Shown here: positions 1 to 64,000 of the stretch, in pieces
How positions within the stretch are numbered: the stretch's first letter is position 1
Layout: each line of letters begins with the position of its first letter
Origin: an uncultured Clostridia bacterium
GTDB lineage: Bacteria > Bacillota > Clostridia > Oscillospirales > Acutalibacteraceae
NCBI GenBank assembly: GCA_944384835.1
Contig: CALWUU010000015.1
Span: 1 to 64,000, forward strand
Length of the DNA: 64,000 bases
Reading direction: 5' to 3'
The notes under the pieces: generated by a model
What the model was told of the DNA's origin: nothing
What the model saw: the letters and a program-made list of their open reading frames with translations, nothing else
Database searches by the model: none
Made by a program: the position numbers and the translations under genes

Positions 1-63
1 TAAAAGAAATATGGCTTTGCCATATTTCCAATGAACTTAATTTTGCAAAGCAAAATTAAGTTC
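1..63 (-). terminator. Tandem hairpins ending the cobalamin operon
   Basis: Two perfect inverted repeats sit back to back. Bases 33-46 pair with 50-63 (14 bp, loop of three A) and overlap the last codons and stop of the cbiH gene. Bases 6-15 pair with 19-28 (10 bp, loop of three T). Read on the minus strand the second hairpin is followed by TTTTA, so it can act as an intrinsic terminator of the leftward operon. Only the start of the downstream sequence is in the window. Confidence 0.6.
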
Positions 64-781
64 TATATCCGCGGGGAGTAACCATTTTTCCATTGATAAC
101 CTTAGTTTGAGAATTGCCGATGTAAACGGTGGTAAACATGTCTGCCTTAGTAACTGCCAATTCTTTTAAAGTCAATAGTTGAGATATTTGTCCCTCTCTG
201 CCAATGTTTTTTACGTATCCGCATACGGTGTCGGGGGATTGGTGTTCCATGATGATACTGCATGCTTTTTCCAAATAATCACTTCTTTTTTTACTGGAAG
301 GATTGTATAAGCATATGACAAAATCTGCCTTTGCCGCACTGTGAAGTCTGGTTTCGATCAACTCCAAAGGGGTAAGCAAGTCGCTGAGAGAGATAATTGC
401 AAAGTCATGGATAAGCGGTGCACCAAGAACTGCCGCTCCACTGCAAGCGGCTGTAATTCCGGGGATAACTTCAATTTCAATAGGAGGATAGTCTATGCTT
501 AACTCATAGATAAGACCTGCCATTCCGTAAACACCTGCATCTCCGCTGCATACCATGGACACGGTTTTTCCCTTTACTGCTTCTTCAATTGCCATACGGC
601 ATCGGTCGATCTCCTGTTTCATGGGTGTGGTGAGAATTTCTTTCTCTACCGTTAAATGCTTGATTAAGTCAATATAAACTGTGTATCCTGCAATGACATC
701 GCTGTCTGCAATGGCCGCCATTGCTTTCGGTGTTATTTGTGATTGTTCTCCCGGACCTAGTCCGATTACATATAATCTCAT
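56..781 (-). CDS. cbiH: Precorrin-3B / cobalt-precorrin-3 C17-methyltransferase (CbiH/CobJ)
   Basis: SAM-dependent methylase that methylates C17 and contracts the corrin ring in the anaerobic (cobalt-early) cobalamin pathway; cytoplasmic. The 241-aa length is normal for the family. Visible tetrapyrrole-methylase motifs are GLGPGE at residues 7-12, CSGDAGVYGMA at 78-88, VIPGITAACSGAA at 105-117 and LYNPSSKKR at 158-166. The ATG at 781 follows AAGGAG. It is the last gene of the leftward cob operon, 10 bp after hemA, and its stop lies inside a hairpin. The cbiC, cbiE, cbiT, cbiJ, cbiA and later genes of the pathway are not in this window, so the pathway must be completed elsewhere. The anaerobic name is preferred because CbiK, CbiD and CbiG are its neighbours. 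Confidence 0.93.
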   Translation of the reverse strand: MRLYVIGLGPGEQSQITPKAMAAIADSDVIAGYTVYIDLIKHLTVEKEILTTPMKQEIDRCRMAIEEAVKGKTVSMVCSGDAGVYGMAGLIYELSIDYPPIEIEVIPGITAACSGAAVLGAPLIHDFAIISLSDLLTPLELIETRLHSAAKADFVICLYNPSSKKRSDYLEKACSIIMEHQSPDTVCGYVKNIGREGQISQLLTLKELAVTKADMFTTVYIGNSQTKVINGKMVTPRGYRT

Positions 782-791
782 AAAAATCTCC

Positions 792-2036
792 TTATGGTTT
801 GGAATTGTCGGCGGATTTTGCCAATGCCTCCATACAAGCTTGAAAATACTCCTGTGTCAAGTGTTCCCGCAGTCCGTAAAGCAATTTTGCGACTGATTTG
901 TTCGCGGCAGTATCAATGGTATTTTGCATGGAAATGTATTGTTCCTTCTGCAAACAGCAGTCTTTCAAAGATTTTGCCGTACGAATATGTACATCCTGAG
1001 CAACTGTTTTGCTGATAGATTGAATTATAGGTACCCACTCACGAAACGCATACCAGTGTTCAAACTCTGTTTGATGTTCCGATAAAATTTCTTTGGCATG
1101 CTGTATTTGTGCGATTGTCACAACAGATGGAGGTAAGAACAGGTCATCCATATCAAACAGTGAAACGTTTGGAAGCTGTGCAATACTGCTGTCTATGTCT
1201 CTTGGCATGGCAAGGTCGATAAAAATATGAGGCTGATTATCCAGTACAGAACACAAGTCTTGGTTTTTTATGGTTTGGTGAGGACTCAGTGTTGCACTGA
1301 TTACTACACGGAACTGATTAATTTTTTCAATGCGCTCATCATAGTTCAGTACGCGGCAATTGGCGGGAATAATTGCTTCTCGGCTATGATGATTACGAAG
1401 TGTCATAGTTACTTTGCAGCCTTCTTTTTGCAATGCCGCGACAGCCAAGCGTCCCATTTCACCGTTTCCGATTACCAGGCAGGGCAGTTGCTGCATAGGC
1501 AAATGGAGTTTATCTTTTAATAATGAAACGGCTCCCAATGCAACCGTGTGGTCAGCAGTTGTTAATTTCACTTTTGTTTTTACCTCTTTTGCCGCAGTAA
1601 TTGCAGTACGAAACAATACTTCCAATACGGTATTTGTAGTACCGTTTATTCGTGCAATGGAAAGTGCGTCTTTTACTTGTGATAATATTTGATCTTCGCC
1701 AAATATTTGAGAATGCAGTCCACAGGTTAATTCCAATAAATAAGAAACGGCGTCTGCCCCGGAACGTTCTATAAAAAATGAAAGATACTGCTCCACCGGT
1801 ACTTGTAAAGCATCGCATAATATGGCAGTTGGAGATAGGGAAGAAAGCACTGTTTCTTGAGCAGAAATCCAAAGTTCAGTTCGATTGCAGGTAGAAAGAA
1901 TGATACAGCCATCCAATTGATAGGTTGTAAGTATGAATTGTTCCAATTCTTGGATTTTGGAGGGAACAAGAGAAAAAGCTTCTCTTTCTTCCACAGAAGC
2001 TTTTGTATAATCAATGCATGTAGCTTTAATATTCAA
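792..2036 (-). CDS. hemA: Glutamyl-tRNA reductase
   Basis: Reduces glutamyl-tRNA(Glu) with NADPH to glutamate-1-semialdehyde, the first committed step of tetrapyrrole synthesis by the C5 route. I chose a TTG start at 2036, preceded by GGAGGG, giving 414 aa. This start puts the STCNRTE motif at residues 48-54 and the catalytic cysteine at residue 50, its usual position in the family. A longer frame reaches 2102 but would overlap cbiG by more than 70 bp. The NADPH-binding segment reads VIGNGEMGRLAVAAL. The start overlaps the end of cbiG by 11 bp, so translation is probably coupled. No hemB, hemC, hemD or hemL is beside it; its place between cbiG and cbiH suggests a dedicated supply for corrin synthesis. 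Confidence 0.93.
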   Translation of the reverse strand: MNIKATCIDYTKASVEEREAFSLVPSKIQELEQFILTTYQLDGCIILSTCNRTELWISAQETVLSSLSPTAILCDALQVPVEQYLSFFIERSGADAVSYLLELTCGLHSQIFGEDQILSQVKDALSIARINGTTNTVLEVLFRTAITAAKEVKTKVKLTTADHTVALGAVSLLKDKLHLPMQQLPCLVIGNGEMGRLAVAALQKEGCKVTMTLRNHHSREAIIPANCRVLNYDERIEKINQFRVVISATLSPHQTIKNQDLCSVLDNQPHIFIDLAMPRDIDSSIAQLPNVSLFDMDDLFLPPSVVTIAQIQHAKEILSEHQTEFEHWYAFREWVPIIQSISKTVAQDVHIRTAKSLKDCCLQKEQYISMQNTIDTAANKSVAKLLYGLREHLTQEYFQACMEALAKSADNSKP

Positions 2037-3057
2037 AGGTAACCCTCCAGTCTTGCAGTGCCGCCGCAAATGTGACTCCGTTTTTTGATAATTTGGGAAC
2101 AATCAGAGCTCCCTGCTGAGAACCTAAAACACAGGCTCGTTCACAAACATTATCCACACCTGTGGTTTGCTTCACAAATGCGGAGGAAGAAAACATTCCT
2201 TCTGCACCGGTGAGCTGTTCAGCAGAATAAAAACGAATTGGCAGTTGGTACCGTTTGCAAAATTCTAAAAGTCCGGGCTCATCCTGCTTTAAGTCAATAG
2301 AACATACTTGTTTTATGCTGTGAGGGGAAATTCCTTCCTGTTTCAAACAGTCCAATACAAATGCCTCAATGGTTTCCGCACAAGTACCTCGTTTGCATCC
2401 AATGCCGATTGATACCAGTTTGGGAATCAGGTGCAGGGTTTGTTCAAATGGGGAAGAATCTTCATATACGGAAATCATCGCTCCAACAGGTACGGAATTT
2501 GTTGTAAATCCTTTGGGTAACTGGGGTAAAACAAACCAATCTGCAGTCATGCCCACAGGTTCCCCACGCAGCAGCCGTGCAGAAATTTCTTTCGCAATCC
2601 TCATATTGCTGATGAAAAGATGATGGCGGGAAGCCCAGCTGTCAATAGAAAACAAGCCATTTACATCTGTGGCAGTAGTAATAACAGGAGTGGCGTGTAT
2701 CGCGTGAGCTACGGACAGAGTTAACTCGTTGGCTTTTCCAATGTGACCTGAAACCAGAGAAATAGCAAACTGTCCTTTTTCATCTGTTACCACAACGGCA
2801 GGATCGGTGGTTTTGCTTTTTAAATGAGGGGCAATGGTACGTACGGCAATTCCGCAGGCACTGATAAAAATGATGCCGTCATAGTTTGAAAATACATTGC
2901 TTGTCCATGAGTTTAAGTCATTTCCATAAGAAGTGACAGTTTCATCTGCTAGCTTATTTGTAGTAAAAAGTGTACAGGAATCTTGTACAAGCGCCTTAGA
3001 TAAGCGTATGCTCAAATCTTTTCCTGCTGCGGTAAAACTGATGATAGCCAGCTTCAT
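2026..3057 (-). CDS. cbiG: Cobalt-precorrin-5A hydrolase (CbiG)
   Basis: Opens the delta-lactone of cobalt-precorrin-5A and releases acetaldehyde, a step specific to the anaerobic cobalamin pathway. The protein is 343 aa. The family-typical region VVVTDEKGQFAISLVSGHIG is followed by GKANELT in the N-terminal part, and a C-terminal CbiG domain reads SIGIGCKRGT near residue 216. It lies between cbiF (20 bp upstream) and hemA (overlapping). The start at 3057 is preceded by an AGAGGTG-like ribosome binding site. The assignment is supported by sequence and by neighbours that catalyse the steps before and after it. Confidence 0.92.
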   Translation of the reverse strand: MKLAIISFTAAGKDLSIRLSKALVQDSCTLFTTNKLADETVTSYGNDLNSWTSNVFSNYDGIIFISACGIAVRTIAPHLKSKTTDPAVVVTDEKGQFAISLVSGHIGKANELTLSVAHAIHATPVITTATDVNGLFSIDSWASRHHLFISNMRIAKEISARLLRGEPVGMTADWFVLPQLPKGFTTNSVPVGAMISVYEDSSPFEQTLHLIPKLVSIGIGCKRGTCAETIEAFVLDCLKQEGISPHSIKQVCSIDLKQDEPGLLEFCKRYQLPIRFYSAEQLTGAEGMFSSSAFVKQTTGVDNVCERACVLGSQQGALIVPKLSKNGVTFAAALQDWRVTFEY

Positions 3058-3077
3058 AAAATATCACCTCTTGTTTG

Positions 3078-3839
3078 TTAAGATTCAGAAGTTCCTTTTC
3101 GGAATTCATGGGTAAATGACGGATGATACAGCAAAGAACGGTCATATTCGTTTCCCAAACAGTTTCCTACAATAATTAAGGCTGTTTTTGTAATGTTATA
3201 TTCTTTGGCTGTTTGAGCTAAAGCTGCAACGGTACAGCGGCAGACTTTTTCATCATCCCAAGTTGCTTTATATACAATTGCCGCGGGAGTATCGGAGTGA
3301 TAACCGCCGGCTAAAAGCCGCTGGCTTAATTGTTCCAGCATACCTGTGCTTAAAAAAATGACCATAGTTGCCTGATGTGCCGCAAATAATGCAATTTCTT
3401 CTTTTTCGGGTACGGGAGTTCTGCCTGCCATGCGTGTGATAATGACAGACTGGGATACTCCGGGCAAAGTATATTCTGCTTTTAACGCCGCCGCCGCACC
3501 GCAGAACGAACTGACACCGGGTACAACGTCGTATGCAATGTTATATTGATCTAGTTGATCCATTTGCTCCCTGATAGCGCCGTATACACTGGGGTCTCCC
3601 GTATGAAGGCGTACTGTCATTTGATCTTTTTCTTCTGCCTGCTTCATGACGTCTATGACTTCTTCCAATGTCATGGACGCGCTGTTATAAATCCTGCATG
3701 ATGCTTTGGCGTACTGTAATAATTCAGGATTGACCAAAGAACCTGCATAGATAATCACATCGGCTTGTGTTAACAACTGATGACCGCGCATGGTAATTAA
3801 ATCTGCCGCACCGGGTCCTGCGCCAACAAAATGGATCAT
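3078..3839 (-). CDS. cbiF: Cobalt-precorrin-4 C11-methyltransferase (CbiF/CobM)
   Basis: SAM-dependent tetrapyrrole methylase adding the C11 methyl group. The protein is 253 aa, the usual length. It starts MIHFVGAGPGAADL, the canonical CbiF N-terminus, and carries RLHTGDPSVYGAIREQ and VVPGVSSFCGAAA, the substrate and SAM loops of the family. Its start overlaps the stop of cbiL by 4 bp (ATGA arrangement), so the two are translationally coupled. It is part of the leftward operon under the cobalamin riboswitch. Confidence 0.94.
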   Translation of the reverse strand: MIHFVGAGPGAADLITMRGHQLLTQADVIIYAGSLVNPELLQYAKASCRIYNSASMTLEEVIDVMKQAEEKDQMTVRLHTGDPSVYGAIREQMDQLDQYNIAYDVVPGVSSFCGAAAALKAEYTLPGVSQSVIITRMAGRTPVPEKEEIALFAAHQATMVIFLSTGMLEQLSQRLLAGGYHSDTPAAIVYKATWDDEKVCRCTVAALAQTAKEYNITKTALIIVGNCLGNEYDRSLLYHPSFTHEFRKGTSES

Positions 3840-4537
3840 TGCTTGTCCTCCTCTTTGCAGACAATAATGGAAAAATAACTTGCTTCATTTGTGGCTTCAT
3901 CTAAAGATTGAAATACATGTTCCTGTTCCAACCCACAATTTTGCACCATTTTTGCATTATCGTAATAACCGTATTCTTTCAAAAGTGTTTTTACTTGTTC
4001 CACAGAACGACCTGTTTTCATAATGACCTTGGTGCCTTCTGTTTGAAGCATTTGTTCCGTACATGGATAAGAACCGGGAATGATGTGCAGCGGCTGTTCT
4101 GCTTCAGCAAGACTGATGCCCAATTTTGCGGCTACAGCACAAAAGGAAGGAACACCTGCAATCATTTGCGCTGTAAAGCCTTGATTTACAACGCGTTGAT
4201 GAATGTACCAATAGGTAGAATAAACAGAAGGATCGCCTAATGTTAAAAAGGCAATGTCTTTTCCTTCTTTTAAAATCTCAATGATTTGCACTGCAATTGC
4301 GTCACGATTTTTATCCACGGTGTTTTTATCTTTTGTCATGGGAAAGTGCAGGGACAGCACTTCTTTTTCGTGGATATGCGGTATGGTCTGCTCGGCAATG
4401 CTAAGGGCCACGCGGCGGGATTCTCCCGTTTTTGGTACTGCAATCACAGGGCTTTGCTCTATGATTCTGACTGCTTTCAATGTAATCAATTCAGGGTCTC
4501 CCGGACCAATGCCTACGCCGTATAAAGTTCCGTTCAT
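3836..4537 (-). CDS. cbiL: Precorrin-2 / cobalt-factor II C20-methyltransferase (CbiL/CobI)
   Basis: Adds the C20 methyl group to cobalt-factor II using SAM. The protein is 233 aa and starts with a YGVGIGPGDPELITLKA motif typical of CbiL/CobI. LTLGDPSVYSTYWYI and IAGVPSFCAVAAKLG mark the SAM-binding and active-site loops. It lies 17 bp after cbiD and overlaps cbiF by 4 bp. It acts first among the methylases of this operon, directly after cobalt insertion by CbiK. Confidence 0.93.
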   Translation of the reverse strand: MNGTLYGVGIGPGDPELITLKAVRIIEQSPVIAVPKTGESRRVALSIAEQTIPHIHEKEVLSLHFPMTKDKNTVDKNRDAIAVQIIEILKEGKDIAFLTLGDPSVYSTYWYIHQRVVNQGFTAQMIAGVPSFCAVAAKLGISLAEAEQPLHIIPGSYPCTEQMLQTEGTKVIMKTGRSVEQVKTLLKEYGYYDNAKMVQNCGLEQEHVFQSLDEATNEASYFSIIVCKEEDKQ

Positions 4538-4554
4538 ACGTTTTACTCCTTTGT

Positions 4555-5682
4555 CTATGTACTATAGGCACATATTTCCTGTACTTGCGATGTTTCTCCC
4601 AAATAACCATGCTGATTGGAAAAGAGTATCGCGCCTATTTTCGCTTGCTCACCAACGCGGTGAGTCAAATGTATATCAATTTTTTCTAATATGGAAGCCA
4701 TTACCTGCTGTGTTAAGTTGCGCTCTTTGAGCAAGTCTAATACCTGATCAGTGGTGATGCAATTCATCATCTTGTGTATCAACCGGCAATCGGCACAGTA
4801 CATTGCTGTATGAGCCGCAAATAATTCCATACGGCAGTCTGCCATATTGGAATGGGTATTCATAATGCCTCCTGCCAGCTTAATGAGTTTTCCGATATGC
4901 CCGATGAATAAAATACGTTCAAATCCCAGTTCAACAGCTTTGTCCAAGGTTTGTCCAATATAATTGCTGCATTTGATACTGCGGCTGAAGTCAAATTTGA
5001 CATTCTCTCGCATAAAATGTTCGCCGTAATTGCCTGGGGTAATCAGAAGTGTTTTTTCAGTGTTGCTGGCAGCAAGCATGTTCAGTTCAATAAAAATAGA
5101 TTCCACTAAGGCTTGCTCGCTCATGGGTTCTACAATTCCGCTGGTTCCCAAAACAGAAATGCCGCCTTCAATACCCAGTTTGGGATTAAACGTTTTTTGT
5201 GCAAGTTCTACGCCTTCTGGAATGGATATGGTCACGCAAAAGCCACCGGCATAGTCATAGTCTTCTTTGATTTGCTCCAATTCCTGTTTTATCATTTGCC
5301 GTGGAACACGGTTGATTGCAGCCTCACCTATAGGCTGTTCCAGCCCTGCTTTTGTAACGGTTCCAACGCCGATACCGCCTTTTAGCGAAATGGTTGGTTC
5401 TATTTGTGGTTCAACGGTTGCGTATACAAGTACGCCGTTTGTAATATCCGGGTCGTCGCCGCTGTCTTTTTTTACCGCGCATGTTACACTGTTTGACGTA
5501 ATTTGCACATCGTGCAGCTCCAAATGCAGCAAAATGCCTTTTGGCGTCATTAAATCTATCTCTGTAAGAGGAGACCGGCAAAGCAGCATGACAGCCGCGG
5601 CTTTTGCGGCTGCCGCCGCACAGGAACCTGTTGTATATCCGCAGCGCAGCTTTTGGCGGTTTTTATATACGTAATGTTCCAT
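4555..5682 (-). CDS. cbiD: Cobalt-precorrin-5B C1-methyltransferase (CbiD)
   Basis: Methylates C1 in the anaerobic cobalamin pathway. The reading frame stays open to 5748, but I place the start at the ATG at 5682, preceded by AGGAGT seven bases upstream, giving 375 aa. A start further upstream would run through the riboswitch terminator. The N-terminal signature RCGYTTGSCAAAAAKAA is diagnostic of CbiD. It is the first gene after the riboswitch expression platform, so the riboswitch should control it and every gene to cbiH. The stop is 17 bp before cbiL. Confidence 0.93.
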   Translation of the reverse strand: MEHYVYKNRQKLRCGYTTGSCAAAAAKAAAVMLLCRSPLTEIDLMTPKGILLHLELHDVQITSNSVTCAVKKDSGDDPDITNGVLVYATVEPQIEPTISLKGGIGVGTVTKAGLEQPIGEAAINRVPRQMIKQELEQIKEDYDYAGGFCVTISIPEGVELAQKTFNPKLGIEGGISVLGTSGIVEPMSEQALVESIFIELNMLAASNTEKTLLITPGNYGEHFMRENVKFDFSRSIKCSNYIGQTLDKAVELGFERILFIGHIGKLIKLAGGIMNTHSNMADCRMELFAAHTAMYCADCRLIHKMMNCITTDQVLDLLKERNLTQQVMASILEKIDIHLTHRVGEQAKIGAILFSNQHGYLGETSQVQEICAYST

Positions 5683-5702
5683 GCCATCACTCCTTTTTCG
5701 AA

Positions 5703-5742
5703 GTAAAAAATAAAATGTCATTTTCCTTACGCTGAAAATGAC
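5703..5742 (-). terminator. Riboswitch-associated terminator before cbiD
   Basis: A perfect 9-bp stem (5717-5725 with 5734-5742, 8-nt loop) is followed on the minus strand by a T-rich run. It sits between the cobalamin aptamer and the cbiD ribosome binding site, so it is the likely expression platform: B12 binding would favour this terminator. Confidence 0.75.
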
Positions 5743-5799
5743 ATGCAAAAGAAAACCTGAGTATACTCAAGTTTTGTCTTGCATTTCAGTGACGTAAAA

Positions 5800-5884
5800 T
5801 ACAAGCAACAGGTCGGTAATCCGGCTGTTACGGTAACGTACTTGCGCGGGATTTTCACCCAACTTCCCCGAGAGTTCCTGTTTA
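5800..5884 (-). promoter_or_regulatory. Cobalamin riboswitch aptamer (compact form)
   Basis: On the minus strand this region carries GGGTGAAAATCCC, then TTACCGTAACAGCCGG and GATTACCGACCTGTTG, which match the conserved core and B12-box region of cobalamin riboswitches. ACAGG and CCTGT (5877-5881 with 5808-5812) can close the outer stem. The element is short, like the compact class of cobalamin riboswitches. It begins right at the cbiK stop codon and is followed by a terminator and cbiD. Recognition is from conserved sequence only; no covariance search was run. Confidence 0.82.
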
Positions 5885-6682
5885 CAGTATGAAATTGTAT
5901 TTGGAAACGGTTTCCGCTTTGTCCAGATGAGAAGCAAACAATTGTCCTATCTCTGGGAAAGAGCCCAGACCGTCAAGCTGTACCGTAACTTGAAATCCTT
6001 CACTTTTCAAAATGGATTTCCAAGACTCCGGTTCCTCTCCTGCCATATCGTTTTGTGCGTGGTCGCCTGCGACAATCATAAACGGCATTAAATGTACACG
6101 GGTAATATTATGCTTTTTTAATCTGCCGATAATATAGTCAAGGTTTGGAAATCCTTCTGCCGTACCTACATAAACATGCTCGTGTCCCAATGCACGGAAT
6201 GTGTTTTCCAGTTGACAATAGGAGGCGTTGGCGTAATGTGCGGTGCCATGTCCCATAAATACCAAAGCTGTTTCTTCATTTGGAGCAGGTGCGTATTTCA
6301 TAACAATATCGCAGCATGTTTTATAATCATCTTCAAAGGTAAGCAGCGGACGTCCAATTCGGATTTTATGAAATTTGTCTGTAAATGACGATAAGGCTTG
6401 ATACATTTTTTCAAATTCAAACCCATTGATGATATGAAGCGGTTGGCAGAGAACCTCTTTATATCCCTTTTGATACAGTTGTTCCATCAATTCTTCGGGA
6501 GTAAGTACGTATTGTCCCTGCTCCCGTTTTAATTTTGCAATTACCATTTTGGAAGTAAATGCACGGAAACAATCATATTCTTTCGCATGACAGGACAGCG
6601 TAGATTCTATTTGCATAATTGCGTCCTGTGCCAGCGTATATGTAGTGCCAAAACTAATGACAGCCAAAGCTTTTTGATTCAT
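5882..6682 (-). CDS. cbiK: Anaerobic sirohydrochlorin cobaltochelatase (CbiK)
   Basis: Inserts cobalt into sirohydrochlorin, the entry step of the cobalt-early cobalamin pathway; cytoplasmic here because no signal peptide is visible. The protein is 266 aa. It starts with ALAVISFGTTY and carries the two metal-site histidines of the family: H145 in FMGHGTAHY and H208 in VAGDHAQNDMAG. The ATG at 6682 follows AAGGAA. It has its own promoter at 6734-6762. It is the only cob gene upstream of the riboswitch, so chelatase expression may escape direct riboswitch control while the methylases do not. Confidence 0.93.
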   Translation of the reverse strand: MNQKALAVISFGTTYTLAQDAIMQIESTLSCHAKEYDCFRAFTSKMVIAKLKREQGQYVLTPEELMEQLYQKGYKEVLCQPLHIINGFEFEKMYQALSSFTDKFHKIRIGRPLLTFEDDYKTCCDIVMKYAPAPNEETALVFMGHGTAHYANASYCQLENTFRALGHEHVYVGTAEGFPNLDYIIGRLKKHNITRVHLMPFMIVAGDHAQNDMAGEEPESWKSILKSEGFQVTVQLDGLGSFPEIGQLFASHLDKAETVSKYNFIL

Positions 6683-6733
6683 AATAGGTTCCTTTTGATA
6701 GTTCAGTTTGATTCACATGTATGTGTATTCTTT

Positions 6734-6762
6734 ATTATACATGACCATAGGGAAAGTATCAA
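6734..6762 (-). promoter_or_regulatory. Sigma-A-type promoter of the cbiK operon
   Basis: On the minus strand TTGATA (6762-6757) is separated by 17 bp from TATAAT (6739-6734). Transcription would start near 6727, about 45 bp before the cbiK start codon. Confidence 0.75.
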
Positions 6763-6805
6763 ATATATTTTTCTGCTTTTTTGTGCGGATTTTTATTGGT
6801 TCTAT

Positions 6806-6834
6806 TTGATTTTTAACCTGTAACGCAGTATAAT
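6806..6834 (+). promoter_or_regulatory. Sigma-A-type promoter of the aro operon
   Basis: TTGATT at 6806-6811, a 17-bp spacer and TATAAT at 6829-6834 lie about 70 bp before aroB, divergent from the cbiK promoter. I see no T-box or other riboswitch core between it and aroB. Confidence 0.75.
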
Positions 6835-6906
6835 AAAAATAATTCTCAATTTGTAATAAACAATGATTTTGATATAGAAACAGGCATGTTGGCAGGAGGA
6901 ACCGTT

Positions 6907-7920
6907 TTGCAGTTAAGTGTAGATTTAAAAGAAAAAAACTATGATATTATCATAGAACACGGTGTATTAAACCGTATTGGAGATTTTGCCGATTTAAATC
7001 GAAAAGTGCTGATTATCAGTGATACCGGCGTACCTATGGAGTACGTAAATACAGTCATGCAACAGTGTCCGCAGGGATATTATCATATTGTTCAGCAGGG
7101 AGAGGGTGCAAAATCGTTTCCTGTTTATGAGGAGCTTTGCCGAAAATTGCTGGAACTGAATTTTACCAGAACAGACTGCATTATCGCCTTAGGCGGCGGC
7201 GTTATCGGAGATTTGGCCGGTTTTGCAGCGTCCACCTATATGCGCGGTATCGAATTTATTGGTATTCCCACCACCACTTTGTCTCAAATCGACAGCAGTA
7301 TTGGCGGAAAAGTGGCCATTAATTTGGAGCATGTGAAAAATATCATCGGTTGTTTTTATCATCCGTCCGTTGTATTAATCGACCCTGAAACACTAAAAAC
7401 ATTGCCAAAACGCCATTTTGTAAACGGTTTGGTGGAAGCGGTGAAAGCAGGACTGATTTATGACGCTTCCATTTTGGATTTATTTGAACATGGCAATCCT
7501 GAAGCTCAGGTGGATGAAATTATTTATCGTTCTCTGCTGGTGAAAAAAGCGGTAGTGGAACAGGATGAAAAAGAACAGAATTTACGCAAAATACTGAATT
7601 TCGGTCATACGCTGGGGCACGGAATTGAAAGTGTATACGGGCTTTCGGAATTATTTCATGGCGAATGCGTTGCAATCGGTATGATTCCTATGCTGGAAGA
7701 TCAGGCTTTGAAAGCACGTGTATTGCGTATTTATAATAAATTAGGTTTAAAAAGCGATGTGGATTATGACGCTGATGAAGTATTTAACGTTATGAAAAAA
7801 GATAAAAAAGCACAGGGGGATTCTATTACCGTGGTAAAAGTAAAAGAAGCGGGAAAAGCAACCTTGGAAAAAATTTCAATGGAGCAATTGTATCAATTTT
7901 TAAAAGAAATCAAACCATAA
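6907..7920 (+). CDS. aroB: 3-Dehydroquinate synthase
   Basis: Converts DAHP to 3-dehydroquinate with NAD+ and a divalent metal, the second step of the shikimate pathway. I place the start at TTG 6907, because AGGAGG at 6894-6899 lies seven bases upstream. An in-frame ATG at 6886 has no ribosome binding site. This gives 337-338 aa. GGGVIGDLAGFAASTYMRG and the metal-site region LNFGHTLGHGIES are family hallmarks. First gene of the shikimate operon. Confidence 0.95.
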   Translation: MQLSVDLKEKNYDIIIEHGVLNRIGDFADLNRKVLIISDTGVPMEYVNTVMQQCPQGYYHIVQQGEGAKSFPVYEELCRKLLELNFTRTDCIIALGGGVIGDLAGFAASTYMRGIEFIGIPTTTLSQIDSSIGGKVAINLEHVKNIIGCFYHPSVVLIDPETLKTLPKRHFVNGLVEAVKAGLIYDASILDLFEHGNPEAQVDEIIYRSLLVKKAVVEQDEKEQNLRKILNFGHTLGHGIESVYGLSELFHGECVAIGMIPMLEDQALKARVLRIYNKLGLKSDVDYDADEVFNVMKKDKKAQGDSITVVKVKEAGKATLEKISMEQLYQFLKEIKP

Positions 7921-7949
7921 TCATAAATCATAAAGGAACGGGGCAGCAC

Positions 7950-9083
7950 ATGAAAAGTACATTTGGAGAACACATTCAAATCAGCTTGTTCGGCGAATCT
8001 CACGGGGCAGCCATTGGTGTGAATATCAATGGTTTGGCACCGGGCATAAAGCTGGATTTGGATTTTATACGCGCACAACTGAATAAACGAAAACCAAAAG
8101 GAAAAATTTCCACACAGCGCAAAGAAGCAGACGAATTTGAAATTGTCAGCGGCTTTTTTAACGGCTATACAACAGGAACTCCATTGTGTATTTTCATTCG
8201 TAATCAAAGTCAGCACAGCAAAGATTACGAAGCCACCAAATACCTCATGCGTCCTTCCCATGCAGACTATACAGCGTTTGAAAAATACGGTGGTTTTCAG
8301 GATTACCGCGGCGGCGGTCACTTTTCAGGAAGAATTACAGCGCCTCTTGTTGCTGCAGGCGCCATTTGTCTTCAAATTTTAAAACAAAAGGGTATTACAA
8401 TCACTACGCACATTGCTTCTTGTAAAGGGGTTAAAGACGAACCGTTTGGTACTACTGAGGAAGCTTTGCTCAAACAAGCGGAAAAACTCAATGACAGCTA
8501 TTTTCCAACCATCAGCAGTCAAGCGGAACAAGAAATGGTACAGGTCATTGAACAAGCACACAGCAACGGCGATTCCGTAGGCGGTATTTTGGAAACGGCA
8601 ATTGTCAATATGCCTGCGGGAATTGGGGAACCGTTTTTTGGTTCGATTGAAAGCGTGCTGGCACATCTGCTGTTCAGTGTACCTGCCGTAAAAGGTGTGG
8701 AGTTCGGTTTGGGGTTTGGCTTTGCTAACTTGTTTGGAAGTCAGGCAAATGACCCGTTTGTGATGAAAGACAAGGTCTGTACCACAACCAATCATAACGG
8801 CGGTATTAACGGCGGCATCAGCAATGGTATGCCCATTATGATAAAAACAGCAGTGAAGCCTACTCCGTCTATCTATCAGCCTCAGCAGACGGTCGATATT
8901 CAAAAAGGGGAAAATGCGCAGCTGCAAATCCATGGCCGTCATGACCCTGCTATCATTCACCGTGCAAGAGTTGTGGTAGACAGTATGGTTGCCATTGGCT
9001 TGGTGGATTTGTTTGCCGACCGTTACGGCTATATGTGGATGGCTTCCAATGAAGATAACAAGGAAAGGAATGACGCGTCATGA
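7950..9083 (+). CDS. aroC: Chorismate synthase
   Basis: Converts 5-enolpyruvylshikimate-3-phosphate to chorismate, needing reduced FMN. The protein is 377 aa. GESHGAAIGVNINGLAPG near residue 15 and the segments RPSHADYTAFEKYG and DYRGGGHFSGRITAPLVAAG are conserved family blocks. Its end overlaps the next gene by 4 bp (ATGA), so translation is coupled. It lies 29 bp after aroB with a GGAACGG ribosome binding site. Confidence 0.95.
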   Translation: MKSTFGEHIQISLFGESHGAAIGVNINGLAPGIKLDLDFIRAQLNKRKPKGKISTQRKEADEFEIVSGFFNGYTTGTPLCIFIRNQSQHSKDYEATKYLMRPSHADYTAFEKYGGFQDYRGGGHFSGRITAPLVAAGAICLQILKQKGITITTHIASCKGVKDEPFGTTEEALLKQAEKLNDSYFPTISSQAEQEMVQVIEQAHSNGDSVGGILETAIVNMPAGIGEPFFGSIESVLAHLLFSVPAVKGVEFGLGFGFANLFGSQANDPFVMKDKVCTTTNHNGGINGGISNGMPIMIKTAVKPTPSIYQPQQTVDIQKGENAQLQIHGRHDPAIIHRARVVVDSMVAIGLVDLFADRYGYMWMASNEDNKERNDAS

Positions 9084-10360
9084 TAGAATATGGCTTAATC
9101 GGAGAAAAATTAGGACATAGCTTTTCAAAAATCATTCATGAGAAGCTGGCGGACTATACCTATGAACTTTGTCCTCTGACCAAAGATGAACTGGATGCTT
9201 TTATGACAGCAAAACAGTTTAAAGCCATTAATGTAACCATTCCGTATAAACAAGACGTCATTCCATATTGTGATGTGCTGGACGATTCAGCAAAAAGAAT
9301 CGGGGTTGTCAATACCATTGTAAACAGAGACGGAAAACTGTTTGGCTATAACACGGATTTTGCCGGGTTTTTATATAACCTGAACGCACACGGTATTACA
9401 TTAAAAGATAAAAAAGTGATGATATGCGGCAGCGGCGGTACTTGTAAAACGGTAATGGCTGTGGCGGAATATATGGGCGCAAAAGAAATTTTGGTGGTAA
9501 GCCGTTCCAAAAAAGAAAATACCGTTACCTATGAAGAATGCATCCATCACAAAGATGTAGATGTGATTGTGAATGCTTCTCCTAAGGGAATGTATCCCAA
9601 TCATGGGGAAAGTCCGTTGGATTTATCAAATTTTCCAAACTGCAAAGCGGTTGTGGATGTAATATATAATCCACTGAAAACCAGATTGCTGCAACAGGCG
9701 GAGCAGCTTGGCATGAAGGCAGTCAATGGTCTGGAAATGTTGGCAGCGCAGGCAAAATTTGCAGTGGAACATTTTTTGTCAACAGAAATTGAAGATGATA
9801 AAATAGACCAAATTACGCTGGAGCTGTTAAATCAGCTGACCAATATTGTGTTCATTGGAATGCCCAGCAGCGGAAAAACGTTAACAGGAAAAGCGCTTTG
9901 CAAGTATATTGATAAAACATTTGTAGATACAGACGCTGTCATTGTAGAGCGTTCGGGCATGAGCATCAAAGAGATGTTTGCTCAGCAAGGAGAAGCGCAT
10001 TTTCGCAAGTGGGAGCATGACGTCATAGAAGAACTCTCCCAACAAAACGGACTGATTATTGCAACCGGCGGCGGTGCCATTAAAAATGAAGAAAACATTC
10101 AAAATTTAAAGCAAAACGGCGTTGTTATGTTTATTGACAGGGACTTGGAACATCTGCTTGTCACAGATGACCGTCCGTTGTCCAAAGATGCAAATGCGGT
10201 TGCTAAACTGTATGAAGAACGTTATCCTCTTTATACAAAATACGGAGATTTGAGAGTTCCCAATAATTATCCTATGGAGATTTCTCAGCAGGAACTGGAC
10301 GAACTAATGAATACGATTTTGGAGGGCTACCATGAAATTCTTTGTAATCAATGGGCCTAA
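9080..10360 (+). CDS. aroE/aroK: Fused shikimate dehydrogenase-shikimate kinase
   Basis: One 426-aa protein joins two shikimate enzymes. Residues 1 to about 240 are AroE: GHSFS (residues 12-16) and NVTIPYK (51-57) bind shikimate, NTD at 91-93 carries the catalytic aspartate, and GSGGTCKT marks the NADP site. Residues from about 253 are AroK: P-loop GMPSSGKT (260-267), DTD (283-285), FRKWE (308-312), GGGA (330-333) and the lid RPL (365-367). All key residues of both halves are present, so both activities are expected. There is no frameshift at the junction. The start overlaps aroC by 4 bp and the end overlaps aroQ by 29 bp. Confidence 0.94.
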   Translation: MIEYGLIGEKLGHSFSKIIHEKLADYTYELCPLTKDELDAFMTAKQFKAINVTIPYKQDVIPYCDVLDDSAKRIGVVNTIVNRDGKLFGYNTDFAGFLYNLNAHGITLKDKKVMICGSGGTCKTVMAVAEYMGAKEILVVSRSKKENTVTYEECIHHKDVDVIVNASPKGMYPNHGESPLDLSNFPNCKAVVDVIYNPLKTRLLQQAEQLGMKAVNGLEMLAAQAKFAVEHFLSTEIEDDKIDQITLELLNQLTNIVFIGMPSSGKTLTGKALCKYIDKTFVDTDAVIVERSGMSIKEMFAQQGEAHFRKWEHDVIEELSQQNGLIIATGGGAIKNEENIQNLKQNGVVMFIDRDLEHLLVTDDRPLSKDANAVAKLYEERYPLYTKYGDLRVPNNYPMEISQQELDELMNTILEGYHEILCNQWA

Positions 10361-10763
10361 TTTGAATATGCTCGGCATTCGTGAGCCGGCTATTTACGGC
10401 AGAACCACATATACAGACTTGGTACGTTTGGTGGAACAAGCGGCAAAAGAGCTGCAGGTCGAAGTGGAAATACTGCAAAGCAATCACGAAGGAACCCTTG
10501 TAGATGAAATTCAGCGTGCATATTATGAAGCGGATGGGATTGTAATTAATCCCGCAGCGTATACGCATACAAGCGTTGCTGTTTTAGACGCGCTGAAGGC
10601 AGTGGCTTTGCCTGCAGTGGAAGTGCATATTTCTAATGTAAAAGAGAGAGAAGATTTCAGACAAATTTCTTATGCAGGTCAAGCTTGCTTTCATACCGTT
10701 ATGGGAGAAGGTGTTGAAGGATACCGCACTGCCATGCGGGTATTAAAAGAAAAATTGACTTAG
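10332..10763 (+). CDS. aroQ: Type II 3-dehydroquinate dehydratase
   Basis: Dehydrates 3-dehydroquinate to 3-dehydroshikimate; the type II enzyme is a dodecamer. The protein is 143 aa, typical length. It starts with FVINGPNLNMLGIREPAIYG, which contains the active-site arginine and tyrosine, and has NPAAYTHTSVA and VEVHISN blocks. The start lies inside the end of the aroE/aroK gene, after GGAGGG, so it is probably translationally coupled to the fusion protein. Confidence 0.95.
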   Translation: MKFFVINGPNLNMLGIREPAIYGRTTYTDLVRLVEQAAKELQVEVEILQSNHEGTLVDEIQRAYYEADGIVINPAAYTHTSVAVLDALKAVALPAVEVHISNVKEREDFRQISYAGQACFHTVMGEGVEGYRTAMRVLKEKLT

Positions 10764-10805
10764 CAGTCATAACGATATATTCGGCTTTGAAAGGATAGAT
10801 AGTAT

Positions 10806-11822
10806 ATGATTATTACCATGAAAAAAGATGCTCCTGAGCAGGAAATTAAAAACCTGATGGAGTCTATTGAAGCAAAAGGCATTAAAGTTACCATGATTCA
10901 AGGTACCAATTACAACGTATTTGGTCTTGTTGGCGATACAACTGTGATTGACGAAAGAATGATAACGGCAAATCCATATGTAGATAACGTAAAGAGAATT
11001 GCCGCACCGTATAAAAAAGCAAATCGCTTGTTCCATCCATTGGATTCCGTGATTGATGTAGATGGTATAAAAGTAGGCGGAAAAGAAAAAATAGTTGTCA
11101 TTGGCGGTCCCTGCTCAATTGAGGGCGAGGAATCTACCATGCGTATTGCAAAAGCTGTAAAAGAGGCAGGCGGCTGTATGCTGCGCGGCGGCGCGTATAA
11201 ACCCAGAACTTCTCCATATTCTTTCCAGGGTATGGGTCTGGAAGGTTTAAAATGCATGTATAAAGCAAAACAGGCGTACAACATGCCAATTGTAAGTGAA
11301 TTGATGAGCGAGAAAAAATTAGATGAATTTGAGGAATACGTTGACTTGATTCAAGTGGGCGCACGCAATATGCAAAACTTTGATTTGCTCAAAGCTTTAG
11401 GCAAGAGCAAAAAGCCTGTGTTGTTAAAACGCGGTCTTGCCAATACCATGGAAGAATGGATTATGGCGGCCGAATATATTATGGCAGGCGGCAACGAAAA
11501 TGTCATTATGTGTGAACGGGGCATTCGTACTTTTGAGACTTATACCAGAAACACATTGGATTTAAGCGTAATTCCGATTATCAAATCCAAAACGCACTTG
11601 CCGATTATCATTGACCCATCTCATGCAACGGGTGACAGAAAATTGGTAGAATCTATGTCATTGGCAGCCATTGCAGCAGGCGCGGACGGTTTGATTATCG
11701 AAGTGCATGAGAATCCTGAGTGTGCATGGTCCGACGGCGCACAATCAGTGACTCCTGATGCATTCAAGACCCTGATTGAAAAAGGCAGGAAAATTGCAAA
11801 TGTAATTGGCAGGGATATGTAA
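10806..11822 (+). CDS. aroF: 3-Deoxy-7-phosphoheptulonate (DAHP) synthase, type I-beta with regulatory N-terminus
   Basis: Condenses phosphoenolpyruvate and erythrose-4-phosphate, the first step of the shikimate pathway. The protein is 338 aa. Residues 1 to about 70 form the ferredoxin-like domain seen in DAHP synthases of the Thermotoga/Bacillus type, where it mediates aromatic amino acid feedback; feedback here is inferred. The catalytic barrel has [33 protein letters not shown] and [10 protein letters not shown] strong hairpin follows the gene, separating it from aroA and tyrA. Confidence 0.94.
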
Positions 11823-11833
11823 TCCTTTATTCT

Positions 11834-11868
11834 AAAAAGCTCATTTCACCAACCGAAATGAGCTTTTT
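11834..11868 (+). terminator. Hairpin between aroF and aroA
   Basis: A 14-bp stem (11834-11847 with 11855-11868, 7-nt loop) ends in TTTTT. It looks like an intrinsic terminator inside the aro operon; it could limit expression of aroA-tyrA or act as a processing or attenuation point. Confidence 0.7.
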
Positions 11869-11891
11869 GATTCAAACGGAGTGAAACATTC

Positions 11892-13160
11892 ATGAAAGTA
11901 AAAGTATATCCTTCTGTTTGTACAGGAGAAATACAAATACCGCCTTCCAAAAGCATGGCGCATCGTGCGATAATGTGTGCCTCTTTGGCAAAAGGTAAAA
12001 GCGTTATTTCAAATATTGCGTATTCTGACGATATTCTGGCTACCATTGCAGGTATGCAAGCGTTGGGCGCATCTATTACTATGGAGAAAGATACCGTTGT
12101 GATAGAAGGCATACAATCTTTTCCTCAAAAACCATTGCAGGTAGACTGCAATGAATCAGGCTCAACCCTGCGTTTTTTTGTACCGTTGTTTACGTTGTCA
12201 GGCCAGCCTATTACTTTCCTGGGCAGAAATCGTTTGCTAAAACGTCCGCAGGGAGTATATAAAATGCTGTTTGAAGAGCAGGGACACCGTTTTGAGCAAA
12301 CGGAACAGCAACTTATCGTACAGGGCGCGCTGAAAGCAGGTTCCTATGAAATTGACGGAAGTATCAGCTCCCAATTCATTACAGGTCTGCTGTTTGCTCT
12401 GCCGCTTTTGGAGCGGGACTCTGTGATTCATATCAAACCTCCGTTTGAATCCCGTTCTTACATTGAATTAACCTTGCAAATGCTCAAAACCTTTGGTGTA
12501 ACGGCAGAATTTCAAGACAACCATACGCTATACATTCCGGGCAATCAGTCCTATCAAGCTTGCGATTACACCGTGGAAGGCGACTATTCTCAAATGGCAT
12601 TCTATGCCGTTTTGGCAGCGATTCAAAGCGATTTATATTGCAAAGGTGTCTCTGCTTCCTCTAAACAGGGAGATAAAGCGATTTTATCCATACTGGAAGC
12701 TTGTAATTGTAAGATAGAGCCCAAACAAGAGGGATACCTTGTACATAAAAGTGAGCTGACAGCTGCGGAAATCGATTTGGCGGATTGTCCGGATTTGGGC
12801 CCTATTTTAAATGTGCTGGGCATGTACGCAAAGGGTACGACGCGTATTTATCATGCGGCGCGCTTGAGATACAAAGAATCTGACCGTATTGCCGCTATGG
12901 AAGAGGAACTCAAAAAATTCCATGCGGATATTACCACAACGGAAGATGAGATATTTATCATGGGAAAACCGGCCTATTGCTGTGAACAGGAGCTGTCAGG
13001 TCATACTGACCATAGAATTGTAATGAGTATGACGGTGGTTGCTTTATGCAGTGAAACTCCTGTTATAATCAATGGGGCGGAATGTATCAATAAATCGTAT
13101 CCAAACTTTTTTGAGGATATACAGTCCATAGGCGGCAGAATTGAGGTGTTGGAGCCATGA
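11892..13160 (+). CDS. aroA: 3-Phosphoshikimate 1-carboxyvinyltransferase (EPSP synthase)
   Basis: Transfers the enolpyruvyl group of phosphoenolpyruvate to shikimate-3-phosphate. The protein is 422 aa. PPSKSMAHRAIMCASLAKG near residue 17, DCNESGSTLRFFVPL, and the C-terminal YKESDRIAAMEEELKK and GHTDHRIVMSMTV blocks are conserved. The ATG follows GGAG and a spacer. It overlaps tyrA by 4 bp. I see no second promoter clear enough to claim between the upstream hairpin and this gene. Confidence 0.95.
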   Translation: MKVKVYPSVCTGEIQIPPSKSMAHRAIMCASLAKGKSVISNIAYSDDILATIAGMQALGASITMEKDTVVIEGIQSFPQKPLQVDCNESGSTLRFFVPLFTLSGQPITFLGRNRLLKRPQGVYKMLFEEQGHRFEQTEQQLIVQGALKAGSYEIDGSISSQFITGLLFALPLLERDSVIHIKPPFESRSYIELTLQMLKTFGVTAEFQDNHTLYIPGNQSYQACDYTVEGDYSQMAFYAVLAAIQSDLYCKGVSASSKQGDKAILSILEACNCKIEPKQEGYLVHKSELTAAEIDLADCPDLGPILNVLGMYAKGTTRIYHAARLRYKESDRIAAMEEELKKFHADITTTEDEIFIMGKPAYCCEQELSGHTDHRIVMSMTVVALCSETPVIINGAECINKSYPNFFEDIQSIGGRIEVLEP

Positions 13161-14008
13161 TAGCAAAAGACAGTGTTATTTTAATTGTAGGCTTAGGTCT
13201 TATTGGCGGAAGTTATGCAAAAGGTTTGAAAAAGCATGGATATACGGTATATGCCATCAGCAGAGGGCAGGAAACCATTGACTTTGCTTTGGAAAACGGC
13301 ATCATTGATAAAGGGACCATACAGGAAGATCCTGAAATCATCAGTCAGGCAGACTACATTATTTTTGGACTATATCCCCATACCATGATTGACTGGATTG
13401 CCCGTAATCAGCAGTATTTCAAATCAGGCGCGGTTATCACAGATGTGTGCGGTGTAAAATGCAACGTGGTTGATGTGGTGCAAGATTTCCTGCGCAAAGA
13501 TGTAGAATTTATTGGTTCCCATCCAATGGCTGGTAAGGAAGTAAGCGGTGTGCAGTACAGTGATGACGCTATTTTTTATTCTGCCAACTTTATCATAACT
13601 CCAACAGAACAAAATACAGAACAAGGTATCGCATTTGCAAAAGAATTGGCAGAGTTGCTGGGTTTTTATCATATTGCAATCATTACTCCGCAGGAGCACG
13701 ATAAGATGATTGGGTTTGTGTCTCAATTAACCCATGCGGTAGCGGTCAGTTTGATGAATACAAGCGATAATACCCATTTAAAAGAATATACTGGAGATTC
13801 TTTCAGAGATTTAACCCGTATTGCAAAGATAAATGAGACATTGTGGAGTGAACTGTTCTTTTTAAATAAAAAGAATTTGGTTCAGGAAATTGACGATTTT
13901 GTTGCCGAGTTAGAAAATCTAAAGCAAAAAATAGCAGATGAAGATGAAGAAGGCATCAAAAAACTATTTATTCAGTCTACGGAACGAAGAAAACAATTTG
14001 ATCAATAA
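13157..14008 (+). CDS. tyrA: Prephenate dehydrogenase
   Basis: Oxidatively decarboxylates prephenate to 4-hydroxyphenylpyruvate for tyrosine synthesis. The protein is 283 aa. The NAD-binding loop is VGLGLIGGSYAKGLKKHG, and SHPMAGKEVSG is the family active-site block, with QLTHAVAVSL further on. The length leaves no room for a C-terminal ACT domain, so feedback by tyrosine through that route is not expected. Last gene of the operon; a strong terminator follows at once. Confidence 0.94.
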   Translation: MIAKDSVILIVGLGLIGGSYAKGLKKHGYTVYAISRGQETIDFALENGIIDKGTIQEDPEIISQADYIIFGLYPHTMIDWIARNQQYFKSGAVITDVCGVKCNVVDVVQDFLRKDVEFIGSHPMAGKEVSGVQYSDDAIFYSANFIITPTEQNTEQGIAFAKELAELLGFYHIAIITPQEHDKMIGFVSQLTHAVAVSLMNTSDNTHLKEYTGDSFRDLTRIAKINETLWSELFFLNKKNLVQEIDDFVAELENLKQKIADEDEEGIKKLFIQSTERRKQFDQ

Positions 14009-14009
14009 G

Positions 14010-14053
14010 AAAAGACGAAAAGAACAAATGAAACCGTTCTTTTCGTCTTTTCT
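14010..14053 (+). terminator. Terminator of the aro operon
   Basis: A perfect 16-bp stem (14010-14025 with 14036-14051) directly follows the tyrA stop and ends in T-rich sequence. Confidence 0.85.
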
Positions 14054-14162
14054 TTTTACATTTACTAAAAAATGGAATGTTTTACGATTCGTTTGCAAAT
14101 ACTATAGCGATATATGATAAAATAACAATACAAATCAACTGGAATAACAGGAGGAACATACT

Positions 14163-15851
14163 ATGAAATTTTCTCAAATGGAGTATCAGCGTCCCAATGT
14201 AGATGAAATGATAGAGCAATATAAACAGATTACAGAGCAATTTCCAAATTGTAAAAATGCAAAAGAACAAATGAAGTGTATTTTGGAACACGAGTCCATT
14301 ATGAAGGCGTATCAAACTATGAGTACGCTTGCGTACATTCATAACAGCATTAATACCGCAGATGAATTTTATGCACAGGAAAAAGCATTTTATAATGAAA
14401 AATCTCCTGTCATACAGGAGTATGAACAAGCTTTTCTGCAAGTAGTATATGATTCGAGATTCAGAAAAGAGTTGGAGAAAAAGCTCGGTGCCTTGTTTTT
14501 TGAAAATATCAAAGTTGCACTGCGCTCTTTTTCACCTGAAATTATTCCGCTTTTGCAAAAGGAGAATGCGCTGACCACAGAATATCAAAAGCTGTTGGCA
14601 TCCGCAAAAATTGAATTTGACGGCAAAGAATTAAATCTTTCTACCATAACAACTTATCTTCAGGATTTGGACAGAAACGTAAGAAAAGAAGCTTGGAAAA
14701 AATGCGCCGCCTTTTTTGAGGAACATGCGCAAAAGTTGGATGAAATTTATGATCAGTTGGTCAAAAACAGAGATGAACAAGCGCGTAAACTGGGTTATGC
14801 CAATTATGTGCAGCTGGGATATGACCGTTTGGGACGAAATTGTTACAGAGCCTCCGATGTAAAAGTGTTCCGCGACCAGATTATAAGAGATTTGGTGCCT
14901 GTTACCGTAACCATCCGTAAGATGCAGGCGCAGCGAATTGGTGTGGATGAGATAAAATTACACGATACAGGAGTATCTTTTACAGACGGCAATCCAAAGC
15001 CGAAAGGGGAAACACAGGAGCTGGTGTCAGCGGCACAAAAAATGTATGATGAAATGAGCCCCAAAACATCAGAGTTTTTCACCTTTATGAGAGAAAACGA
15101 GCTGTTTGATTTGGAGAGTAAACAGAACAAAGCGGGCGGCGGTTACTGTACAGAACTGCCAGATTACAAATCACCGTTTATTTTCTCTAATTTTAACGGT
15201 ACTTCTGGTGATGTGGATGTGCTGACACACGAAGCAGGCCATGCGTTTGCGGCATATCAGGCACGCAATATGGAAATTCGTGAAAATGCAAGCACCACAA
15301 TGGAAACAGCGGAAGTGCATTCTATGACCATGGAACTGATGGCACGCCCGTGGGCAGAGTTGTTTTTCGGAAATGACGCTGAAAAATTCCGTGTATTTCA
15401 ATTGGAATCTGCCCTGAACTTTATTCCATATGGTTGTTTGGTAGATGAGTTTCAACATGAAGTCTATGAAAATCCAAAATTAACGCCCCAGGAACGCAAA
15501 AAATTATGGCTGAAATTAGAGAAAAAATATCGTCCATGGCTGGACTTTGACAATCTGCCATTTTTCAAAGACGGAAGCGGATTCCAAAAACAGCATCATA
15601 TTTATTGCTATCCGTTTTATTATATTGATTATTGTTTGGCACAAACTGTTGCTTTGGAATTCTGGAGCAAATCAAATAGGGACTGGAAAAAAGCGTTTGA
15701 TGAATATTTAGAATTTGTAAGTGCTGCAGGCACAAAAAGTTTTGTGCAGTTAATCAAAGATTCTAATTTGGATTCTCCTTTTGAAGACGGCTGCGTAAAC
15801 GAATTAAGCACAGAAGTGGTTCAGTGGATGGAACAACATCGCATTAAGTAG
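14163..15851 (+). CDS. pepF: M3-family oligoendopeptidase F
   Basis: Zinc metallopeptidase that cleaves short cytosolic peptides. The protein is 562 aa, within the range of the clostridial M3 oligoendopeptidase group. The zinc site HEAGH is at residues 356-360 and a third ligand glutamate probably at 384 in TAEVHSM. No signal peptide is present. The ATG follows AGGAGG. It stands alone after the aro terminator, with an unclear A/T-rich promoter region. Its stop codon overlaps the end of the convergent flippase gene by 8 bp, with no terminator between the two. Confidence 0.92.
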   Translation: MKFSQMEYQRPNVDEMIEQYKQITEQFPNCKNAKEQMKCILEHESIMKAYQTMSTLAYIHNSINTADEFYAQEKAFYNEKSPVIQEYEQAFLQVVYDSRFRKELEKKLGALFFENIKVALRSFSPEIIPLLQKENALTTEYQKLLASAKIEFDGKELNLSTITTYLQDLDRNVRKEAWKKCAAFFEEHAQKLDEIYDQLVKNRDEQARKLGYANYVQLGYDRLGRNCYRASDVKVFRDQIIRDLVPVTVTIRKMQAQRIGVDEIKLHDTGVSFTDGNPKPKGETQELVSAAQKMYDEMSPKTSEFFTFMRENELFDLESKQNKAGGGYCTELPDYKSPFIFSNFNGTSGDVDVLTHEAGHAFAAYQARNMEIRENASTTMETAEVHSMTMELMARPWAELFFGNDAEKFRVFQLESALNFIPYGCLVDEFQHEVYENPKLTPQERKKLWLKLEKKYRPWLDFDNLPFFKDGSGFQKQHHIYCYPFYYIDYCLAQTVALEFWSKSNRDWKKAFDEYLEFVSAAGTKSFVQLIKDSNLDSPFEDGCVNELSTEVVQWMEQHRIK

Positions 15852-17403
15852 CGGATTTGGAATGAAAAATCTCTTTGATACAGGTCACATCCTCTTTTTT
15901 AAAGCATTGTGTTACACGTAATAAAATATAATATCCAATGGCTGATAATGTGAATTCCAATATCATGCAACACCAGACAGGAATTGGGTTCATAAACGGC
16001 AAATGTCTTAATAAAGAGAAGCAAAGAACCGAAATGCCTCCGCACAAAATCGGCTTTACAATCCAGTCTGCAAACTGGATTTCCACTTGAGATACTTTCA
16101 GCAGACGGTGGATACTAAGTGTGGCGTTAAAAATCGTGCTGAAAAACAAAATTCCCAAATAGCCGTTCACACCTGTAAACGGAATTAAAAAATATACCAG
16201 CAATACGCGTAAGCCGGAATCTACAAAATTGTACCGCATGGAAGCAATTTGCTGATCCAGTCCTTTTAAAATGCCGTCTACTACACTATCAAGGTACAAT
16301 AAAGGAATCAACGGCGCCAAAAACCGAATCAGACGTCCCGCTTCTTCACTTTGATAAAAGGTGCGGCCAAAATCATCGGCAAATACAATAAAACAAGCGG
16401 TAATAAAGAATGAAAACAGCAGGGTCAATTGCATGGAACGGGCAGTGGTCCTGCTGATTGTTCTTTTATGACCCACTGCGTTTGCTTCCGCCATTTCCGG
16501 AACTAACAAAGAAGAAAACGCCATTAAAAATGCGGAAGGAAATAAAATCAGCGGCATTACCATACCGTGAATCATACCGTAATTGCTCAAAGAGGTTTCC
16601 GTGCTGGCGCCGTGTTTCTTAAATCCAATGGGAATGAGTATGTTTTCAATGGTTACAAGTCCGTTGCGCAGGGTAGAGCCAAACATGATGGGCAGTTCTA
16701 TATGAAACATATCCTGCAATGCTTTGCGAAAGGTGTACTGAAACTGATTGCCGGGAGTATCCTTCGCTTTTATTTTGTCTTTTATGAAGAAAATAAATGT
16801 GTAAGTACAAGAAGCGATTTCACCTAAAGTAGACCCCAGCATAATCGCGGCGCAGGAATACTCTAATCCCTGTGGGGCAACAAATGTAAACAGACAAACT
16901 ACCGCCATAATGGTAACAAATTGCTCCAGCAATTCTCCTGAAGCTGTTTTGGCAACGCTTCTCATTGCGTTAAAATATCCTTTTAAACAAGAACAAGTCG
17001 CCATAAGAGGTAATCCGGGAGCAAGTATTTTAAGAGAAAGCGCAACACGTTGGTCGCCCAGCCATTTTATTGCTATGTAGTCAGATGAAAAATATAGGGC
17101 TGCCATGGCGATCAGACTGAGCAAAAGCGCGAAAATGATACATTTGCGTACGGCTCGTTTTGTTTGAGACGGCGCTCCTTTTGCGATGGTATCTGTTACA
17201 ATGCGCGTAACCGCTAAGCTGATTCCTGAGGTTGAAACCGTAATTGCCAATATGAAAACAGACATGACCAGTTGGTACAATCCCATGCCGGCAGTGCCTA
17301 TTTTGGACGATAAATAGGTGCGGTACCCAATACTGCTGGCCCGCATGACCAGCGAGGATGCCGTTAGAATCATTGCGTTCAAAAAGAATACTCTTTTTTT
17401 CAT
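15844..17403 (-). CDS. spoVB: SpoVB/MurJ-like polysaccharide flippase
   Basis: Integral membrane protein of the MATE/MOP exporter superfamily. In Bacillus the closest named relative, SpoVB, works in spore cortex peptidoglycan synthesis, probably as a lipid-linked precursor flippase. The protein is 519 aa with about 14 hydrophobic segments. It starts MKKRVFFLNAMILTASSLVMR, followed by YRTYLSSKIGTAGMGLYQLV, which resembles SpoVB starts closely. It has its own upstream region (17404-17540) and is monocistronic. A general MurJ-like role cannot be excluded from sequence alone. Confidence 0.82.
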   Translation of the reverse strand: MKKRVFFLNAMILTASSLVMRASSIGYRTYLSSKIGTAGMGLYQLVMSVFILAITVSTSGISLAVTRIVTDTIAKGAPSQTKRAVRKCIIFALLLSLIAMAALYFSSDYIAIKWLGDQRVALSLKILAPGLPLMATCSCLKGYFNAMRSVAKTASGELLEQFVTIMAVVCLFTFVAPQGLEYSCAAIMLGSTLGEIASCTYTFIFFIKDKIKAKDTPGNQFQYTFRKALQDMFHIELPIMFGSTLRNGLVTIENILIPIGFKKHGASTETSLSNYGMIHGMVMPLILFPSAFLMAFSSLLVPEMAEANAVGHKRTISRTTARSMQLTLLFSFFITACFIVFADDFGRTFYQSEEAGRLIRFLAPLIPLLYLDSVVDGILKGLDQQIASMRYNFVDSGLRVLLVYFLIPFTGVNGYLGILFFSTIFNATLSIHRLLKVSQVEIQFADWIVKPILCGGISVLCFSLLRHLPFMNPIPVWCCMILEFTLSAIGYYILLRVTQCFKKEDVTCIKEIFHSKSAT

Positions 17404-17541
17404 ATCACAACCCCATTTGAAACGTTTTTACTTTTTCAGTATATGTCCGTGATTGTAAGAACATGAAACAAGCAGGGAAGGGAATTAAAATTTGCACTTT
17501 GTTTATGATGTTTATATGCAAAGATGTAATATACTTAAATG

Positions 17542-17570
17542 TTGTATTACAAATGTGTTTATTGTATAAT
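17542..17570 (+). promoter_or_regulatory. Sigma-A-type promoter of prmA-dcd
   Basis: TTGTAT at 17542-17547, 17-bp spacer, TATAAT at 17565-17570, about 36 bp before the prmA start. Confidence 0.7.
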
Positions 17571-17605
17571 AAAGCATTATAATATCCAAAAATGTGGAGG
17601 ATAGT

Positions 17606-18526
17606 ATGGATTGGACAGAAATTGCCATTACCGTGCAGGCGGAAGATGTAGACCGTGCGGGAGATATTGCACAGATGGTTGTGCCATATGGCATCTATAT
17701 TGAAGATTATTCTAATTTAGAGCAGGAAGCATGGGAAATTGCCCATATTGACCTAATTGATGAAGAGCTTTTAAATAAGGACCGCACCAAGGGGATTATA
17801 CATGTATATATCAGTCCTGAGGAAAATCCTGCGGAAGCCATTTCTTTTTTGCAGGAGCGTTACACTGCTGAAGGAATTCCTTTTACCATTGACACGGCCG
17901 ACTGTATTATGGAGGATTGGTTAAATAACTGGAAAAAGTATTTTAAACCGATTCCTGTGGGAAACGCTTTGCTCATTCGTCCTACATGGGAGGATGATTA
18001 CGATGCGGGAAACAGAAAAGTCCTGCATTTGGAGCCGGGGCTGGCATTTGGTACAGGTACTCATGAAACAACCCGTTTGTGCATGGAATTATTGGAACAA
18101 TATATCAAACCGGATATGGACGTTCTGGACGTAGGCTGCGGAAGCGGTATTCTATCCGTTGCTGCTTTGCTGTTGGGAGCGAAATCTGCGGTTGGAGTGG
18201 ATATTGACGCACTTGCCGTAAAAACGGCGGCGGAAAATGCGGAAATTAACCACGTTGCTGATAAGTTTACCGCGATAACAGGTAATTTAACAGAACAGAT
18301 TCATGGGAAATTTCATATTGTACTTGCCAATATTGTGGCAGATGTAATTATGGTTTTAACACAAGACATTGAACAATATTTGTATCCGGATTCCGTTTAT
18401 ATTATGAGCGGTATTATTGATACGCGTGAACAGGACGTATTGGATGCTGTCAACGAAAGATTTGAAATTATAGAGCGCAAAGAAGAAAAAGGCTGGGTAG
18501 CGTTGGCAGCCCGCCTGAAACAGTAG
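17606..18526 (+). CDS. prmA: Ribosomal protein L11 methyltransferase
   Basis: SAM-dependent enzyme that trimethylates ribosomal protein L11. I place the start at ATG 17606 after GGAGG (17596-17600); an ATG 12 bp upstream would overlap that site. The product is 306 aa: an N-terminal substrate-recognition part (residues 1 to about 110) and a C-terminal methyltransferase with DVLDVGCGSGILSVAALLLG and the LANIVADV motif. dcd follows, its ribosome binding site overlapping the prmA stop. Confidence 0.93.
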   Translation: MDWTEIAITVQAEDVDRAGDIAQMVVPYGIYIEDYSNLEQEAWEIAHIDLIDEELLNKDRTKGIIHVYISPEENPAEAISFLQERYTAEGIPFTIDTADCIMEDWLNNWKKYFKPIPVGNALLIRPTWEDDYDAGNRKVLHLEPGLAFGTGTHETTRLCMELLEQYIKPDMDVLDVGCGSGILSVAALLLGAKSAVGVDIDALAVKTAAENAEINHVADKFTAITGNLTEQIHGKFHIVLANIVADVIMVLTQDIEQYLYPDSVYIMSGIIDTREQDVLDAVNERFEIIERKEEKGWVALAARLKQ

Positions 18527-18538
18527 GAGGATTTGGAC

Positions 18539-19069
18539 ATGATACTATCAGGACGTGAAATAGAACGTGCAATCGGAACGGACATCATCATAGAGCCGTT
18601 TGAGAGAAGCAAGGTAAATCCAAACAGCTATAATTTAACGCTGCATAATGAACTGCTTGTGTATGAAAATGAAATTTTAGATATGAAAAAGCCAAATCCA
18701 ACTAAAAAGCTTGTGATTCCTGAGGAAGGTTTATTGCTGGAACCAAATAAGCTTTATTTGGGCAGAACAAAAGAATTCACAACTACCAGTAAATATGTGC
18801 CTATGCTCGAGGGGCGTTCTTCCACAGGACGTTTGGGACTGTGTATACATGTAACTGCAGGATTTGGAGACATTGGTTTTGCAGGCTACTGGACATTGGA
18901 AATTTATTGTATCCATCCGCTGATTATTTATCCTGATATTGAAATATGTCAAATCTACTATCATACCATAAAAGGAGATTATGACCTATACAGCAGCGGG
19001 AAATATCAAAATAACACAGGTATTCAACCCAGTCTCATGTATAAAGATTTTGAAAAAAATAACGATTGA
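18539..19069 (+). CDS. dcd: dCTP deaminase
   Basis: Deaminates dCTP to dUTP for dTTP synthesis; some family members also hydrolyse dUTP to dUMP. Start at ATG 18539, eight bases after AGGAGG (18525-18530), giving 176 aa. GRSSTGRLGLCIHVTAGFGD with following IGFAGYWTLEI is the conserved active-site block. Whether it is mono- or bifunctional cannot be told here. Co-transcribed with prmA and followed by a terminator. Confidence 0.93.
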   Translation: MILSGREIERAIGTDIIIEPFERSKVNPNSYNLTLHNELLVYENEILDMKKPNPTKKLVIPEEGLLLEPNKLYLGRTKEFTTTSKYVPMLEGRSSTGRLGLCIHVTAGFGDIGFAGYWTLEIYCIHPLIIYPDIEICQIYYHTIKGDYDLYSSGKYQNNTGIQPSLMYKDFEKNND

Positions 19070-19137
19070 AATATGAAACGGATGAATATAGCAATTCTTT
19101 CGGAGTTTAAAAATAAATCAGTTTGAATCTTGCTTTT

Positions 19138-19170
19138 AAACGCAGCTGCAGAATGAGCGGCTGCGTTTTT
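19138..19170 (+). terminator. Terminator after dcd
   Basis: A 9-bp stem (19138-19146 with 19160-19168) followed by T's, 70 bp after the dcd stop. Confidence 0.75.
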
Positions 19171-19497
19171 CTATTTTCGGAAAAATTTTTAGTGTATTGT
19201 ATCACTTTATTTCATTGCATCAAGCCGGATTTTATTTTCAGGTATTTATCATGTGGTTGGTGATCATATCAAACCAGAGATTCCGGAGTATGGAAGAATC
19301 AAAATATATGGATGGATCGTGGTTTAACGTAAAAAAGCAGCCAAATCAATGAAACCGGAATACCTATTTTCAATATGAGATAGATGTGTTAAACTACCCG
19401 TTGGCTGTGGTGATTAAATTAGATAAGTGTTATGGAATCAGCATGATTTATCTCGTAGGTCTGCCGGATGATCCGGTCCCATATGGGTGAAGGAAAA
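19171..19497 (+). pseudogene. Gene-poor stretch, possibly a decayed coding remnant
   Basis: No intact gene is visible between dcd and pheA. Short open fragments with protein-like composition occur in different frames, for example one that includes HVVGDHIKPEIPEYGRIKIY near 19250-19310 and one that includes NYPLAVVIKLDKCYGISM near 19392-19446. Each is ended by a stop and none has a ribosome binding site. This could be a frameshifted gene remnant or chance. I do not recognise a family. Confidence 0.25.
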
Positions 19498-19533
19498 CAA
19501 AATAAAGCGAGTATCTTTTCAGATACTCGCTTT
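19498..19533 (-). terminator. Terminator of pheA
   Basis: A perfect 12-bp stem (19504-19515 with 19522-19533) lies about 60 bp past the pheA stop. On the minus strand it is followed by a T-rich run. Confidence 0.75.
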
Positions 19534-19594
19534 ATAAATATTCATTTTCATTGTTATTTTTTGAAACTGTGGAACAGCTTCCATGAAAAAAGAA

Positions 19595-20773
19595 TTAAGC
19601 TTCATCACAGGGATCATATTCTACATAGTTACCCAAAAATGAAAAATTAGGAAGCTCTTGGGACAAAGCGCAAAGCAGATCCAGTGTATCACTGTGATTC
19701 ACATTCCCGGTAAAATCTAAATAAAAATTATATTTGAAGTCTCCGTTGTTTCCTTCTTTTAAAGGCCGTGACTCTATTTTGGTCAGATTTAATCCTGTCA
19801 TTGCAAAACGAGCCAAAACGTTGTATAAAGAACCTGTTGTATGAGGCAGAGAAAAACATAAACTGATTTTTTCTGCATTTTTTGGAATAATCATTTCTTT
19901 GCTCAATGCGGCAAAGCGGGTTCTGTTCTGATTGTTGTTTTGAATATCTTCCTGTAACACGTTCAGACCATACATATTGGCTGCAATAGGGGAACAAATT
20001 GCGGCTGCATCTGTAACTCCGTTTTCTTTGTCCATTTTCGCCAGCATTTTAGCGGCAACGGCTGTATTGCTGTGCTGGATGGATTTCCAGTTATGTGAAG
20101 AAATCATATCTGAACATTGTGCCAAAGCCTGCGGATGAGAATATACGGTACGAATATTTTCAAGAGCTACTCCCTGGGGCGCCGCTAAGCAATGATGTAC
20201 ATGCAGAGTGGTGGAACCTACAATGCTGAAACGATAATTCAAGATGAGGTCATAAACCTCAGCCACAGAGCCTGCAGAAGAATTCTCGACAGGAAGCAGT
20301 CCAAAATCGACTACCCCGTTTTTTAATGCTTCAAATACATCTTTAAAACTTTCATATGGATAAACACTGCAGTCAGGAAATAAAAATGTTGCTGCTGCAT
20401 GGGAAAAAGAACCTGGGACACCTTGAAATGCAATCTTTTTTCCGGAAGAAACGTCTTTCAAAGAAGTTTCTTTTTGCAATGCGGCTTGAATTTCACTGCG
20501 GATTTCTGTCCCGCTGTTTAACAATTTGTGCTGGCGGGAACGGTTTAACGCCATCAATGTAGTGTACAGCATTTTTGCTTCCGGCGCAAAATCGCCTGCA
20601 TCTGCGGCGACACGGGCTAAAATTTCGTTTTCGCGCTGCGCGTTGAAAATAGGTAAACTTAATTCACGTTTTGCCTGTGCAACATCTTGTGCACATTTCA
20701 TACGTTCTATGAATAACGGAAGCAGCTGCTCGTCAATTGCGTCTATTCGCTTTCTGATTTCATCTAAACTCAT
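19595..20773 (-). CDS. pheA: Bifunctional chorismate mutase-prephenate dehydratase
   Basis: Converts chorismate to prephenate and then phenylpyruvate for phenylalanine. The protein is 392 aa. Residues 1 to about 85 are an AroQ-type chorismate mutase (SLDEIRKRIDAIDEQLL). The dehydratase domain follows with GVPGSFSHAAATFLFPD and the catalytic-type block NQNRTRFAALS. A C-terminal ACT domain carries KIESRPLKEGNNGDFKYNF, the phenylalanine-binding signature, so feedback is likely. It is monocistronic and separate from the aro operon. A weak TTTACA/TATATT promoter-like pair lies upstream on the minus strand, but I do not claim it. Confidence 0.95.
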   Translation of the reverse strand: MSLDEIRKRIDAIDEQLLPLFIERMKCAQDVAQAKRELSLPIFNAQRENEILARVAADAGDFAPEAKMLYTTLMALNRSRQHKLLNSGTEIRSEIQAALQKETSLKDVSSGKKIAFQGVPGSFSHAAATFLFPDCSVYPYESFKDVFEALKNGVVDFGLLPVENSSAGSVAEVYDLILNYRFSIVGSTTLHVHHCLAAPQGVALENIRTVYSHPQALAQCSDMISSHNWKSIQHSNTAVAAKMLAKMDKENGVTDAAAICSPIAANMYGLNVLQEDIQNNNQNRTRFAALSKEMIIPKNAEKISLCFSLPHTTGSLYNVLARFAMTGLNLTKIESRPLKEGNNGDFKYNFYLDFTGNVNHSDTLDLLCALSQELPNFSFLGNYVEYDPCDEA

Positions 20774-20868
20774 GAAAACACACTCTTTTCTTCGTAAAAA
20801 TAAAATATATAAAAGAATTTGTTTTTGTAAAAGAAATTGTCTTTTTTTAAATAAATTCTATTTTCGTA

Positions 20869-20897
20869 TTGACAAACTGAGTATTTGCTAATAATAT
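20869..20897 (+). promoter_or_regulatory. Promoter of acpP
   Basis: TTGACA at 20869-20874, 17-bp spacer, TAATAT at 20892-20897. The resulting leader to acpP is about 125 nt and contains an imperfect hairpin at 20911-20936 (GAACG-A-CCG with CGG-A-CGTTC). Confidence 0.75.
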
Positions 20898-21028
20898 GTG
20901 CATATGGGAGAACGACCGGAATGGATACGGACGTTCTTGACTTGGAAATTGTAACATATTTTATGTTGCTTTGTCCATATTGCGAGATTGCTTGATACGA
21001 AAACAAATTTCTAGGAGGAGAATGTATA

Positions 21029-21259
21029 ATGGTATTTGAGAAAGTAAAAGCCATTCTAAGCGAACAATTTGATGTTGAAGAGGATACAATTACAATGGAA
21101 TCCAACATTGCTGAGGACCTTGGCGCTGACTCTTTAGACGTAGTTGATTTGCTGATGTCTATTGAAGATGAGTTTGAGATTGAAATTCCAGATTCAGAAA
21201 TTGAAAATGTAAAAACAGTTGGAGATCTTGTAAAATACATTGAGGCTAACAAAGCCTAA
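21029..21259 (+). CDS. acpP: Acyl carrier protein
   Basis: Carries growing acyl chains on a phosphopantetheine arm in fatty acid synthesis. The protein is 76 aa, strongly acidic. The attachment serine is S35 in DLGADSLDVVDLL. The ATG follows AGGAGG. It stands alone with its own promoter and terminator, with no fab genes beside it, so it is probably the general housekeeping ACP, though a specialised role cannot be ruled out. Confidence 0.93.
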   Translation: MVFEKVKAILSEQFDVEEDTITMESNIAEDLGADSLDVVDLLMSIEDEFEIEIPDSEIENVKTVGDLVKYIEANKA

Positions 21260-21287
21260 TTTGCGGCTGATTTTGGCGTATTTTTCA

Positions 21288-21326
21288 GAAACAGGCACAC
21301 CATATTCTATATGGTGTGCCTGTTTC
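21288..21326 (+). terminator. Terminator-like inverted repeat after acpP
   Basis: A perfect 18-bp stem (21288-21305 with 21309-21326, 3-nt loop) lies just after acpP. The following sequence has only scattered T's, but the stem itself ends in TTTC. Confidence 0.7.
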
Positions 21327-21377
21327 GTTATGTAGTTTGCATTATTTGATACAAAAAATCGGTCTCAAAGTTTTTTA

Positions 21378-21406
21378 TTGAAATATCGCATAAATACCGA
21401 TATAAT
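21378..21406 (+). promoter_or_regulatory. Promoter of proS
   Basis: TTGAAA at 21378-21383, 17-bp spacer, TATAAT at 21401-21406, about 60 bp before the start codon. The leader is too short for a T-box, and none is seen. Confidence 0.75.
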
Positions 21407-21468
21407 ATATATTAAGTATGCAAAATCACTGATTGCAATATCAAAGTGAGTTTAGGAGATTAAGGATT

Positions 21469-22917
21469 ATGTCAGAACAAAAAGGAAATAAAAAAATGGT
21501 GGATGCCATTACCCCTATGGAAGAAGACTTTGCTAAGTGGTATACGGACATTGTAAAAAAAGCGGAGCTTATGGATTATACAAATGTACGCGGCTGCATG
21601 GTTATTCAACCGTATGGATTTGCTATTTGGGAAAACATTCAGCGTATTCTGGATACGGAGTTTAAAGAACTGGGGCACGAAAATATTTCTTTGCCTTTAT
21701 TTATTCCGGAAAGCTTGCTGCAAAAGGAGAAAGACCACGTAGAGGGGTTTGCTCCCGAAGTTGCTTGGGTTACTCAATGCGGCGACGAAGTATTGCAAGA
21801 GAGAATGTGTGTTCGTCCAACTTCTGAAACGTTATTCTGCGACTATTATGCGAAAGTGATTCACTCTTACAGAGATTTGCCAATGCTTTATAACCAATGG
21901 TGTTCTGTGGTGCGTTGGGAAAAAACAACCCGCCCGTTCCTGCGTTCCGTTGAATTCCATTGGCAGGAAGGTCATACCATGCATGAAACTGCACAGGATG
22001 CCATGGCAGAAACAGAGCAAATGCTGAACGTATATGCTGGTTTCTGTGAAAATCAACTGGCAATCCCGGTGATTAAGGGGCGTAAAACAGATAAAGAGAA
22101 GTTTTCAGGTGCAGAAGCAACTTATACCATTGAAGCTATGATGCATGACGGAAAAGCGCTGCAATCAGGTACCAGTCACTATTTTGGAGACGGTTTTGCC
22201 AAAGCGTTTGATATTACCTTCCAGGACAGAGAAAATAAGCCAAGCCACCCATTTCAAACTTCTTGGGGTATGTCCACAAGAATTATCGGCGGTATTATTA
22301 TGACACATGGTGATAATAATGGTCTTGTTTTGCCGCCGGCAATTGCCCCGATTCAAGTTATCATCGTGCCAATTGCACAGCATAAAGAAGGCGTATTGGA
22401 TAAAGCGTATGCGCTGAGAGATTGTTTGAAGAAAACATTCCGTGTGAAAATAGATGATTCTTCTGAACAAAGTCCCGGCTGGAAATTTGCCCAATATGAG
22501 ATGAAGGGTGTTCCTTTGCGCTTGGAAATTGGACCGAAAGACATTGAACAGAATCAATGTGTACTGGTCAGACGACATGACCGCGAAAAAATCTTTGTAA
22601 GTTTGGATCATTTAGAAGAAGCAATTGCAGAGCAATTGGAAGCAGTGCGCAAAGGCATTTACGAAAAAGCGCTAAAACGCCGCCAAGAGATGACCTATAC
22701 TGCTTCCGCCTTTGATGAAATGAAAGATATTGCTGAAAACAAACCCGGCTTTATTAAAGCAATGTGGTGCGGAGATTTAGCATGCGAAGAAAGAATTAAG
22801 GAAGAAGCGGGTTTATCCTCCCGCTGCATTCCGTTCGAGCAGGAACAAATTGCAGATACATGTGTATGCTGCGGTAAACCTGCAAAATCCATGGTGTATT
22901 GGGGTAAATCTTATTAA
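21469..22917 (+). CDS. proS: Prolyl-tRNA synthetase, short archaeal/eukaryotic-type
   Basis: Charges tRNA(Pro) with proline. The frame is open from 21433, but the ATG at 21469 follows AGGAG and gives 482 aa. Class II features include [16 protein letters not shown] (motif 2 region) and [16 protein letters not shown]. The length and the absence of the roughly 180-aa inserted editing domain place it in the archaeal/eukaryotic-like ProRS group, common in Clostridia. The C-terminus has [18 protein letters not shown], a cysteine-bearing tail ending in tyrosine, typical of this group. Confidence 0.94.
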
Positions 22918-22998
22918 TCAGCAAATTAATCCATTATGACACAGATACAATAAAATAAGCACTCCATCTATACACTTCGACAGAATGGAGGAATTTAC

Positions 22999-24414
22999 TT
23001 GGTACAAATTATGATTGCATGTGCAATGATTATTATTCTTTGCATTGTTTCAAGTAATGTGCTATATAAGCTGGGTGTTCCAACTTTGCTTATTTTCTTA
23101 GCACTCGGTATGCTATGTGGTTCTGATGCCATTGGCGGATTCTATTTTGATAGTTATGAAATTGCGCAAAATGTTTGTTCCGTAGGACTGGTATTTATTA
23201 TGTTTTTTGGCGGGTTTGGTACCAGTTGGAAAACGGCAAAACCTGTGATTGTCCCTTCGGTTTTAATGTCCACTTTAGGTACGTTGATTACCGCGGGACT
23301 GGTAGGTGTATTTTGCACCCTTGTATTTGGCATTGGCTGGATAGAAGGTATGTTGATCGGTTCGGTAGTAGCTTCTACGGATGCCGCGTCTGTATTTGCG
23401 ATTCTGCGTTCCCGTAAACTGAACTTAAAAGGCGGATTGGCGCCTATTTTGGAAATTGAAAGCGGCAGCAACGACCCTGTTGCATATATGATGACCATGA
23501 TATTTTTATCCCTTCTGTCAGGAAGCGGGGAAGTTTCCATTCCAATTATGCTGGCAAAACAGTTGATTTTTGGTATTGGAATCGGTGTGTTACTGGGCAA
23601 GGTAACAGCATTTATTCTGCGTAAAGTTGACTTTAAAATTGAAGGTTTATATCCGATTTTTGTAGTAGCTGTTGGTTTGCTTTCCTATGGACTGACAGAA
23701 TGGTTAGGCGGTAACGGTTATTTGAGTGTATACTTAACCGGCATTATTGTTGGTAACAGTAAAATTAAGCATAAGAGAAGCTTAATGCATTTTCTTGATG
23801 GTGTTTCCTGGTTAATGCAAATTATGATTTTTTTCTGCTTAGGCCTGCTTTCTTTCCCGTCCAGATTTGGTACGGTCATATTGCCGGCGCTGGCAATCTC
23901 AGCATTTTTAATTTTTATTGCAAGACCAATTGCAACTTTCGGAATTTTAAGTTGGTTTAAATTTCCTGTCAAACAGCAGATATTCATTTCGTGGGTTGGG
24001 CTGCGCGGTGCTGCGGCCATTGTATTTGCTATTTTTGCCATGTCGGGTGACGCGGTTTTACAATATGATATTTTCCACATCATATTTATTGTCGCGCTGA
24101 TTTCTGTTTCATTACAGGGTACGCTGTTGCCGACCTTAGCAAAAAAACTGGACTTGGTAGACGACAGCACGCCTGTTCTAAAAACGTTTACAGACTATGA
24201 AGAAGAACATAATACACAGTTGTTAGAGTATGAGGTTACGCAGGACAGCCGTATTTTGAATCAAACGTTATTGGAAGCGGATATACCGGAAGGTGTTCTG
24301 GTAGTTATGATAAAGCGAAACAATGAAATTATTGTTCCCAATGGTTCTACTATGATCATGCTGGGAGATATTTTGGTTCTCAGCGGTATTGATGCGGAAA
24401 AACTGAACTTATAG
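22999..24414 (+). CDS. NhaP2-type cation/proton antiporter with TrkA-C domain
   Basis: Cytoplasmic membrane antiporter, probably exchanging K+ or Na+ for protons. The start is TTG at 22999, seven bases after GGAGG (22987-22991); an ATG at 23011 is the alternative. The protein is 471 aa. About twelve hydrophobic segments occupy residues 1-385, with the transport motif ASTDAASVFAILRSR and GSNDPVAYM. Residues from about 405 form a TrkA-C-like regulatory domain with LLEADIPEGVLVVMI and GDILVLSG, suggesting ligand control. CTCCAT (22962-22967) could pair with ATGGAG over the ribosome binding site. The transported ion cannot be told from sequence. Confidence 0.85.
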   Translation: MVQIMIACAMIIILCIVSSNVLYKLGVPTLLIFLALGMLCGSDAIGGFYFDSYEIAQNVCSVGLVFIMFFGGFGTSWKTAKPVIVPSVLMSTLGTLITAGLVGVFCTLVFGIGWIEGMLIGSVVASTDAASVFAILRSRKLNLKGGLAPILEIESGSNDPVAYMMTMIFLSLLSGSGEVSIPIMLAKQLIFGIGIGVLLGKVTAFILRKVDFKIEGLYPIFVVAVGLLSYGLTEWLGGNGYLSVYLTGIIVGNSKIKHKRSLMHFLDGVSWLMQIMIFFCLGLLSFPSRFGTVILPALAISAFLIFIARPIATFGILSWFKFPVKQQIFISWVGLRGAAAIVFAIFAMSGDAVLQYDIFHIIFIVALISVSLQGTLLPTLAKKLDLVDDSTPVLKTFTDYEEEHNTQLLEYEVTQDSRILNQTLLEADIPEGVLVVMIKRNNEIIVPNGSTMIMLGDILVLSGIDAEKLNL

Positions 24415-24559
24415 AAACGATATTTGTTAACAAAGCAGTTTTGAGGCGTATCTGCTTTTATAAAAACGCCATCCCAAATTATAAATTCTCATTTGAATTT
24501 GTTTGTTACTATGTACTGAAAAAAGTTTCATATTTTTTTGCAAAAAAGCGAAAAAACGC

Positions 24560-24588
24560 TTGATTTTCAATGTGTGGTATGGTATTAT
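24560..24588 (+). promoter_or_regulatory. Promoter of the S10 superoperon
   Basis: TTGATT at 24560-24565, 17-bp spacer, TATTAT at 24583-24588. It predicts a leader of about 315 nt before rpsJ. Confidence 0.7.
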
Positions 24589-24641
24589 TATCTGGCAAGA
24601 CTGCACTAGATATGCGTTGAAGCGGGAGGTTGCGGCATTTT

Positions 24642-24797
24642 ATGCTGGTTTTTCCGTGGAGTATGTCCGATTTTAAACCGGGCGAAAGAATATTTGATGT
24701 TATGGTGAAGGATGAAAGCGCTCTTTGCGTAAATTGCGTCCTGACGGTCATTGCGGCCGACTGTATTTGCCATACTCAGACGCTTTTGTGGATCTAA
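24642..24797 (+). CDS. Possible 51-aa leader ORF in the S10 leader
   Basis: An ATG at 24642 with GGGAGG twelve bases upstream opens a frame of 51 codons that ends with TAA at 24795-24797, two bases before the stem of the leader terminator. The product would start MLVFPWSMSDFKPGERIF and is cysteine-containing towards its end. I recognise no family. It may be a leader peptide whose translation affects the terminator, or an accidental frame in a structured leader RNA; the spacing to the ribosome binding site is long. Confidence 0.35.
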   Translation: MLVFPWSMSDFKPGERIFDVMVKDESALCVNCVLTVIAADCICHTQTLLWI

Positions 24798-24798
24798 C

Positions 24799-24829
24799 CC
24801 GGATTAATTGAAAAGTTAATCCGGTTTTT
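24799..24829 (+). terminator. Attenuator-like terminator in the S10 leader
   Basis: A perfect 9-bp stem (24799-24807 with 24816-24824, 8-nt loop) is followed by five T's. It lies between the promoter and rpsJ, so read-through must be allowed for the whole superoperon; this implies attenuation control. In E. coli, L4 controls the S10 leader, but whether L4 acts here is unknown. Confidence 0.8.
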
Positions 24830-24912
24830 AAATGTACGGTGACGAAACACCCGGTACAGTGTTAGAAAAACAAACAGCGCCGCCCGCCAACTACAATAAG
24901 GAGGCGATGACA

Positions 24913-25224
24913 ATGGCAGTCAAAGAAAAAATCAGGATAAGAATTAAGGGTTACGATCATCAACTAGTTGATCAATCAGCTGAGAAGATTGTACAAACTG
25001 CAAAGCGTACAGGCGCCAGAGTTTCCGGTCCTGTTCCGCTACCAACAGAAAAGCAAGTGATTACGATCTTGCGTGCTGTGCACAAGTACAAAGACAGCCG
25101 TGAACAATTTGAGATGAGAACTCACAAAAGACTTATCGACATTCTAAAACCATCTAACAAAACCGTTGAGGCTTTGATGGGATTAGAACTCCCTGCTGGT
25201 GTTGATATCGAGATTAAACTTTAA
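24913..25224 (+). CDS. rpsJ: 30S ribosomal protein S10
   Basis: Small-subunit protein of the 30S head, also the NusB partner in antitermination. Two ATG codons are close together (24907 and 24913); the second is eight bases after AAGGAGG and gives the family N-terminus [20 protein letters not shown] and 103 aa. First gene of the ribosomal superoperon, behind a leader with an attenuator-like terminator. The nearest upstream gene, the antiporter, is separated by about 500 bp. Confidence 0.97.
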
Positions 25225-25302
25225 TCTTTGATACCAACCAACAAGCAGCCGGGGTCATGTTGGCCTAAGGTCAACCAATAACCTGCATAGGAGGAAACAA
25301 AC

Positions 25303-25935
25303 ATGCAAAAATGTATTATCGGCAAGAAGATTGGTATGACACAAATCTTCGATGAAACAGGAAAAGTTATTCCTGTAACAGTTGTTGAAGCTGGTCCTTG
25401 CGTGGTATCACAAAAGAAAACAGTGGAAAACGATGGTTATGCTTCCATTCAAATCGGCTTTGGTGATTTGAAAGCTCACAAAGTAAATAAACCAATGAAA
25501 GGTCACTTTGCAAAAGCAGATGTTGCTCCAAAGAGATACTTAAGAGAGTTTAGAGTGGAAGATACTGATGCTTATAACGTTGGCGATTTAATCAAAGCAG
25601 ATGTATTTGCTGCCGGCGATAAAATTGACGTTACAGGCACAAGCAAAGGTAAAGGCTGGGCCGGCGTTGTTAAACGCTGGAACTTCGGCAGACTAAAAGA
25701 AACACACGGCAGCGGTCCTGTTGCCCGTAAAGGTGGTTCTATTGGTGCTTGCTCTGACCCTTCCAGAGTATTTAAGGGCAAAAAAATGGCAGGTCACCTA
25801 GGTGCTGAAAAAGTAACCGTACAAAATTTAGCAGTTGTCAAAGTAGATGCAGAGAACAACCTCATCGCTGTAAAGGGTGCTATTCCAGGTCCAAACGGCG
25901 GCGTTGTTATCATCCGTGACAGTGTTAAGGCGTAA
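25303..25935 (+). CDS. rplC: 50S ribosomal protein L3
   Basis: Large-subunit protein near the peptidyl transferase centre, early in 50S assembly. The protein is 210 aa and starts [20 protein letters not shown], the L3 signature. The long loop has [26 protein letters not shown] precedes the ATG. The gap of 78 bp after rpsJ is the longest in the S10 part of the operon. Confidence 0.97.
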
Positions 25936-25952
25936 GGGAAGGAGGAATTGAC

Positions 25953-26576
25953 ATGCCTAAAGTAACAGTACTTGATATGGCCGGTAAAGAAGTTTCTAAA
26001 ATTGATTTATCCGATGCTGTATTTGGAATTGAGCCAAACAAAGCTGTTATGCACGATATGGTGAAAAACTATCTTGCAAATCAGCGTCAAGGCACACAAT
26101 CGGCCCTAACCCGCGCCGAGGTTTCTGGCGGCGGTAAAAAACCATGGAGACAAAAAGGTACAGGTCATGCCAGACAAGGTTCTACAAGAGCTCCTCAATG
26201 GACACATGGCGGTATTGTATTTGCTCCAAAGCCACGCAGCTACAGATACACTTTAAATAAAAAAGTAAGACGTCTTGCAATGAAATCTGCACTTTCCAGC
26301 AAAGTGTTGGACAACGAAATGATTGTACTTGATAAAATTGCAATGGACGAATACAAAACAAAAACAATTGCAGCTATGCTAAAGGCAGTTGGCTCTGAGA
26401 AAAAAGCACTTATCGTTCTTCCAGAGAAGAACGAAAAAGTAATTGCTTCCGCAGCCAATATTCCTGGCGTGAAAACTGCATTGGTTAACACCTTAAACGT
26501 ATATGACATTTTGAATGCAGATAAATTTATTGTAGTTCAAGATGCAATTGCTCAAATTGAGGAGGTGTATGCATAA
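25953..26576 (+). CDS. rplD: 50S ribosomal protein L4
   Basis: Large-subunit protein lining the peptide exit tunnel. The protein is 207 aa. The conserved tunnel loop reads GGGKKPWRQKGTGHARQGS. In E. coli L4 represses its own operon at the S10 leader; here a candidate leader target lies at 24595-24830, but the interaction is not shown. The stop codon overlaps the rplW start by 1 bp. Confidence 0.97.
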   Translation: MPKVTVLDMAGKEVSKIDLSDAVFGIEPNKAVMHDMVKNYLANQRQGTQSALTRAEVSGGGKKPWRQKGTGHARQGSTRAPQWTHGGIVFAPKPRSYRYTLNKKVRRLAMKSALSSKVLDNEMIVLDKIAMDEYKTKTIAAMLKAVGSEKKALIVLPEKNEKVIASAANIPGVKTALVNTLNVYDILNADKFIVVQDAIAQIEEVYA

Positions 26577-26866
26577 TGGCAGCACAAGACATTATCATTC
26601 GTCCGGTTATTACTGAAAGAAGTATGGCTGGCATGGGCATGAAGAAGTACACCTTCGAAGTAGCCAAAAATGCAAACAAAATTGAGATTGCTAAAGCAGT
26701 TGAAGAACTTTTTGACGTTAAGGTTTCCAAAGTGAACACCATGCACGTTAGAGGTCATTTACGCCGTCAAGGTAGAACCGAAGGCTATACTCCATCATGG
26801 AAAAAAGCTATCGTTTCTTTAACAGAAGACAGCAAGACAATTGAATTCTTTGACAGTATGATGTAA
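26576..26866 (+). CDS. rplW: 50S ribosomal protein L23
   Basis: Large-subunit protein at the exit tunnel, docking site for trigger factor and SRP. The protein is 96 aa with the motifs IIIRPVITERSMAGM and YTFEVAKNANKIEIAKAVE. It overlaps rplD by 1 bp (TAATG), with its ribosome binding site GGAGG inside rplD, so translation is coupled. A small GGGG/CCCC hairpin lies in the 73-bp gap before rplB. Confidence 0.97.
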   Translation: MAAQDIIIRPVITERSMAGMGMKKYTFEVAKNANKIEIAKAVEELFDVKVSKVNTMHVRGHLRRQGRTEGYTPSWKKAIVSLTEDSKTIEFFDSMM

Positions 26867-26939
26867 TCCGCTTCTTTATTATAGAGGCAAAGTATGGGGA
26901 GAAACCCCGCAAAGCCATCATGAAGGAGAGTGAAACCGA

Positions 26940-27773
26940 ATGGCAATTATTAACTATAAACCGACCACACCATCAAGACGTAACATGTCTTGCACGGATT
27001 ATTCTGGTCTTTCAAAAGTTGCACCGGAAAAGAGCCTTCTAGCTCCTTTGAATAAAAAATCCGGTCGTAATAGCTACGGTAGAATCACAGTACGTCACAG
27101 AGGCGGCGGAAACAGAAGAAAATACCGTATCATTGATTTTAAACGTACAAAACACGGCATTCCAGCTACTGTACAAACATTAGAGTACGATCCAAACCGT
27201 TCTGCTTTCATTGCACTTGTGCAATATGAAGACGGCGAGAAAAGATATATCTTGGCTCCAAACGGTTTAAAAGTTGGCGATGTTGTTGTATCCGGTCCTG
27301 ACGCAGATATTAAACCTGGTAACGCATTACCACTAACAAATATCCCAACCGGTACATTTATTCATAACGTTGAGCTATATCCTGGCAAAGGCGGTCAATT
27401 GGCACGTTCTGCCGGTAACATGGCTCAATTAATGGCAAAAGAAAACGGCATGGCTCTGTTGAGACTTCCTTCCGGCGAGCTTAGAAATGTATCTGCATTG
27501 TGCATGGCTACCGTTGGTCAAGTAAGCAACACAGACCATGAGAACGTAAAAATTGGTAAAGCTGGACGTAAACGTCACCTTGGTATCAGACCAACTGTTC
27601 GCGGTTCCGTTATGAACCCATGCGATCACCCACACGGCGGTGGTGAAGGTAAATCTCCAATTGGTCGTCCAGGTCCTGTCACACCATGGGGCAAACCTGC
27701 TCTTGGTTACAAGACACGTGCTAAGAAACACCGTTCCGATAAATTTATCGTGAAACGCAGAAACGGCAAATAA
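26940..27773 (+). CDS. rplB: 50S ribosomal protein L2
   Basis: Conserved large-subunit protein needed for subunit association and peptidyl transfer. The protein is 277 aa. It has the [20 protein letters not shown] block and, near the C-terminus, [19 protein letters not shown] with the conserved histidine. Preceded by AAGGAGAG. Position between rplW and rpsS is the standard order. Confidence 0.97.
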
Positions 27774-27800
27774 GGCATACAGAAAGGAGCTTATTGAACA

Positions 27801-28076
27801 ATGGGCAGAAGCGTAAAAAAAGGTCCTTACGTACAGCCTGTGCTGTTGAAAAGGATTCAACAAATGAATGAAGCCGGCGAAAAGAACATTGTGAAAACAT
27901 GGAGCAGAGCTTCCATTATTTTCCCAGATTTCGTTGGTCATACAATTGCAGTACACGATGGCCGTAAACATGTTCCAGTGTATGTAACCGAAGATATGGT
28001 AGGTCACAAACTAGGTGAGTTTGCACCAACCAGAACTTATAAAGGTCACGCTGGTTCTAAAACAGGCGGTAAATAA
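27801..28076 (+). CDS. rpsS: 30S ribosomal protein S19
   Basis: Head protein of the 30S subunit, bound with S13. The protein is 91 aa; it starts [20 protein letters not shown] and contains [26 protein letters not shown] precedes the ATG, 27 bp after rplB. Confidence 0.97.
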
Positions 28077-28100
28077 TTTAGGCCGAAAGGAGTGTTTTAA

Positions 28101-28436
28101 ATGGAAGCAAGGGCTTATCTGAAATATGCCCGCATTTCACCACGTAAAGTACAAATCGTGCTTGACTTAATCAGAAACAAGCCGGTTGATATGGCTATGG
28201 CTATCCTTAAGCATACACCTAAGGCCGCATGCGAGGACTTGCAAAAATTATTGAAGTCTGCAATGGCTAATGCTGAGAATAACCATGATATGGACGTATC
28301 CAGACTTTACGTAGCGGAATGCTTCGTATGTCCGGGCCCGATCCTCAAGCGTATTCGTCCAAGAGCTCAGGGTCGCGCATATAGAGTATTAAAAAGAACT
28401 TCGCACGTAACCCTCGTGCTAAAAGAAAAAGAATAA
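28101..28436 (+). CDS. rplV: 50S ribosomal protein L22
   Basis: Large-subunit protein whose loop lines the exit tunnel near the macrolide site. The protein is 111 aa with [20 protein letters not shown] at the N-terminus and [19 protein letters not shown] in the loop region. AAAGGAG precedes the ATG; 24 bp after rpsS. Confidence 0.97.
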
Positions 28437-28455
28437 GCAATAGAGGAGGTAAACT

Positions 28456-29118
28456 ATGGGCCAGAAAGTTAACCCACATGGCATTCGTGTGGGCGTTATC
28501 AAAGATTGGGATTCCCGTTGGTTTGCGAAGGACAATGTTTTTGGCGATACATTAGTAGAAGATTACAACCTACGTAAAGTATTGAAAAAACAACTTGCAG
28601 CAGCTGGTGTTCCTAAAATTGAAATTGAGCGCGACGCTTCTAAAGTTCGTGTTCACATTCACTGCGCAAAGCCAGGTATGGTAATTGGTAAAGGCGGCGC
28701 AGAAATTGAAAAATTGCGTTTGCAATGCGAAAAAATGTTGAAAAAACCTGTTGTGATTAATATCGTTGAAGTAAAAACTCCAGATACAAATGCACAATTG
28801 GTTGCTGAAAATATTGCGCAACAATTAGAGAAAAGAATTTCATTCCGCCGTGCTATGAAACAATGTATCGGCCGTGCAATGAAAATGGGTGTAAAAGGTA
28901 TCAAAACTCAAGTTTCCGGTCGTTTAGGCGGCGCTGAAATCGCTAGAGCAGAACGTTACCATGACGGCACCATTCCGCTACAGACATTAAGAGCTGATAT
29001 TGACTACGGTTTTGCAGAAGCTATGACCACATATGGTATTATCGGCGTTAAAGTCTGGATTTACAGAGGCGAGGTACTACAAGATACTAAGGCTCGTAAG
29101 GAAGGAGGCAGTAAATAA
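28456..29118 (+). CDS. rpsC: 30S ribosomal protein S3
   Basis: Protein at the mRNA entry site of the 30S subunit with helicase function. The protein is 220 aa. It starts [20 protein letters not shown] and has a KH domain with [10 protein letters not shown] near residue 77. The stop overlaps the rplP start by 1 bp (TAATG). Confidence 0.97.
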
Positions 29119-29543
29119 TGCTGTTGCCTAAACGCGTTAAATATCGTAGAGTTCACCGTGGTCGTTTGACAGGTAAAGCTTACCGCGGAAACAAAGTAAC
29201 CAACGGTGATTTTGGTATTCAAGCTACCGAACCAGCTTGGATTACTTCCAACCAAATCGAGGCAGCTCGTATCGCTATGACACGTTACTGCAAAAGATTC
29301 GGTAAAGTTTGGATTAAAATTTTCCCAGATAAACCAATTACAGAGAAACCTGCTGAAACTCGAATGGGTTCCGGTAAAGGTTCTCCGGAGTACTGGGTTG
29401 CAGTGGTAAAACCAGGCAGAGTTATGTTTGAAATTGCTGGTGTTCCTGAAGAAACAGCAAGAGAAGCATTGCGTTTGGCTGCCAACAAATTACCAATCAA
29501 GTGTAAATTTGTAAAAAGGGAAGAAACGGGGGGTGAGCAGTAA
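29118..29543 (+). CDS. rplP: 50S ribosomal protein L16
   Basis: Large-subunit protein near the A site. The protein is 141 aa, starts [20 protein letters not shown] and has [19 protein letters not shown]. Its start overlaps rpsC by 1 bp and its stop overlaps rpmC by 1 bp, giving three coupled genes. Confidence 0.97.
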
Positions 29544-29749
29544 TGAAGGCCTCAGAGATGAAAAATTTATCTACAGCAGAGTTAGAAACTAAGCTTAAAG
29601 ACCTTAAGGCCGAACTTTTCAACCTGCGTTTCCAGCTTGCCATTAACCAGCTCGATAACCCGATGCGTGTTTCCGCTGTGAAGAAAGATATTGCTCGTGT
29701 AAAAACTGTTTTACGTGAGAATGAAATCAACAACAGCAAGAATGCGTAA
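29543..29749 (+). CDS. rpmC: 50S ribosomal protein L29
   Basis: Small helical protein at the exit tunnel rim. The protein is 68 aa; [20 protein letters not shown] and [19 protein letters not shown] are typical. GGGGGG upstream lies inside rplP. Confidence 0.97.
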
Positions 29750-29766
29750 CGGAAGGAGGTTTAGCT

Positions 29767-30024
29767 GTGAGCGATAGAAACATGAGAAAAACCTTGGTTG
29801 GCAAGGTGAAAAGCAACAAAATGGAAAAAACCATTGTTGTAGCAATCGAAGACAGCGTAAAGCATCCGCTTTACAATAAAATTATTAAACGTACCATCAA
29901 CGTAAAAGCACACGATGAGAAAAATGAGTGCAACATTGGTGACGTAGTACGTGTTATGGAGACTCGTCCTCTTTCTAAAGATAAGAGATGGAGACTCGTT
30001 GAGATTATTGAGAAAGCTAAATAA
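29767..30024 (+). CDS. rpsQ: 30S ribosomal protein S17
   Basis: Primary 16S rRNA binding protein. The protein is 85 aa with an OB fold; [20 protein letters not shown] and [18 protein letters not shown] are the family blocks. The start is GTG at 29767 after AAGGAGG. Confidence 0.97.
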
Positions 30025-30054
30025 TTTTGGCTTGTAAAGAAGGAGGAACGCACT

Positions 30055-30423
30055 GTGATACAACAGCAAAGTTACCTTAAAGTTGCCGACAACACCGGCG
30101 CGAAAGAGATTATGTGCATCCGCGTTCTAGGTGGTACCGGCAGAAGGTATGCCAATATTGGCGACGTTGTGGTTGCTTCCGTTAAAAAAGCAGCACCCGG
30201 CGGCGTTGTTAAAAAAGGCGACGTTGTAAAAGCAGTTATTGTAAGAACTGCTTTTGGTGTTCGCCGTGAGGACGGCACATACATTCGTTTTGACGAAAAT
30301 GCAGCCGTTATCATCAGAGACGATAAAAATCCAAGGGGAACACGTATCTTTGGTCCAGTAGCCAGAGAATTGCGTGATAAAGACTATTTGAAAATTCTAA
30401 GTCTTGCCCCTGAAGTACTATAA
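30055..30423 (+). CDS. rplN: 50S ribosomal protein L14
   Basis: Large-subunit protein at the inter-subunit bridge. The protein is 122 aa with [20 protein letters not shown] at the start and [20 protein letters not shown] at the end. GTG start at 30055 after AAGGAGG. A GGTGGTACC stretch in the coding sequence is only codons, not a T-box. Confidence 0.97.
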
Positions 30424-30439
30424 TGGGAGGTGCTCACTA

Positions 30440-30757
30440 ATGAATAAAATTCATGTTAAAACTGGTGACACCGTCATCATTTTAAACGGCAAGGACCGCG
30501 GAAAAGAAGGCAAAGTCCTAGCAGTTAGCCCAAAAGAGGGCAAAGTTATTGTAGAAGGCCGTAACATGGTTACAAAACATGTTAAACCTCGCAGAATGGG
30601 TGAGCAAGGCGGCATTGCAAAAGCTGAAGGCGCTATGTATGCATGCAAAGTTCAGTTGGTTTGCTCTGCTTGCGGAAAACCTACACGTGTTGCACATAAA
30701 ATTTCTGAAGACGGTAAAAAAGCACGCATTTGCAAAAAATGCGGTGCAACGCTGTAA
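30440..30757 (+). CDS. rplX: 50S ribosomal protein L24
   Basis: Assembly initiator of the 50S subunit with a KOW motif. I place the start at ATG 30440 after GGGAGG; a longer frame from 30404 overlaps rplN and has no site. The protein is 105 aa, with KTGDTVIILNGKDRGKEGKV as the KOW segment. A CSACGKPTR...CKKCG pair of CxxC motifs near the C-terminus suggests zinc binding in this lineage. Confidence 0.96.
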   Translation: MNKIHVKTGDTVIILNGKDRGKEGKVLAVSPKEGKVIVEGRNMVTKHVKPRRMGEQGGIAKAEGAMYACKVQLVCSACGKPTRVAHKISEDGKKARICKKCGATL

Positions 30758-30769
30758 GGAGGATAACAC

Positions 30770-31309
30770 ATGGCTAGACTTAAGGATTACTACAAGCAAG
30801 ACATTGCTCCTGCATTGATGAAAAAATTCTCTTACAAAAGCGTAATGCAAATTCCTAAATTGGAGAAAGTGGTTATCAATGTTGGCGCAGGTGAAGCAAA
30901 AGATAACGCAAAAACAATTGAAGCTATCATGGCTGACATTGCAGCAATTACAGGTCAAAAACCAATGACATGTAAAGCAAAAAAATCAGTTGCTAACTTT
31001 AAATTGCGCGAAGGTATGAACATCGGCGTTAAAGTTACATTAAGAGGCGAGAACATGTATGAGTTTGTTGACAAACTATTTAATGTTGCTCTGCCTCGCG
31101 TAAGAGACTTCAGAGGAATCAATCCAAACTCTTTTGACGGCCGCGGCAACTACAACATGGGCCTGAAAGAACAATTGATTTTCCCGGAAATCGATTACGA
31201 TAAAATTGATAAGGTTCGCGGAATGGACATCTGTTTCGTAACAACTGCAAACACCGACGAAGAGTCTAAAGAGTTGCTAACTCTGATGGGCGCTCCGTTT
31301 GCGAAATAA
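30770..31309 (+). CDS. rplE: 50S ribosomal protein L5
   Basis: 5S rRNA binding protein of the central protuberance. The protein is 179 aa; [20 protein letters not shown] and [18 protein letters not shown] are family signatures, and it ends in GAPFAK. AAGGAGG precedes the ATG. Confidence 0.97.
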
Positions 31310-31321
31310 GGAGGGAATATT

Positions 31322-31507
31322 GTGGCCAAAACTTCTATGAAAGTAAAACAACAAAGAGGTTCCAAATACTCTACTCGCGAATATAACAGATGCAAAATCT
31401 GTGGCAGGCCGCACGCCTATCTTCGTAAGTTCGGTATTTGCCGTATATGCTTTAGGGAATTAGCCCACAAGGGTCAAATTCCAGGCGTTAAAAAGGCAAG
31501 CTGGTAA
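31322..31507 (+). CDS. rpsZ: 30S ribosomal protein S14, zinc type
   Basis: Head protein of the 30S subunit. The 61-aa zinc form has cysteines at residues 24, 27, 40 and 43 (CKIC and CRIC), the full C+ zinc site. The start is GTG at 31322 after AAGGAGG. A zinc-independent paralogue, if any, is not in this window. Confidence 0.97.
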
Positions 31508-31530
31508 GCTTAGCAAAGGAGGTAAACGGT

Positions 31531-31929
31531 ATGCAAATTACAGATCCAATTGCAGATTTGCTTACACGTATCCGCAACGCGAGTGCTGCGAAACATGACT
31601 CCGTTGAAGTTCCTGCATCCAACATGAAAAAGTCTATTGTACAAATTCTTGTTGATGAAGGATACGTGAAAAACTTCACAGTGGTTGAAGACGGCAAACA
31701 AGGCATGATTAAAATTAACTTGAAATATGGTGAGGGTAAAACCTCTGTTATCAAAGGTCTGAAAAGAGTTTCCAAACCAGGCCTAAGAATTTATTCCAAT
31801 GCAGAAGAACTGCCAAAGGTTATCAAAGGCCTAGGTGTAGCTATCATCTCTACTTCCAAAGGTGTTATGACAGACCGTCAAGCACGCAAAGAGAATGTTG
31901 GCGGCGAAGTTCTGGCATTCATTTGGTAA
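31531..31929 (+). CDS. rpsH: 30S ribosomal protein S8
   Basis: Binds the central domain of 16S rRNA; in E. coli S8 is the translational repressor of the spc operon. The protein is 132 aa with [20 protein letters not shown] and a C-terminal [28 protein letters not shown] precedes the ATG. Confidence 0.97.
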
Positions 31930-31945
31930 GGTAGGGGGTGCAGTA

Positions 31946-32494
31946 ATGTCTCGAATTGGAAGAAAACCGATAAATATTCCCGCTGGCGTTGATGTAACCA
32001 TTAACGGCAACGTAGTTACAGTAAAAGGTGCAAAGGCAACTTTATCCCAAGAGATTCATCCAAACATTACAGTAACAAAAGAAGATAATGTAATTCATGT
32101 TACTCGTCCGAATGATGATAAGGAGAATCGTTCTCTACATGGTTTAAGCCGTACTTTAATCAACAATATGATTGTTGGCGTAACAGAAGGCTACAAAAAA
32201 GAGCTTGATGTTAATGGTGTTGGTTATCGTGTAGCGAAACAAGGCAAAGACTTGGTTATGAACCTTGGTTTTTCCCACCAAGTTGTTATGCCTGAGATTG
32301 ATGGCATCACAATTGAATGTCCATCTCCAAACAAAATTATTGTTTCCGGTCCGGATAAGCAAAAGGTTGGTCAGTTTGCTGCTGAGATCCGCGAGAAACG
32401 TCTGCCTGAACCATACAAAGGCAAGGGTATTAAATATGTTGACGAAGTAATCCGCCGCAAAGAAGGTAAAGCTGGTAAGGGTTCTAAGAAGTAA
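31946..32494 (+). CDS. rplF: 50S ribosomal protein L6
   Basis: Large-subunit protein near the factor-binding site. The correct start is ATG 31946 ([20 protein letters not shown]), 16 bp after rpsH; an upstream frame from 31895 lies inside rpsH. The protein is 182 aa and ends with a lysine-rich tail. [20 protein letters not shown] is the conserved C-terminal block. Confidence 0.97.
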
Positions 32495-32507
32495 GGAGTG
32501 AAACGTT

Positions 32508-32867
32508 ATGGTGAATAAAGCTGATAAAAATACAGCTCGTCTAAAGCGTCACAGAAGAGTGCGCGGTAAGATTTCCGGCACAACTGAGTGCCCACGCCTA
32601 AATGTATTCCGCTCCACCAAAAACATCTATGCTCAGATTATTGACGATGTGAAAGGGGTTACTCTTGTAGCAGCTTCTACTCTGGACAAAGAGTTTACTG
32701 GTAATGGCGGAAACAAAGAGGCAGCACGTGAAGTTGGCAAAATGATTGCAAAACGTGCTAAAGATAAAGGTATCACAGAGGTCGTTTTTGACCGCGGTGG
32801 TTATATTTTCCACGGCCGTGTCAAAGAGCTGGCCGAAGGCGCCCGCGAGGGTGGCCTCAACTTCTAA
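32508..32867 (+). CDS. rplR: 50S ribosomal protein L18
   Basis: 5S rRNA binding protein of the central protuberance. The protein is 119 aa with [20 protein letters not shown] and a C-terminal [28 protein letters not shown] precedes ATG 32508; a GTG three bases on is also possible. Confidence 0.97.
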
Positions 32868-32884
32868 GAAGGAGGAAATTACTT

Positions 32885-33382
32885 TTGGCTAGAATTGACG
32901 CATCAACATTAGATTTAAAAGAACACGTAGTTGCTATCAACCGTGTTTCTAAAACTGTAAAAGGTGGCCGTATCTTTAAATTTGCTGCTCTTGTAGTAGT
33001 AGGTGACGGTAACGGCATTGTAGGTTTTGGTATTGGTAAATCAGGCGAAGTTCCTGACTCCATCCGCAAAGGCATTGAAGATGCTAAGAAAAACCTAATG
33101 AGAGTTTCTATGCGCGGTACAACAATTCCTCATGAGGTAATTGGCGCTTACGATGCAGGCCGTGTTTTGATGAAACCAGCTGCTCCTGGTACTGGTGTTA
33201 TCGCTGGCGGACCTGTTCGTGCAGTTGTTGAAGCAGCTGGCATTAAAGATATTAGAACAAAAGCTTTGCGTTCTAACAATCCATGCAATGTAGTCAGAGC
33301 AACCATTCAAGGTTTGTCTCAGCTGCGTACAGCTGAAGAAGTTGCTGCAGCTCGCGGCAAATCTGTAAAAGAAATTTTATAA
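32885..33382 (+). CDS. rpsE: 30S ribosomal protein S5
   Basis: Accuracy protein at the mRNA entry site of the 30S subunit. The protein is 165 aa with [19 protein letters not shown] and [19 protein letters not shown]. The start is TTG at 32885 after AAGGAGG; no closer ATG gives the family N-terminus. Confidence 0.96.
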
Positions 33383-33397
33383 TAGGGGGTAGCAATT

Positions 33398-33577
33398 ATG
33401 GCACAGCTAAAAATTAAGCTGGTTAAAAGCCTTATCGGCAGTAAAAAGGACCAAATTGCGACTGCCCAGGCTTTAGGTCTTAAAAGAATCGGTGATTGTA
33501 CAGTACAACCCGATAATCCACAAACTAAAGGCAAGGTGGCTAAAATCATCCACCTCATCGACGTAACAGAAGCGTAA
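33398..33577 (+). CDS. rpmD: 50S ribosomal protein L30
   Basis: Small large-subunit protein. The 59-aa product starts MAQLKIKLVKSLIGSKKDQI and ends VAKIIHLIDVTEA, with the family block ATAQALGLKRIG. GGGGG lies nine bases before the ATG. It lies in its standard place between rpsE and rplO. Confidence 0.96.
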   Translation: MAQLKIKLVKSLIGSKKDQIATAQALGLKRIGDCTVQPDNPQTKGKVAKIIHLIDVTEA

Positions 33578-33595
33578 GAAGGAGGTGCTTTATAA

Positions 33596-34036
33596 ATGAA
33601 ATTGCACGAGTTATCTGCGGTACCAGGTTCTACCAAAGTTTCTAAAAGAGTTGGCAGAGGTCATGGTTCCGGTCAAGGTAAAACTGCTGGTAAAGGCCAC
33701 AAAGGTCAAAAAGCAAGATCCGGCGCAAGCATTCGTCCGGGTTTTGAAGGCGGCCAAATGCCTTTGCAAAGACGTGTACCGAAAAGAGGTTTCAACAACA
33801 TTTTTGCAAAAGAAATCATCGCTATCAATGTAGGTTCTTTGGAATCTTTTGAAAACGGTGCTGTTGTAGATACACAAGCTTTAATCGATGCAGGTCTTGT
33901 CAAAAAATGTTGTGACGGCATCAAAATCCTAGGAAACGGAAAACTAACAAAGAGCTTAACAGTGAAAGTTGGTGCTTATTCCGAAGGAGCAAAGCAGAAG
34001 ATTGAATCTGCAGGTGGGAAGGCAGAGGTGATCTGA
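33596..34036 (+). CDS. rplO: 50S ribosomal protein L15
   Basis: Late assembly protein of the 50S subunit. The protein is 146 aa with the glycine-rich start [20 protein letters not shown] and [25 protein letters not shown] precedes the ATG. The stop is 1 bp before the secY start, so the two are coupled. Confidence 0.97.
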
Positions 34037-34037
34037 A

Positions 34038-35372
34038 TTGTTCAAAACAATACGGAATGCCTGGGCTTTGCCTGATTTAAGAAAAAAATTACTGTTTACA
34101 CTGTTCATCATTATTATTTTTAGAATCGGATCAATGATTCCTGTTCCATTTCTAAATGCAGATGCATTGAGAGGTTTGATGGACACAGTTGCAGGAAGCG
34201 GTTCGGCGTTGGGATACTTGGATATGTTATCCGGTGGTGCGTTTGCAAGTGCTACCTTATTTGCAATGTCCATTACTCCGTACATCAACGCATCCATTAT
34301 TATGCAGTTGTTAACAGTTGCAATTCCGCCTTTGGAACGTTTGTCCAGAGAAGGCGAACTGGGACGTAAAAAGATTACGGCAATTACCCGTTACTTGACA
34401 GTGGGACTTGGTTTATTGCAAGGTACAGGTTACTACTTCTATTTAAGAGCAAGTAACTTTGAGGGTACAAATGTTGTAAAATACACAGAAGGCGGCGCGC
34501 AAGTTTTCTCAGCAATTGTAATTATCCTGACATTTACTGCAGGCACCGCATTGCTGATGTGGCTTGGCGAACAAATTAATAAGCGCGGTGTTGGCAACGG
34601 TATTTCTATTATCCTGTTTGCAGGTATCGTAGCAAATATGCCAACCCTATTTACTCACTTAGTAAACTACTTTATTGATGCATGTAAGTACCCGGGTGCA
34701 AGCTGGAGATACTTCATTTTGGCACCTGTATTCCTTTTGATTTTCTTAGGACTGCTATGGGTAATTTCTTTCATGAACGACGCAGAGCGCAGAATTCCGA
34801 TTCAATATGCAAAACGTGTTGTTGGAAGAAAAATGTATCAAGGTCAAAGTACACACATTCCAATCAAAGTTGGCGTTTCCGGTGTGCTGCCGGTTATCTT
34901 TGCCAGCTCCATCCTATCAATTCCAAGTACCATCCAAATTTTCTTGGGTGACTCTGTAAGCGAAGGATTCTGGAAAGGCTTCTTTGACGCCTTTACCACA
35001 GGCGGTTGGATTTATTGTATTATCTTTGCAATTTTGATTATTTTGTTTGCGTTTTTCTATGTAACCATTCAATATAATCCGGTTGAAATAGCCAACAACT
35101 TGCGTCAGAATAACGGTTCTATTCCTGGAATTCGTCCGGGTAAACCAACCTCTGACTATATTGCAAAAATACTTTCTAAGATTACCCTTATCGGTGCATT
35201 GTTCCTGGCAGTAATCGCTTTGGTACCAATGATTTACACATCTGCTTCCGGTATGCAGGACCTAACAATGGGTGGTACATCTATTATCATCTTAGTTGGT
35301 GTTGCCTTAGAGACCATCAAACAAATGGAATCTCAGATGCAGATGCGTAACTATAAAGGCTTCTTAGATTAA
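34038..35372 (+). CDS. secY: Protein translocase subunit SecY
   Basis: Channel subunit of the SecYEG translocon in the cytoplasmic membrane. The protein is 444 aa with ten predicted membrane segments. It contains GGAFASATLFAMSITPYINA and YYFLAPVFL-type hydrophobic stretches, RIPIQYAKRVVGRKMYQGQS and the FYVTIQYNPVEIANNLR loop. The start is TTG at 34038, right after the rplO stop, with GAGGTG upstream. Confidence 0.96.
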   Translation: MFKTIRNAWALPDLRKKLLFTLFIIIIFRIGSMIPVPFLNADALRGLMDTVAGSGSALGYLDMLSGGAFASATLFAMSITPYINASIIMQLLTVAIPPLERLSREGELGRKKITAITRYLTVGLGLLQGTGYYFYLRASNFEGTNVVKYTEGGAQVFSAIVIILTFTAGTALLMWLGEQINKRGVGNGISIILFAGIVANMPTLFTHLVNYFIDACKYPGASWRYFILAPVFLLIFLGLLWVISFMNDAERRIPIQYAKRVVGRKMYQGQSTHIPIKVGVSGVLPVIFASSILSIPSTIQIFLGDSVSEGFWKGFFDAFTTGGWIYCIIFAILIILFAFFYVTIQYNPVEIANNLRQNNGSIPGIRPGKPTSDYIAKILSKITLIGALFLAVIALVPMIYTSASGMQDLTMGGTSIIILVGVALETIKQMESQMQMRNYKGFLD

Positions 35373-35400
35373 TGCTTTCGGCGGATAGGAGTCAAAAGAT

Positions 35401-36033
35401 ATGAATATCATTCTTCTTGGCGCACCGGGCGCCGGAAAAGGAACACAAGCGGCAATTATTTGTGAACGCTTGAACATTCCGACAATTTCAACGGGTAATA
35501 TTATCCGTGCAGCGCTGAAAAGCGGCACTGAGTTAGGCTTAAAAGCCAAGTCCTATATGGATCAAGGCAAACTGGTGCCGGACGAAGTAGTCATTGGCAT
35601 TATCAAAGAGCGTTTAGCTGAAGATGACTGTCAAAATGGCTTTGTCCTGGACGGTTTTCCACGTACCATTCCTCAGGCCGAGGCTCTGGATAGCATGGGC
35701 ATACAGATTGATAAAGTCATCGATATTGAAGTATCCGATGATGAAATCGTAAGCCGTTTGTCCGGACGCCGTGTTTGTGAAAGTTGCAGTGATACTTACC
35801 ATGTGGATCATAATCCACCAAAGGTAGAAGGTAAGTGTGACAAATGTAACGGCACCCTTGTTCAGCGTAAAGATGATCATCCTGAAACAGTAAAAGATCG
35901 CTTGCACGTATACCACGAACAGACAGAACCACTAAAAGGCTATTATGAAAAACAAGGTAAATTGTTTGAAGTAAAAGGGGAAGGGGATATTAACGAGATT
36001 ACTCGCCTTACCCTTGCCGCAATTGAGGCGTAA
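35401..36033 (+). CDS. adk: Adenylate kinase, zinc-lid type
   Basis: Interconverts ATP + AMP and 2 ADP. The protein is 210 aa. The P-loop is [10 protein letters not shown] (residues 7-16) and DGFPRT (84-89) is the AMP site. The long lid has cysteines at 126, 129, 146 and 149, a zinc site typical of Gram-positive enzymes. AGGAG precedes ATG 35401. map follows two bases after the stop. Confidence 0.97.
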
Positions 36034-36035
36034 TT

Positions 36036-36788
36036 ATGGTTGTGTTAAAAACAAGCCGCGAACTCAAAGCAATGAGAGATGCGGGCAGGATTTCATCACG
36101 GGCATTGAAATTAGCCGGTGAAGCGGTCGAGCCGGGTGTTAGCACCTTGGAAATTGACCGTATTGTTCGTAAGTATATAGAAGAGCAGGGAGCAACACCT
36201 TCTTTTCTAAATTATGGGGGATTCCCAGCAAGCGCTTGTATTTCAGTGAATGATGTGGTCATCCACGGCATACCTCGTAAGAACCAAATTCTAAAGCAGG
36301 GCGACATTGTTAGTATTGATGTTGGCGCTTTTTATGAAGGCTTCCATGGCGACAATGCTTGGACATTCCCATGCGGAGAGGTCAGTAAGGAAGCACAGGC
36401 TCTTATGAATGCAACTCGCGAAAGTTTGTTTGAAGGAATTAACGCCGCAAGGCCGGGAAACAGACTAGGCGATATTGGAAGCGCGGTCCAAAGGTATGTC
36501 GAGGCGCGCGGCTACTCGGTGGTACGCGATTTTGTCGGCCACGGAGTAGGTGCGGAGCTGCATGAAGATCCGAGCGTACCAAATTACGGCACACCGGGAA
36601 GAGGTGTGCGTCTGTTACCAGGAATGACAATTGCAATTGAGCCAATGGTAAATGCAGGAGTACACACTGTTGAAGTATTGTCTGACAACTGGACTACTGT
36701 CACAACAGATGGAAAATTATCTGCACATTTTGAACACACAATTGCAATTACACCGGACGGTCCTGTAATTCTTACATTGCCGGATTAA
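36036..36788 (+). CDS. map: Methionine aminopeptidase, type I
   Basis: Removes the initiator methionine from nascent proteins; dinuclear metal enzyme. The protein is 250 aa. Metal-site blocks are SIDVGAFYEGFHGDNAW (two aspartates), GHGVGAELHEDP (histidine), and the two glutamates in IAIEPMVNAG and FEHTIAIT. The start is 2 bp past adk, with GAGG inside the adk end. Confidence 0.96.
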   Translation: MVVLKTSRELKAMRDAGRISSRALKLAGEAVEPGVSTLEIDRIVRKYIEEQGATPSFLNYGGFPASACISVNDVVIHGIPRKNQILKQGDIVSIDVGAFYEGFHGDNAWTFPCGEVSKEAQALMNATRESLFEGINAARPGNRLGDIGSAVQRYVEARGYSVVRDFVGHGVGAELHEDPSVPNYGTPGRGVRLLPGMTIAIEPMVNAGVHTVEVLSDNWTTVTTDGKLSAHFEHTIAITPDGPVILTLPD

Positions 36789-36798
36789 GGTGAACAAA

Positions 36799-37041
36799 AT
36801 GGAATTTGTAAAAGGACTTGTTGTACGGTCTAAAGCAGGGCATGACAAAGGCTGTTTTTATGTTGTATTGGATTTAGAAACTGATACGGCAGTTGTTTGC
36901 GATGGTAATCGCCGTGCTCTTGCTAACCCAAAGAGAAAGAGGTTGATTCATCTTTCTCCGACAAAAACGGTAATTCCGAATCATTTAATGAAAACCAATC
37001 GAGAAATCTATGAACATTTACAGCCGTTTCGCTGCAAATAG
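36799..37041 (+). CDS. KOW-domain RNA-binding protein
   Basis: An 80-aa protein related to the L14e/KOW family that lies between map and infA in many Firmicutes; its exact role is unknown, but RNA or ribosome binding is expected. The KOW-like segment is VKGLVVRSKAGHDKGCFYVV. I place the start at ATG 36799, six bases after AAGGTG; GTG 36790 is the alternative. Confidence 0.85.
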   Translation: MEFVKGLVVRSKAGHDKGCFYVVLDLETDTAVVCDGNRRALANPKRKRLIHLSPTKTVIPNHLMKTNREIYEHLQPFRCK

Positions 37042-37068
37042 ATTTTCCGCTTTAGGAGGTTATTCTTT

Positions 37069-37287
37069 ATGTCAAAACAGGACGTAATTGAGATTGAGGG
37101 TACGGTAACGGAAGCTCTGCCAAATGCAATGTTCAATGTAGAGCTACCAAATGGCCATACAATACTAGCTCATATTTCCGGTAAACTGCGTATGAACTTT
37201 ATTCGTATTTTACCTGGTGATAAGGTAACAGTTGAAATGTCACCTTATGACTTAACAAGAGGACGTATTACATGGCGTTCAAAGTAA
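37069..37287 (+). CDS. infA: Translation initiation factor IF-1
   Basis: Binds the 30S A site during initiation. The protein is 72 aa, an S1/OB fold with [20 protein letters not shown] and [24 protein letters not shown] precedes the ATG. It lies 27 bp after the KOW gene and before rpmJ, as in other Firmicutes. Confidence 0.97.
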
Positions 37288-37324
37288 ACGAAACGACGAC
37301 TTCACTAATAAGGAGGGCGCACAA

Positions 37325-37438
37325 ATGAAAGTCAGACCTTCTGTCAAGAAAATTTGTGAAAAATGCAAAGTGATTAAACGCAAGGGTAGAATCATGGTAA
37401 TTTGTGAAAACCCTAAGCACAAGCAGCGCCAGGGCTGA
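37325..37438 (+). CDS. rpmJ: 50S ribosomal protein L36, zinc type
   Basis: The smallest large-subunit protein, 37 aa. It starts [20 protein letters not shown] and has a full zinc site: cysteines 11, 14 and 27 and histidine 32. AAGGAGG precedes ATG 37325. Confidence 0.97.
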
Positions 37439-37474
37439 TGGCGCAAACCTATTTAACATGGAGGTGCAACCAGT

Positions 37475-37843
37475 ATGGCGCGTATAGCAGGTATTGATTT
37501 ACCAAGAGATAAGCGTATCGAAATTGGTCTTACTTACATCTACGGTATTGGCCGCAAAACAGCTTCCGATATTTTGGCAGCAACAGGCATTGACCCGGAT
37601 TTAAGAGTTAGAGATTTAACAGAGGACGATGCGTCTAAATTAAGAGAATATATTGAGCATCATTACCGCGTAGAGGGCGACCTAAGACGTGATGTTGCTT
37701 TTGATATTAAGAGATTGATTGAAATTCAATGTTACCGCGGAATTCGCCACCGCAAAGGATTGCCGGTAAGGGGTCAGCGTTCAAAAACGAACGCACGTAC
37801 CCGTAAAGGTCCTAAAAAAACAATGGCTAATAAAAAGAAATAA
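37475..37843 (+). CDS. rpsM: 30S ribosomal protein S13
   Basis: Head protein contacting the P-site tRNA and the 50S subunit. The protein is 122 aa, with [20 protein letters not shown] and the C-terminal [15 protein letters not shown] tail that reaches tRNA. GGAGG precedes the ATG. First gene of the alpha-operon part. Confidence 0.97.
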
Positions 37844-37868
37844 GCGTAGTTAGGAGGGATTTATTAAG

Positions 37869-38276
37869 ATGGCAGCACAAAAAGGCGGTAAGAAAACTAC
37901 CGCAGTTCGCAGACGCCGCGAGCGCAAAAACATTGAGCGCGGAGCTGCTCACATCCAGTCCACCTTTAATAATACAATTGTTACCATTACAGACGTTCAA
38001 GGCAATGCAATTTCTTGGGCCAGCTCTGGTGAACTAGGATTTAGAGGTTCCAGAAAGTCCACCCCTTTTGCCGCACAAACCGCAGCAGAAACAGCTGCAA
38101 AAGCAGCTATGGAACATGGCATGAAAACAGTTGAGGTTTTTGTTAAGGGACCGGGTGCCGGTCGTGAAGCTGCAATTCGTGCATTGCAAGGTGCAGGTTT
38201 AGAAGTTAGCATGATTAAAGATGTTACACCTATTCCACATAACGGATGCCGTCCTCCAAAGAGAAGACGTGTATAG
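37869..38276 (+). CDS. rpsK: 30S ribosomal protein S11
   Basis: Platform protein of the 30S subunit. The protein is 135 aa with [20 protein letters not shown] and the C-terminal [18 protein letters not shown], which carries the asparagine-glycine site modified in some bacteria. AGGAGGG precedes the ATG. Confidence 0.97.
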
Positions 38277-38314
38277 TTTATTGTAATTAACAATTACCGA
38301 AGGAGGATACTTGA

Positions 38315-38908
38315 ATGGCTAAAAATACTCAGCCAATTCTGAAGAGATGTAAAACACTCGGAATTGATCCGACTGTTGTAGGCGTAAGCCAAAAATCTAT
38401 CAGAAACCCAAAACCAGGCAGAAGAAAACAAAGCGAGTATGGATTGCAGCTAAATGAAAAACAAAAAGCAAAATTCATTTACGGCGTACTTGAAAAGCAA
38501 TTCAGAAAATACTATGTTATGGCTACAAAACAAAACGGCGTTACCGGTGAAATCTTGCTGTCTATTCTGGAAAGCAGACTGGACAACGTTGTTTACAGAT
38601 TAGGCTTTGCTAATACAAGACGTGAAGCAAGACAAATGGTTAGCCATGGTCACATTACTGTTGACGGTAAAAAAGTGGATATTGCTTCTTACTTGGTAAG
38701 CCCAGGTGAAGTTATCTCAATCAGAGAAAAAAGCCGCAACTCTGTACGTATCAAAGAAGTTTTAGAGCAAAACGCTCAAACTCCTATCGCTAAGTGGCTT
38801 GAACTGGACAGAAATACACTGCAAGGTAAAGTAGTTGCTCTGGCTAGCAGAGAAGATATCGACTATGATATCAATGAAACACTTATCGTTGAGTTGTACT
38901 CCAAATAA
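38315..38908 (+). CDS. rpsD: 30S ribosomal protein S4
   Basis: Primary 16S rRNA binding protein; in several bacteria S4 represses its own operon. The protein is 197 aa, with QLNEKQKAKFIYGVLEKQFR and the S4-domain block RLGFANTRREARQMVSHGH. It has no N-terminal CxxC zinc site. In this window it lies inside the alpha operon, unlike B. subtilis, where rpsD is separate. Confidence 0.96.
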   Translation: MAKNTQPILKRCKTLGIDPTVVGVSQKSIRNPKPGRRKQSEYGLQLNEKQKAKFIYGVLEKQFRKYYVMATKQNGVTGEILLSILESRLDNVVYRLGFANTRREARQMVSHGHITVDGKKVDIASYLVSPGEVISIREKSRNSVRIKEVLEQNAQTPIAKWLELDRNTLQGKVVALASREDIDYDINETLIVELYSK

Positions 38909-38978
38909 TGCCATTGTAGGCATAATGTACATCGTGGTAATTTTTATGTTGCCTAAATGTGTGAAGGAGGTTTGCTAA

Positions 38979-39935
38979 ATGATTGAGATTGAAAAACCAA
39001 AGATTGAAACTGAAATTCTATCTGAGGATGGAACTCACGGCAAATTTGTTGTAGAACCATTGGAGCGTGGATTCGGTACTACTCTGGGCAACAGCCTAAG
39101 ACGTGTGCTGCTTTCATCTCTGCCAGGTGTTGCAGCAACATCTATTAAAATTGATGGTGTTGTTCATGAGTTTTCTACCGTACCGGGTGTAAAAGAGGAT
39201 GTTACGGAAATTGTTCTTAACATTAAAGGCTTAATTGCAAATTTACACTGTGACGGTCCAAAAACTGTGGAAATTTCCGCAGAGGGTCCATGTAATGTTA
39301 CAGCCGGCTCTATTCAGTGTGATAGTGAGGTTGAAATTTTAAATCCTGACATGCACATCGCTACATTAAGCGACGGAGCAAAATTGTCAATGGAAATCAC
39401 CTTAGACCGCGGCCGTGGATATATTTCTGCAGACCGCAATAAGGCCAAGATGGTTACCAACGTAATTGGTGAGCTTCCGATTGATTCCATTTACACTCCT
39501 GTTTTAAAAGTGAACTACAATGTTGAGCCTACACGTGTAGGTCAAAGTATCGACTTCGATAAATTGAACCTGGAAGTGTGGACAAACGGCATTATTAGTG
39601 CACAAGAAGCTGTTTCTTTAGCTGCTAAAATCTTGACTGAACACCTGAACTTGTTTGTTGACTTGTCCGATGCAGGCAGCAATACTGAGATTATGGTTGA
39701 AAAAGACGATAAAGGCAAAGAAAAAGTGCTTGAAATGACAATTGAAGAATTGGATTTATCCGTACGTTCTTTCAACTGTCTAAAACGTGCAGGAATTAAT
39801 ACAGTTGAGGATTTGATCAATAAATCTGAAGAAGAAATGATGAAAGTCCGCAACTTGGGACGTAAGTCTTTAGAAGAAGTTATTTGGAAGATGGCTTCTC
39901 TCGGCTTTAATCTTCACAAGGATGACGATAACTAA
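38979..39935 (+). CDS. rpoA: DNA-directed RNA polymerase subunit alpha
   Basis: Assembly scaffold of RNA polymerase; its C-terminal domain binds UP elements and activators. The protein is 318 aa: N-terminal domain with [20 protein letters not shown], a linker near 230-245, and C-terminal domain with [15 protein letters not shown] and [20 protein letters not shown] precedes the ATG; 70 bp after rpsD. Confidence 0.97.
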
Positions 39936-39975
39936 TATAATCGTTTTTAACCTAAGGTAAAGGAGTGATTATTCG

Positions 39976-40317
39976 ATGCCAGGAACAAGAAAGCTCGGCA
40001 GAGCTACTAGTCATAGAACCGCAATGCTTCGTGGATTGGTAACATTTTTGTTGGAGAACGGTAAAATTGAAACAACTGTTACCCGTGCAAAAGAAGTACG
40101 TGCACTGACAGAGAAGATGATTACAATCGCTAAGGAAGATTCTCTTCACAATAAGCGTTTGGTAATGGCTTTTGTTACAAAAGAAGACGTTACTCATAAG
40201 CTATTTACAGAGATTGCTCCTAAATATGCAGACCGTAATGGTGGTTATACACGTATTACAAAGCTAGGTCCAAGACGTGGCGACGCTGCAGAGATGGCAA
40301 TTATCGAGCTAATCTAA
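39976..40317 (+). CDS. rplQ: 50S ribosomal protein L17
   Basis: Large-subunit protein near the exit tunnel. The protein is 113 aa with [20 protein letters not shown] and [27 protein letters not shown] precedes the ATG. It ends the superoperon; no ECF-transporter cbiO genes follow, unlike many Firmicutes. Confidence 0.97.
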
Positions 40318-40329
40318 TAATGGCATAGA

Positions 40330-40365
40330 AGAGTATCAATGTTTTGCTACATTGATACTCTTTTT
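40330..40365 (+). terminator. Terminator of the ribosomal superoperon
   Basis: A 12-bp stem (40330-40341 with 40350-40361) ends in five T's, directly after rplQ. Confidence 0.88.
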
Positions 40366-40416
40366 ATGTTTGCTGGAATCGCATTGCTGCATAGAACAAA
40401 TGGAAAACTACCGTTT

Positions 40417-40470
40417 AAAATCATAAAAAGATGGCAGACACAAAAATGTCTGCCATCTTTTTATGATTTT
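40417..40470. terminator. Bidirectional terminator between rplQ and serA
   Basis: A perfect 24-bp stem (40417-40440 with 40447-40470, 6-nt loop) with T-rich arms on both strands. It can stop serA transcription coming from the right and any read-through from rplQ. Confidence 0.88.
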
Positions 40471-40506
40471 ACGAATATTTTAAAGCGATTTCTTTGATAC
40501 GTACCC

Positions 40507-41670
40507 TTAAATAACGCGAACGAAGATGATACCGTCATTGTCATTGATTGCTTTTACTGTATCATCGTTGACATTTCCTGTTACATCCAAAATCGTATAA
40601 GCATACTCTTTTTTAGATTTGCTTTGCATATTCTCAATGTTTACACCAATGTTTGCCAATACGCCGGTGAGTGTGCTAATCATGTTAGGAATGTTTTGAT
40701 GAATGATGCAAACTCGTTTCGCACCATTTTCTCTTGGCATAGAAACATTAGGTAGATTTACAGAATTTTTGATATTGCCATTCTCTAAATAATCTTTGAT
40801 TTCATCTGCTGCCATGCATGCACAGTTATCTTCAGATTCAGGAGTGGAAGCGCCAAGATGAGGAATTGCTAGTACATTTTCTACACCCAGCAGTGCGTCA
40901 TTCGGGAAGTCTGTTGCATATGCTGCAACTTTACCGTCAGACAAAGCTTTAAGTAAATCTGTATTATTGACCAAATCGCCGCGAGCAAAGTTTAAAATGC
41001 GAACATGCTCTTTCATTTGTGCAATGGTGGAAGCGTTAATCATTTCTTTTGTATCAGGTGTCAGCGGTACATGTAAAGAAATGTAGTCGCAGTTTGCATA
41101 AATTTCTTCTAAAGTAAGTGCGCGTTGTGTATTGCTGGATAAGCCCCATGCGCCTTCAACAGATAAAAATGGGTCATAACCCATTACTTTCATGCCCAAA
41201 GCTTCCGCTGCGTTTGCAACAAGAATACCAATGGCTCCAAGACCGATAACGCCAAGTGTTTTGCCTGCAATTTCAGGACCTACAAAAGTAGACTTTCCTT
41301 TTTCAACCAGTTTGCCTACTTCGTCGCCTTTTCCTTTTAATGTGCCTGCCCATTCAATGCCGGGTACAATTTTACGGGAAGTCAGCAATAAAGCGGCAAT
41401 CACAAGCTCTTTTACGGCATTAGCATTAGCGCCTGGAGTATTGAATACCACAATACCTTCCTGTACACATCTGTCAACAGGAATATTGTTGGTACCTGCG
41501 CCTGCACGTGCAATGGCAAGCAGATTTTTGTTAAATTCCATATCATGCATTGCAGCGGAACGAACTAAAATGGCGTCAGGATTTTCTACATCTTCTCCAA
41601 CTTGGTAGTTTTCTCCCAAGCGGCTTGTGCCCAAAGGAGAAATTTTATTTAAACATTTTACTTGGTACAT
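40507..41670 (-). CDS. serA: D-3-phosphoglycerate dehydrogenase
   Basis: Oxidises 3-phosphoglycerate with NAD+ as the first step of serine synthesis. I place the start at ATG 41670, eight bases after AAGG on the minus strand; a GTG nine bases upstream is possible. The protein is 387 aa: NAD-binding motif GVIGLGAIGILVANAAEALG, the catalytic block around ILNFARGDLVN, and a C-terminal ACT domain of about 75 aa (QNIPNMISTLTGVLANIGVN). Serine feedback through this ACT domain is possible but not shown. It follows serC by 22 bp. Confidence 0.95.
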   Translation of the reverse strand: MYQVKCLNKISPLGTSRLGENYQVGEDVENPDAILVRSAAMHDMEFNKNLLAIARAGAGTNNIPVDRCVQEGIVVFNTPGANANAVKELVIAALLLTSRKIVPGIEWAGTLKGKGDEVGKLVEKGKSTFVGPEIAGKTLGVIGLGAIGILVANAAEALGMKVMGYDPFLSVEGAWGLSSNTQRALTLEEIYANCDYISLHVPLTPDTKEMINASTIAQMKEHVRILNFARGDLVNNTDLLKALSDGKVAAYATDFPNDALLGVENVLAIPHLGASTPESEDNCACMAADEIKDYLENGNIKNSVNLPNVSMPRENGAKRVCIIHQNIPNMISTLTGVLANIGVNIENMQSKSKKEYAYTILDVTGNVNDDTVKAINDNDGIIFVRVI

Positions 41671-41691
41671 GTGTGTCACCTTATTTCTTCA

Positions 41692-42777
41692 TTATTTATT
41701 GTTTTGTTCAAACTCTTTCATGAAAGCAACCAATTTCTCAACGCCTTCGATAGGCATTGCGTTGTAAATGGAAGCACGCATACCGCCAACAGAACGGTGA
41801 CCTTTAATGTTTACAAAATCATGCTCGCCGGCTTCTTTGATAAATTTCGCATCCAATTCATCATTTCCTGTCACAAAAGGCACATTCATCAAAGAACGGT
41901 CTTTTGGAACAACAGTTCCTTTGAACAACTGGGACTGATCTAAGAAATCATAGAGAATTTTAGCTTTTTTCTCGTTTAACTCTTTCATTTTAGCCAAACC
42001 GCCAATATCATGTTTCAGCCATTCCAAAACTAACATGCACATGTAAATAGAATAGCATGGAGGCGTATTGTATAGAGAGTCATTTTCGGCATGAGTTTTA
42101 TATGTAAACATGGTTGGAGTTTTCTCCATTGGTTCGCCGATTAAATCTTCACGAACAATTACAACAGTCAAACCTGCAGGACCCATATTTTTTTGAGCGC
42201 CTGCATACAGCAAACCAAATTTGCTTACATCTATCGGTTCACTCAAGATACAGGAAGAAATATCCGCTACCAAAGGAACATTGCCTGTTTCAGGTAGTTT
42301 GGTATATTTGGTTCCGTAAATAGTATTATTGTAGCAAATGTGGAAATAATCTGCGTCTTTTGAGAAAGTGGATGGATCCAATTCAGGAATATAGGAGAAA
42401 GTTTTGTCTTTGGAGGAAGCAACAATGTTTGCTTCGCCATAACGAGCAGCTTCTTTATGTGCTTTTGTTGCCCATTGACCTGTAATAACAAAATCAGCTT
42501 TGCCGTTTTTTGTCATTAAATTCATAGGAACCATTGCAAATTGAGAAGATGCGCCGCCTTGTAAAAACAAAACTTTATAATTGTCAGGAATTTCCATTAA
42601 TTCTCTAAGCAAAGCTTCGGTATTTTTAATAATTGCATCAAAAGTTTTGGAGCGGTGAGACATCTCCATAACGGACTGACCACTGCCTTGGTAGTCTAGC
42701 ATTTCGTCCGCTGCACGACGAAGTACAGCTTCTGGTAGAACAGATGGACCTGCGGAAAAGTTGTAAACGCGTTTCAT
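41692..42777 (-). CDS. serC: Phosphoserine aminotransferase
   Basis: Transaminates 3-phosphohydroxypyruvate to phosphoserine with PLP. The protein is 361 aa. It starts KRVYNFSAGPSVLPEAVLRR, the SerC signature, and the PLP lysine lies in AGAQKNMGPAGLTVV. GHRSVGGMRASIYNA is the substrate-binding block. It has its own promoter and is followed by serA. No phosphoserine phosphatase gene is beside it. Confidence 0.96.
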   Translation of the reverse strand: MKRVYNFSAGPSVLPEAVLRRAADEMLDYQGSGQSVMEMSHRSKTFDAIIKNTEALLRELMEIPDNYKVLFLQGGASSQFAMVPMNLMTKNGKADFVITGQWATKAHKEAARYGEANIVASSKDKTFSYIPELDPSTFSKDADYFHICYNNTIYGTKYTKLPETGNVPLVADISSCILSEPIDVSKFGLLYAGAQKNMGPAGLTVVIVREDLIGEPMEKTPTMFTYKTHAENDSLYNTPPCYSIYMCMLVLEWLKHDIGGLAKMKELNEKKAKILYDFLDQSQLFKGTVVPKDRSLMNVPFVTGNDELDAKFIKEAGEHDFVNIKGHRSVGGMRASIYNAMPIEGVEKLVAFMKEFEQNNK

Positions 42778-43092
42778 AAATTAACCTCCAAAAGTACATA
42801 ATGTCCAATGCGTTACAAAGCCCTTGGACAATATGATAAGATAAAATAATTATATCGCTTCCTTAAAATGAAGTCAATCATACAAAAGAGTAAAATGTAA
42901 CATAATTTTCTTAAAATTTTGATTTTTTGACTGCATTTTCACGAACTAATATCATTTTTTAGATACTTGAATCTGAAATTTAAATTTTGTCATATTTCAT
43001 TTTATGAATTTTGTTGGTATAATATTATATGATAAATATATCTATTTTGACATTATAGAATCGCGGCAATTGGAATGTATGGAGGTATTACT
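42778..43092. other. Intergenic region between divergent serC and the hydrogenase module
   Basis: About 315 bp of A/T-rich DNA. It holds the serC promoter at 42849-42877 on the minus strand. On the plus strand TATAAT at 43018-43023 is a candidate -10 for the DRTGG gene, but its -35 (TTTCAT) is poor. I see no gene or strong hairpin. Confidence 0.5.
42849..42877 (-). promoter_or_regulatory. Promoter of serC-serA
   Basis: On the minus strand TTGACT (42877-42872), 17-bp spacer, TATAAT (42854-42849). Confidence 0.75.
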
Positions 43093-43446
43093 GTGAAAAT
43101 AAAAGATATTATCACAATTTTAAACGCGCGGTTATTAACTCCGCAGGCAGATTTAGAGCAAGAAGTGCATACTGCCTGCGGAAGCGATATGATGAGTGAT
43201 GTACTGGCATATGTAAAAGATCAGTCTGCGTTGATTACCGGATTAACAAATCCGCAGGTGGTGAGAACTGCTGAAATGATGGACATGATCTGTATTGTAT
43301 TTGTGCGAGGAAAACATGCAGACGATACCATTGTAAATTTAGCCACTCAACGAAATATCGCAGTACTGCAAACGCCTTACAGTATGTTTACTGCCTGCGG
43401 TATGCTGTACGAACACGGTCTTAGAGGCGGGGGTGAAAAACAATGA
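43093..43446 (+). CDS. DRTGG-domain protein 1
   Basis: A 117-aa cytoplasmic protein of the DRTGG family. Such proteins recur beside [FeFe] hydrogenase genes in Clostridia; the function is unknown. I place the start at GTG 43093, seven bases after GGAGG, rather than ATG 43075. Conserved pieces are ACGSDMMSDVLAYVKDQSA and VRTAEMMDMICIVFVRGK. The stop overlaps the next gene by 4 bp. A second DRTGG protein, similar in layout, lies two genes on. Confidence 0.78.
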   Translation: MKIKDIITILNARLLTPQADLEQEVHTACGSDMMSDVLAYVKDQSALITGLTNPQVVRTAEMMDMICIVFVRGKHADDTIVNLATQRNIAVLQTPYSMFTACGMLYEHGLRGGGEKQ

Positions 43447-43871
43447 GTTTTTTACCTCTTCATTTTACTGTATCTGGCTATGATTTTACGTGCGCGGGAG
43501 AAGCTTCCAGTAAAGTGAAAAACAAGCTAAAGCAGCTAGGGTACGACTCTGAAGCAATCCGCAGAGCTGCCATTGCCATGTATGAAGGTGAAATTAATAT
43601 GGTGATTCACGGAGGCGGCGGTGAAATATTTGTAGAGGTATATCCGGATCATATAGATATAAAGATGGCAGATAAAGGACCGGGTATTGAGAATATTGAA
43701 CAAGCAATGCAGGAAGGGTACTCCACTGCGCCGGCTAATGTACGCGCATTGGGATTTGGCGCCGGCATGGGACTGCCTAATATCAAAAAATATACCGACA
43801 GCCTTCGTATTGAGTCTGAAATTGGAAAAGGTACTACAATATATATGACTGTTCAGGTAAATCACTCTTGA
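43443..43871 (+). CDS. RsbW/SpoIIAB-like ATP-binding protein
   Basis: A 142-aa stand-alone GHKL ATPase domain of the anti-sigma-factor kinase type. The N box reads AMYEGEINMVIHGGGG, the G1 box DKGPGI and the G2 region GFGAGMGLPNIKKY; no histidine-containing dimerisation domain is present, so it is not a full sensor kinase. It overlaps the DRTGG gene by 4 bp and is 10 bp from the HydS-like gene, so it is probably part of the same signalling unit. The substrate is unknown; a serine/threonine kinase or switch role is inferred from the family. Confidence 0.82.
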   Translation: MSFLPLHFTVSGYDFTCAGEASSKVKNKLKQLGYDSEAIRRAAIAMYEGEINMVIHGGGGEIFVEVYPDHIDIKMADKGPGIENIEQAMQEGYSTAPANVRALGFGAGMGLPNIKKYTDSLRIESEIGKGTTIYMTVQVNHS

Positions 43872-43881
43872 GGAATCTGTT

Positions 43882-45240
43882 ATGGAACGTTTTTATCATT
43901 CAGTTACATTAGATGTAGATAAATGTGTTGGCTGTACCAACTGCATTAAAAGATGTCCTACGGAAGCAATACGCGTTAGAGAGGGAAAAGCAATTATTAC
44001 ACCGGAACGCTGTATTGACTGCGGCGTATGTATCCGTGTTTGTCCCCATCATGCGAAAAAAGCAAAGTTTGACCACTTGGAATTGCTGAATCGTTTTACA
44101 TATAATATTGCATTGCCTGCACCGTCTTTATACGGGCAGTTTCGCCATTTAGACCATATTGATTTGATATTGACAGGCTTAAAACGTCTGGGGTTTGATG
44201 ATATCTTTGAAGTTTCCAAAGCAGCAGAGTTGGTATCAGACGCTACCAGAAAAATAATATCGCAAGGCAATATACCAAAACCAATTATCAGTTCAGCTTG
44301 TCCCGCTATTGTACGGTTGATCCGCGTTAGATTTCCTGATTTATGCGCTCATGTGCTTCCGCTGCATGCGCCTATGGAAACGGCTGCCCTGCTTGCCAAA
44401 GAAGAAGCGCATCAAAAAACAGGACTGCCGACAGAACAAATAGGCGTATTTTTTATTACGCCTTGTGCGGCCAAAGTAACGGACATTAAATCTCCTATCG
44501 GAACCACAGTGTCTCATGTGGACGGAGCAATTGCAATCAGCGAGATTTACAATCAGCTTGCAGATGTCATGAAACACATTGAACAAGCGGAACCACTGTC
44601 TCAGTCCGGCGTGATCGGAGTAGGTTGGGCCTCCAGCGGCGGAGAGGCGTCCGCTTTGCTGAACGACCGTTATTTAGCGGCAGACGGTATGGAAAATATA
44701 GTAGATATTTTGGAAGGTTTGGAAGAAGAACGCATTCAGGGACTTGACTTTGTAGAATTAAATGCTTGTACGGGAGGCTGTGTAGGAGGCATATTTTGTA
44801 TTGAAAATGCTTATGTTGCGAAAGCAAGGCTGCAAAGCCTGCGAAGATATCTGCCTGTGGCAAAAAATCATTTGCCGGCACAGATACCCTCCTATATGAA
44901 ATGGACAGATAATTTGGAGTTTGCTCCTGTTTTAAAATTATCTGATAATCTCGAAGAAGCAATGGATATGATGAACCGCATTGACAGTATGTGTCAGGAG
45001 TTTCCCGGCTTAGATTGCGGCGCGTGCGGCGCGCCTACCTGCCATGCCTTTGCAGAAGATGTGGTATGCGGTCTGGCAGATAAAAGCAATTGTATTTTTG
45101 TCATGAAAGAAGAAATCAAACAGGTAACGGATACACTGTCTCATATGACGCACATCAATCCGCCATTGCAGAATAAAGGAAAGATTCAAAATCACAAGAC
45201 ACAACAGATACAAGGGAATTATGAGAAAAATCAATCATAG
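43882..45240 (+). CDS. HydS-like sensory [FeFe]-hydrogenase domain protein
   Basis: A 452-aa iron-sulfur protein. Residues 1-60 carry two 4Fe-4S ferredoxin motifs (CVGCTNCIKRCP and CIDCGVCIRVCP). The centre is an [FeFe]-hydrogenase H-cluster domain with candidate ligands C140 (SSACP), C195 (TPCAAK), C296 and C300 (ACTGGC). The residue before C140 is alanine, where catalytic enzymes have the proton-relay cysteine, as described for sensory HydS proteins. The C-terminus has LDCGACGAPTCHAFAED, a four-cysteine 4Fe-4S site. No PAS domain is seen. An H2 or redox sensor acting with the neighbouring ATPase and DRTGG proteins is inferred. Confidence 0.82.
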   Translation: MERFYHSVTLDVDKCVGCTNCIKRCPTEAIRVREGKAIITPERCIDCGVCIRVCPHHAKKAKFDHLELLNRFTYNIALPAPSLYGQFRHLDHIDLILTGLKRLGFDDIFEVSKAAELVSDATRKIISQGNIPKPIISSACPAIVRLIRVRFPDLCAHVLPLHAPMETAALLAKEEAHQKTGLPTEQIGVFFITPCAAKVTDIKSPIGTTVSHVDGAIAISEIYNQLADVMKHIEQAEPLSQSGVIGVGWASSGGEASALLNDRYLAADGMENIVDILEGLEEERIQGLDFVELNACTGGCVGGIFCIENAYVAKARLQSLRRYLPVAKNHLPAQIPSYMKWTDNLEFAPVLKLSDNLEEAMDMMNRIDSMCQEFPGLDCGACGAPTCHAFAEDVVCGLADKSNCIFVMKEEIKQVTDTLSHMTHINPPLQNKGKIQNHKTQQIQGNYEKNQS

Positions 45241-45289
45241 AAAAGCATACATGTGATTGTCAGGAAGTCAAGAGGAAGGGGAATTGTAC

Positions 45290-45622
45290 ATGACGGTACG
45301 TCAATTAAAGGAGCAATTGGAACTTACCGTTTTGGTAGAGCAAAATATAGATAAAGAAATTACGGGATGCTATATAGGTGATTTGCTCAGTTGGGTCATG
45401 AGCCGGGTGCAAACCGGTAATGTTTGGCTGACAGTCATGGGAAATGTCAATGCAATTGCCGTAGCCGCTTTGTCAGATGCAGCTTGTATCATTTTAACAG
45501 ATTCGGCTGTCTTGGACGAAGATGCCAAAGAAAAAGCACAGGAGCAAGGAGTCACAGTATTTTCATCCAATGCAAACAGCTATCAGGTTGCAGTTCAATT
45601 ATCGAGGTTGTTGTCAGAATGA
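45290..45622 (+). CDS. DRTGG-domain protein 2
   Basis: A 110-aa protein of the same family as the first gene of this module. The start is ATG 45290 after GAGGAAGGGG. It has GCYIGDLLSWVMSRVQTGNV and AVAALSDAACIILTDSAVLD. It overlaps the PHP gene by 4 bp. Its role is unknown. Confidence 0.75.
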   Translation: MTVRQLKEQLELTVLVEQNIDKEITGCYIGDLLSWVMSRVQTGNVWLTVMGNVNAIAVAALSDAACIILTDSAVLDEDAKEKAQEQGVTVFSSNANSYQVAVQLSRLLSE

Positions 45623-46353
45623 AACGCGTATACTATGACTTGCATCTGCATTCTTGCTTGTCTCCTTGCGGAAGCCATGACATGACGCCCAATAATATCG
45701 TAAATATGGCTAAATTATTGGGATACGATATGATTGCATTAACAGACCATAATTCCTGTCTGAATTGCCAGGCAGCGGTAACAGTCGGAAAGAGAAACGG
45801 TTTGGTTGTAGTTCCTGGTATGGAATTATGTACCGCGGAAGATGCGCATACCATTTGTTTATTTCAAACCGTTGCGGACGCTATGGAGTTTCATCAATAT
45901 GTAAAAGAGCATTCTCCGGTTATGAACAACAATAAAGGGACATTTGGCAGCCAGATTATCATGAATGATTTGGATGAACCCATTGGTGAAGAAACACATC
46001 TGTTAATCAATGCGGCAAATATTGGGATTGATGATGTGGTGGAGCTGGCTAATCAATATCATGGAGCGGCTTTTCCGGCTCATATTGACCGCAGCGCTTA
46101 CAGCGTATTTTCAACATTGGGCGCCATACCGCCGGAAACCAATTTTAAGGCTGCGGAGATTACCCCTTACGCAGATGCAGGGGATTTACTGAGAGAACAT
46201 TCTGAATTAAGAGATAAAATTTTACTGCGCAATTCAGATGCGCATTATTTAGAACATATGCGGGAACCCAATGCTTGGCTTGCATTGCCTGAATGCACAC
46301 CTGAATGTTTAATTGCTGCTTTAAACGGTGAAATAGATATTACATGGAAATAA
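45619..46353 (+). CDS. PHP-domain metal-dependent phosphoesterase-like protein
   Basis: A 244-aa PHP-fold protein starting at ATG 45619. It has the metal motifs DLHLHSCLSPCG, ALTDHNS, VPGMEL, FPAHIDRS and NSDAH, so a phosphoesterase or related hydrolase activity is plausible; the substrate is unknown. Two extra cysteines (SPCG and CLNC) sit near the metal motifs. Last gene of the module, followed by a terminator. Confidence 0.85.
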   Translation: MKRVYYDLHLHSCLSPCGSHDMTPNNIVNMAKLLGYDMIALTDHNSCLNCQAAVTVGKRNGLVVVPGMELCTAEDAHTICLFQTVADAMEFHQYVKEHSPVMNNNKGTFGSQIIMNDLDEPIGEETHLLINAANIGIDDVVELANQYHGAAFPAHIDRSAYSVFSTLGAIPPETNFKAAEITPYADAGDLLREHSELRDKILLRNSDAHYLEHMREPNAWLALPECTPECLIAALNGEIDITWK

Positions 46354-46365
46354 AGTAAATAACAA

Positions 46366-46423
46366 TTGCCGTGTGAAAGCGTTACTCCATTTGGTAATGT
46401 AAATTAGCACACGGTAACTTTTT
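46366..46423 (+). terminator. Terminator after the sensory module
   Basis: A 10-bp stem (46366-46375 with 46408-46417, one G-T pair) with a 32-nt loop that holds a small inner hairpin, followed by TTTTT. Confidence 0.7.
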
Positions 46424-46463
46424 ATGACTTATTGTTTAAAATTTCACATTCTTCGTATATTTT

Positions 46464-46505
46464 TTGTCAATCTCTCTGGTATTTGAGAGAAAATTGTGAT
46501 ATACT
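46464..46505 (+). promoter_or_regulatory. Candidate promoter region and inverted repeat before the hydrogenase operon
   Basis: TATACT at 46500-46505 is a likely -10, but no good -35 is present at the right distance. CAATCTCTC and GAGAGAAAATTG form an imperfect inverted repeat in the -35 area, which may be an operator. This is inference from sequence only. Confidence 0.4.
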
Positions 46506-46585
46506 TAGCTGGATTGAGCCCTATATTTTATACAAAATTATGGGTAAATTAGAAATATGTAAACAATCCTGGGAGGAGAACTATT

Positions 46586-47080
46586 ATGCAAAAGCGTATT
46601 TCTACCCTGCCTTTTCAAGGAACAAAGGAACAACAAGAACAGCTTTTTAAAGTAATTGACGAAAATGGCGGAAAAAATGGTTCCGTCATGCCGATTCTTC
46701 AAAAAGCACAGGAAATTTATGGTTATTTGCCCATTGAAGTGCAAACTATGATTGCAGAAAAAATGGATGTACCGTTGGAAGAAATATACGGTGTTTCTAC
46801 TTTCTATTCTTTATTTGCATTGACACCCAAAGGCAAATATAATGTTTCGGTTTGTATGGGAACAGCCTGCTACGTAAAAGGCGCGGCAGATGTTCTGGGC
46901 AAAATTTGTGAAGTGCTTGGTATTCAGCCGGAAGAATGCACACAGGACGGTAAATTTTCCATTACCGAATGCCGTTGTATCGGCGCCTGCGGTTTAGCGC
47001 CTGTTATGACCGTAAATGATGATGTATACGGGCGCGTTTCTGTTAGTGAAGTTGAAGATATTTTGAGCAAGTATGAGTAA
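46586..47080 (+). CDS. hydC: HydC/NuoE-type [2Fe-2S] subunit of the NAD-linked hydrogenase
   Basis: Thioredoxin-fold [2Fe-2S] subunit of the trimeric hydrogenase. The protein is 164 aa. Cluster cysteines appear in VCMGTACYVKGA and TECRCIGACGLAPVM, the NuoE pattern. AGGAG precedes ATG 46586. It shares an operon with an ATPase, a 2Fe-2S protein, HydB and HydA, the usual clostridial order. Confidence 0.93.
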   Translation: MQKRISTLPFQGTKEQQEQLFKVIDENGGKNGSVMPILQKAQEIYGYLPIEVQTMIAEKMDVPLEEIYGVSTFYSLFALTPKGKYNVSVCMGTACYVKGAADVLGKICEVLGIQPEECTQDGKFSITECRCIGACGLAPVMTVNDDVYGRVSVSEVEDILSKYE

Positions 47081-47085
47081 TTTTT

Positions 47086-47625
47086 ATGCGTGAACTATCA
47101 CTGAATGTTATGGATATTGTTCAAAATTCGATTTCAGCCGGTGCAACAGTCATAAAAATATCAGTGTTAGAGGAAGAACAAAAACTTACCATTGTGGTGA
47201 CAGACAATGGCAAAGGTATGAGCAAAGAACAGGTATGCAAAGTAATTGATCCTTTTTTCACAACCAGAACTACTAGAAAAGTAGGTATGGGAATCCCGCT
47301 GTTTAAAATGGAGGCGGAGATGACGGGCGGTAGTTTTGAAATAGAATCTGACCTAAATAAAGGAACAAAAGTGACAGCAACCTTTATTACCACACATTTG
47401 GATATGCTGCCTTTGGGAGACATTAATGCTACCGTATGGTTACTGATTACCTGTAATCCGGATTTAGATTTTATTTTTTATAGGAAAATCGGTCCTTTGG
47501 ATTTTACTTTGAATACGAAGGAATTAAAAGATATTTTGGGAGAAATTCCTCTCAATGCACCTGATGTCAGTCAGTGGCTGAAAGATTATTTGACAGAACA
47601 AACCGCTTTACTACATGGAGGATGA
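47086..47625 (+). CDS. GHKL ATPase-domain protein in the hydrogenase operon
   Basis: A 179-aa histidine-kinase-like ATPase without a phosphoacceptor domain. N box LNVMDIVQNSISAGA, G1 box DNGKGM, and G2 region VGMGIPLFKMEAEMTGG are clear. The last 75 aa form an extra domain I do not recognise. It is 5 bp after hydC. Such ATPases recur in clostridial hydrogenase operons; the role is unknown. Confidence 0.82.
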   Translation: MRELSLNVMDIVQNSISAGATVIKISVLEEEQKLTIVVTDNGKGMSKEQVCKVIDPFFTTRTTRKVGMGIPLFKMEAEMTGGSFEIESDLNKGTKVTATFITTHLDMLPLGDINATVWLLITCNPDLDFIFYRKIGPLDFTLNTKELKDILGEIPLNAPDVSQWLKDYLTEQTALLHGG

Positions 47626-47630
47626 AAGAG

Positions 47631-48002
47631 ATGAAATCATTAGCTGAATTACAAGCAATTCGAGATAAAGTCCGCGCTCAAGTCAGTGTAAGAGAAGGGC
47701 AGGAAGATAGAATTCGCATTTTGGTGGGTATGGCTACTTGCGGCATTGCCGCCGGGGCACGCCCGGTTTTAACTGCTTTTATTGATGAGTTAGAAAAACG
47801 CGGAATTACCAACGTACAGGTAACGCAAACGGGATGTATTGGAATTTGTCAGTTTGAGCCTGTTGTAGAGGTGGTTACTCCCGGAAAAGATAAAGTGACA
47901 TATGTAAAAATGACACCTGAAATGGCTGTTAGAGTAGTTAACGACCATATTGTAAATGGTAATGTAGTACAAGAGTTTACCATTGGTGCTCACACAAAAT
48001 AA
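47631..48002 (+). CDS. HndB-like [2Fe-2S] thioredoxin-fold ferredoxin
   Basis: A 123-aa protein with the cysteines GMATCGIAAGARPVL and TQTGCIGICQFEPVV, like the HndB subunit of NADP-reducing hydrogenases. The start is ATG 47631, nine bases after GGAGG; ATG 47622 is too close to that site. It lies 13 bp before hydB, so it is probably an additional electron-transfer subunit. Confidence 0.87.
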   Translation: MKSLAELQAIRDKVRAQVSVREGQEDRIRILVGMATCGIAAGARPVLTAFIDELEKRGITNVQVTQTGCIGICQFEPVVEVVTPGKDKVTYVKMTPEMAVRVVNDHIVNGNVVQEFTIGAHTK

Positions 48003-48015
48003 GGAGGAAAATGTA

Positions 48016-49803
48016 ATGTATCGTTCCAATGTACTCGTATGCGGCGGTACCGGCTGCTCTTCCTCTAACAGTCAGGAAATTATGCGCAGACTGGAAGAAG
48101 AGATCAAGAAAAAAGGTCTTGATAAAGAAGTAAATGTAGTATGTACCGGCTGCTTCGGATTATGTTCGCTAGGTCCTGTTGTAATTGTATATCCGGAAGG
48201 TTCTTTTTACAGCCAAGTCACGCTTGCTGATATTCCGGAAATAGTGGAAGAACATTTACTCAAAGGAAGAATCGTAAAACGTCTGTTATATCAGGAAACC
48301 ATTGATAAAGATGCCATTCATTCATTGACTGATACACCGTTTTATAAAAAGCAAAAACGAATTGCGCTGCGCAACTGTGGTGTGATCAATCCTGAAGTGA
48401 TTGAAGAATACATAGCAATGGATGGCTACAGCGCTTTGGGTAAAGTGCTGACTGAGATGAAACCGGAGGAAGTCATTCAAGTGATCAAAGATTCCGGTTT
48501 GCGCGGCAGAGGAGGCGGCGGCTTTCCAACAGGATTAAAGTGGAGCCTTGCAGCTCAAAATGATGCCGACCAGAAATATGTTTGCTGTAATGCGGACGAA
48601 GGCGACCCCGGCGCATTTATGGATCGTTCTGTGTTGGAGGGTGACCCGCATTCTGTTCTGGAAGCAATGGCGATTGCAGGTTATGCCATTGGCGCGACAC
48701 AAGGATATATTTATATTCGTGCAGAATACCCAATTGCGGTGGAACGCTTGCAAATTGCGATTCAGCAAGCAAGAGAATTGGGATTGCTGGGAAAAAATAT
48801 TTTTGACAGCGGTTTTGATTTTGATATTGAATTGAGACTGGGTTCAGGAGCCTTTGTTTGCGGTGAGGAAACATCCTTGCTGGCATCCATTGAAGGACAT
48901 CGCGGCGAGCCTCGTCCTCGTCCTCCATACCCTGCGGTAAAAGGTTTATACGGCAAACCTACCATTTTGAATAACGTTGAAACGTATGCTAATATTGCAC
49001 AAATTATCTTGCATGGTGCAGATTGGTTTCAATCTGTTGGAACAGAGCGCTCCAAAGGTACAAAAGTGTTTGCATTGGGCGGAAAAATCAAACATACAGG
49101 TTTGGTTGAAGTTCCAATGGGTACCACTTTACGAGAAATCGTTGAGGAAATCGGAGGCGGTGTTTCCGACGGCGGTAAATTTAAGGCCGCACAAACAGGT
49201 GGTCCTTCCGGAGGCTGTATTCCCTCTAAATTTTTAGATATTGAGATTGACTATGATAACTTAACCGAGATTGGAGCTATGATGGGTTCCGGCGGTTTGA
49301 TTGTTATGGATGAGTCCACATGTATGGTTGACATCGCAGAATTCTTTCTCCGTTTTACAGTTGATGAGTCCTGCGGTAAATGTACTGCTTGTCGTATTGG
49401 TACCAAACGCCTTTTGGAAATGCTGGAGAAAATCACCGGCGGCAGAGGCGAAGACGGCGATATCGAGAAGTTGGAATCTTTATGCCACTATATTAAAGAC
49501 AATTCCCTGTGTGCTCTTGGTCAAACAGCGCCTAATCCTGTTCTGTCTACTCTGCAATATTTCAGAGATGAATATGTGGCTCACGTACATGACCATCACT
49601 GCCCGGCAGGCGCTTGTAAAGAGCTCACCATATATAGGGTACTGCCTGAAAAATGTATTGGCTGTACCAAATGTGCTCGTAACTGTCCTGTTGGAGCAAT
49701 CCATGGTAATGTGAAAGAACATCACTTTATTGATATGAATAAATGTATTAAATGCGGTGTTTGTATGGAAAACTGTAAATTCGATGCAATTGTGAGAGAA
49801 TAA
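48016..49803 (+). CDS. hydB: HydB/NuoF-type flavoprotein subunit of the NAD-linked hydrogenase
   Basis: FMN- and NAD(H)-binding subunit and candidate site of electron bifurcation or confurcation. The start is ATG 48016 after AAGGAGG; the product is 595 aa. Residues 1-100 form a 2Fe-2S thioredoxin-like domain, GRGGGGFPTGLKW starts the FMN/NAD domain, then GSGAFVCGEETSLLASIEG, an SLBB segment, the 4Fe-4S block ESCGKCTACRIGTKRL, and two C-terminal ferredoxin motifs (CIGCTKCARNCP, CIKCGVCMENCK). All parts are present. Confidence 0.95.
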   Translation: MYRSNVLVCGGTGCSSSNSQEIMRRLEEEIKKKGLDKEVNVVCTGCFGLCSLGPVVIVYPEGSFYSQVTLADIPEIVEEHLLKGRIVKRLLYQETIDKDAIHSLTDTPFYKKQKRIALRNCGVINPEVIEEYIAMDGYSALGKVLTEMKPEEVIQVIKDSGLRGRGGGGFPTGLKWSLAAQNDADQKYVCCNADEGDPGAFMDRSVLEGDPHSVLEAMAIAGYAIGATQGYIYIRAEYPIAVERLQIAIQQARELGLLGKNIFDSGFDFDIELRLGSGAFVCGEETSLLASIEGHRGEPRPRPPYPAVKGLYGKPTILNNVETYANIAQIILHGADWFQSVGTERSKGTKVFALGGKIKHTGLVEVPMGTTLREIVEEIGGGVSDGGKFKAAQTGGPSGGCIPSKFLDIEIDYDNLTEIGAMMGSGGLIVMDESTCMVDIAEFFLRFTVDESCGKCTACRIGTKRLLEMLEKITGGRGEDGDIEKLESLCHYIKDNSLCALGQTAPNPVLSTLQYFRDEYVAHVHDHHCPAGACKELTIYRVLPEKCIGCTKCARNCPVGAIHGNVKEHHFIDMNKCIKCGVCMENCKFDAIVRE

Positions 49804-49820
49804 GAGAGGAGTGTGGCAGC

Positions 49821-51569
49821 ATGTATCAGATTAAAATCAACGGAATGCCTTTCTCCGTACCAGAAGGCTCCACAATTTTGGAAGCGGCAAGATTTGCCGG
49901 TATTAAAATTCCTACCTTATGTTTTTTAAAAGATTTGAATGAAATCGGCGCTTGCCGTGTATGTGTTGTAGAAGTAAAAGGAGCGCGCTCTTTGGTAGCC
50001 GCTTGCGTACATCCTGTAAATGAAGGCATGGAGATTTTTACAAATACTCCTAGGGTCATTGAGTCCAGAAAAACAACCCTTCAATTGTTGCTTTCCGTTC
50101 ATGACAGAAAATGTTTATCGTGTGTGCGTAACGGTACATGTGAACTTCAGCAGCTTTGTGCGGAATTGGGCGTAGATATTGATGATAAATTAGACGGTGA
50201 AAAGCCTGCAAGTGTTCCGGATACTTCAACGGCTCATTTGGTGCGCAATAATGCCAAATGTGTGCTGTGCCGCCGCTGTGTTGCAGCTTGTGAGCGCCAG
50301 CATGTAGCGGTAATCGGCGCAAACAACCGTGGTTTTGATACGCAAATCGGATGCGCATTTAATTTGCCTTTGGCAGAAGTAAGCTGTGTTTCCTGCGGGC
50401 AATGTATTGTAAGCTGTCCCACCGGCGCGTTGGTGGAACGTGATCAAACCGCAGAATTATTGGCAGCGATTAACGACCCGGAAAAATATGTTGTAGTGCA
50501 AACGGCACCATCTATTCGAGCCACTTTGGGAGAATGTTTCGATATGCCCGTTGGCACAAATGTAAAAGGAAAGATGGTTGCGGCTCTGCGCAGATTGGGT
50601 GTAGATAAAGTATTTGATACTGATTTTGGAGCAGATCTTACCATTATGGAAGAGGCTCATGAATTTATACATCGTGTAAAAACAGGCGGTGTATTGCCGA
50701 TGATTACATCTTGTTCTCCCGGTTGGGTAAAATTCTGCGAACATTATTTTCCTGACTTACTGCCAAATGTATCAACATGTAAATCTCCTCAGCAAATGAC
50801 AGGTGCAATGTTGAAAACTTGGTATGCTGAGAAAAATGGTATTGATCCTAAAAATATTGTATCCGTAAGCATTATGCCTTGCACTGCGAAAAAGTTTGAA
50901 ATTGACCGGGAGGATCAAGATGCAGCCGGTGATGGTATCCAAGACGTAGATATTGTATTGACAACACGTGAAATTGGTCGTTTATTAAAACAATGTAATA
51001 TTGATTTTGTTCATTTACCGGATGAAGAGTTTGACCCCGCAATGGGAATCAGTACCGGTGCAGGCGCTATTTTTGGCGCCACAGGCGGCGTTATGGAAGC
51101 TGCTCTCAGAACAGCGGCAGATACGATTTTTGGTGCGCCTTTGGAAAATATAGAATACCATGAAGTACGTGGTACGCAAGATTATAAAGAGGCAACTTAT
51201 AATTTTGACGGATTGGAAGTCAAAGTTGCAGTTGTCAGCGGATTGGAAAACGCCAATACTTTATTGGAAAAAGTTCGTGCAGGTGAGTCTGATTGTCAGT
51301 TTATTGAGATTATGTGCTGCCCCGGCGGCTGCGTCAATGGCGGAGGCCAGCCTACACAACCGGCAGAAGTGCGTAATTTCACTGATTTAAAAGCATTGCG
51401 TGCCAAAGCATTGTATGAAGAAGATGAAAATCTTCCATTTAGAAAAAGCCACGAGAGTCCGATTATTAAACAGGTTTATGAAGAATACTTGCAAGCTCCT
51501 GGCAGTCACATTGCACACCAAATTTTGCATACCACTTTTGTAAAACGCAGTAAAACAGTTCAGCTGTAA
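49821..51569 (+). CDS. hydA: [FeFe] hydrogenase catalytic subunit HydA
   Basis: Catalytic subunit of a trimeric NAD-linked [FeFe] hydrogenase. The protein is 582 aa. N-terminal 2Fe-2S domain (ACRVCVVEV), a His-Cys3 4Fe-4S site (HDRKCLSCVRNGTC), two ferredoxin motifs (CVLCRRCVAAC, CVSCGQCIVSC), then the H-cluster domain: L1 TSCSPGW at residues 296-302, L2 MPCTAKKFE with C354, L3 EIMCCPGGCVNGGG with C500 and C504. The C-terminus is the small-subunit helix. In L1 the textbook TSCCP reads TSCSP; by spacing, S299 falls where the cluster ligand is expected. A terminator follows. Confidence 0.94.
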   Translation: MYQIKINGMPFSVPEGSTILEAARFAGIKIPTLCFLKDLNEIGACRVCVVEVKGARSLVAACVHPVNEGMEIFTNTPRVIESRKTTLQLLLSVHDRKCLSCVRNGTCELQQLCAELGVDIDDKLDGEKPASVPDTSTAHLVRNNAKCVLCRRCVAACERQHVAVIGANNRGFDTQIGCAFNLPLAEVSCVSCGQCIVSCPTGALVERDQTAELLAAINDPEKYVVVQTAPSIRATLGECFDMPVGTNVKGKMVAALRRLGVDKVFDTDFGADLTIMEEAHEFIHRVKTGGVLPMITSCSPGWVKFCEHYFPDLLPNVSTCKSPQQMTGAMLKTWYAEKNGIDPKNIVSVSIMPCTAKKFEIDREDQDAAGDGIQDVDIVLTTREIGRLLKQCNIDFVHLPDEEFDPAMGISTGAGAIFGATGGVMEAALRTAADTIFGAPLENIEYHEVRGTQDYKEATYNFDGLEVKVAVVSGLENANTLLEKVRAGESDCQFIEIMCCPGGCVNGGGQPTQPAEVRNFTDLKALRAKALYEEDENLPFRKSHESPIIKQVYEEYLQAPGSHIAHQILHTTFVKRSKTVQL

Positions 51570-51572
51570 ATC

Positions 51573-51607
51573 AAAGACTCCAAAGCTTTTGGCTTTGGAG
51601 TCTTTTT
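51573..51607 (+). terminator. Terminator of the hydrogenase operon
   Basis: A perfect 14-bp stem (51573-51586 with 51592-51605) followed by T's, just after hydA. Confidence 0.88.
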
Positions 51608-51643
51608 AGAAAAATATTTCTTTATGATAATGCAGAAATCAAT

Positions 51644-51672
51644 TTGCAGTTATTCCTACCTTATGGTATGAT
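51644..51672 (+). promoter_or_regulatory. Promoter of the DUF218 gene
   Basis: TTGCAG at 51644-51649, 17-bp spacer, TATGAT at 51667-51672. Confidence 0.65.
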
Positions 51673-51708
51673 ATAGAAAAAAACAGTCCCAATTAGAGAG
51701 GGGTTTAT

Positions 51709-52488
51709 ATGAAAGAGTTATCTCTTAAAAGGATAAAAATGAAATGGTATGAACCGGTAACCATAATGGTAGGATTTGGACTATTTATCTGGTTTTGTAT
51801 CCCTTTTTTCTTTGGTATATTTGATATAGGATCTTATTTCGGTATTGCTGTTAGTATCCTTACCATGGCTTATTTTCCTGTCAAGCGTATTTGTAAAAGA
51901 AAACTGACGCAAAAGCCATACTTTGTTACATTTAGTATTGTGAATTTTCTGGCTGTAATCTTTGGAATTTGGATTGCATTTTTAACCGGTTTGATGATAT
52001 TTGCGATTAATCAAGTGCCTTTGGCAAATGTAACCGCAGTTGTACTGGGAAGTCCTCTTAAGGAAAATGAGCTAGGACCATCATTAACAGCAAGACTGGA
52101 TAGAGCTGTAGAATATTTAGAGGAAAATCCCACTGTAAACTGTGTAGTGGCAGGAGGCTTGGGAGATGAAGACACTCCGCCGGAAGCAGAAGTCATGTAT
52201 GAGTATTTGGTACAGCAAGGAATTTCTCCTGAGAGAATTGCAAAAGACACCAATTCGCGAAATACAAAAGAAAATTTCGCAAATGCAAAGCAAATCATCC
52301 AATCGAAAGGTTGGAATCAAAATATAGCTATTATTACAGAGTACTACCATGAATTTAGAGCAGGCAGGCTGGCGGATGAATTAGGAATGCGTTCTTATGC
52401 AGTGTGTGCTGAAACGCCGTGGTATATTTTTTCCTCCTCCTATGGGAGAGAAATACTTGCACTTACAAAATTTTTCTGTCATATTTGA
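51709..52488 (+). CDS. YdcF/SanA-like DUF218 membrane protein
   Basis: A 259-aa protein with three N-terminal hydrophobic segments (about residues 17-100) and a C-terminal DUF218 domain. Its motifs AVVLGSPLKENELGPSLTAR, VVAGGLGDEDTPPEA and ITEYYHEFRAGRLADELG match the YdcF/ElyC/SanA family, which is linked to envelope and peptidoglycan integrity. The exact substrate is unknown. AGAGGGG precedes ATG 51709. Monocistronic between two terminators. Confidence 0.85.
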   Translation: MKELSLKRIKMKWYEPVTIMVGFGLFIWFCIPFFFGIFDIGSYFGIAVSILTMAYFPVKRICKRKLTQKPYFVTFSIVNFLAVIFGIWIAFLTGLMIFAINQVPLANVTAVVLGSPLKENELGPSLTARLDRAVEYLEENPTVNCVVAGGLGDEDTPPEAEVMYEYLVQQGISPERIAKDTNSRNTKENFANAKQIIQSKGWNQNIAIITEYYHEFRAGRLADELGMRSYAVCAETPWYIFSSSYGREILALTKFFCHI

Positions 52489-52492
52489 AAAT

Positions 52493-52528
52493 AAAAGGGA
52501 TTTCAATGAAATTGAAATCCCTTTTTAT
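52493..52528 (+). terminator. Terminator after the DUF218 gene
   Basis: A perfect 15-bp stem (52493-52507 with 52511-52525, 3-nt loop) ending in TTTTT. Confidence 0.88.
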
Positions 52529-52631
52529 TTTTTATATTCTTTTTATGTAGTAGTTCGGAAATATTAGATTAAAGATTTAGACTATTGAGCAGAATATTTT
52601 AGTAAATATATGATTATCATTTCTTTCGTAT

Positions 52632-52829
52632 TATAACAACCAGATAATAGCAACAAAATTAAAATTTTGGCTATTATCAGAACGTTTTAGCGTTTATCAG
52701 TTAAAAATTGCACAGCAATTTTTTTAATGCTATAACAACCAGATAATAGCAACAAAATTAAAATTTTGGCTATTATCAGAACGTTTTAGCGTTTATCTGT
52801 TAGAAATTGCGCAGCAATTTCTTTTATGT
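52632..52829 (+). repeat. Two tandem copies of a 99-bp palindromic element
   Basis: Copy 1 is 52632-52730 and copy 2 is 52731-52829, differing at about six bases, all in the last third. Each unit can fold into three hairpins: GATAATAGC with GCTATTATC enclosing AAAATT/AATTTT, AACG with CGTT, and AAATTGC with GCAATTT. The rest of the 380-bp gap between the DUF218 gene and pyrC holds nothing recognisable. The element codes for nothing and has no transposase. Confidence 0.85.
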
Positions 52830-52835
52830 TATAAT
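52807..52835 (+). promoter_or_regulatory. Promoter of pyrC at the end of the second repeat
   Basis: TTGCGC at 52807-52812, 17-bp spacer, TATAAT at 52830-52835. The -35 lies inside the repeat and the -10 directly follows it. Copy 1 has the matching pair TTGCAC and TATAAC. Confidence 0.65.
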
Positions 52836-52869
52836 AAAAAAAATATCGCAGAGAAGGTGCGTATACAAT

Positions 52870-54147
52870 ATGGTAAAAATTTTAATTAAGAATGCTCATA
52901 TATGTGACCCTGCAACAAATATGGATTGCCAGGGAGACATTTTTTTAGCAGACGGTGTGATAGTAGACATTGGCGCTAATTTAGATTACGAGACAGAAGT
53001 TACCATAGATGCAAGCGGGTTAATCGCTGCCCCCGGTTTGGTAGATATGCATGTGCATTTACGTGACCCGGGTCAAACCGAAAAAGAAGATATTATAAGC
53101 GGTTGTAAGGCTGCAGCCGCAGGCGGCGTTACCAGTGTACTGGCAATGCCAAATACAAATCCAACAGTGGATAATGAAGAAACAGTACAATATATTTTGA
53201 ATAAAGCAAAAGATGCAGACGCACATGTGTATGTTTCTGCAGCTATTACAAAAGGATTGCAAAGTGATGTTCTTTGCAATTTAAAAGCTTTAAAAGAGGC
53301 TGGTGCGATTGCCTTAAGCGACGACGGCAGACCTGTTGTAGATACTGCTTTTATGGCTCAGGCTATGCTGGCAGCGCCAAAGCTTGGTATGACGGTTGTT
53401 TCCCATTGTGAAGATTTATATTTAGCAAAGGGCGGTATTATTCATGGAGGAAAGGTAGCGGAAACATTAGGTGTTAAAGGAATTCCTGCCGCTGCGGAAG
53501 ATTGCGGAACCGCCAGAGAGATCGCTTTGGCTGCGGCTTACAATGTTCCGATTCATATTTGTCATGTAAGCACGGCGACTTCCATTGCGCTGATACGGGA
53601 TGCCAAAGCCAGAGGTGTGGCTGTAACAGCAGAAACAGCTCCTCATTATTTTACGTTCACTGAAGAAGAGTTGCTCAAACGTGATGCTGATTACAGAATG
53701 AATCCTCCGCTGAGAACAGAAGCGGATCGTTTGGCAGTAATCGAAGCATTGAAAGACGGTACATTAGACGCAATTGCTACCGACCATGCGCCTCATACAC
53801 CGGCCGAAAAATCTGACTTTGAAAAAGCACCGAACGGAGCAATCGGTATGGAGACATCGTTATCAGCAGGCATAACGACTCTGGTAAAACAAGGACATTG
53901 CACTATGCTGCAGCTGATTGAAAAAATGTCAACAAAACCGGCACAATTATTAGGCATACCGGCAGGTTCTTTAAAGAAAGGAAGCCCTGCGGATGTGATT
54001 CTCATCGACAAAGATGAAGAATGGACGGTTGATGTAGAGAAATTGCATGGTAAAAGCAAAAACTGTGTATTTAAAAATAGAAAGCTAACAGGAAAAGTAA
54101 AGTTTACTGTATGCGGCGGAAAAATTGTGTTTAATGAATTGGATTAA
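52870..54147 (+). CDS. pyrC: Dihydroorotase
   Basis: Cyclises carbamoyl-aspartate to dihydroorotate in pyrimidine synthesis; zinc enzyme. I place the start at ATG 52870 (GAAGG upstream), giving 425 aa; the frame is open from 52807, inside the repeat. Metal motifs are DMHVHLRDPGQTEKED, the histidines in VSHCED and ICHVSTA, and DHAPHTPAEK. AATDHAP-type spacing fits class I dihydroorotase. It is separated from pyrF by a terminator, and no PyrR-type leader was recognised. Confidence 0.95.
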   Translation: MVKILIKNAHICDPATNMDCQGDIFLADGVIVDIGANLDYETEVTIDASGLIAAPGLVDMHVHLRDPGQTEKEDIISGCKAAAAGGVTSVLAMPNTNPTVDNEETVQYILNKAKDADAHVYVSAAITKGLQSDVLCNLKALKEAGAIALSDDGRPVVDTAFMAQAMLAAPKLGMTVVSHCEDLYLAKGGIIHGGKVAETLGVKGIPAAAEDCGTAREIALAAAYNVPIHICHVSTATSIALIRDAKARGVAVTAETAPHYFTFTEEELLKRDADYRMNPPLRTEADRLAVIEALKDGTLDAIATDHAPHTPAEKSDFEKAPNGAIGMETSLSAGITTLVKQGHCTMLQLIEKMSTKPAQLLGIPAGSLKKGSPADVILIDKDEEWTVDVEKLHGKSKNCVFKNRKLTGKVKFTVCGGKIVFNELD

Positions 54148-54152
54148 TTGAT

Positions 54153-54202
54153 ATAGTATTTGATGGTGTGAACTCTGTTTCATGCTTTCAAATACTATTT
54201 TT
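54153..54202 (+). terminator. Terminator after pyrC
   Basis: An 11-bp stem (54153-54163 with 54188-54198) with a 24-nt loop, followed by TTTT. Confidence 0.72.
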
Positions 54203-54275
54203 ATGTCAAGAAAAATAATGCTGATGCTCTAACGAGGATACTTTAGCATCTTGGATATTATTGTCCGTAAACTCT

Positions 54276-54303
54276 TTGCAAATATTGCGAATTTTGTTAT
54301 AAT
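54276..54303 (+). promoter_or_regulatory. Promoter of pyrF-pyrK-pyrD
   Basis: TTGCAA at 54276-54281, 16-bp spacer, TATAAT at 54298-54303. Confidence 0.68.
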
Positions 54304-54369
54304 GACTTCATATAACTTTTATCGCGTCAAATGAAATTGATATATTATAAATTATTCGGAGGAAACAAC

Positions 54370-55299
54370 ATGTCTTTAGACCGTTTAATCGGAAATATCA
54401 TTGAAAAACAAAATCCAACCGTAGCAGGACTTGATCCAAAACTGAGTTATATTCCTGCATATATCAAAGAGGATTGCTTCAAAAAATATGGCAAAACATT
54501 AGATGGAGCAGCTGCAGCATTATTTGAGTTCAATAAAGGATTAATTGATGCGCTGCACACCATTGTTCCTGCTGTAAAACCACAATGCGCTTATTATGAA
54601 ATGTATGGTTGGCAAGGTATGAAAGCATTGCATGATACCATTGCATATGCAAAAGAAAAAGGCATGTTTGTGGTTACGGACGGCAAGAGAAATGATATTG
54701 GAACAACCATGGAAGCATATGCGGTTGCGCATCTTGGACAAGTAGATGTAGAAGGTGAGAAAATTGCGCCGTTTGAAGGAGACTCCCTTACCGTAAACGG
54801 ATATTTGGGTTCTGACGGTATTTTACCACTACTGGATATTTGCGATAAACAAGATAAAGGCATTTTTGTATTAGTGAAAACATCTAATCCTTCGTCAGGA
54901 GAGCTTCAGGATTTAAAGCTGGATTCTAATGACAGTATTTATGAAACTATGGGACGTATGTGTGAAGCATGGGGTGCAGAGCATATGGGGCAGTATGGAT
55001 ATAGTGCGGTTGGCGCAGTAGTTGGCGCAACCTATCCGGAACAATTGAGAGAACTGCGGAAAAAAATGCCTCATACCTTTTTCTTGGTGCCGGGTTATGG
55101 TGCCCAAGGCGGCGGCGCTGATGATGCAGCACCCGGCTTTGATCACAAAGGGCTGGGAGCTTTGATTAATTCTTCACGCGGTATTATGTGCGCGTGGCAA
55201 AAACATGGATTTGCGGAAACCGACTATGCCGAAGCAGCAGCGGAAGAGGCAGTGCGTATGCGTGATGAACTGATTGCCCGCATTGGAAAAATTGGTTAA
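54370..55299 (+). CDS. pyrF: Orotidine-5'-phosphate decarboxylase, long type
   Basis: Decarboxylates OMP to UMP. The start is ATG 54370 after GGAGG, giving 309 aa, the length of the longer bacterial subgroup. FVVTDGKRNDIGTTMEAYA holds the catalytic lysine and aspartate, and VPGYGAQGGGADDAAPGF is the phosphate-binding end. pyrK follows 28 bp later. Confidence 0.95.
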   Translation: MSLDRLIGNIIEKQNPTVAGLDPKLSYIPAYIKEDCFKKYGKTLDGAAAALFEFNKGLIDALHTIVPAVKPQCAYYEMYGWQGMKALHDTIAYAKEKGMFVVTDGKRNDIGTTMEAYAVAHLGQVDVEGEKIAPFEGDSLTVNGYLGSDGILPLLDICDKQDKGIFVLVKTSNPSSGELQDLKLDSNDSIYETMGRMCEAWGAEHMGQYGYSAVGAVVGATYPEQLRELRKKMPHTFFLVPGYGAQGGGADDAAPGFDHKGLGALINSSRGIMCAWQKHGFAETDYAEAAAEEAVRMRDELIARIGKIG

Positions 55300-55327
55300 T
55301 CCCTTTAACAGAACAATGGAGGATGTT

Positions 55328-56092
55328 ATGAAATTTGATGTAAAAACATGCAGGATTATCAGCAAACAAAAAATAGCAACGGATACGTATGATTTTACTT
55401 TGTTTGCAGGTGAGCTGGCACAAATTGCACAGCCGGGCCAATTTGTACATATCCAGGTGCCGGGCAAAACACTGCGCAGACCCATTTCCATCTGTGACGT
55501 GGATAAAGAAAGCAATACATTGCGCATTGTATTTCAAATTCGGGGAGAGGGCACTGAAATTCTCTCCCAGCTGAAAATAGATGATACTATGAATATATTA
55601 GCGCCTTTGGGTCATGGATATGAAATGAAAGATACAAAGAAAAAAGTATTGTTGGTAGGCGGCGGCATAGGCGTGCCTCCGCTGTTATATTTGGCAAAAC
55701 AATATGGAGAAAACGCAACAGTTGTGATAGGTTTTCGCAGCAAAGAGTTTGTGATTTTGGAGCAGGATTTTATCAAGACCGGCTGTAAAGTCATTGTAGT
55801 AACAGATGACGGTACATATGGTCATCATGGCTTGGTAACGGATTGCATTGGTGACATTGTATTTGAAGAAATGTTTGCCTGCGGTCCAATGCCAATGCTC
55901 AAAGCGCTGGCACGTGTAGCCGACGAACGAAATGTTCCGTTCCAAGTATCATTGGAAGAAAGAATGGCATGTGGTGTAGGCGCTTGTCTTGGTTGTGCCT
56001 GCAAAACAAGAAGAGAAGAAAAACAAGATGAAACATACAGCCATGTATGTAAAGACGGACCGGTTTTTGACTATAAAAAGATTGTATTTTAA
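55328..56092 (+). CDS. pyrK: Dihydroorotate dehydrogenase electron transfer subunit
   Basis: FAD and [2Fe-2S] subunit that links PyrD to NAD+. The start is ATG 55328 after GGAGG, giving 254 aa. It has the FAD block LRRPISICDV, a nucleotide-binding GGGIGVPPLLYLAK, and the cluster cysteines in ACGVGACLGCACKTR plus a later HVCKDGPVF. Together with pyrD it forms the heterotetrameric type 1B enzyme. Confidence 0.95.
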   Translation: MKFDVKTCRIISKQKIATDTYDFTLFAGELAQIAQPGQFVHIQVPGKTLRRPISICDVDKESNTLRIVFQIRGEGTEILSQLKIDDTMNILAPLGHGYEMKDTKKKVLLVGGGIGVPPLLYLAKQYGENATVVIGFRSKEFVILEQDFIKTGCKVIVVTDDGTYGHHGLVTDCIGDIVFEEMFACGPMPMLKALARVADERNVPFQVSLEERMACGVGACLGCACKTRREEKQDETYSHVCKDGPVFDYKKIVF

Positions 56093-56124
56093 CAAAACAA
56101 GGAACAGAAAAGGTGATTTCAAGT

Positions 56125-57042
56125 ATGGCTGATTTACGTGTAACGGTTGCAGGCGTTGATTTTTCCAATCCATTGATAGCGGCGTCAGGCACATTTGGCT
56201 TTGGACGAGAATATAATGAATTTTATCCGCTTTCCACATTAGGAGGCATTTCCAGTAAGGGGATTACTTTAAAAGAACGTTTGGGCAATCCCCCCCCGAG
56301 AATAGCAGAAGCTCCGGGCTGTATGCTCAATGCCATTGGTCTGCAAAATCCCGGAGTGGATTATTTTATTGAACATGATTTGCCGTGGCTGAAAGAACAA
56401 GGTACAGTTGTTATTGCCAATATTGCCGGCAATACTCCTGAAGAATACTGTGCTATGGCAGAAAAATTATCCGATACCAACGTTGATATGCTGGAGATGA
56501 ATATTTCCTGTCCGAATGTAAAGGAAGGCGGCGTACAATTTGGCACTTCCTGTATGGGCGTAGAACAAATTACCGCAGCGGTACGCAAACATTGCACAAA
56601 ACCACTTATGGTAAAATTATCTCCAAATGTAACGGATATTGGCGATATTGCCGCATCTGCCGAAGCAGGCGGCGCAGACGCCATTTCAATGATTAATACT
56701 TTAACGGGTATGAGAATTGACATTCAAACCCGACGGCCTATTATCCGCAACAATACAGGGGGTGTATCAGGTCCCGCACTGCTTCCCATTGCAGTACGTA
56801 TGATTTGGCAGGCATATAACCGTGTGAAAATCCCGATTGTAGGTATGGGCGGTGTTTCCAATTGGAAAGATGCCGTTGAACTTATGCTGGCAGGCTCTAC
56901 CGCTTTGCAGATTGGTACTGCGTTTTTTACCAATCCATATGCGCCAGTAGAAATTGCAGAGGGACTAAACAAATATTTAGATGATAACGGAATTGCATCT
57001 ATCACCGAGCTGACAGGCAAAATGGTTCCTTGGGAGAATTGA
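56125..57042 (+). CDS. pyrD: Dihydroorotate dehydrogenase, type 1B catalytic subunit
   Basis: Oxidises dihydroorotate to orotate with FMN. The start is ATG 56125 after AAAGGTGA; 305 aa. FSNPLIAASGTFGFG, the NISCPNVKEGG block with the class 1B catalytic cysteine, and the FMN-site IVGMGGVSNWKDAVE are present. A type 1B enzyme fits the adjacent pyrK. Confidence 0.95.
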   Translation: MADLRVTVAGVDFSNPLIAASGTFGFGREYNEFYPLSTLGGISSKGITLKERLGNPPPRIAEAPGCMLNAIGLQNPGVDYFIEHDLPWLKEQGTVVIANIAGNTPEEYCAMAEKLSDTNVDMLEMNISCPNVKEGGVQFGTSCMGVEQITAAVRKHCTKPLMVKLSPNVTDIGDIAASAEAGGADAISMINTLTGMRIDIQTRRPIIRNNTGGVSGPALLPIAVRMIWQAYNRVKIPIVGMGGVSNWKDAVELMLAGSTALQIGTAFFTNPYAPVEIAEGLNKYLDDNGIASITELTGKMVPWEN

Positions 57043-57047
57043 TTATT

Positions 57048-57743
57048 ATGACTCGTATTATTTTAATTCGCCACTGTGAGGCGGAGGGAAATATCAAACG
57101 TGTTTTTCAAGGGCATACAGATGCCGACATTAGTGAAAACGGAAGAAAGCAGCTGGATTTGTTACGGCTGCGCTGCCGGAATATGCAGATAGAAGCGATT
57201 TATTCCAGTCCGTTAAAGCGAGCTTATCAAACGGCAGAAGCTATTAACAGTTTTCGCAATTTAACGGTTCAAATCCATGAGGATTTAATTGAGATTAACG
57301 GCGGCGATTGGGAGGGGCATTATTGGAGAGACCTTCCGGGCTTATTTCCTGAGGACACTGTGTTATGGAATACAAAGCCATATGAATTTGCGCCGAAAAA
57401 CGGAGAGCCCATGCGTCATGTATATGACCGTATGAAACGTGCTGTTTTAGAGATTGTACAGAACAATCAAGGAAAAAATATTTGTGTTACTTCCCATGGA
57501 TGTGCCATTCGCAATTTTCTATGCTGGGCAATGGGAAAGCCGATTGAACAACTCAATGAGGTGGATTGGTGCGACAATACGGCTGTCAGCATCATTGATT
57601 TCGATGATGAATTTCAGCCTACTGTCATACTGGCCAATGATGCCTCTCATTTATCGGGAGAAACATCTACTTTTTCCAAGCAGACCTGGTGGAAACCTGA
57701 AAATCGTATCAAAGAAGAATGGGATGAGGAGATGTTTCAATGA
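57048..57743 (+). CDS. Histidine phosphatase (phosphoglycerate mutase-like)
   Basis: A 231-aa protein of the histidine phosphatase superfamily. The RHCEAEGN motif carries the catalytic histidine near residue 9 and TSHGCAIRNFLC the second. The usual RHG is RHC here. The substrate is unknown; the cofactor-dependent PGM family includes phosphatases with many substrates. It starts five bases after pyrD and overlaps ruvX by 4 bp. Confidence 0.85.
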   Translation: MTRIILIRHCEAEGNIKRVFQGHTDADISENGRKQLDLLRLRCRNMQIEAIYSSPLKRAYQTAEAINSFRNLTVQIHEDLIEINGGDWEGHYWRDLPGLFPEDTVLWNTKPYEFAPKNGEPMRHVYDRMKRAVLEIVQNNQGKNICVTSHGCAIRNFLCWAMGKPIEQLNEVDWCDNTAVSIIDFDDEFQPTVILANDASHLSGETSTFSKQTWWKPENRIKEEWDEEMFQ

Positions 57744-58168
57744 AAATCATGGCAGTTGATTTAGGAAAAGCCCGTACCGGAATTGCTGTTTGTGATGAAG
57801 GTGAAATGCTTGCCTCTCCTGTTACCGTGATACACGAACACAACGAGGAACGTTTGCTGAAAAAGATAGGTCAGCTAGTGAAAGAGCAACAGCCTAAATT
57901 ATTTGTAGTGGGATTGCCCAGAAATATGGATGGCAGTGAAGGTGAAAGCGCACAGCGCTGCCGCGATTTTGCGGAAAAATTGCAAATGCATACACAGCTT
58001 CCTGTAACCTTGCGGGATGAAAGAGGCACGACAATCACTGCCCATGGATATTTAAATTCCACGGACACGCGCGGTAAAAAAAGAAAAGCGGTTGTGGATG
58101 CCGTAGCGGCTACCATTATATTACAAGACTATTTGGATTTTCGCAGAAATCAGAAAAATTCCCAGTAA
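57740..58168 (+). CDS. ruvX: RuvX/YqgF Holliday junction resolvase-like protein
   Basis: A 142-aa RNase H-fold nuclease of the YqgF family, linked to Holliday junction resolution and 16S rRNA 5' processing. It has VDLGKARTGIAVCDEG at the start, VVGLPRNMDGSEGESAQR, and the acidic block RDERGTTITAH. The start overlaps the phosphatase by 4 bp. Last gene of the pyrF operon before a terminator. Confidence 0.93.
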   Translation: MKIMAVDLGKARTGIAVCDEGEMLASPVTVIHEHNEERLLKKIGQLVKEQQPKLFVVGLPRNMDGSEGESAQRCRDFAEKLQMHTQLPVTLRDERGTTITAHGYLNSTDTRGKKRKAVVDAVAATIILQDYLDFRRNQKNSQ

Positions 58169-58178
58169 CATAAACATC

Positions 58179-58223
58179 AAAATACCCATCTGCTCGCTAT
58201 CAGAGAGCAGATGGGTATTTTAT
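58179..58223 (+). terminator. Terminator of the pyrF-ruvX operon
   Basis: A perfect 17-bp stem (58179-58195 with 58205-58221, 9-nt loop) ending in T's. Confidence 0.88.
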
Positions 58224-58286
58224 TACCAAAGGATATAGCTGTCCTTTCAAGGGTAGCCGGTAGTGTCCATCCACTACGGATTGAAC

Positions 58287-58327
58287 ATAGTGAGGGTCAG
58301 TACCTAAAAGGCACTGACCCTCACTAT
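58287..58327. repeat. 15-bp inverted repeat
   Basis: Bases 58287-58301 pair perfectly with 58313-58327; the loop holds a further CCT/AGG pairing. It lies between the ruvX terminator and the end of the convergent DUF3784-like gene. No T-run follows on the minus strand, so a terminator for that gene is uncertain. Confidence 0.6.
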
Positions 58328-58368
58328 ATCTTTCTAGGGTTCCTTCATGCCACCTGTTTTACGGGTGG

Positions 58369-58701
58369 TCATGACTTTTTCTTTGTTCCAAATAAACTTC
58401 CATTGTATTTTATGGTGTATACAATCATCCATACAATTCCGACTATGATAAACGGTATCACAGTACAGTACCCCAATGGCATATAAATTAGATTCAAATA
58501 AGGCATAATCAGTATACCAATGCCAAGAATAAAGATTCCTATTCCCATCTTTTGAGTATAGGGCTTTTTGTCTGCCTCACTTACATTCTGATAATGATAG
58601 GAATGCAAAAGCTGAATTTTACCCTTGCAACCAATCAGATAAGCAAAAACGATGAGCAGAATCCCTAGCAGAGTTTCGAATATAATTTCAGTAATTTCCA
58701 T
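58369..58701 (-). CDS. DUF3784-like small membrane protein
   Basis: A 110-aa protein with three hydrophobic segments, starting at ATG 58701 after GGAGG. An N-terminal TM is followed by AYLIGCKGKIQLLHSYH and then EADKKPYTQKMGIGIFILG, a pattern like DUF3784 proteins. The function is unknown. It lies downstream of the acetyltransferase on the same strand, about 80 bp away, and may be co-transcribed with it. Confidence 0.65.
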   Translation of the reverse strand: MEITEIIFETLLGILLIVFAYLIGCKGKIQLLHSYHYQNVSEADKKPYTQKMGIGIFILGIGILIMPYLNLIYMPLGYCTVIPFIIVGIVWMIVYTIKYNGSLFGTKKKS

Positions 58702-58779
58702 ACTGCGCCTCCAAATGAAACGATTATTCATAGACATGGAAGGAGACTTTATATAAAAGTTTTTTATATACATAGGACA

Positions 58780-59409
58780 TTATTTTGTCAGTTGTTCTAT
58801 ACTGCCGGATTGTATGGCAGGAATAAGCTTTTGAATTTTTTCTTTTGGCCAGTCCCACCATTGAATTTGAAGTAAAGCTTTTATTGTTTTTTCAGAAAAC
58901 CGTTTTTTTATTGGCTTTGCAGGTATTCCGCCCACAATGGCGTATGGCGGTACATCTTTTGTTACAACGGCGCGTGTTCCGATAACAGCGCCGTCTCCAA
59001 TGGTGACTCCCGCTAAAATGACTGCTTCAAACCCAATCCATACATCGTTTCCTATGACAATATCTCCTTTATTGTCCCAGGACATGGTTACATTACGCGG
59101 CTCTTGTTCCCATTCCTCAAAAAATAGGGGGAAGGGGTAAGTAGATAAAGACCTTAAAGAGTGGTTGGCGCTGTTTAACAAAAATTTTGTGCCGCATGCA
59201 ATGGAACAAAATTTTCCGATGATCAGTTTATCATGGTTAATTGGATAATAATACAATACATTATTTTGTTCAAACAATCTAGGGTCGTTGATACCATCAT
59301 GATACATGGTATAATCGCCAATGGTAATATTGGGATTGGTTACCACGTGCTTTAAATAGACCGTATTTTTATCTCCTGAGCGGGGATAGATTTGATCTGC
59401 CGGAATCAT
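58780..59409 (-). CDS. Vat/CatB-type xenobiotic acetyltransferase
   Basis: A 209-aa hexapeptide-repeat acetyltransferase using acetyl-CoA. Family features are [19 protein letters not shown], the catalytic-type histidine H83 in [35 protein letters not shown], and the C-terminal IQWWDWP. It resembles the group that acetylates streptogramin A or chloramphenicol, but the substrate cannot be told from sequence, and many chromosomal members have other substrates. AGGAGG precedes ATG 59409. A 35-codon leader ORF overlaps its start in another frame. Confidence 0.8.
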
Positions 59410-59476
59410 TTTTTATATCCTCCTGTTGTATAAAATAATTGAAAACGATTCCGGCAATTACAATACAGCGTTTCAT
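59369..59476 (-). CDS. 35-aa leader ORF overlapping the acetyltransferase start
   Basis: On the minus strand an ATG at 59476, six bases after AGAGGTGA, opens a 35-codon frame ([18 protein letters not shown]...) ending with TAA at 59369-59371, inside the acetyltransferase coding sequence in another frame. Its ribosome binding site is as strong as that of the acetyltransferase. The start MKRCIVIAG resembles the N-terminus of thiamine pyrophosphokinases, so it may be the cut-off start of a lost gene; or it may be a regulatory leader peptide. Confidence 0.5.
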
Positions 59477-59502
59477 ATTATATCACCTCTAATAATATCT
59501 GT

Positions 59503-59530
59503 ATTATAATCTTTCTTGTTGTTTTGTCAA
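59503..59530 (-). promoter_or_regulatory. Promoter of the acetyltransferase unit
   Basis: On the minus strand TTGACA (59530-59525), 16-bp spacer, TATAAT (59508-59503). Confidence 0.75.
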
Positions 59531-59560
59531 TATTGTAAGATAATAAAACAGCTTTTAAAC

Positions 59561-59610
59561 AAAAAGAAAAGTTTCTCTTTTCTGAATATATTCAGATAGG
59601 AGAAACTTTT
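59561..59610 (-). terminator. Terminator of the ABC transporter operon
   Basis: An 11-bp stem (59567-59577 with 59600-59610) encloses a second palindrome (59582-59595). On the minus strand it is followed by a T-rich run, 20 bp past the ABC ATPase stop. Confidence 0.8.
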
Positions 59611-59627
59611 TTATCGTATTTATGCGT

Positions 59628-60200
59628 TTACAGTTCGATGGTGTAAACAGCACCTAGTATTTCAGCTTCAGTTGGATCATGCGTTACAAGAATAACGGTT
59701 TTTCCTTGACTGCGCTGTTTTACATCGGACATCACAAGCGCTTTTGTTTCGGCATCTAAACCTTTGAACGGTTCATCTAAAAATAAGATATCATAATCGG
59801 CAAGTAAAGCGCGAAGAATTGCAACTCTGCGTTTCATGCCGCCTGAAAATTTTGAGATAGGGGAGTGGGCATATTCTGCCAGTCCCACTTTAGCTAAGGC
59901 TTCTTCGATCATTTCATTTTTCAATTGAGGCGACGCAAGCTTAATATTGGAAAAAGCACTTAAATTTTCGCATAATCTGTCCTCCTGAAAAACAACACTT
60001 TGCTTTAATCCTTCCAGTCCGGAAATTTCTCCGCTGTCTGCTTTCTCAAGCCCCATTAAAATACGCAAAAGAGTCGTCTTTCCTTTTCCGGAAGGCGCAG
60101 TTAATAAAGTAACCTGTCCGGCAGGGATACAGGCATTGAAATCGTTTAAAACGGTATGCTCTCCAAACGACTTGAATAAATGATTGATTGTAACTTCCAT
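59628..60200 (-). CDS. ABC importer ATP-binding protein (nitrate/sulfonate/taurine-type family)
   Basis: A 190-aa ATPase energising the adjacent importer. Walker A is APSGKGKTTLL, Q-loop region VVFQEDRLCENL, signature FSGGMKRRVAILRAL and Walker B ILFLDEPFKGLD, with THDPTEAEIL as switch. It starts at ATG 60200, just past the permease stop, with AAAGGA inside the permease end. It is short for the family, lacking a regulatory C-terminal domain. Confidence 0.88.
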   Translation of the reverse strand: MEVTINHLFKSFGEHTVLNDFNACIPAGQVTLLTAPSGKGKTTLLRILMGLEKADSGEISGLEGLKQSVVFQEDRLCENLSAFSNIKLASPQLKNEMIEEALAKVGLAEYAHSPISKFSGGMKRRVAILRALLADYDILFLDEPFKGLDAETKALVMSDVKQRSQGKTVILVTHDPTEAEILGAVYTIEL

Positions 60201-60201
60201 T

Positions 60202-60963
60202 TTATATCCTTTCCAGCCGTTGAATACCTTTATCAAGCAGATAAATGAACAATTTTTCAAAAATCAGGCTGATGAGAATGATAACAACCGTCCAAGCAAA
60301 TAAGTCCGGGGTGTCCAGATAAATTTTTGCGTTATATAAATTTTCGCCAATTGAATTTTTTGGAATTCCAATGACTTCTGCCGCTACCCCTGATTTCCAG
60401 CACAGCCCAAGGGAAATACTGCAGCCGGCACGGAAAAAGGGCATAATCTGAGAAATGTAGATATAACGGATTTTTCGCATAGGAGAAATGCGGAATACTT
60501 GAGCCATTTCCAATAACTGTTTATCGCAGGATGCAATACCGTCTTTCACGTTGGTATAAATAACGGGCAAAACGATTAAAAAAGAAATAATAATGGATAA
60601 GTTTGTGGAAGAGACCCAAATTAAAATCAGTATCACGAACGAAGCCACAGGAACCGCCTTAACGGTCAACATGAAAGGAGCTAAAAATTGTTCCACATAT
60701 TTAAACTTAGCGGAAAGCGCAGCCAATAAAATACCTGCGGCGCAAGCGGCTAAAAACCCTCCAATAATCCTGAGCAAAGAAAATGAAATAGAAAGCCAAA
60801 ATTCTCCTGTGCAGGCCAATTCAAATAACCGTTGAAATGCAGTGACAGGTGAAACCAGTAAAATATTTTGTCCAATGATCAAGGCGCATATTTGCCATAT
60901 GACAAGCCATACGGCAACAGCCCATACTTTTATTTTTCCCGGCCGTTTATTTTTTTTAGGCAT
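60202..60963 (-). CDS. ABC importer permease
   Basis: A 253-aa membrane protein with about six hydrophobic segments, related to the SsuC/TauC/NrtB permease group. EMAQVFRISPMRKIRYIYIS and GVAAEVIGIPKNSIGE mark the EAA loop that contacts the ATPase. I place the start at ATG 60963, overlapping the end of the binding-protein gene; no ribosome binding site is clear, so coupling is likely. Confidence 0.87.
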   Translation of the reverse strand: MPKKNKRPGKIKVWAVAVWLVIWQICALIIGQNILLVSPVTAFQRLFELACTGEFWLSISFSLLRIIGGFLAACAAGILLAALSAKFKYVEQFLAPFMLTVKAVPVASFVILILIWVSSTNLSIIISFLIVLPVIYTNVKDGIASCDKQLLEMAQVFRISPMRKIRYIYISQIMPFFRAGCSISLGLCWKSGVAAEVIGIPKNSIGENLYNAKIYLDTPDLFAWTVVIILISLIFEKLFIYLLDKGIQRLERI

Positions 60964-61993
60964 TGTAATAGAAATTATCGTCCGGTAAATTTCCACCTAT
61001 GGATTGTGCATTTTGGTCATTTAGTACAGAAAGATAACCGGAAAGTTTTTCTTTCATTTCACTGCCAGTGATAAAAGTAATGTTACATTCAGGAATTGCT
61101 TTTTGTGCGATTGCTTCAGTTACAATATCGTATTTACCAACCAAAGCAGCACCTTCATTTACATTGTTATTAATGTATGCTACAGATTCTTGATAGTGTT
61201 TTAGAAAATCTTCTACGGCTTGTGGATTTTGTTCAATGAATTCTTTTCTTGCAACTACCACACCGGTCACCAAAGTAGAAGGAGATTCCGCATTTTCTTG
61301 CAGTTTATCCCATTCTTCTGTTAGGTCAAGGGCAACACGCAGATTGCTGTTTTGATTTTGTGCCGTGGTTACGAATGGCTGCGGCAGCATGGCAATGGCA
61401 TTTTCGGAAGCATTTAATGCTGCGAGACATTCAGCTTGTTCACTTTTCCATTCAATGGTCACATCTGTTGCAGGGTCAATTCCGTTTTGAGAAAGAATAT
61501 AGTTTAATGCGTATTCAGGTGTTGTGCCTTTACCGCTTGCATAAATGGTTTTACCGCGTAAATCTTCTACAGATTGAACGGTATTTCCGGAATCAACAAT
61601 GTAAAGAACACCAAGGGTGTTAATGGCCAATACTTGTACGCCGCCGTCTGTATTGTTATATAAAACGGAAGCTACGTTTGCAGGTACAGCGGCAATATCT
61701 ATTTGACCTTGTACAAGTTTCGGTGTTACTTCATCAATAGAAGCTGCGATTGAGAAATTGTAATTGTTGTCAGTAATTTGATTTTCTTCACAATCGTTCA
61801 TGAATTTTACCATACCCATGGCAGTTGGGCCTTTAAGTGCGGTTATATTCATGTCAATTGGAGTGGAAGCTTGTGTTTGACTGGCAGTGGATGAACTGCT
61901 GCCGGATTCTGTTGAGACACCGGAAGAGCAGCCTGTCAATACAGCTGCAACCAGTACACTCAATCCAAGTGCGAAAGATAGTAATTTTTTCAT
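60956..61993 (-). CDS. ABC importer substrate-binding lipoprotein (NMT1/THI5-like)
   Basis: A 345-aa lipoprotein exported to the cell surface: signal peptide MKKLLSFALGLSVLVAAVLT with lipobox cysteine at residue 22, then a Ser/Thr-rich linker (to about 45). The mature domain has MNITALKGPTAMGMVKFMND and GKTIYASGKGTTPEYALNYI, a periplasmic-binding type II fold. The ligand is unknown; related importers carry nitrate, sulfonates, pyrimidine precursors or other small anions, so context is the best clue. Confidence 0.85.
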   Translation of the reverse strand: MKKLLSFALGLSVLVAAVLTGCSSGVSTESGSSSSTASQTQASTPIDMNITALKGPTAMGMVKFMNDCEENQITDNNYNFSIAASIDEVTPKLVQGQIDIAAVPANVASVLYNNTDGGVQVLAINTLGVLYIVDSGNTVQSVEDLRGKTIYASGKGTTPEYALNYILSQNGIDPATDVTIEWKSEQAECLAALNASENAIAMLPQPFVTTAQNQNSNLRVALDLTEEWDKLQENAESPSTLVTGVVVARKEFIEQNPQAVEDFLKHYQESVAYINNNVNEGAALVGKYDIVTEAIAQKAIPECNITFITGSEMKEKLSGYLSVLNDQNAQSIGGNLPDDNFYYNA

Positions 61994-62032
61994 ATTTATA
62001 CCCTCTCTTTTTGAATGTATTACAAGTCGGAT

Positions 62033-62689
62033 TTAAGAATAGATGGTATGTTCCAATCCAACCTGATTGACAATTTTAATTCTTATGGAATTGACTTCAA
62101 TCAGTTTTGCCTTTTGAAGTTCAGCCAGCTCCCTGAAAAGGGCAGCACGGCTAATGCCAATGCGGCTTGCCAGCACTTCTCTGGAGCAATTTGGTATAAT
62201 ACAATTTTTCTCATTCTGATTTGAAATTAAGTATTCTGCCAGTTTGCTGCGGCAGCTTTGCGTGGCAATTAATTCGATACGCTTAATTAAAAATTGTATT
62301 TTTTTGTTGCAGACTAAGGCGTATTTCATTGCAAAGGAAGCATCTTTTTCCATAGCAGCAACAATTATACGTTTTGGTATAAAGTATACTACAGCGTTGG
62401 TACGGCTGCGAATAACAGTTTCCATTTGTGAGCAGTCAAATAAATTGCAAATTCCAAAACAATTCCCTTTGTGCAGAGAATTCAGCATAGTATCACGTCC
62501 GTCAAGAGCAACAGAATAAATATCCAGTATGCCGGAAGCAATCAGGCCAATAAATTCTTTGCCGTTACATATATCGCTTAAATATGCTCCTGCACTGTAA
62601 GCTTTTCGGGTGACAGATGAAAAGTCAAACGAACTGCCATCCAGAAAATCAGATGCTGCGATTGCCTCAAGGTATTCTTTATTTGGCAT
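62033..62689 (-). CDS. Crp/Fnr-family transcriptional regulator
   Basis: A 218-aa regulator: N-terminal cyclic-nucleotide-binding-like domain (residues 1-120, with NSLHKGNCFGICNLFDCS) and C-terminal helix-turn-helix (SREVLASRIGISRAALFREL, about 168-187). Several cysteines in the sensory half could sense redox or a metal, but the Fnr-type N-terminal cluster motif is absent. It is the first gene of the operon with the ABC importer (39 bp gap). ATG 62689 follows AAAGGGGA. Confidence 0.88.
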   Translation of the reverse strand: MPNKEYLEAIAASDFLDGSSFDFSSVTRKAYSAGAYLSDICNGKEFIGLIASGILDIYSVALDGRDTMLNSLHKGNCFGICNLFDCSQMETVIRSRTNAVVYFIPKRIIVAAMEKDASFAMKYALVCNKKIQFLIKRIELIATQSCRSKLAEYLISNQNEKNCIIPNCSREVLASRIGISRAALFRELAELQKAKLIEVNSIRIKIVNQVGLEHTIYS

Positions 62690-62713
62690 ATTCCATTCCC
62701 CTTTCAATACTGG

Positions 62714-62729
62714 GTTAGACGTGGCTAAC
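62714..62729. promoter_or_regulatory. Palindrome A, candidate Crp-family operator
   Basis: GTTAGACGTGGCTAAC, a 16-bp inverted repeat (GTTAG/CTAAC) just downstream of the -10 of the crp operon promoter. It matches the second site at 62823-62838 in the outer half-sites. Confidence 0.5.
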
Positions 62730-62738
62730 TATAAAAAT

Positions 62739-62767
62739 ATTGTACCGAGGTTTCCGGATAATGTCAA
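62739..62767 (-). promoter_or_regulatory. Promoter of the Crp-ABC operon
   Basis: On the minus strand TTGACA (62767-62762), 17-bp spacer, TACAAT (62744-62739). Confidence 0.72.
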
Positions 62768-62822
62768 TATAAAAAGATTTTCATGGAGTCTCACGTGATA
62801 CTGACAGTTCACAAAATACTTG

Positions 62823-62838
62823 GTAAGCTTATGCTAAC
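62823..62838. promoter_or_regulatory. Palindrome B, candidate Crp-family operator
   Basis: GTAAGCTTATGCTAAC, a 16-bp inverted repeat sharing GTwAGM-N4-KCTAAC with palindrome A. It overlaps a weak -10 (TAAGCT, with CTGACA 17 bp upstream) for the GTPase gene. A regulator bound here would block that promoter. Confidence 0.5.
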
Positions 62839-62862
62839 TTTTATCATTTGGAGCTGAGATGT

Positions 62863-63552
62863 TTGCTGAAAAAAGTAATTTTAATTTCCGGTGGAGCTGC
62901 AGTAGGAAAAACTGCTGTATTAAAGAATATCATACCATTATTGCAAAGTAAAGATATAGCGCTGTCAGTATGCAAAATTGATTGTGTGGCAACAAAAGAC
63001 GGTTTGGTTTATGAAAATATGGGCATTCCCAGTGTAGTAGGAATCAGCGGAGATATTTGTCCCGACCATTTTTTAGTTTCTAATCTTCCGGAGCTATATC
63101 ACTGGGCAGATGAGAAAACAAGCGATATTCTGCTCATTGAAACAGCAGGTCTGTGCCATAGGTGTTCGCCTGCCACTGAAAAAATGACAGCAGGATGTGT
63201 GTTGGACTGTACTTCCAGCTGTCAGGCGCCTGCACAGCTGGGGCCTATGCTGACATATGCTGACTTTGTTGTACTTACTAAAATTGATATGGTATCACAA
63301 GCTGAGCGGGAAATTATTTTATGGAAAATAAAAGATCTAAATCCTTCTGCAAAGCTGTTTACAATCGATGGATTGACAGGATATGGAGCAGAAGGTTTAG
63401 CTGATTGGTTAGGCGGTCTTTCAAAAGAAGAAAATTTTGACGATGATATATTACGCCATAGTATGCCTAGTGGTGTTTGTTCTTACTGCGTAGGAGAAAA
63501 AAGGGTAGGAAGCGTTTATCAGCAAGGAGTAGTAGGAAAAATTGAGTTTTAA
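62863..63552 (+). CDS. Cysteine-rich G3E-like GTPase
   Basis: A 229-aa P-loop GTPase related to the HypB/UreG/CobW/MeaB class. I place the start at TTG 62863 after GGAG; a TTG at 62848 gives five more residues. Walker A is GGAAVGKT (residues 10-17), the G3-like motif IETAGLCHRCSP (92-103), G4 TKID (139-142). Cysteines cluster as CHRC, CVLDCTSSC (112-120) and CSYC near 210, so metal or Fe-S binding is likely. G3E enzymes serve metal insertion or cofactor delivery; the target here is unknown. It heads a plus-strand unit with the next ABC-type gene. Confidence 0.8.
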   Translation: MLKKVILISGGAAVGKTAVLKNIIPLLQSKDIALSVCKIDCVATKDGLVYENMGIPSVVGISGDICPDHFLVSNLPELYHWADEKTSDILLIETAGLCHRCSPATEKMTAGCVLDCTSSCQAPAQLGPMLTYADFVVLTKIDMVSQAEREIILWKIKDLNPSAKLFTIDGLTGYGAEGLADWLGGLSKEENFDDDILRHSMPSGVCSYCVGEKRVGSVYQQGVVGKIEF

Positions 63553-63566
63553 GACAGGTGAGCATC

Positions 63567-64000
63567 ATGCATAAGTTAATCATTTGCGGGGGAAACGATA
63601 AATATGGAAATTCGGAAGGAATTCAGCGTTTGGATTTATTTCGAGGTGAATTGTATACCATAGTGGGCAATACGGGTTCAGGAAAGAGCAGACTGATGAA
63701 AGATATTGAACAGCTTGCAGATCATGATACGGTGACACAGCGCAGAGTGTTTATTGATGGCAAGCAATTCACTTGGGAGGAACGTCAAGAACAGTCACTG
63801 CATTTTGTTGCGCATTTAGGGCAGAATATGCGTTTTATGTTAGATACAACCGTAGAGGAGTTTTTGAATCTACATGCACATTGCAGGGCGAAAGAAGTGG
63901 ATACCAATGAGATTATTTTTCAGGCAAACCAAATTACCCCTGAAGCAATTATGCCCAATCAAAGTTTAAATTTATTAAGCGGCGGTCAAACAAGGGCACT
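63567..64000 (+). CDS. ABC-type ATPase, cut by the window end
   Basis: The first 144 residues of an ATP-binding cassette protein. It starts at ATG 63567 after AGGTGA, 14 bp past the GTPase gene. Walker A is GNTGSGKS (34-41) and the signature LLSGGQTRA lies at the window edge; Walker B is outside. The region between (residues 55-130) differs from typical importer ATPases, and I do not recognise the subfamily. It may be a transporter ATPase for the neighbouring system or a non-transport cassette working with the GTPase. Confidence 0.8.
   Translation, partial: MHKLIICGGNDKYGNSEGIQRLDLFRGELYTIVGNTGSGKSRLMKDIEQLADHDTVTQRRVFIDGKQFTWEERQEQSLHFVAHLGQNMRFMLDTTVEEFLNLHAHCRAKEVDTNEIIFQANQITPEAIMPNQSLNLLSGGQTRA

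Follow-up and report, generated by a model that had tools for sequence, protein, structure and literature searches.

We judge it slightly more probable than not that the divergent locus at the end of this clostridial DNA stretch (64,000 nucleotides, hereafter the window) is an iron-regulated unit for metal acquisition and delivery, in which a soluble trio consisting of a GTPase, a permease-less ABC ATPase, and a third protein, SBPc, handles the metal in the cytosol. Under iron shortage, a repressor of the DtxR family, whose gene lies next to feoAB, would vacate the two boxes at the divergent promoters so that both operons open, while the Crp-family regulator encoded at the locus would additionally activate the GTPase operon from a single site of its own. 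What the importer takes up would be a metal complex, with an iron chelate the likeliest candidate; SBPc, a putative cytosolic carrier resembling ferric-binding proteins, would hold the metal; and the UreG/HypB-type GTPase and the ABC ATPase would drive its release or its insertion into a client metalloenzyme.

Gene content of the divergent locus

The minus strand encodes a complete ABC importer set (binding protein, permease, and ATPase) along with the Crp-family regulator, and the plus strand encodes a cobW/HypB-like GTPase followed by a second ABC ATPase that is interrupted by the window end. These reading frames and domains bear out the original prediction, which had also proposed one co-regulated divergent locus with a metal- or cofactor-handling theme; both proposals are supported by the comparisons below, which also show the locus to be conserved. 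The start codons given for crp and the GTPase are our reading of ribosome binding sites and homologue ends.

59628-60260, minus strand: importer ATPase, SsuB/TauB-like (ABC_tran, 9e-26); start likely near 60200
60202-60996, minus strand: importer permease, SsuC/SaoP-like (BPD_transp_1, 5e-15)
60956-61993, minus strand: lipoprotein substrate-binding protein of the SsuA/NMT1/phosphonate-bd superfamily, with lipobox LTGC
62033-62707, minus strand: Crp-family regulator (cNMP_binding and HTH_Crp_2); probable start ATG 62689
62848-63552, plus strand: G3E GTPase, UreG/HypB type (cobW, 3e-11); likely start TTG 62863
63558-64000 in the window, continuing to contig position 64310, plus strand: permease-less ABC ATPase, adjacent to the GTPase
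64307-65224, just outside the window, plus strand: SBPc, third gene of the operon, 305 amino acids, predicted ferric-binding-protein-like fold

Homologues of the importer ATPase (51 to 63% identical) occupy the same position in most clade 1 loci. The permease scored under the family cutoffs of both NCBIfam SaoP and NCBIfam SsuC; its 76.8 bits on SaoP, against a cutoff of 295, amount to family resemblance only, and we rejected assignment to the Sao organometal system. For the lipoprotein binding protein, 3hn0 was the sole match in a sequence search of the PDB. No RNA elements were found at the window locus.

Importers of the SsuABC type transport sulfonates, pyrimidines, and other organic compounds. 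The membership of this importer in the SsuA/NMT1/THI5 superfamily lends some weight to a different function, in which an organic compound (for example, a sulfonate, pyrimidine, or tetrapyrrole) needed at low iron is brought in and the trio delivers this cofactor instead of a metal ion, much as MeaB does with cobalamin. We consider this unlikely.

A genome-wide iron box and a separate Crp-linked element

The intergenic region between crp and the GTPase gene carries the following elements.

62714-62729, no strand: iron box 1, GTTAGACGTGGCTAAC, just downstream of the crp-side -10 and conserved in orthologous loci
62739-62767, minus strand: predicted promoter of the crp/importer operon, TTGACA-N17-TACAAT, immediately upstream of box 1
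62788-62801, no strand: probable Crp operator, GTCTCA-CG-TGATAC (GTCTCACGTGATAC), 14 bp, with FNR-like geometry
62801-62829, plus strand: weak GTPase operon promoter predicted from sequence, CTGACA-N17-TAAGCT, its -10 within box 2
62823-62838, no strand: iron box 2, GTAAGCTTATGCTAAC, overlapping the GTPase-side -10 and conserved in orthologous loci

Both 16-bp palindromes sit at the coordinates originally given, and they were the only 2 matches in the 64 kb to GTTAGCNNNNGCTAAC with at most one mismatch (shuffle mean, 0.14). The expectation that the palindrome would be conserved upstream of orthologues also held, with such a box kept in 15 of 18 orthologous loci. Genome-wide, the pattern GTTAGC-N4-GCTAAC had 16 sites in the window genome versus 2 in the control, with corresponding counts of 18 versus 1 in G246 and 34 versus 8 in G346. 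In the window genome these sites lie at genes for ferritin, Dps, flavodoxin, a ZIP transporter, and the uptake of haem and siderophores, and at feoAB together with a gene for a DtxR-family regulator; the box stands at iron genes in three lineages. Two genomes of the same genus, G398 and G399, also keep the box, although the module is absent from both and neither has a match to the window Crp. We read the palindrome as a general iron box of the cell, not as an operator of the local Crp. We also observed that hydF adjoins one box.

The original prediction had instead described a private regulon, with the paired palindromes bound by the Crp encoded at the locus. The position of the palindromes on either side of the divergent promoters, and their conservation along with the locus, speak for such a scheme. 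Against it, iron genes across the genome carry this palindrome too, as they do in genomes of the same genus without a Crp match, and a separate element, described below, tracks the crp gene. That arrangement is therefore highly improbable, and we rejected Crp as the palindrome binder on the same grounds.

A more plausible binder is suggested by gene order: the DtxR-family gene (Fe_dep_repress) itself adjoins boxes, beside feoAB, and we infer that its product recognizes them. Classical iron regulons of the DtxR/IdeR type likewise have a box at the genes for ferritin and Dps, at feo, and at genes for the uptake of haem and siderophores; here the sharing of a box among iron genes does not depend on the local Crp. 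The present regulon differs in its 16-bp GTTAGC-N4-GCTAAC box and in taking in the new module. If this interpretation is correct, the iron box defines a gut Clostridia regulon whose other iron genes could be found by pattern search.

The promoter features are also conserved. TTGAC(A), about 17 nucleotides, and then a TANAAT-like hexamer recur directly upstream of box 1 in most orthologues. On the GTPase side, CTGACA and its distance to the box are conserved. The GTCTCA-N2-TGATAC element, a third regulatory element of the locus that the original prediction missed, has its single match in the window genome at this site, centered near -41.5 relative to the GTPase promoter. Crp orthologues are present in 16 of 17 clade 1 loci. 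In 11 loci with a crp gene, 11 to 12 of the element's 12 positions were matched, and in L014 and L015 10 were; the best score in the locus without a crp gene was 8. Given that it is kept with the crp gene and missing where crp has been lost, the element is likely the Crp operator.

In anaerobes, the HcpR2 regulon, with its motif GTAACnnnnGTTAC (PMC1274295), likewise joins metal-cofactor genes with a neighboring regulator of the Crp/FNR type. However, the window motif differs, and the window Crp shares only 15% identity with the one linked to hcp in its own genome. The combination of a GTAACnnnnGTTAC-type site with hcp linkage was not found at the window locus, and we rejected an HcpR identity for this regulator.

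The GTPase, ABC ATPase, and SBPc

The GTPase scored over the cobW Pfam cutoff, and GKT, E98-T-A-G101, and TKxD are invariant in 15 sequences, which identifies a G3E GTPase by the Glu in G3 (ExxG). The motifs CPDH, GLCxRC, and CSYC are invariant as well. Profile comparison and predicted fold both gave UreG and HypB as best matches, and CPDH aligns with the CPH of UreG and the ECH of HypB, the switch I dimer metal-site motif. With these nickel metallochaperones the GTPase shares its fold, the G3E motif, Cys-Pro-(Asp)-His at switch I, and a Cys in the switch II loop, but it is only ∼20% identical to them and is distinguished by the extra C-terminal CSYC and a constant ABC ATPase neighbor. No urease or [NiFe] hydrogenase genes were seen in module loci. 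Assignment as a HypB equivalog was rejected (TIGR00073, 37.8 bits against a cutoff of 121.2), as was membership in the COG0523 metallochaperones, whose defining motif is CxCC (PMC9164220), which the GTPase, with GLCxRC and CSYC, does not have. The earlier description of a metallochaperone-like GTPase is supported, with metal binding as a putative property. Retention of these metal-motif positions argues against delivery of an organic cofactor.

In the adjacent ABC ATPase, Walker A, LSGGQ, Walker B, and the H-loop are all intact, and the plus-strand operon that continues into SBPc contains no permease. Fe-S assembly also uses an ABC ATPase without a permease, the soluble SufC, which acts with soluble metal-handling partners. 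The window protein differs in having no SufBD partner, and no specific sequence link to SufC was found.

Following the plus strand past position 64000, as had been proposed, revealed one third gene, that for SBPc. For the fold we used the homologue in L004, whose identity to the protein of the window organism is 54%. A fold search of the PDB with the model (pLDDT 88) gave 1,021 matches at E ≤ 0.001, with FbpA/HitA/FutA at the top; Foldseek TM-scores were moderate, at 0.55 to 0.69, and a sequence search against the PDB gave no match. The model has its first beta strand from residue 2 onward and there is no hydrophobic N terminus, leaving no room for a signal peptide, so SBPc is predicted to be cytosolic. 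In other clades the third gene encodes an SBP_bac_6 protein, to which SBPc is homologous (hhalign, 99.2%), and Y198, C12, E18, and D68 are near-invariant. The ferric ligands of FbpA (His/Glu/Tyr-Tyr) include two Tyr residues, whereas SBPc has one conserved Tyr; given this and the moderate TM-scores, ferric binding by SBPc stays putative. Compared to FbpA/HitA/FutA, SBPc also has no signal peptide and no permease in its operon. Its resemblance in fold to metal-binding proteins nonetheless counts against an organic cargo.

Distribution of the pair and its likely cargo

Little has been described, to our knowledge, of how anaerobes pass iron, molybdenum, and tungsten on from importer to enzyme. 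The GTPase/ABC ATPase family occurs in 51 of 398 phylum genomes sampled, about one in eight, and the two genes adjoin in all 41 of the wider-family cases examined. Cultured carriers include Flavonifractor sp. An10 and [Clostridium] aminophilum. If our interpretation is right, the pair, which sits under iron boxes in one lineage and molybdenum/tungsten riboswitches in another, would be a metal-trafficking device of a general kind that lends itself to testing. Its expected co-occurrence with the importer and regulator was borne out in the window clade, where an importer and Crp are usual, but not in the wider family, where the pair mostly occurs without them. The pair is found beside hcp, DUF364, or an importer of the SsuABC or FecBCD type, and in some cases under molybdenum/tungsten riboswitches. 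Our best reading of the trio is a modular intracellular metal-trafficking cassette, iron-regulated here; its association in other clades with metal importers, DUF364, and Moco riboswitches is part of the support. Iron regulation does not prove an iron cargo, since flavodoxin carries the box and hydF adjoins one.

Molybdenum or tungsten might be handled throughout the family, the window included. In L059 and L087 a Moco/Tuco riboswitch directly precedes the GTPase gene, and 7 clade 2 genomes have one no more than about 5 kb from a module (adjacency counted by hand), and such riboswitch regulons (PMC2408646) control these clade 2 relatives. However, neither moaA above cutoff nor a Moco riboswitch was found in the window genome (assembly 92% complete) or in several hcp-linked carriers, and the window clade has iron boxes instead. 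Molybdenum cargo in the window organism was judged unlikely on the former grounds, and a family-wide molybdenum or tungsten function is quite improbable.

The trio might alternatively mature or repair one Fe-S or hybrid-cluster enzyme, such as Hcp or a relative, with the importer a secondary addition. Several genomes have the trio, there including a DUF1858-SBP protein, next to hcp and a crp gene; in clade 3 an FeS-domain protein replaces the binding protein; and the window genome carries hcp, on another contig. Yet hcp is present in G399, G402, and G378, all without the trio, was not found in trio-bearing G216, and is not adjacent in clade 1, which makes this explanation improbable.

We prefer metal delivery, with a cargo that may differ in clades under molybdenum/tungsten riboswitches or beside hcp. 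No described system matching the gene set was found in the literature (open-licence papers), in line with the original prediction. It is possible, though we hold this only tentatively, that the cassette represents an undescribed machine class, in which parts of an ABC importer (binding protein and ABC ATPase) have been relocated to the cytosol, without a permease, and work together with a GTPase of the UreG/HypB type. It would come in versions for different metals (iron-regulated here, Mo/W riboswitch controlled elsewhere in Clostridia), each joined to the importer that provides its metal.

Other family members bear on the organic-cofactor alternative. The clade 2 riboswitches sense a pterin cofactor and not free metal. 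In L013 the importer slot holds NifH and NifE-like proteins with FecBCD, and in L006 a second such importer adjoins a 2-hydroxyacyl-CoA-dehydratase-type activase, both suggesting chemistry on an imported compound. Against this, DUF364, annotated for heavy-metal chelation, and siderophore-type importers recur beside the pair.

Gene content and conservation of the locus

The contig continues beyond the window (positions 1-64000) to 85,908 bases, in a draft genome of 1.77 Mb. All of the open reading frames and domains of the original prediction were found at the divergent locus, and following its plus-strand partners past 64000 completed the ABC ATPase and revealed a third gene, after which the next gene lies on the opposite strand:

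63558-64310, plus strand: ABC ATPase, full length after extension beyond 64000
64307-65224, plus strand: third gene of the trio, overlapping the ABC ATPase stop codon

One scan of 84,980 species returned 16 orthologous loci, whose hosts were Oscillospiraceae, Butyricicoccaceae, Lachnospiraceae and a Treponema. In tblastn searches, the trio of GTPase, ABC ATPase and third gene was found at every locus with a long enough contig. As for the co-occurrence that had been proposed as a check, Crp was found in 16 of the 17 non-Treponema loci (window and L053 counted in) and importer genes in 13. The gene cluster is real and conserved. Because the trio is constant while the importer slot varies, holding NifH, two NifE/NifDK-like proteins and a FecBCD importer in L013 and a methyltransferase-like gene in [Clostridium] aminophilum (L014, L015), the trio is, by sequence comparison, the core and the importer is swappable. 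The searched literature yielded no published description of these genes as a set. Near the module of another locus (L006:110-7492), a second SsuABC-type importer adjoins a 1301-aa BcrAD/DUF2229 activase of the 2-hydroxyacyl-CoA dehydratase type.

Proteins of the trio

In the GTPase, the G3 motif reads ETAG, and the motifs CPDH, GLCxRC and CSYC are invariant. It resembles UreG and HypB in profile (3e-7 and 4e-7, respectively), in predicted fold (closest matches of a model with pLDDT 84) and in its CPDH, which profile comparison aligns over their metal motifs CPH/ECH. HypB itself was ruled out by curated score, and COG0523 membership by motif. The catalytic motifs of the ABC ATPase are intact, and its operon contains no permease. 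The third protein had no Pfam match and no PDB sequence match; profile comparison connected it with the wider family's SBP_bac_6 proteins (99.2%). The model of its L004 homologue (pLDDT 88) best matched the folds of FbpA, HitA, FutA and related ferric-binding proteins, but the first strand begins at residue 2 and the third protein therefore lacks their signal peptide. For the cluster as a whole, the function with the best support is metal trafficking inside the cell; iron as the cargo, the transfer mechanism and the client are inferences.

Iron boxes and a probable Crp site

Three elements lie between the divergent genes:

62714-62729: box 1, 16-bp palindrome, Crp side
62788-62801: GTCTCA-NN-TGATAC, single match in the window genome
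62823-62838: box 2, 16-bp palindrome, GTPase side

Within the 64 kb, the two 16-mers were the only matches to GTTAGCNNNNGCTAAC with at most one mismatch (shuffle mean, 0.14). Genome-wide, the loose pattern GTWAGN6CTWAC gave 14 sites versus 11 for the reversed control and is therefore not significant alone, whereas GTTAGCN4GCTAAC with one mismatch gave 16 versus 2. Besides the window locus, these sites mark ferritin, Dps, a NEAT/Shp haem-uptake operon, a FecBCD importer, a ZIP transporter, flavodoxin with DUF3793, a ferric-reductase-like gene adjoining hydF, and a DtxR-family regulator with feoAB. Three of the 16 lack a neighbour of this kind (C10:181, C17:56684 and C35:6963), the first two of which, inside open reading frames, are probably chance matches. 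The same box occurs in a Lachnospiraceae genome (G246) at feoAB with a DtxR-family gene, flavodoxin/DUF3793 and ZIP, and in G346 at siderophore-type and ECF/ABC transporters. In two genomes of the window's genus, G398 and G399, the box stands at feoAB and DtxR-family genes although neither a match to the window Crp nor the GTPase module was found there; hence a general regulator binds it. The palindromes had been read as operators of the local regulator, a reading that this distribution does not support, and there is good support for reassigning regulation of the locus to iron. Gene order makes the DtxR-family protein the candidate binder.

In promoter alignments of the loci, TTGAC-N17-TANAAT-like promoters lie directly upstream of box 1. 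On the GTPase side, eight loci have a conserved GTCTCA-NN-TGATAC whose start precedes that of box 2 by 34-36 nt; L011 and L012 have it on the opposite side of the box. G346 has two matches, one at the module and one elsewhere. Scored out of 12, the element reaches 11-12 in 11 loci that have Crp, the window among them, 10 in L014/L015 and just 8 in L010, which alone in the window's clade lacks Crp. The GTPase promoter's -10, TAAGCT, falls inside box 2, which by hand calculation puts the element's centre near -41.5, the usual position for class II Crp/FNR activators. The element is thus a probable Crp site, separate from the iron boxes: Crp would activate from it, and iron would repress via the boxes.

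Several further features were seen. The clade of the window Crp (62033-62707) has several conserved cysteines (ICNL, LCN, QSC) that might bind metal, haem or a cluster. Apart from the trio locus, the window genome encodes hcp and ferredoxin with their own divergent Crp (L128:4519-7607). Between box and GTPase, the Crp-like element of L011:1247-1300 and L012:8727-8780 has the form GTCTCA-N2-TTAGAC with a T-run after it, an arrangement similar to a terminator or attenuator. The L013 replacement set (L013:2708-9808; its NifH is NifH/CfbC-like), under the same Crp and iron box, includes a nitrogenase-like reductase, and its operon looks iron-regulated. G346 has a further SsuA-like binding protein with an ATPase, divergent from a Crp gene, which carry two iron boxes and lack the GTPase trio (L156:465-3777). 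By eye, small DUF2325-like proteins lie under an iron box in G399 (L163:3316-3594) and under a Moco riboswitch in G386 (L069:5716-6021).

The wider GTPase-ABC family

GTPase homologues above 167 bits occurred in 51 of 398 phylum genomes (counted by hand); scores then drop to 51 bits, the level at which HypB-like proteins start. An ABC ATPase was adjacent on the same strand for all 41 GTPases examined. The window group, L054 and Treponema formed one clade (support 100/98) in a tree with some long branches. Module partners vary: SsuABC with Crp, FecBCD with methyltransferase or DUF364, ECF/ABC transporters, hcp with DUF1858-SBP, or an FeS-domain protein. In L059 and L087 a molybdenum/tungsten riboswitch immediately precedes the GTPase, and other members have one nearby; the window genome had none, and no moaA above cut-off. 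Given these differing partners and the presence or absence of riboswitches, cargo probably depends on lineage. A Moco/Tuco riboswitch also occurs at G246:C2:13892-14028, though G246 has no moaA above cut-off, and one clade-3 module (L078:6155-9864; ABC ATPase, GTPase and PF04060 FeS protein) adjoins feoAB.
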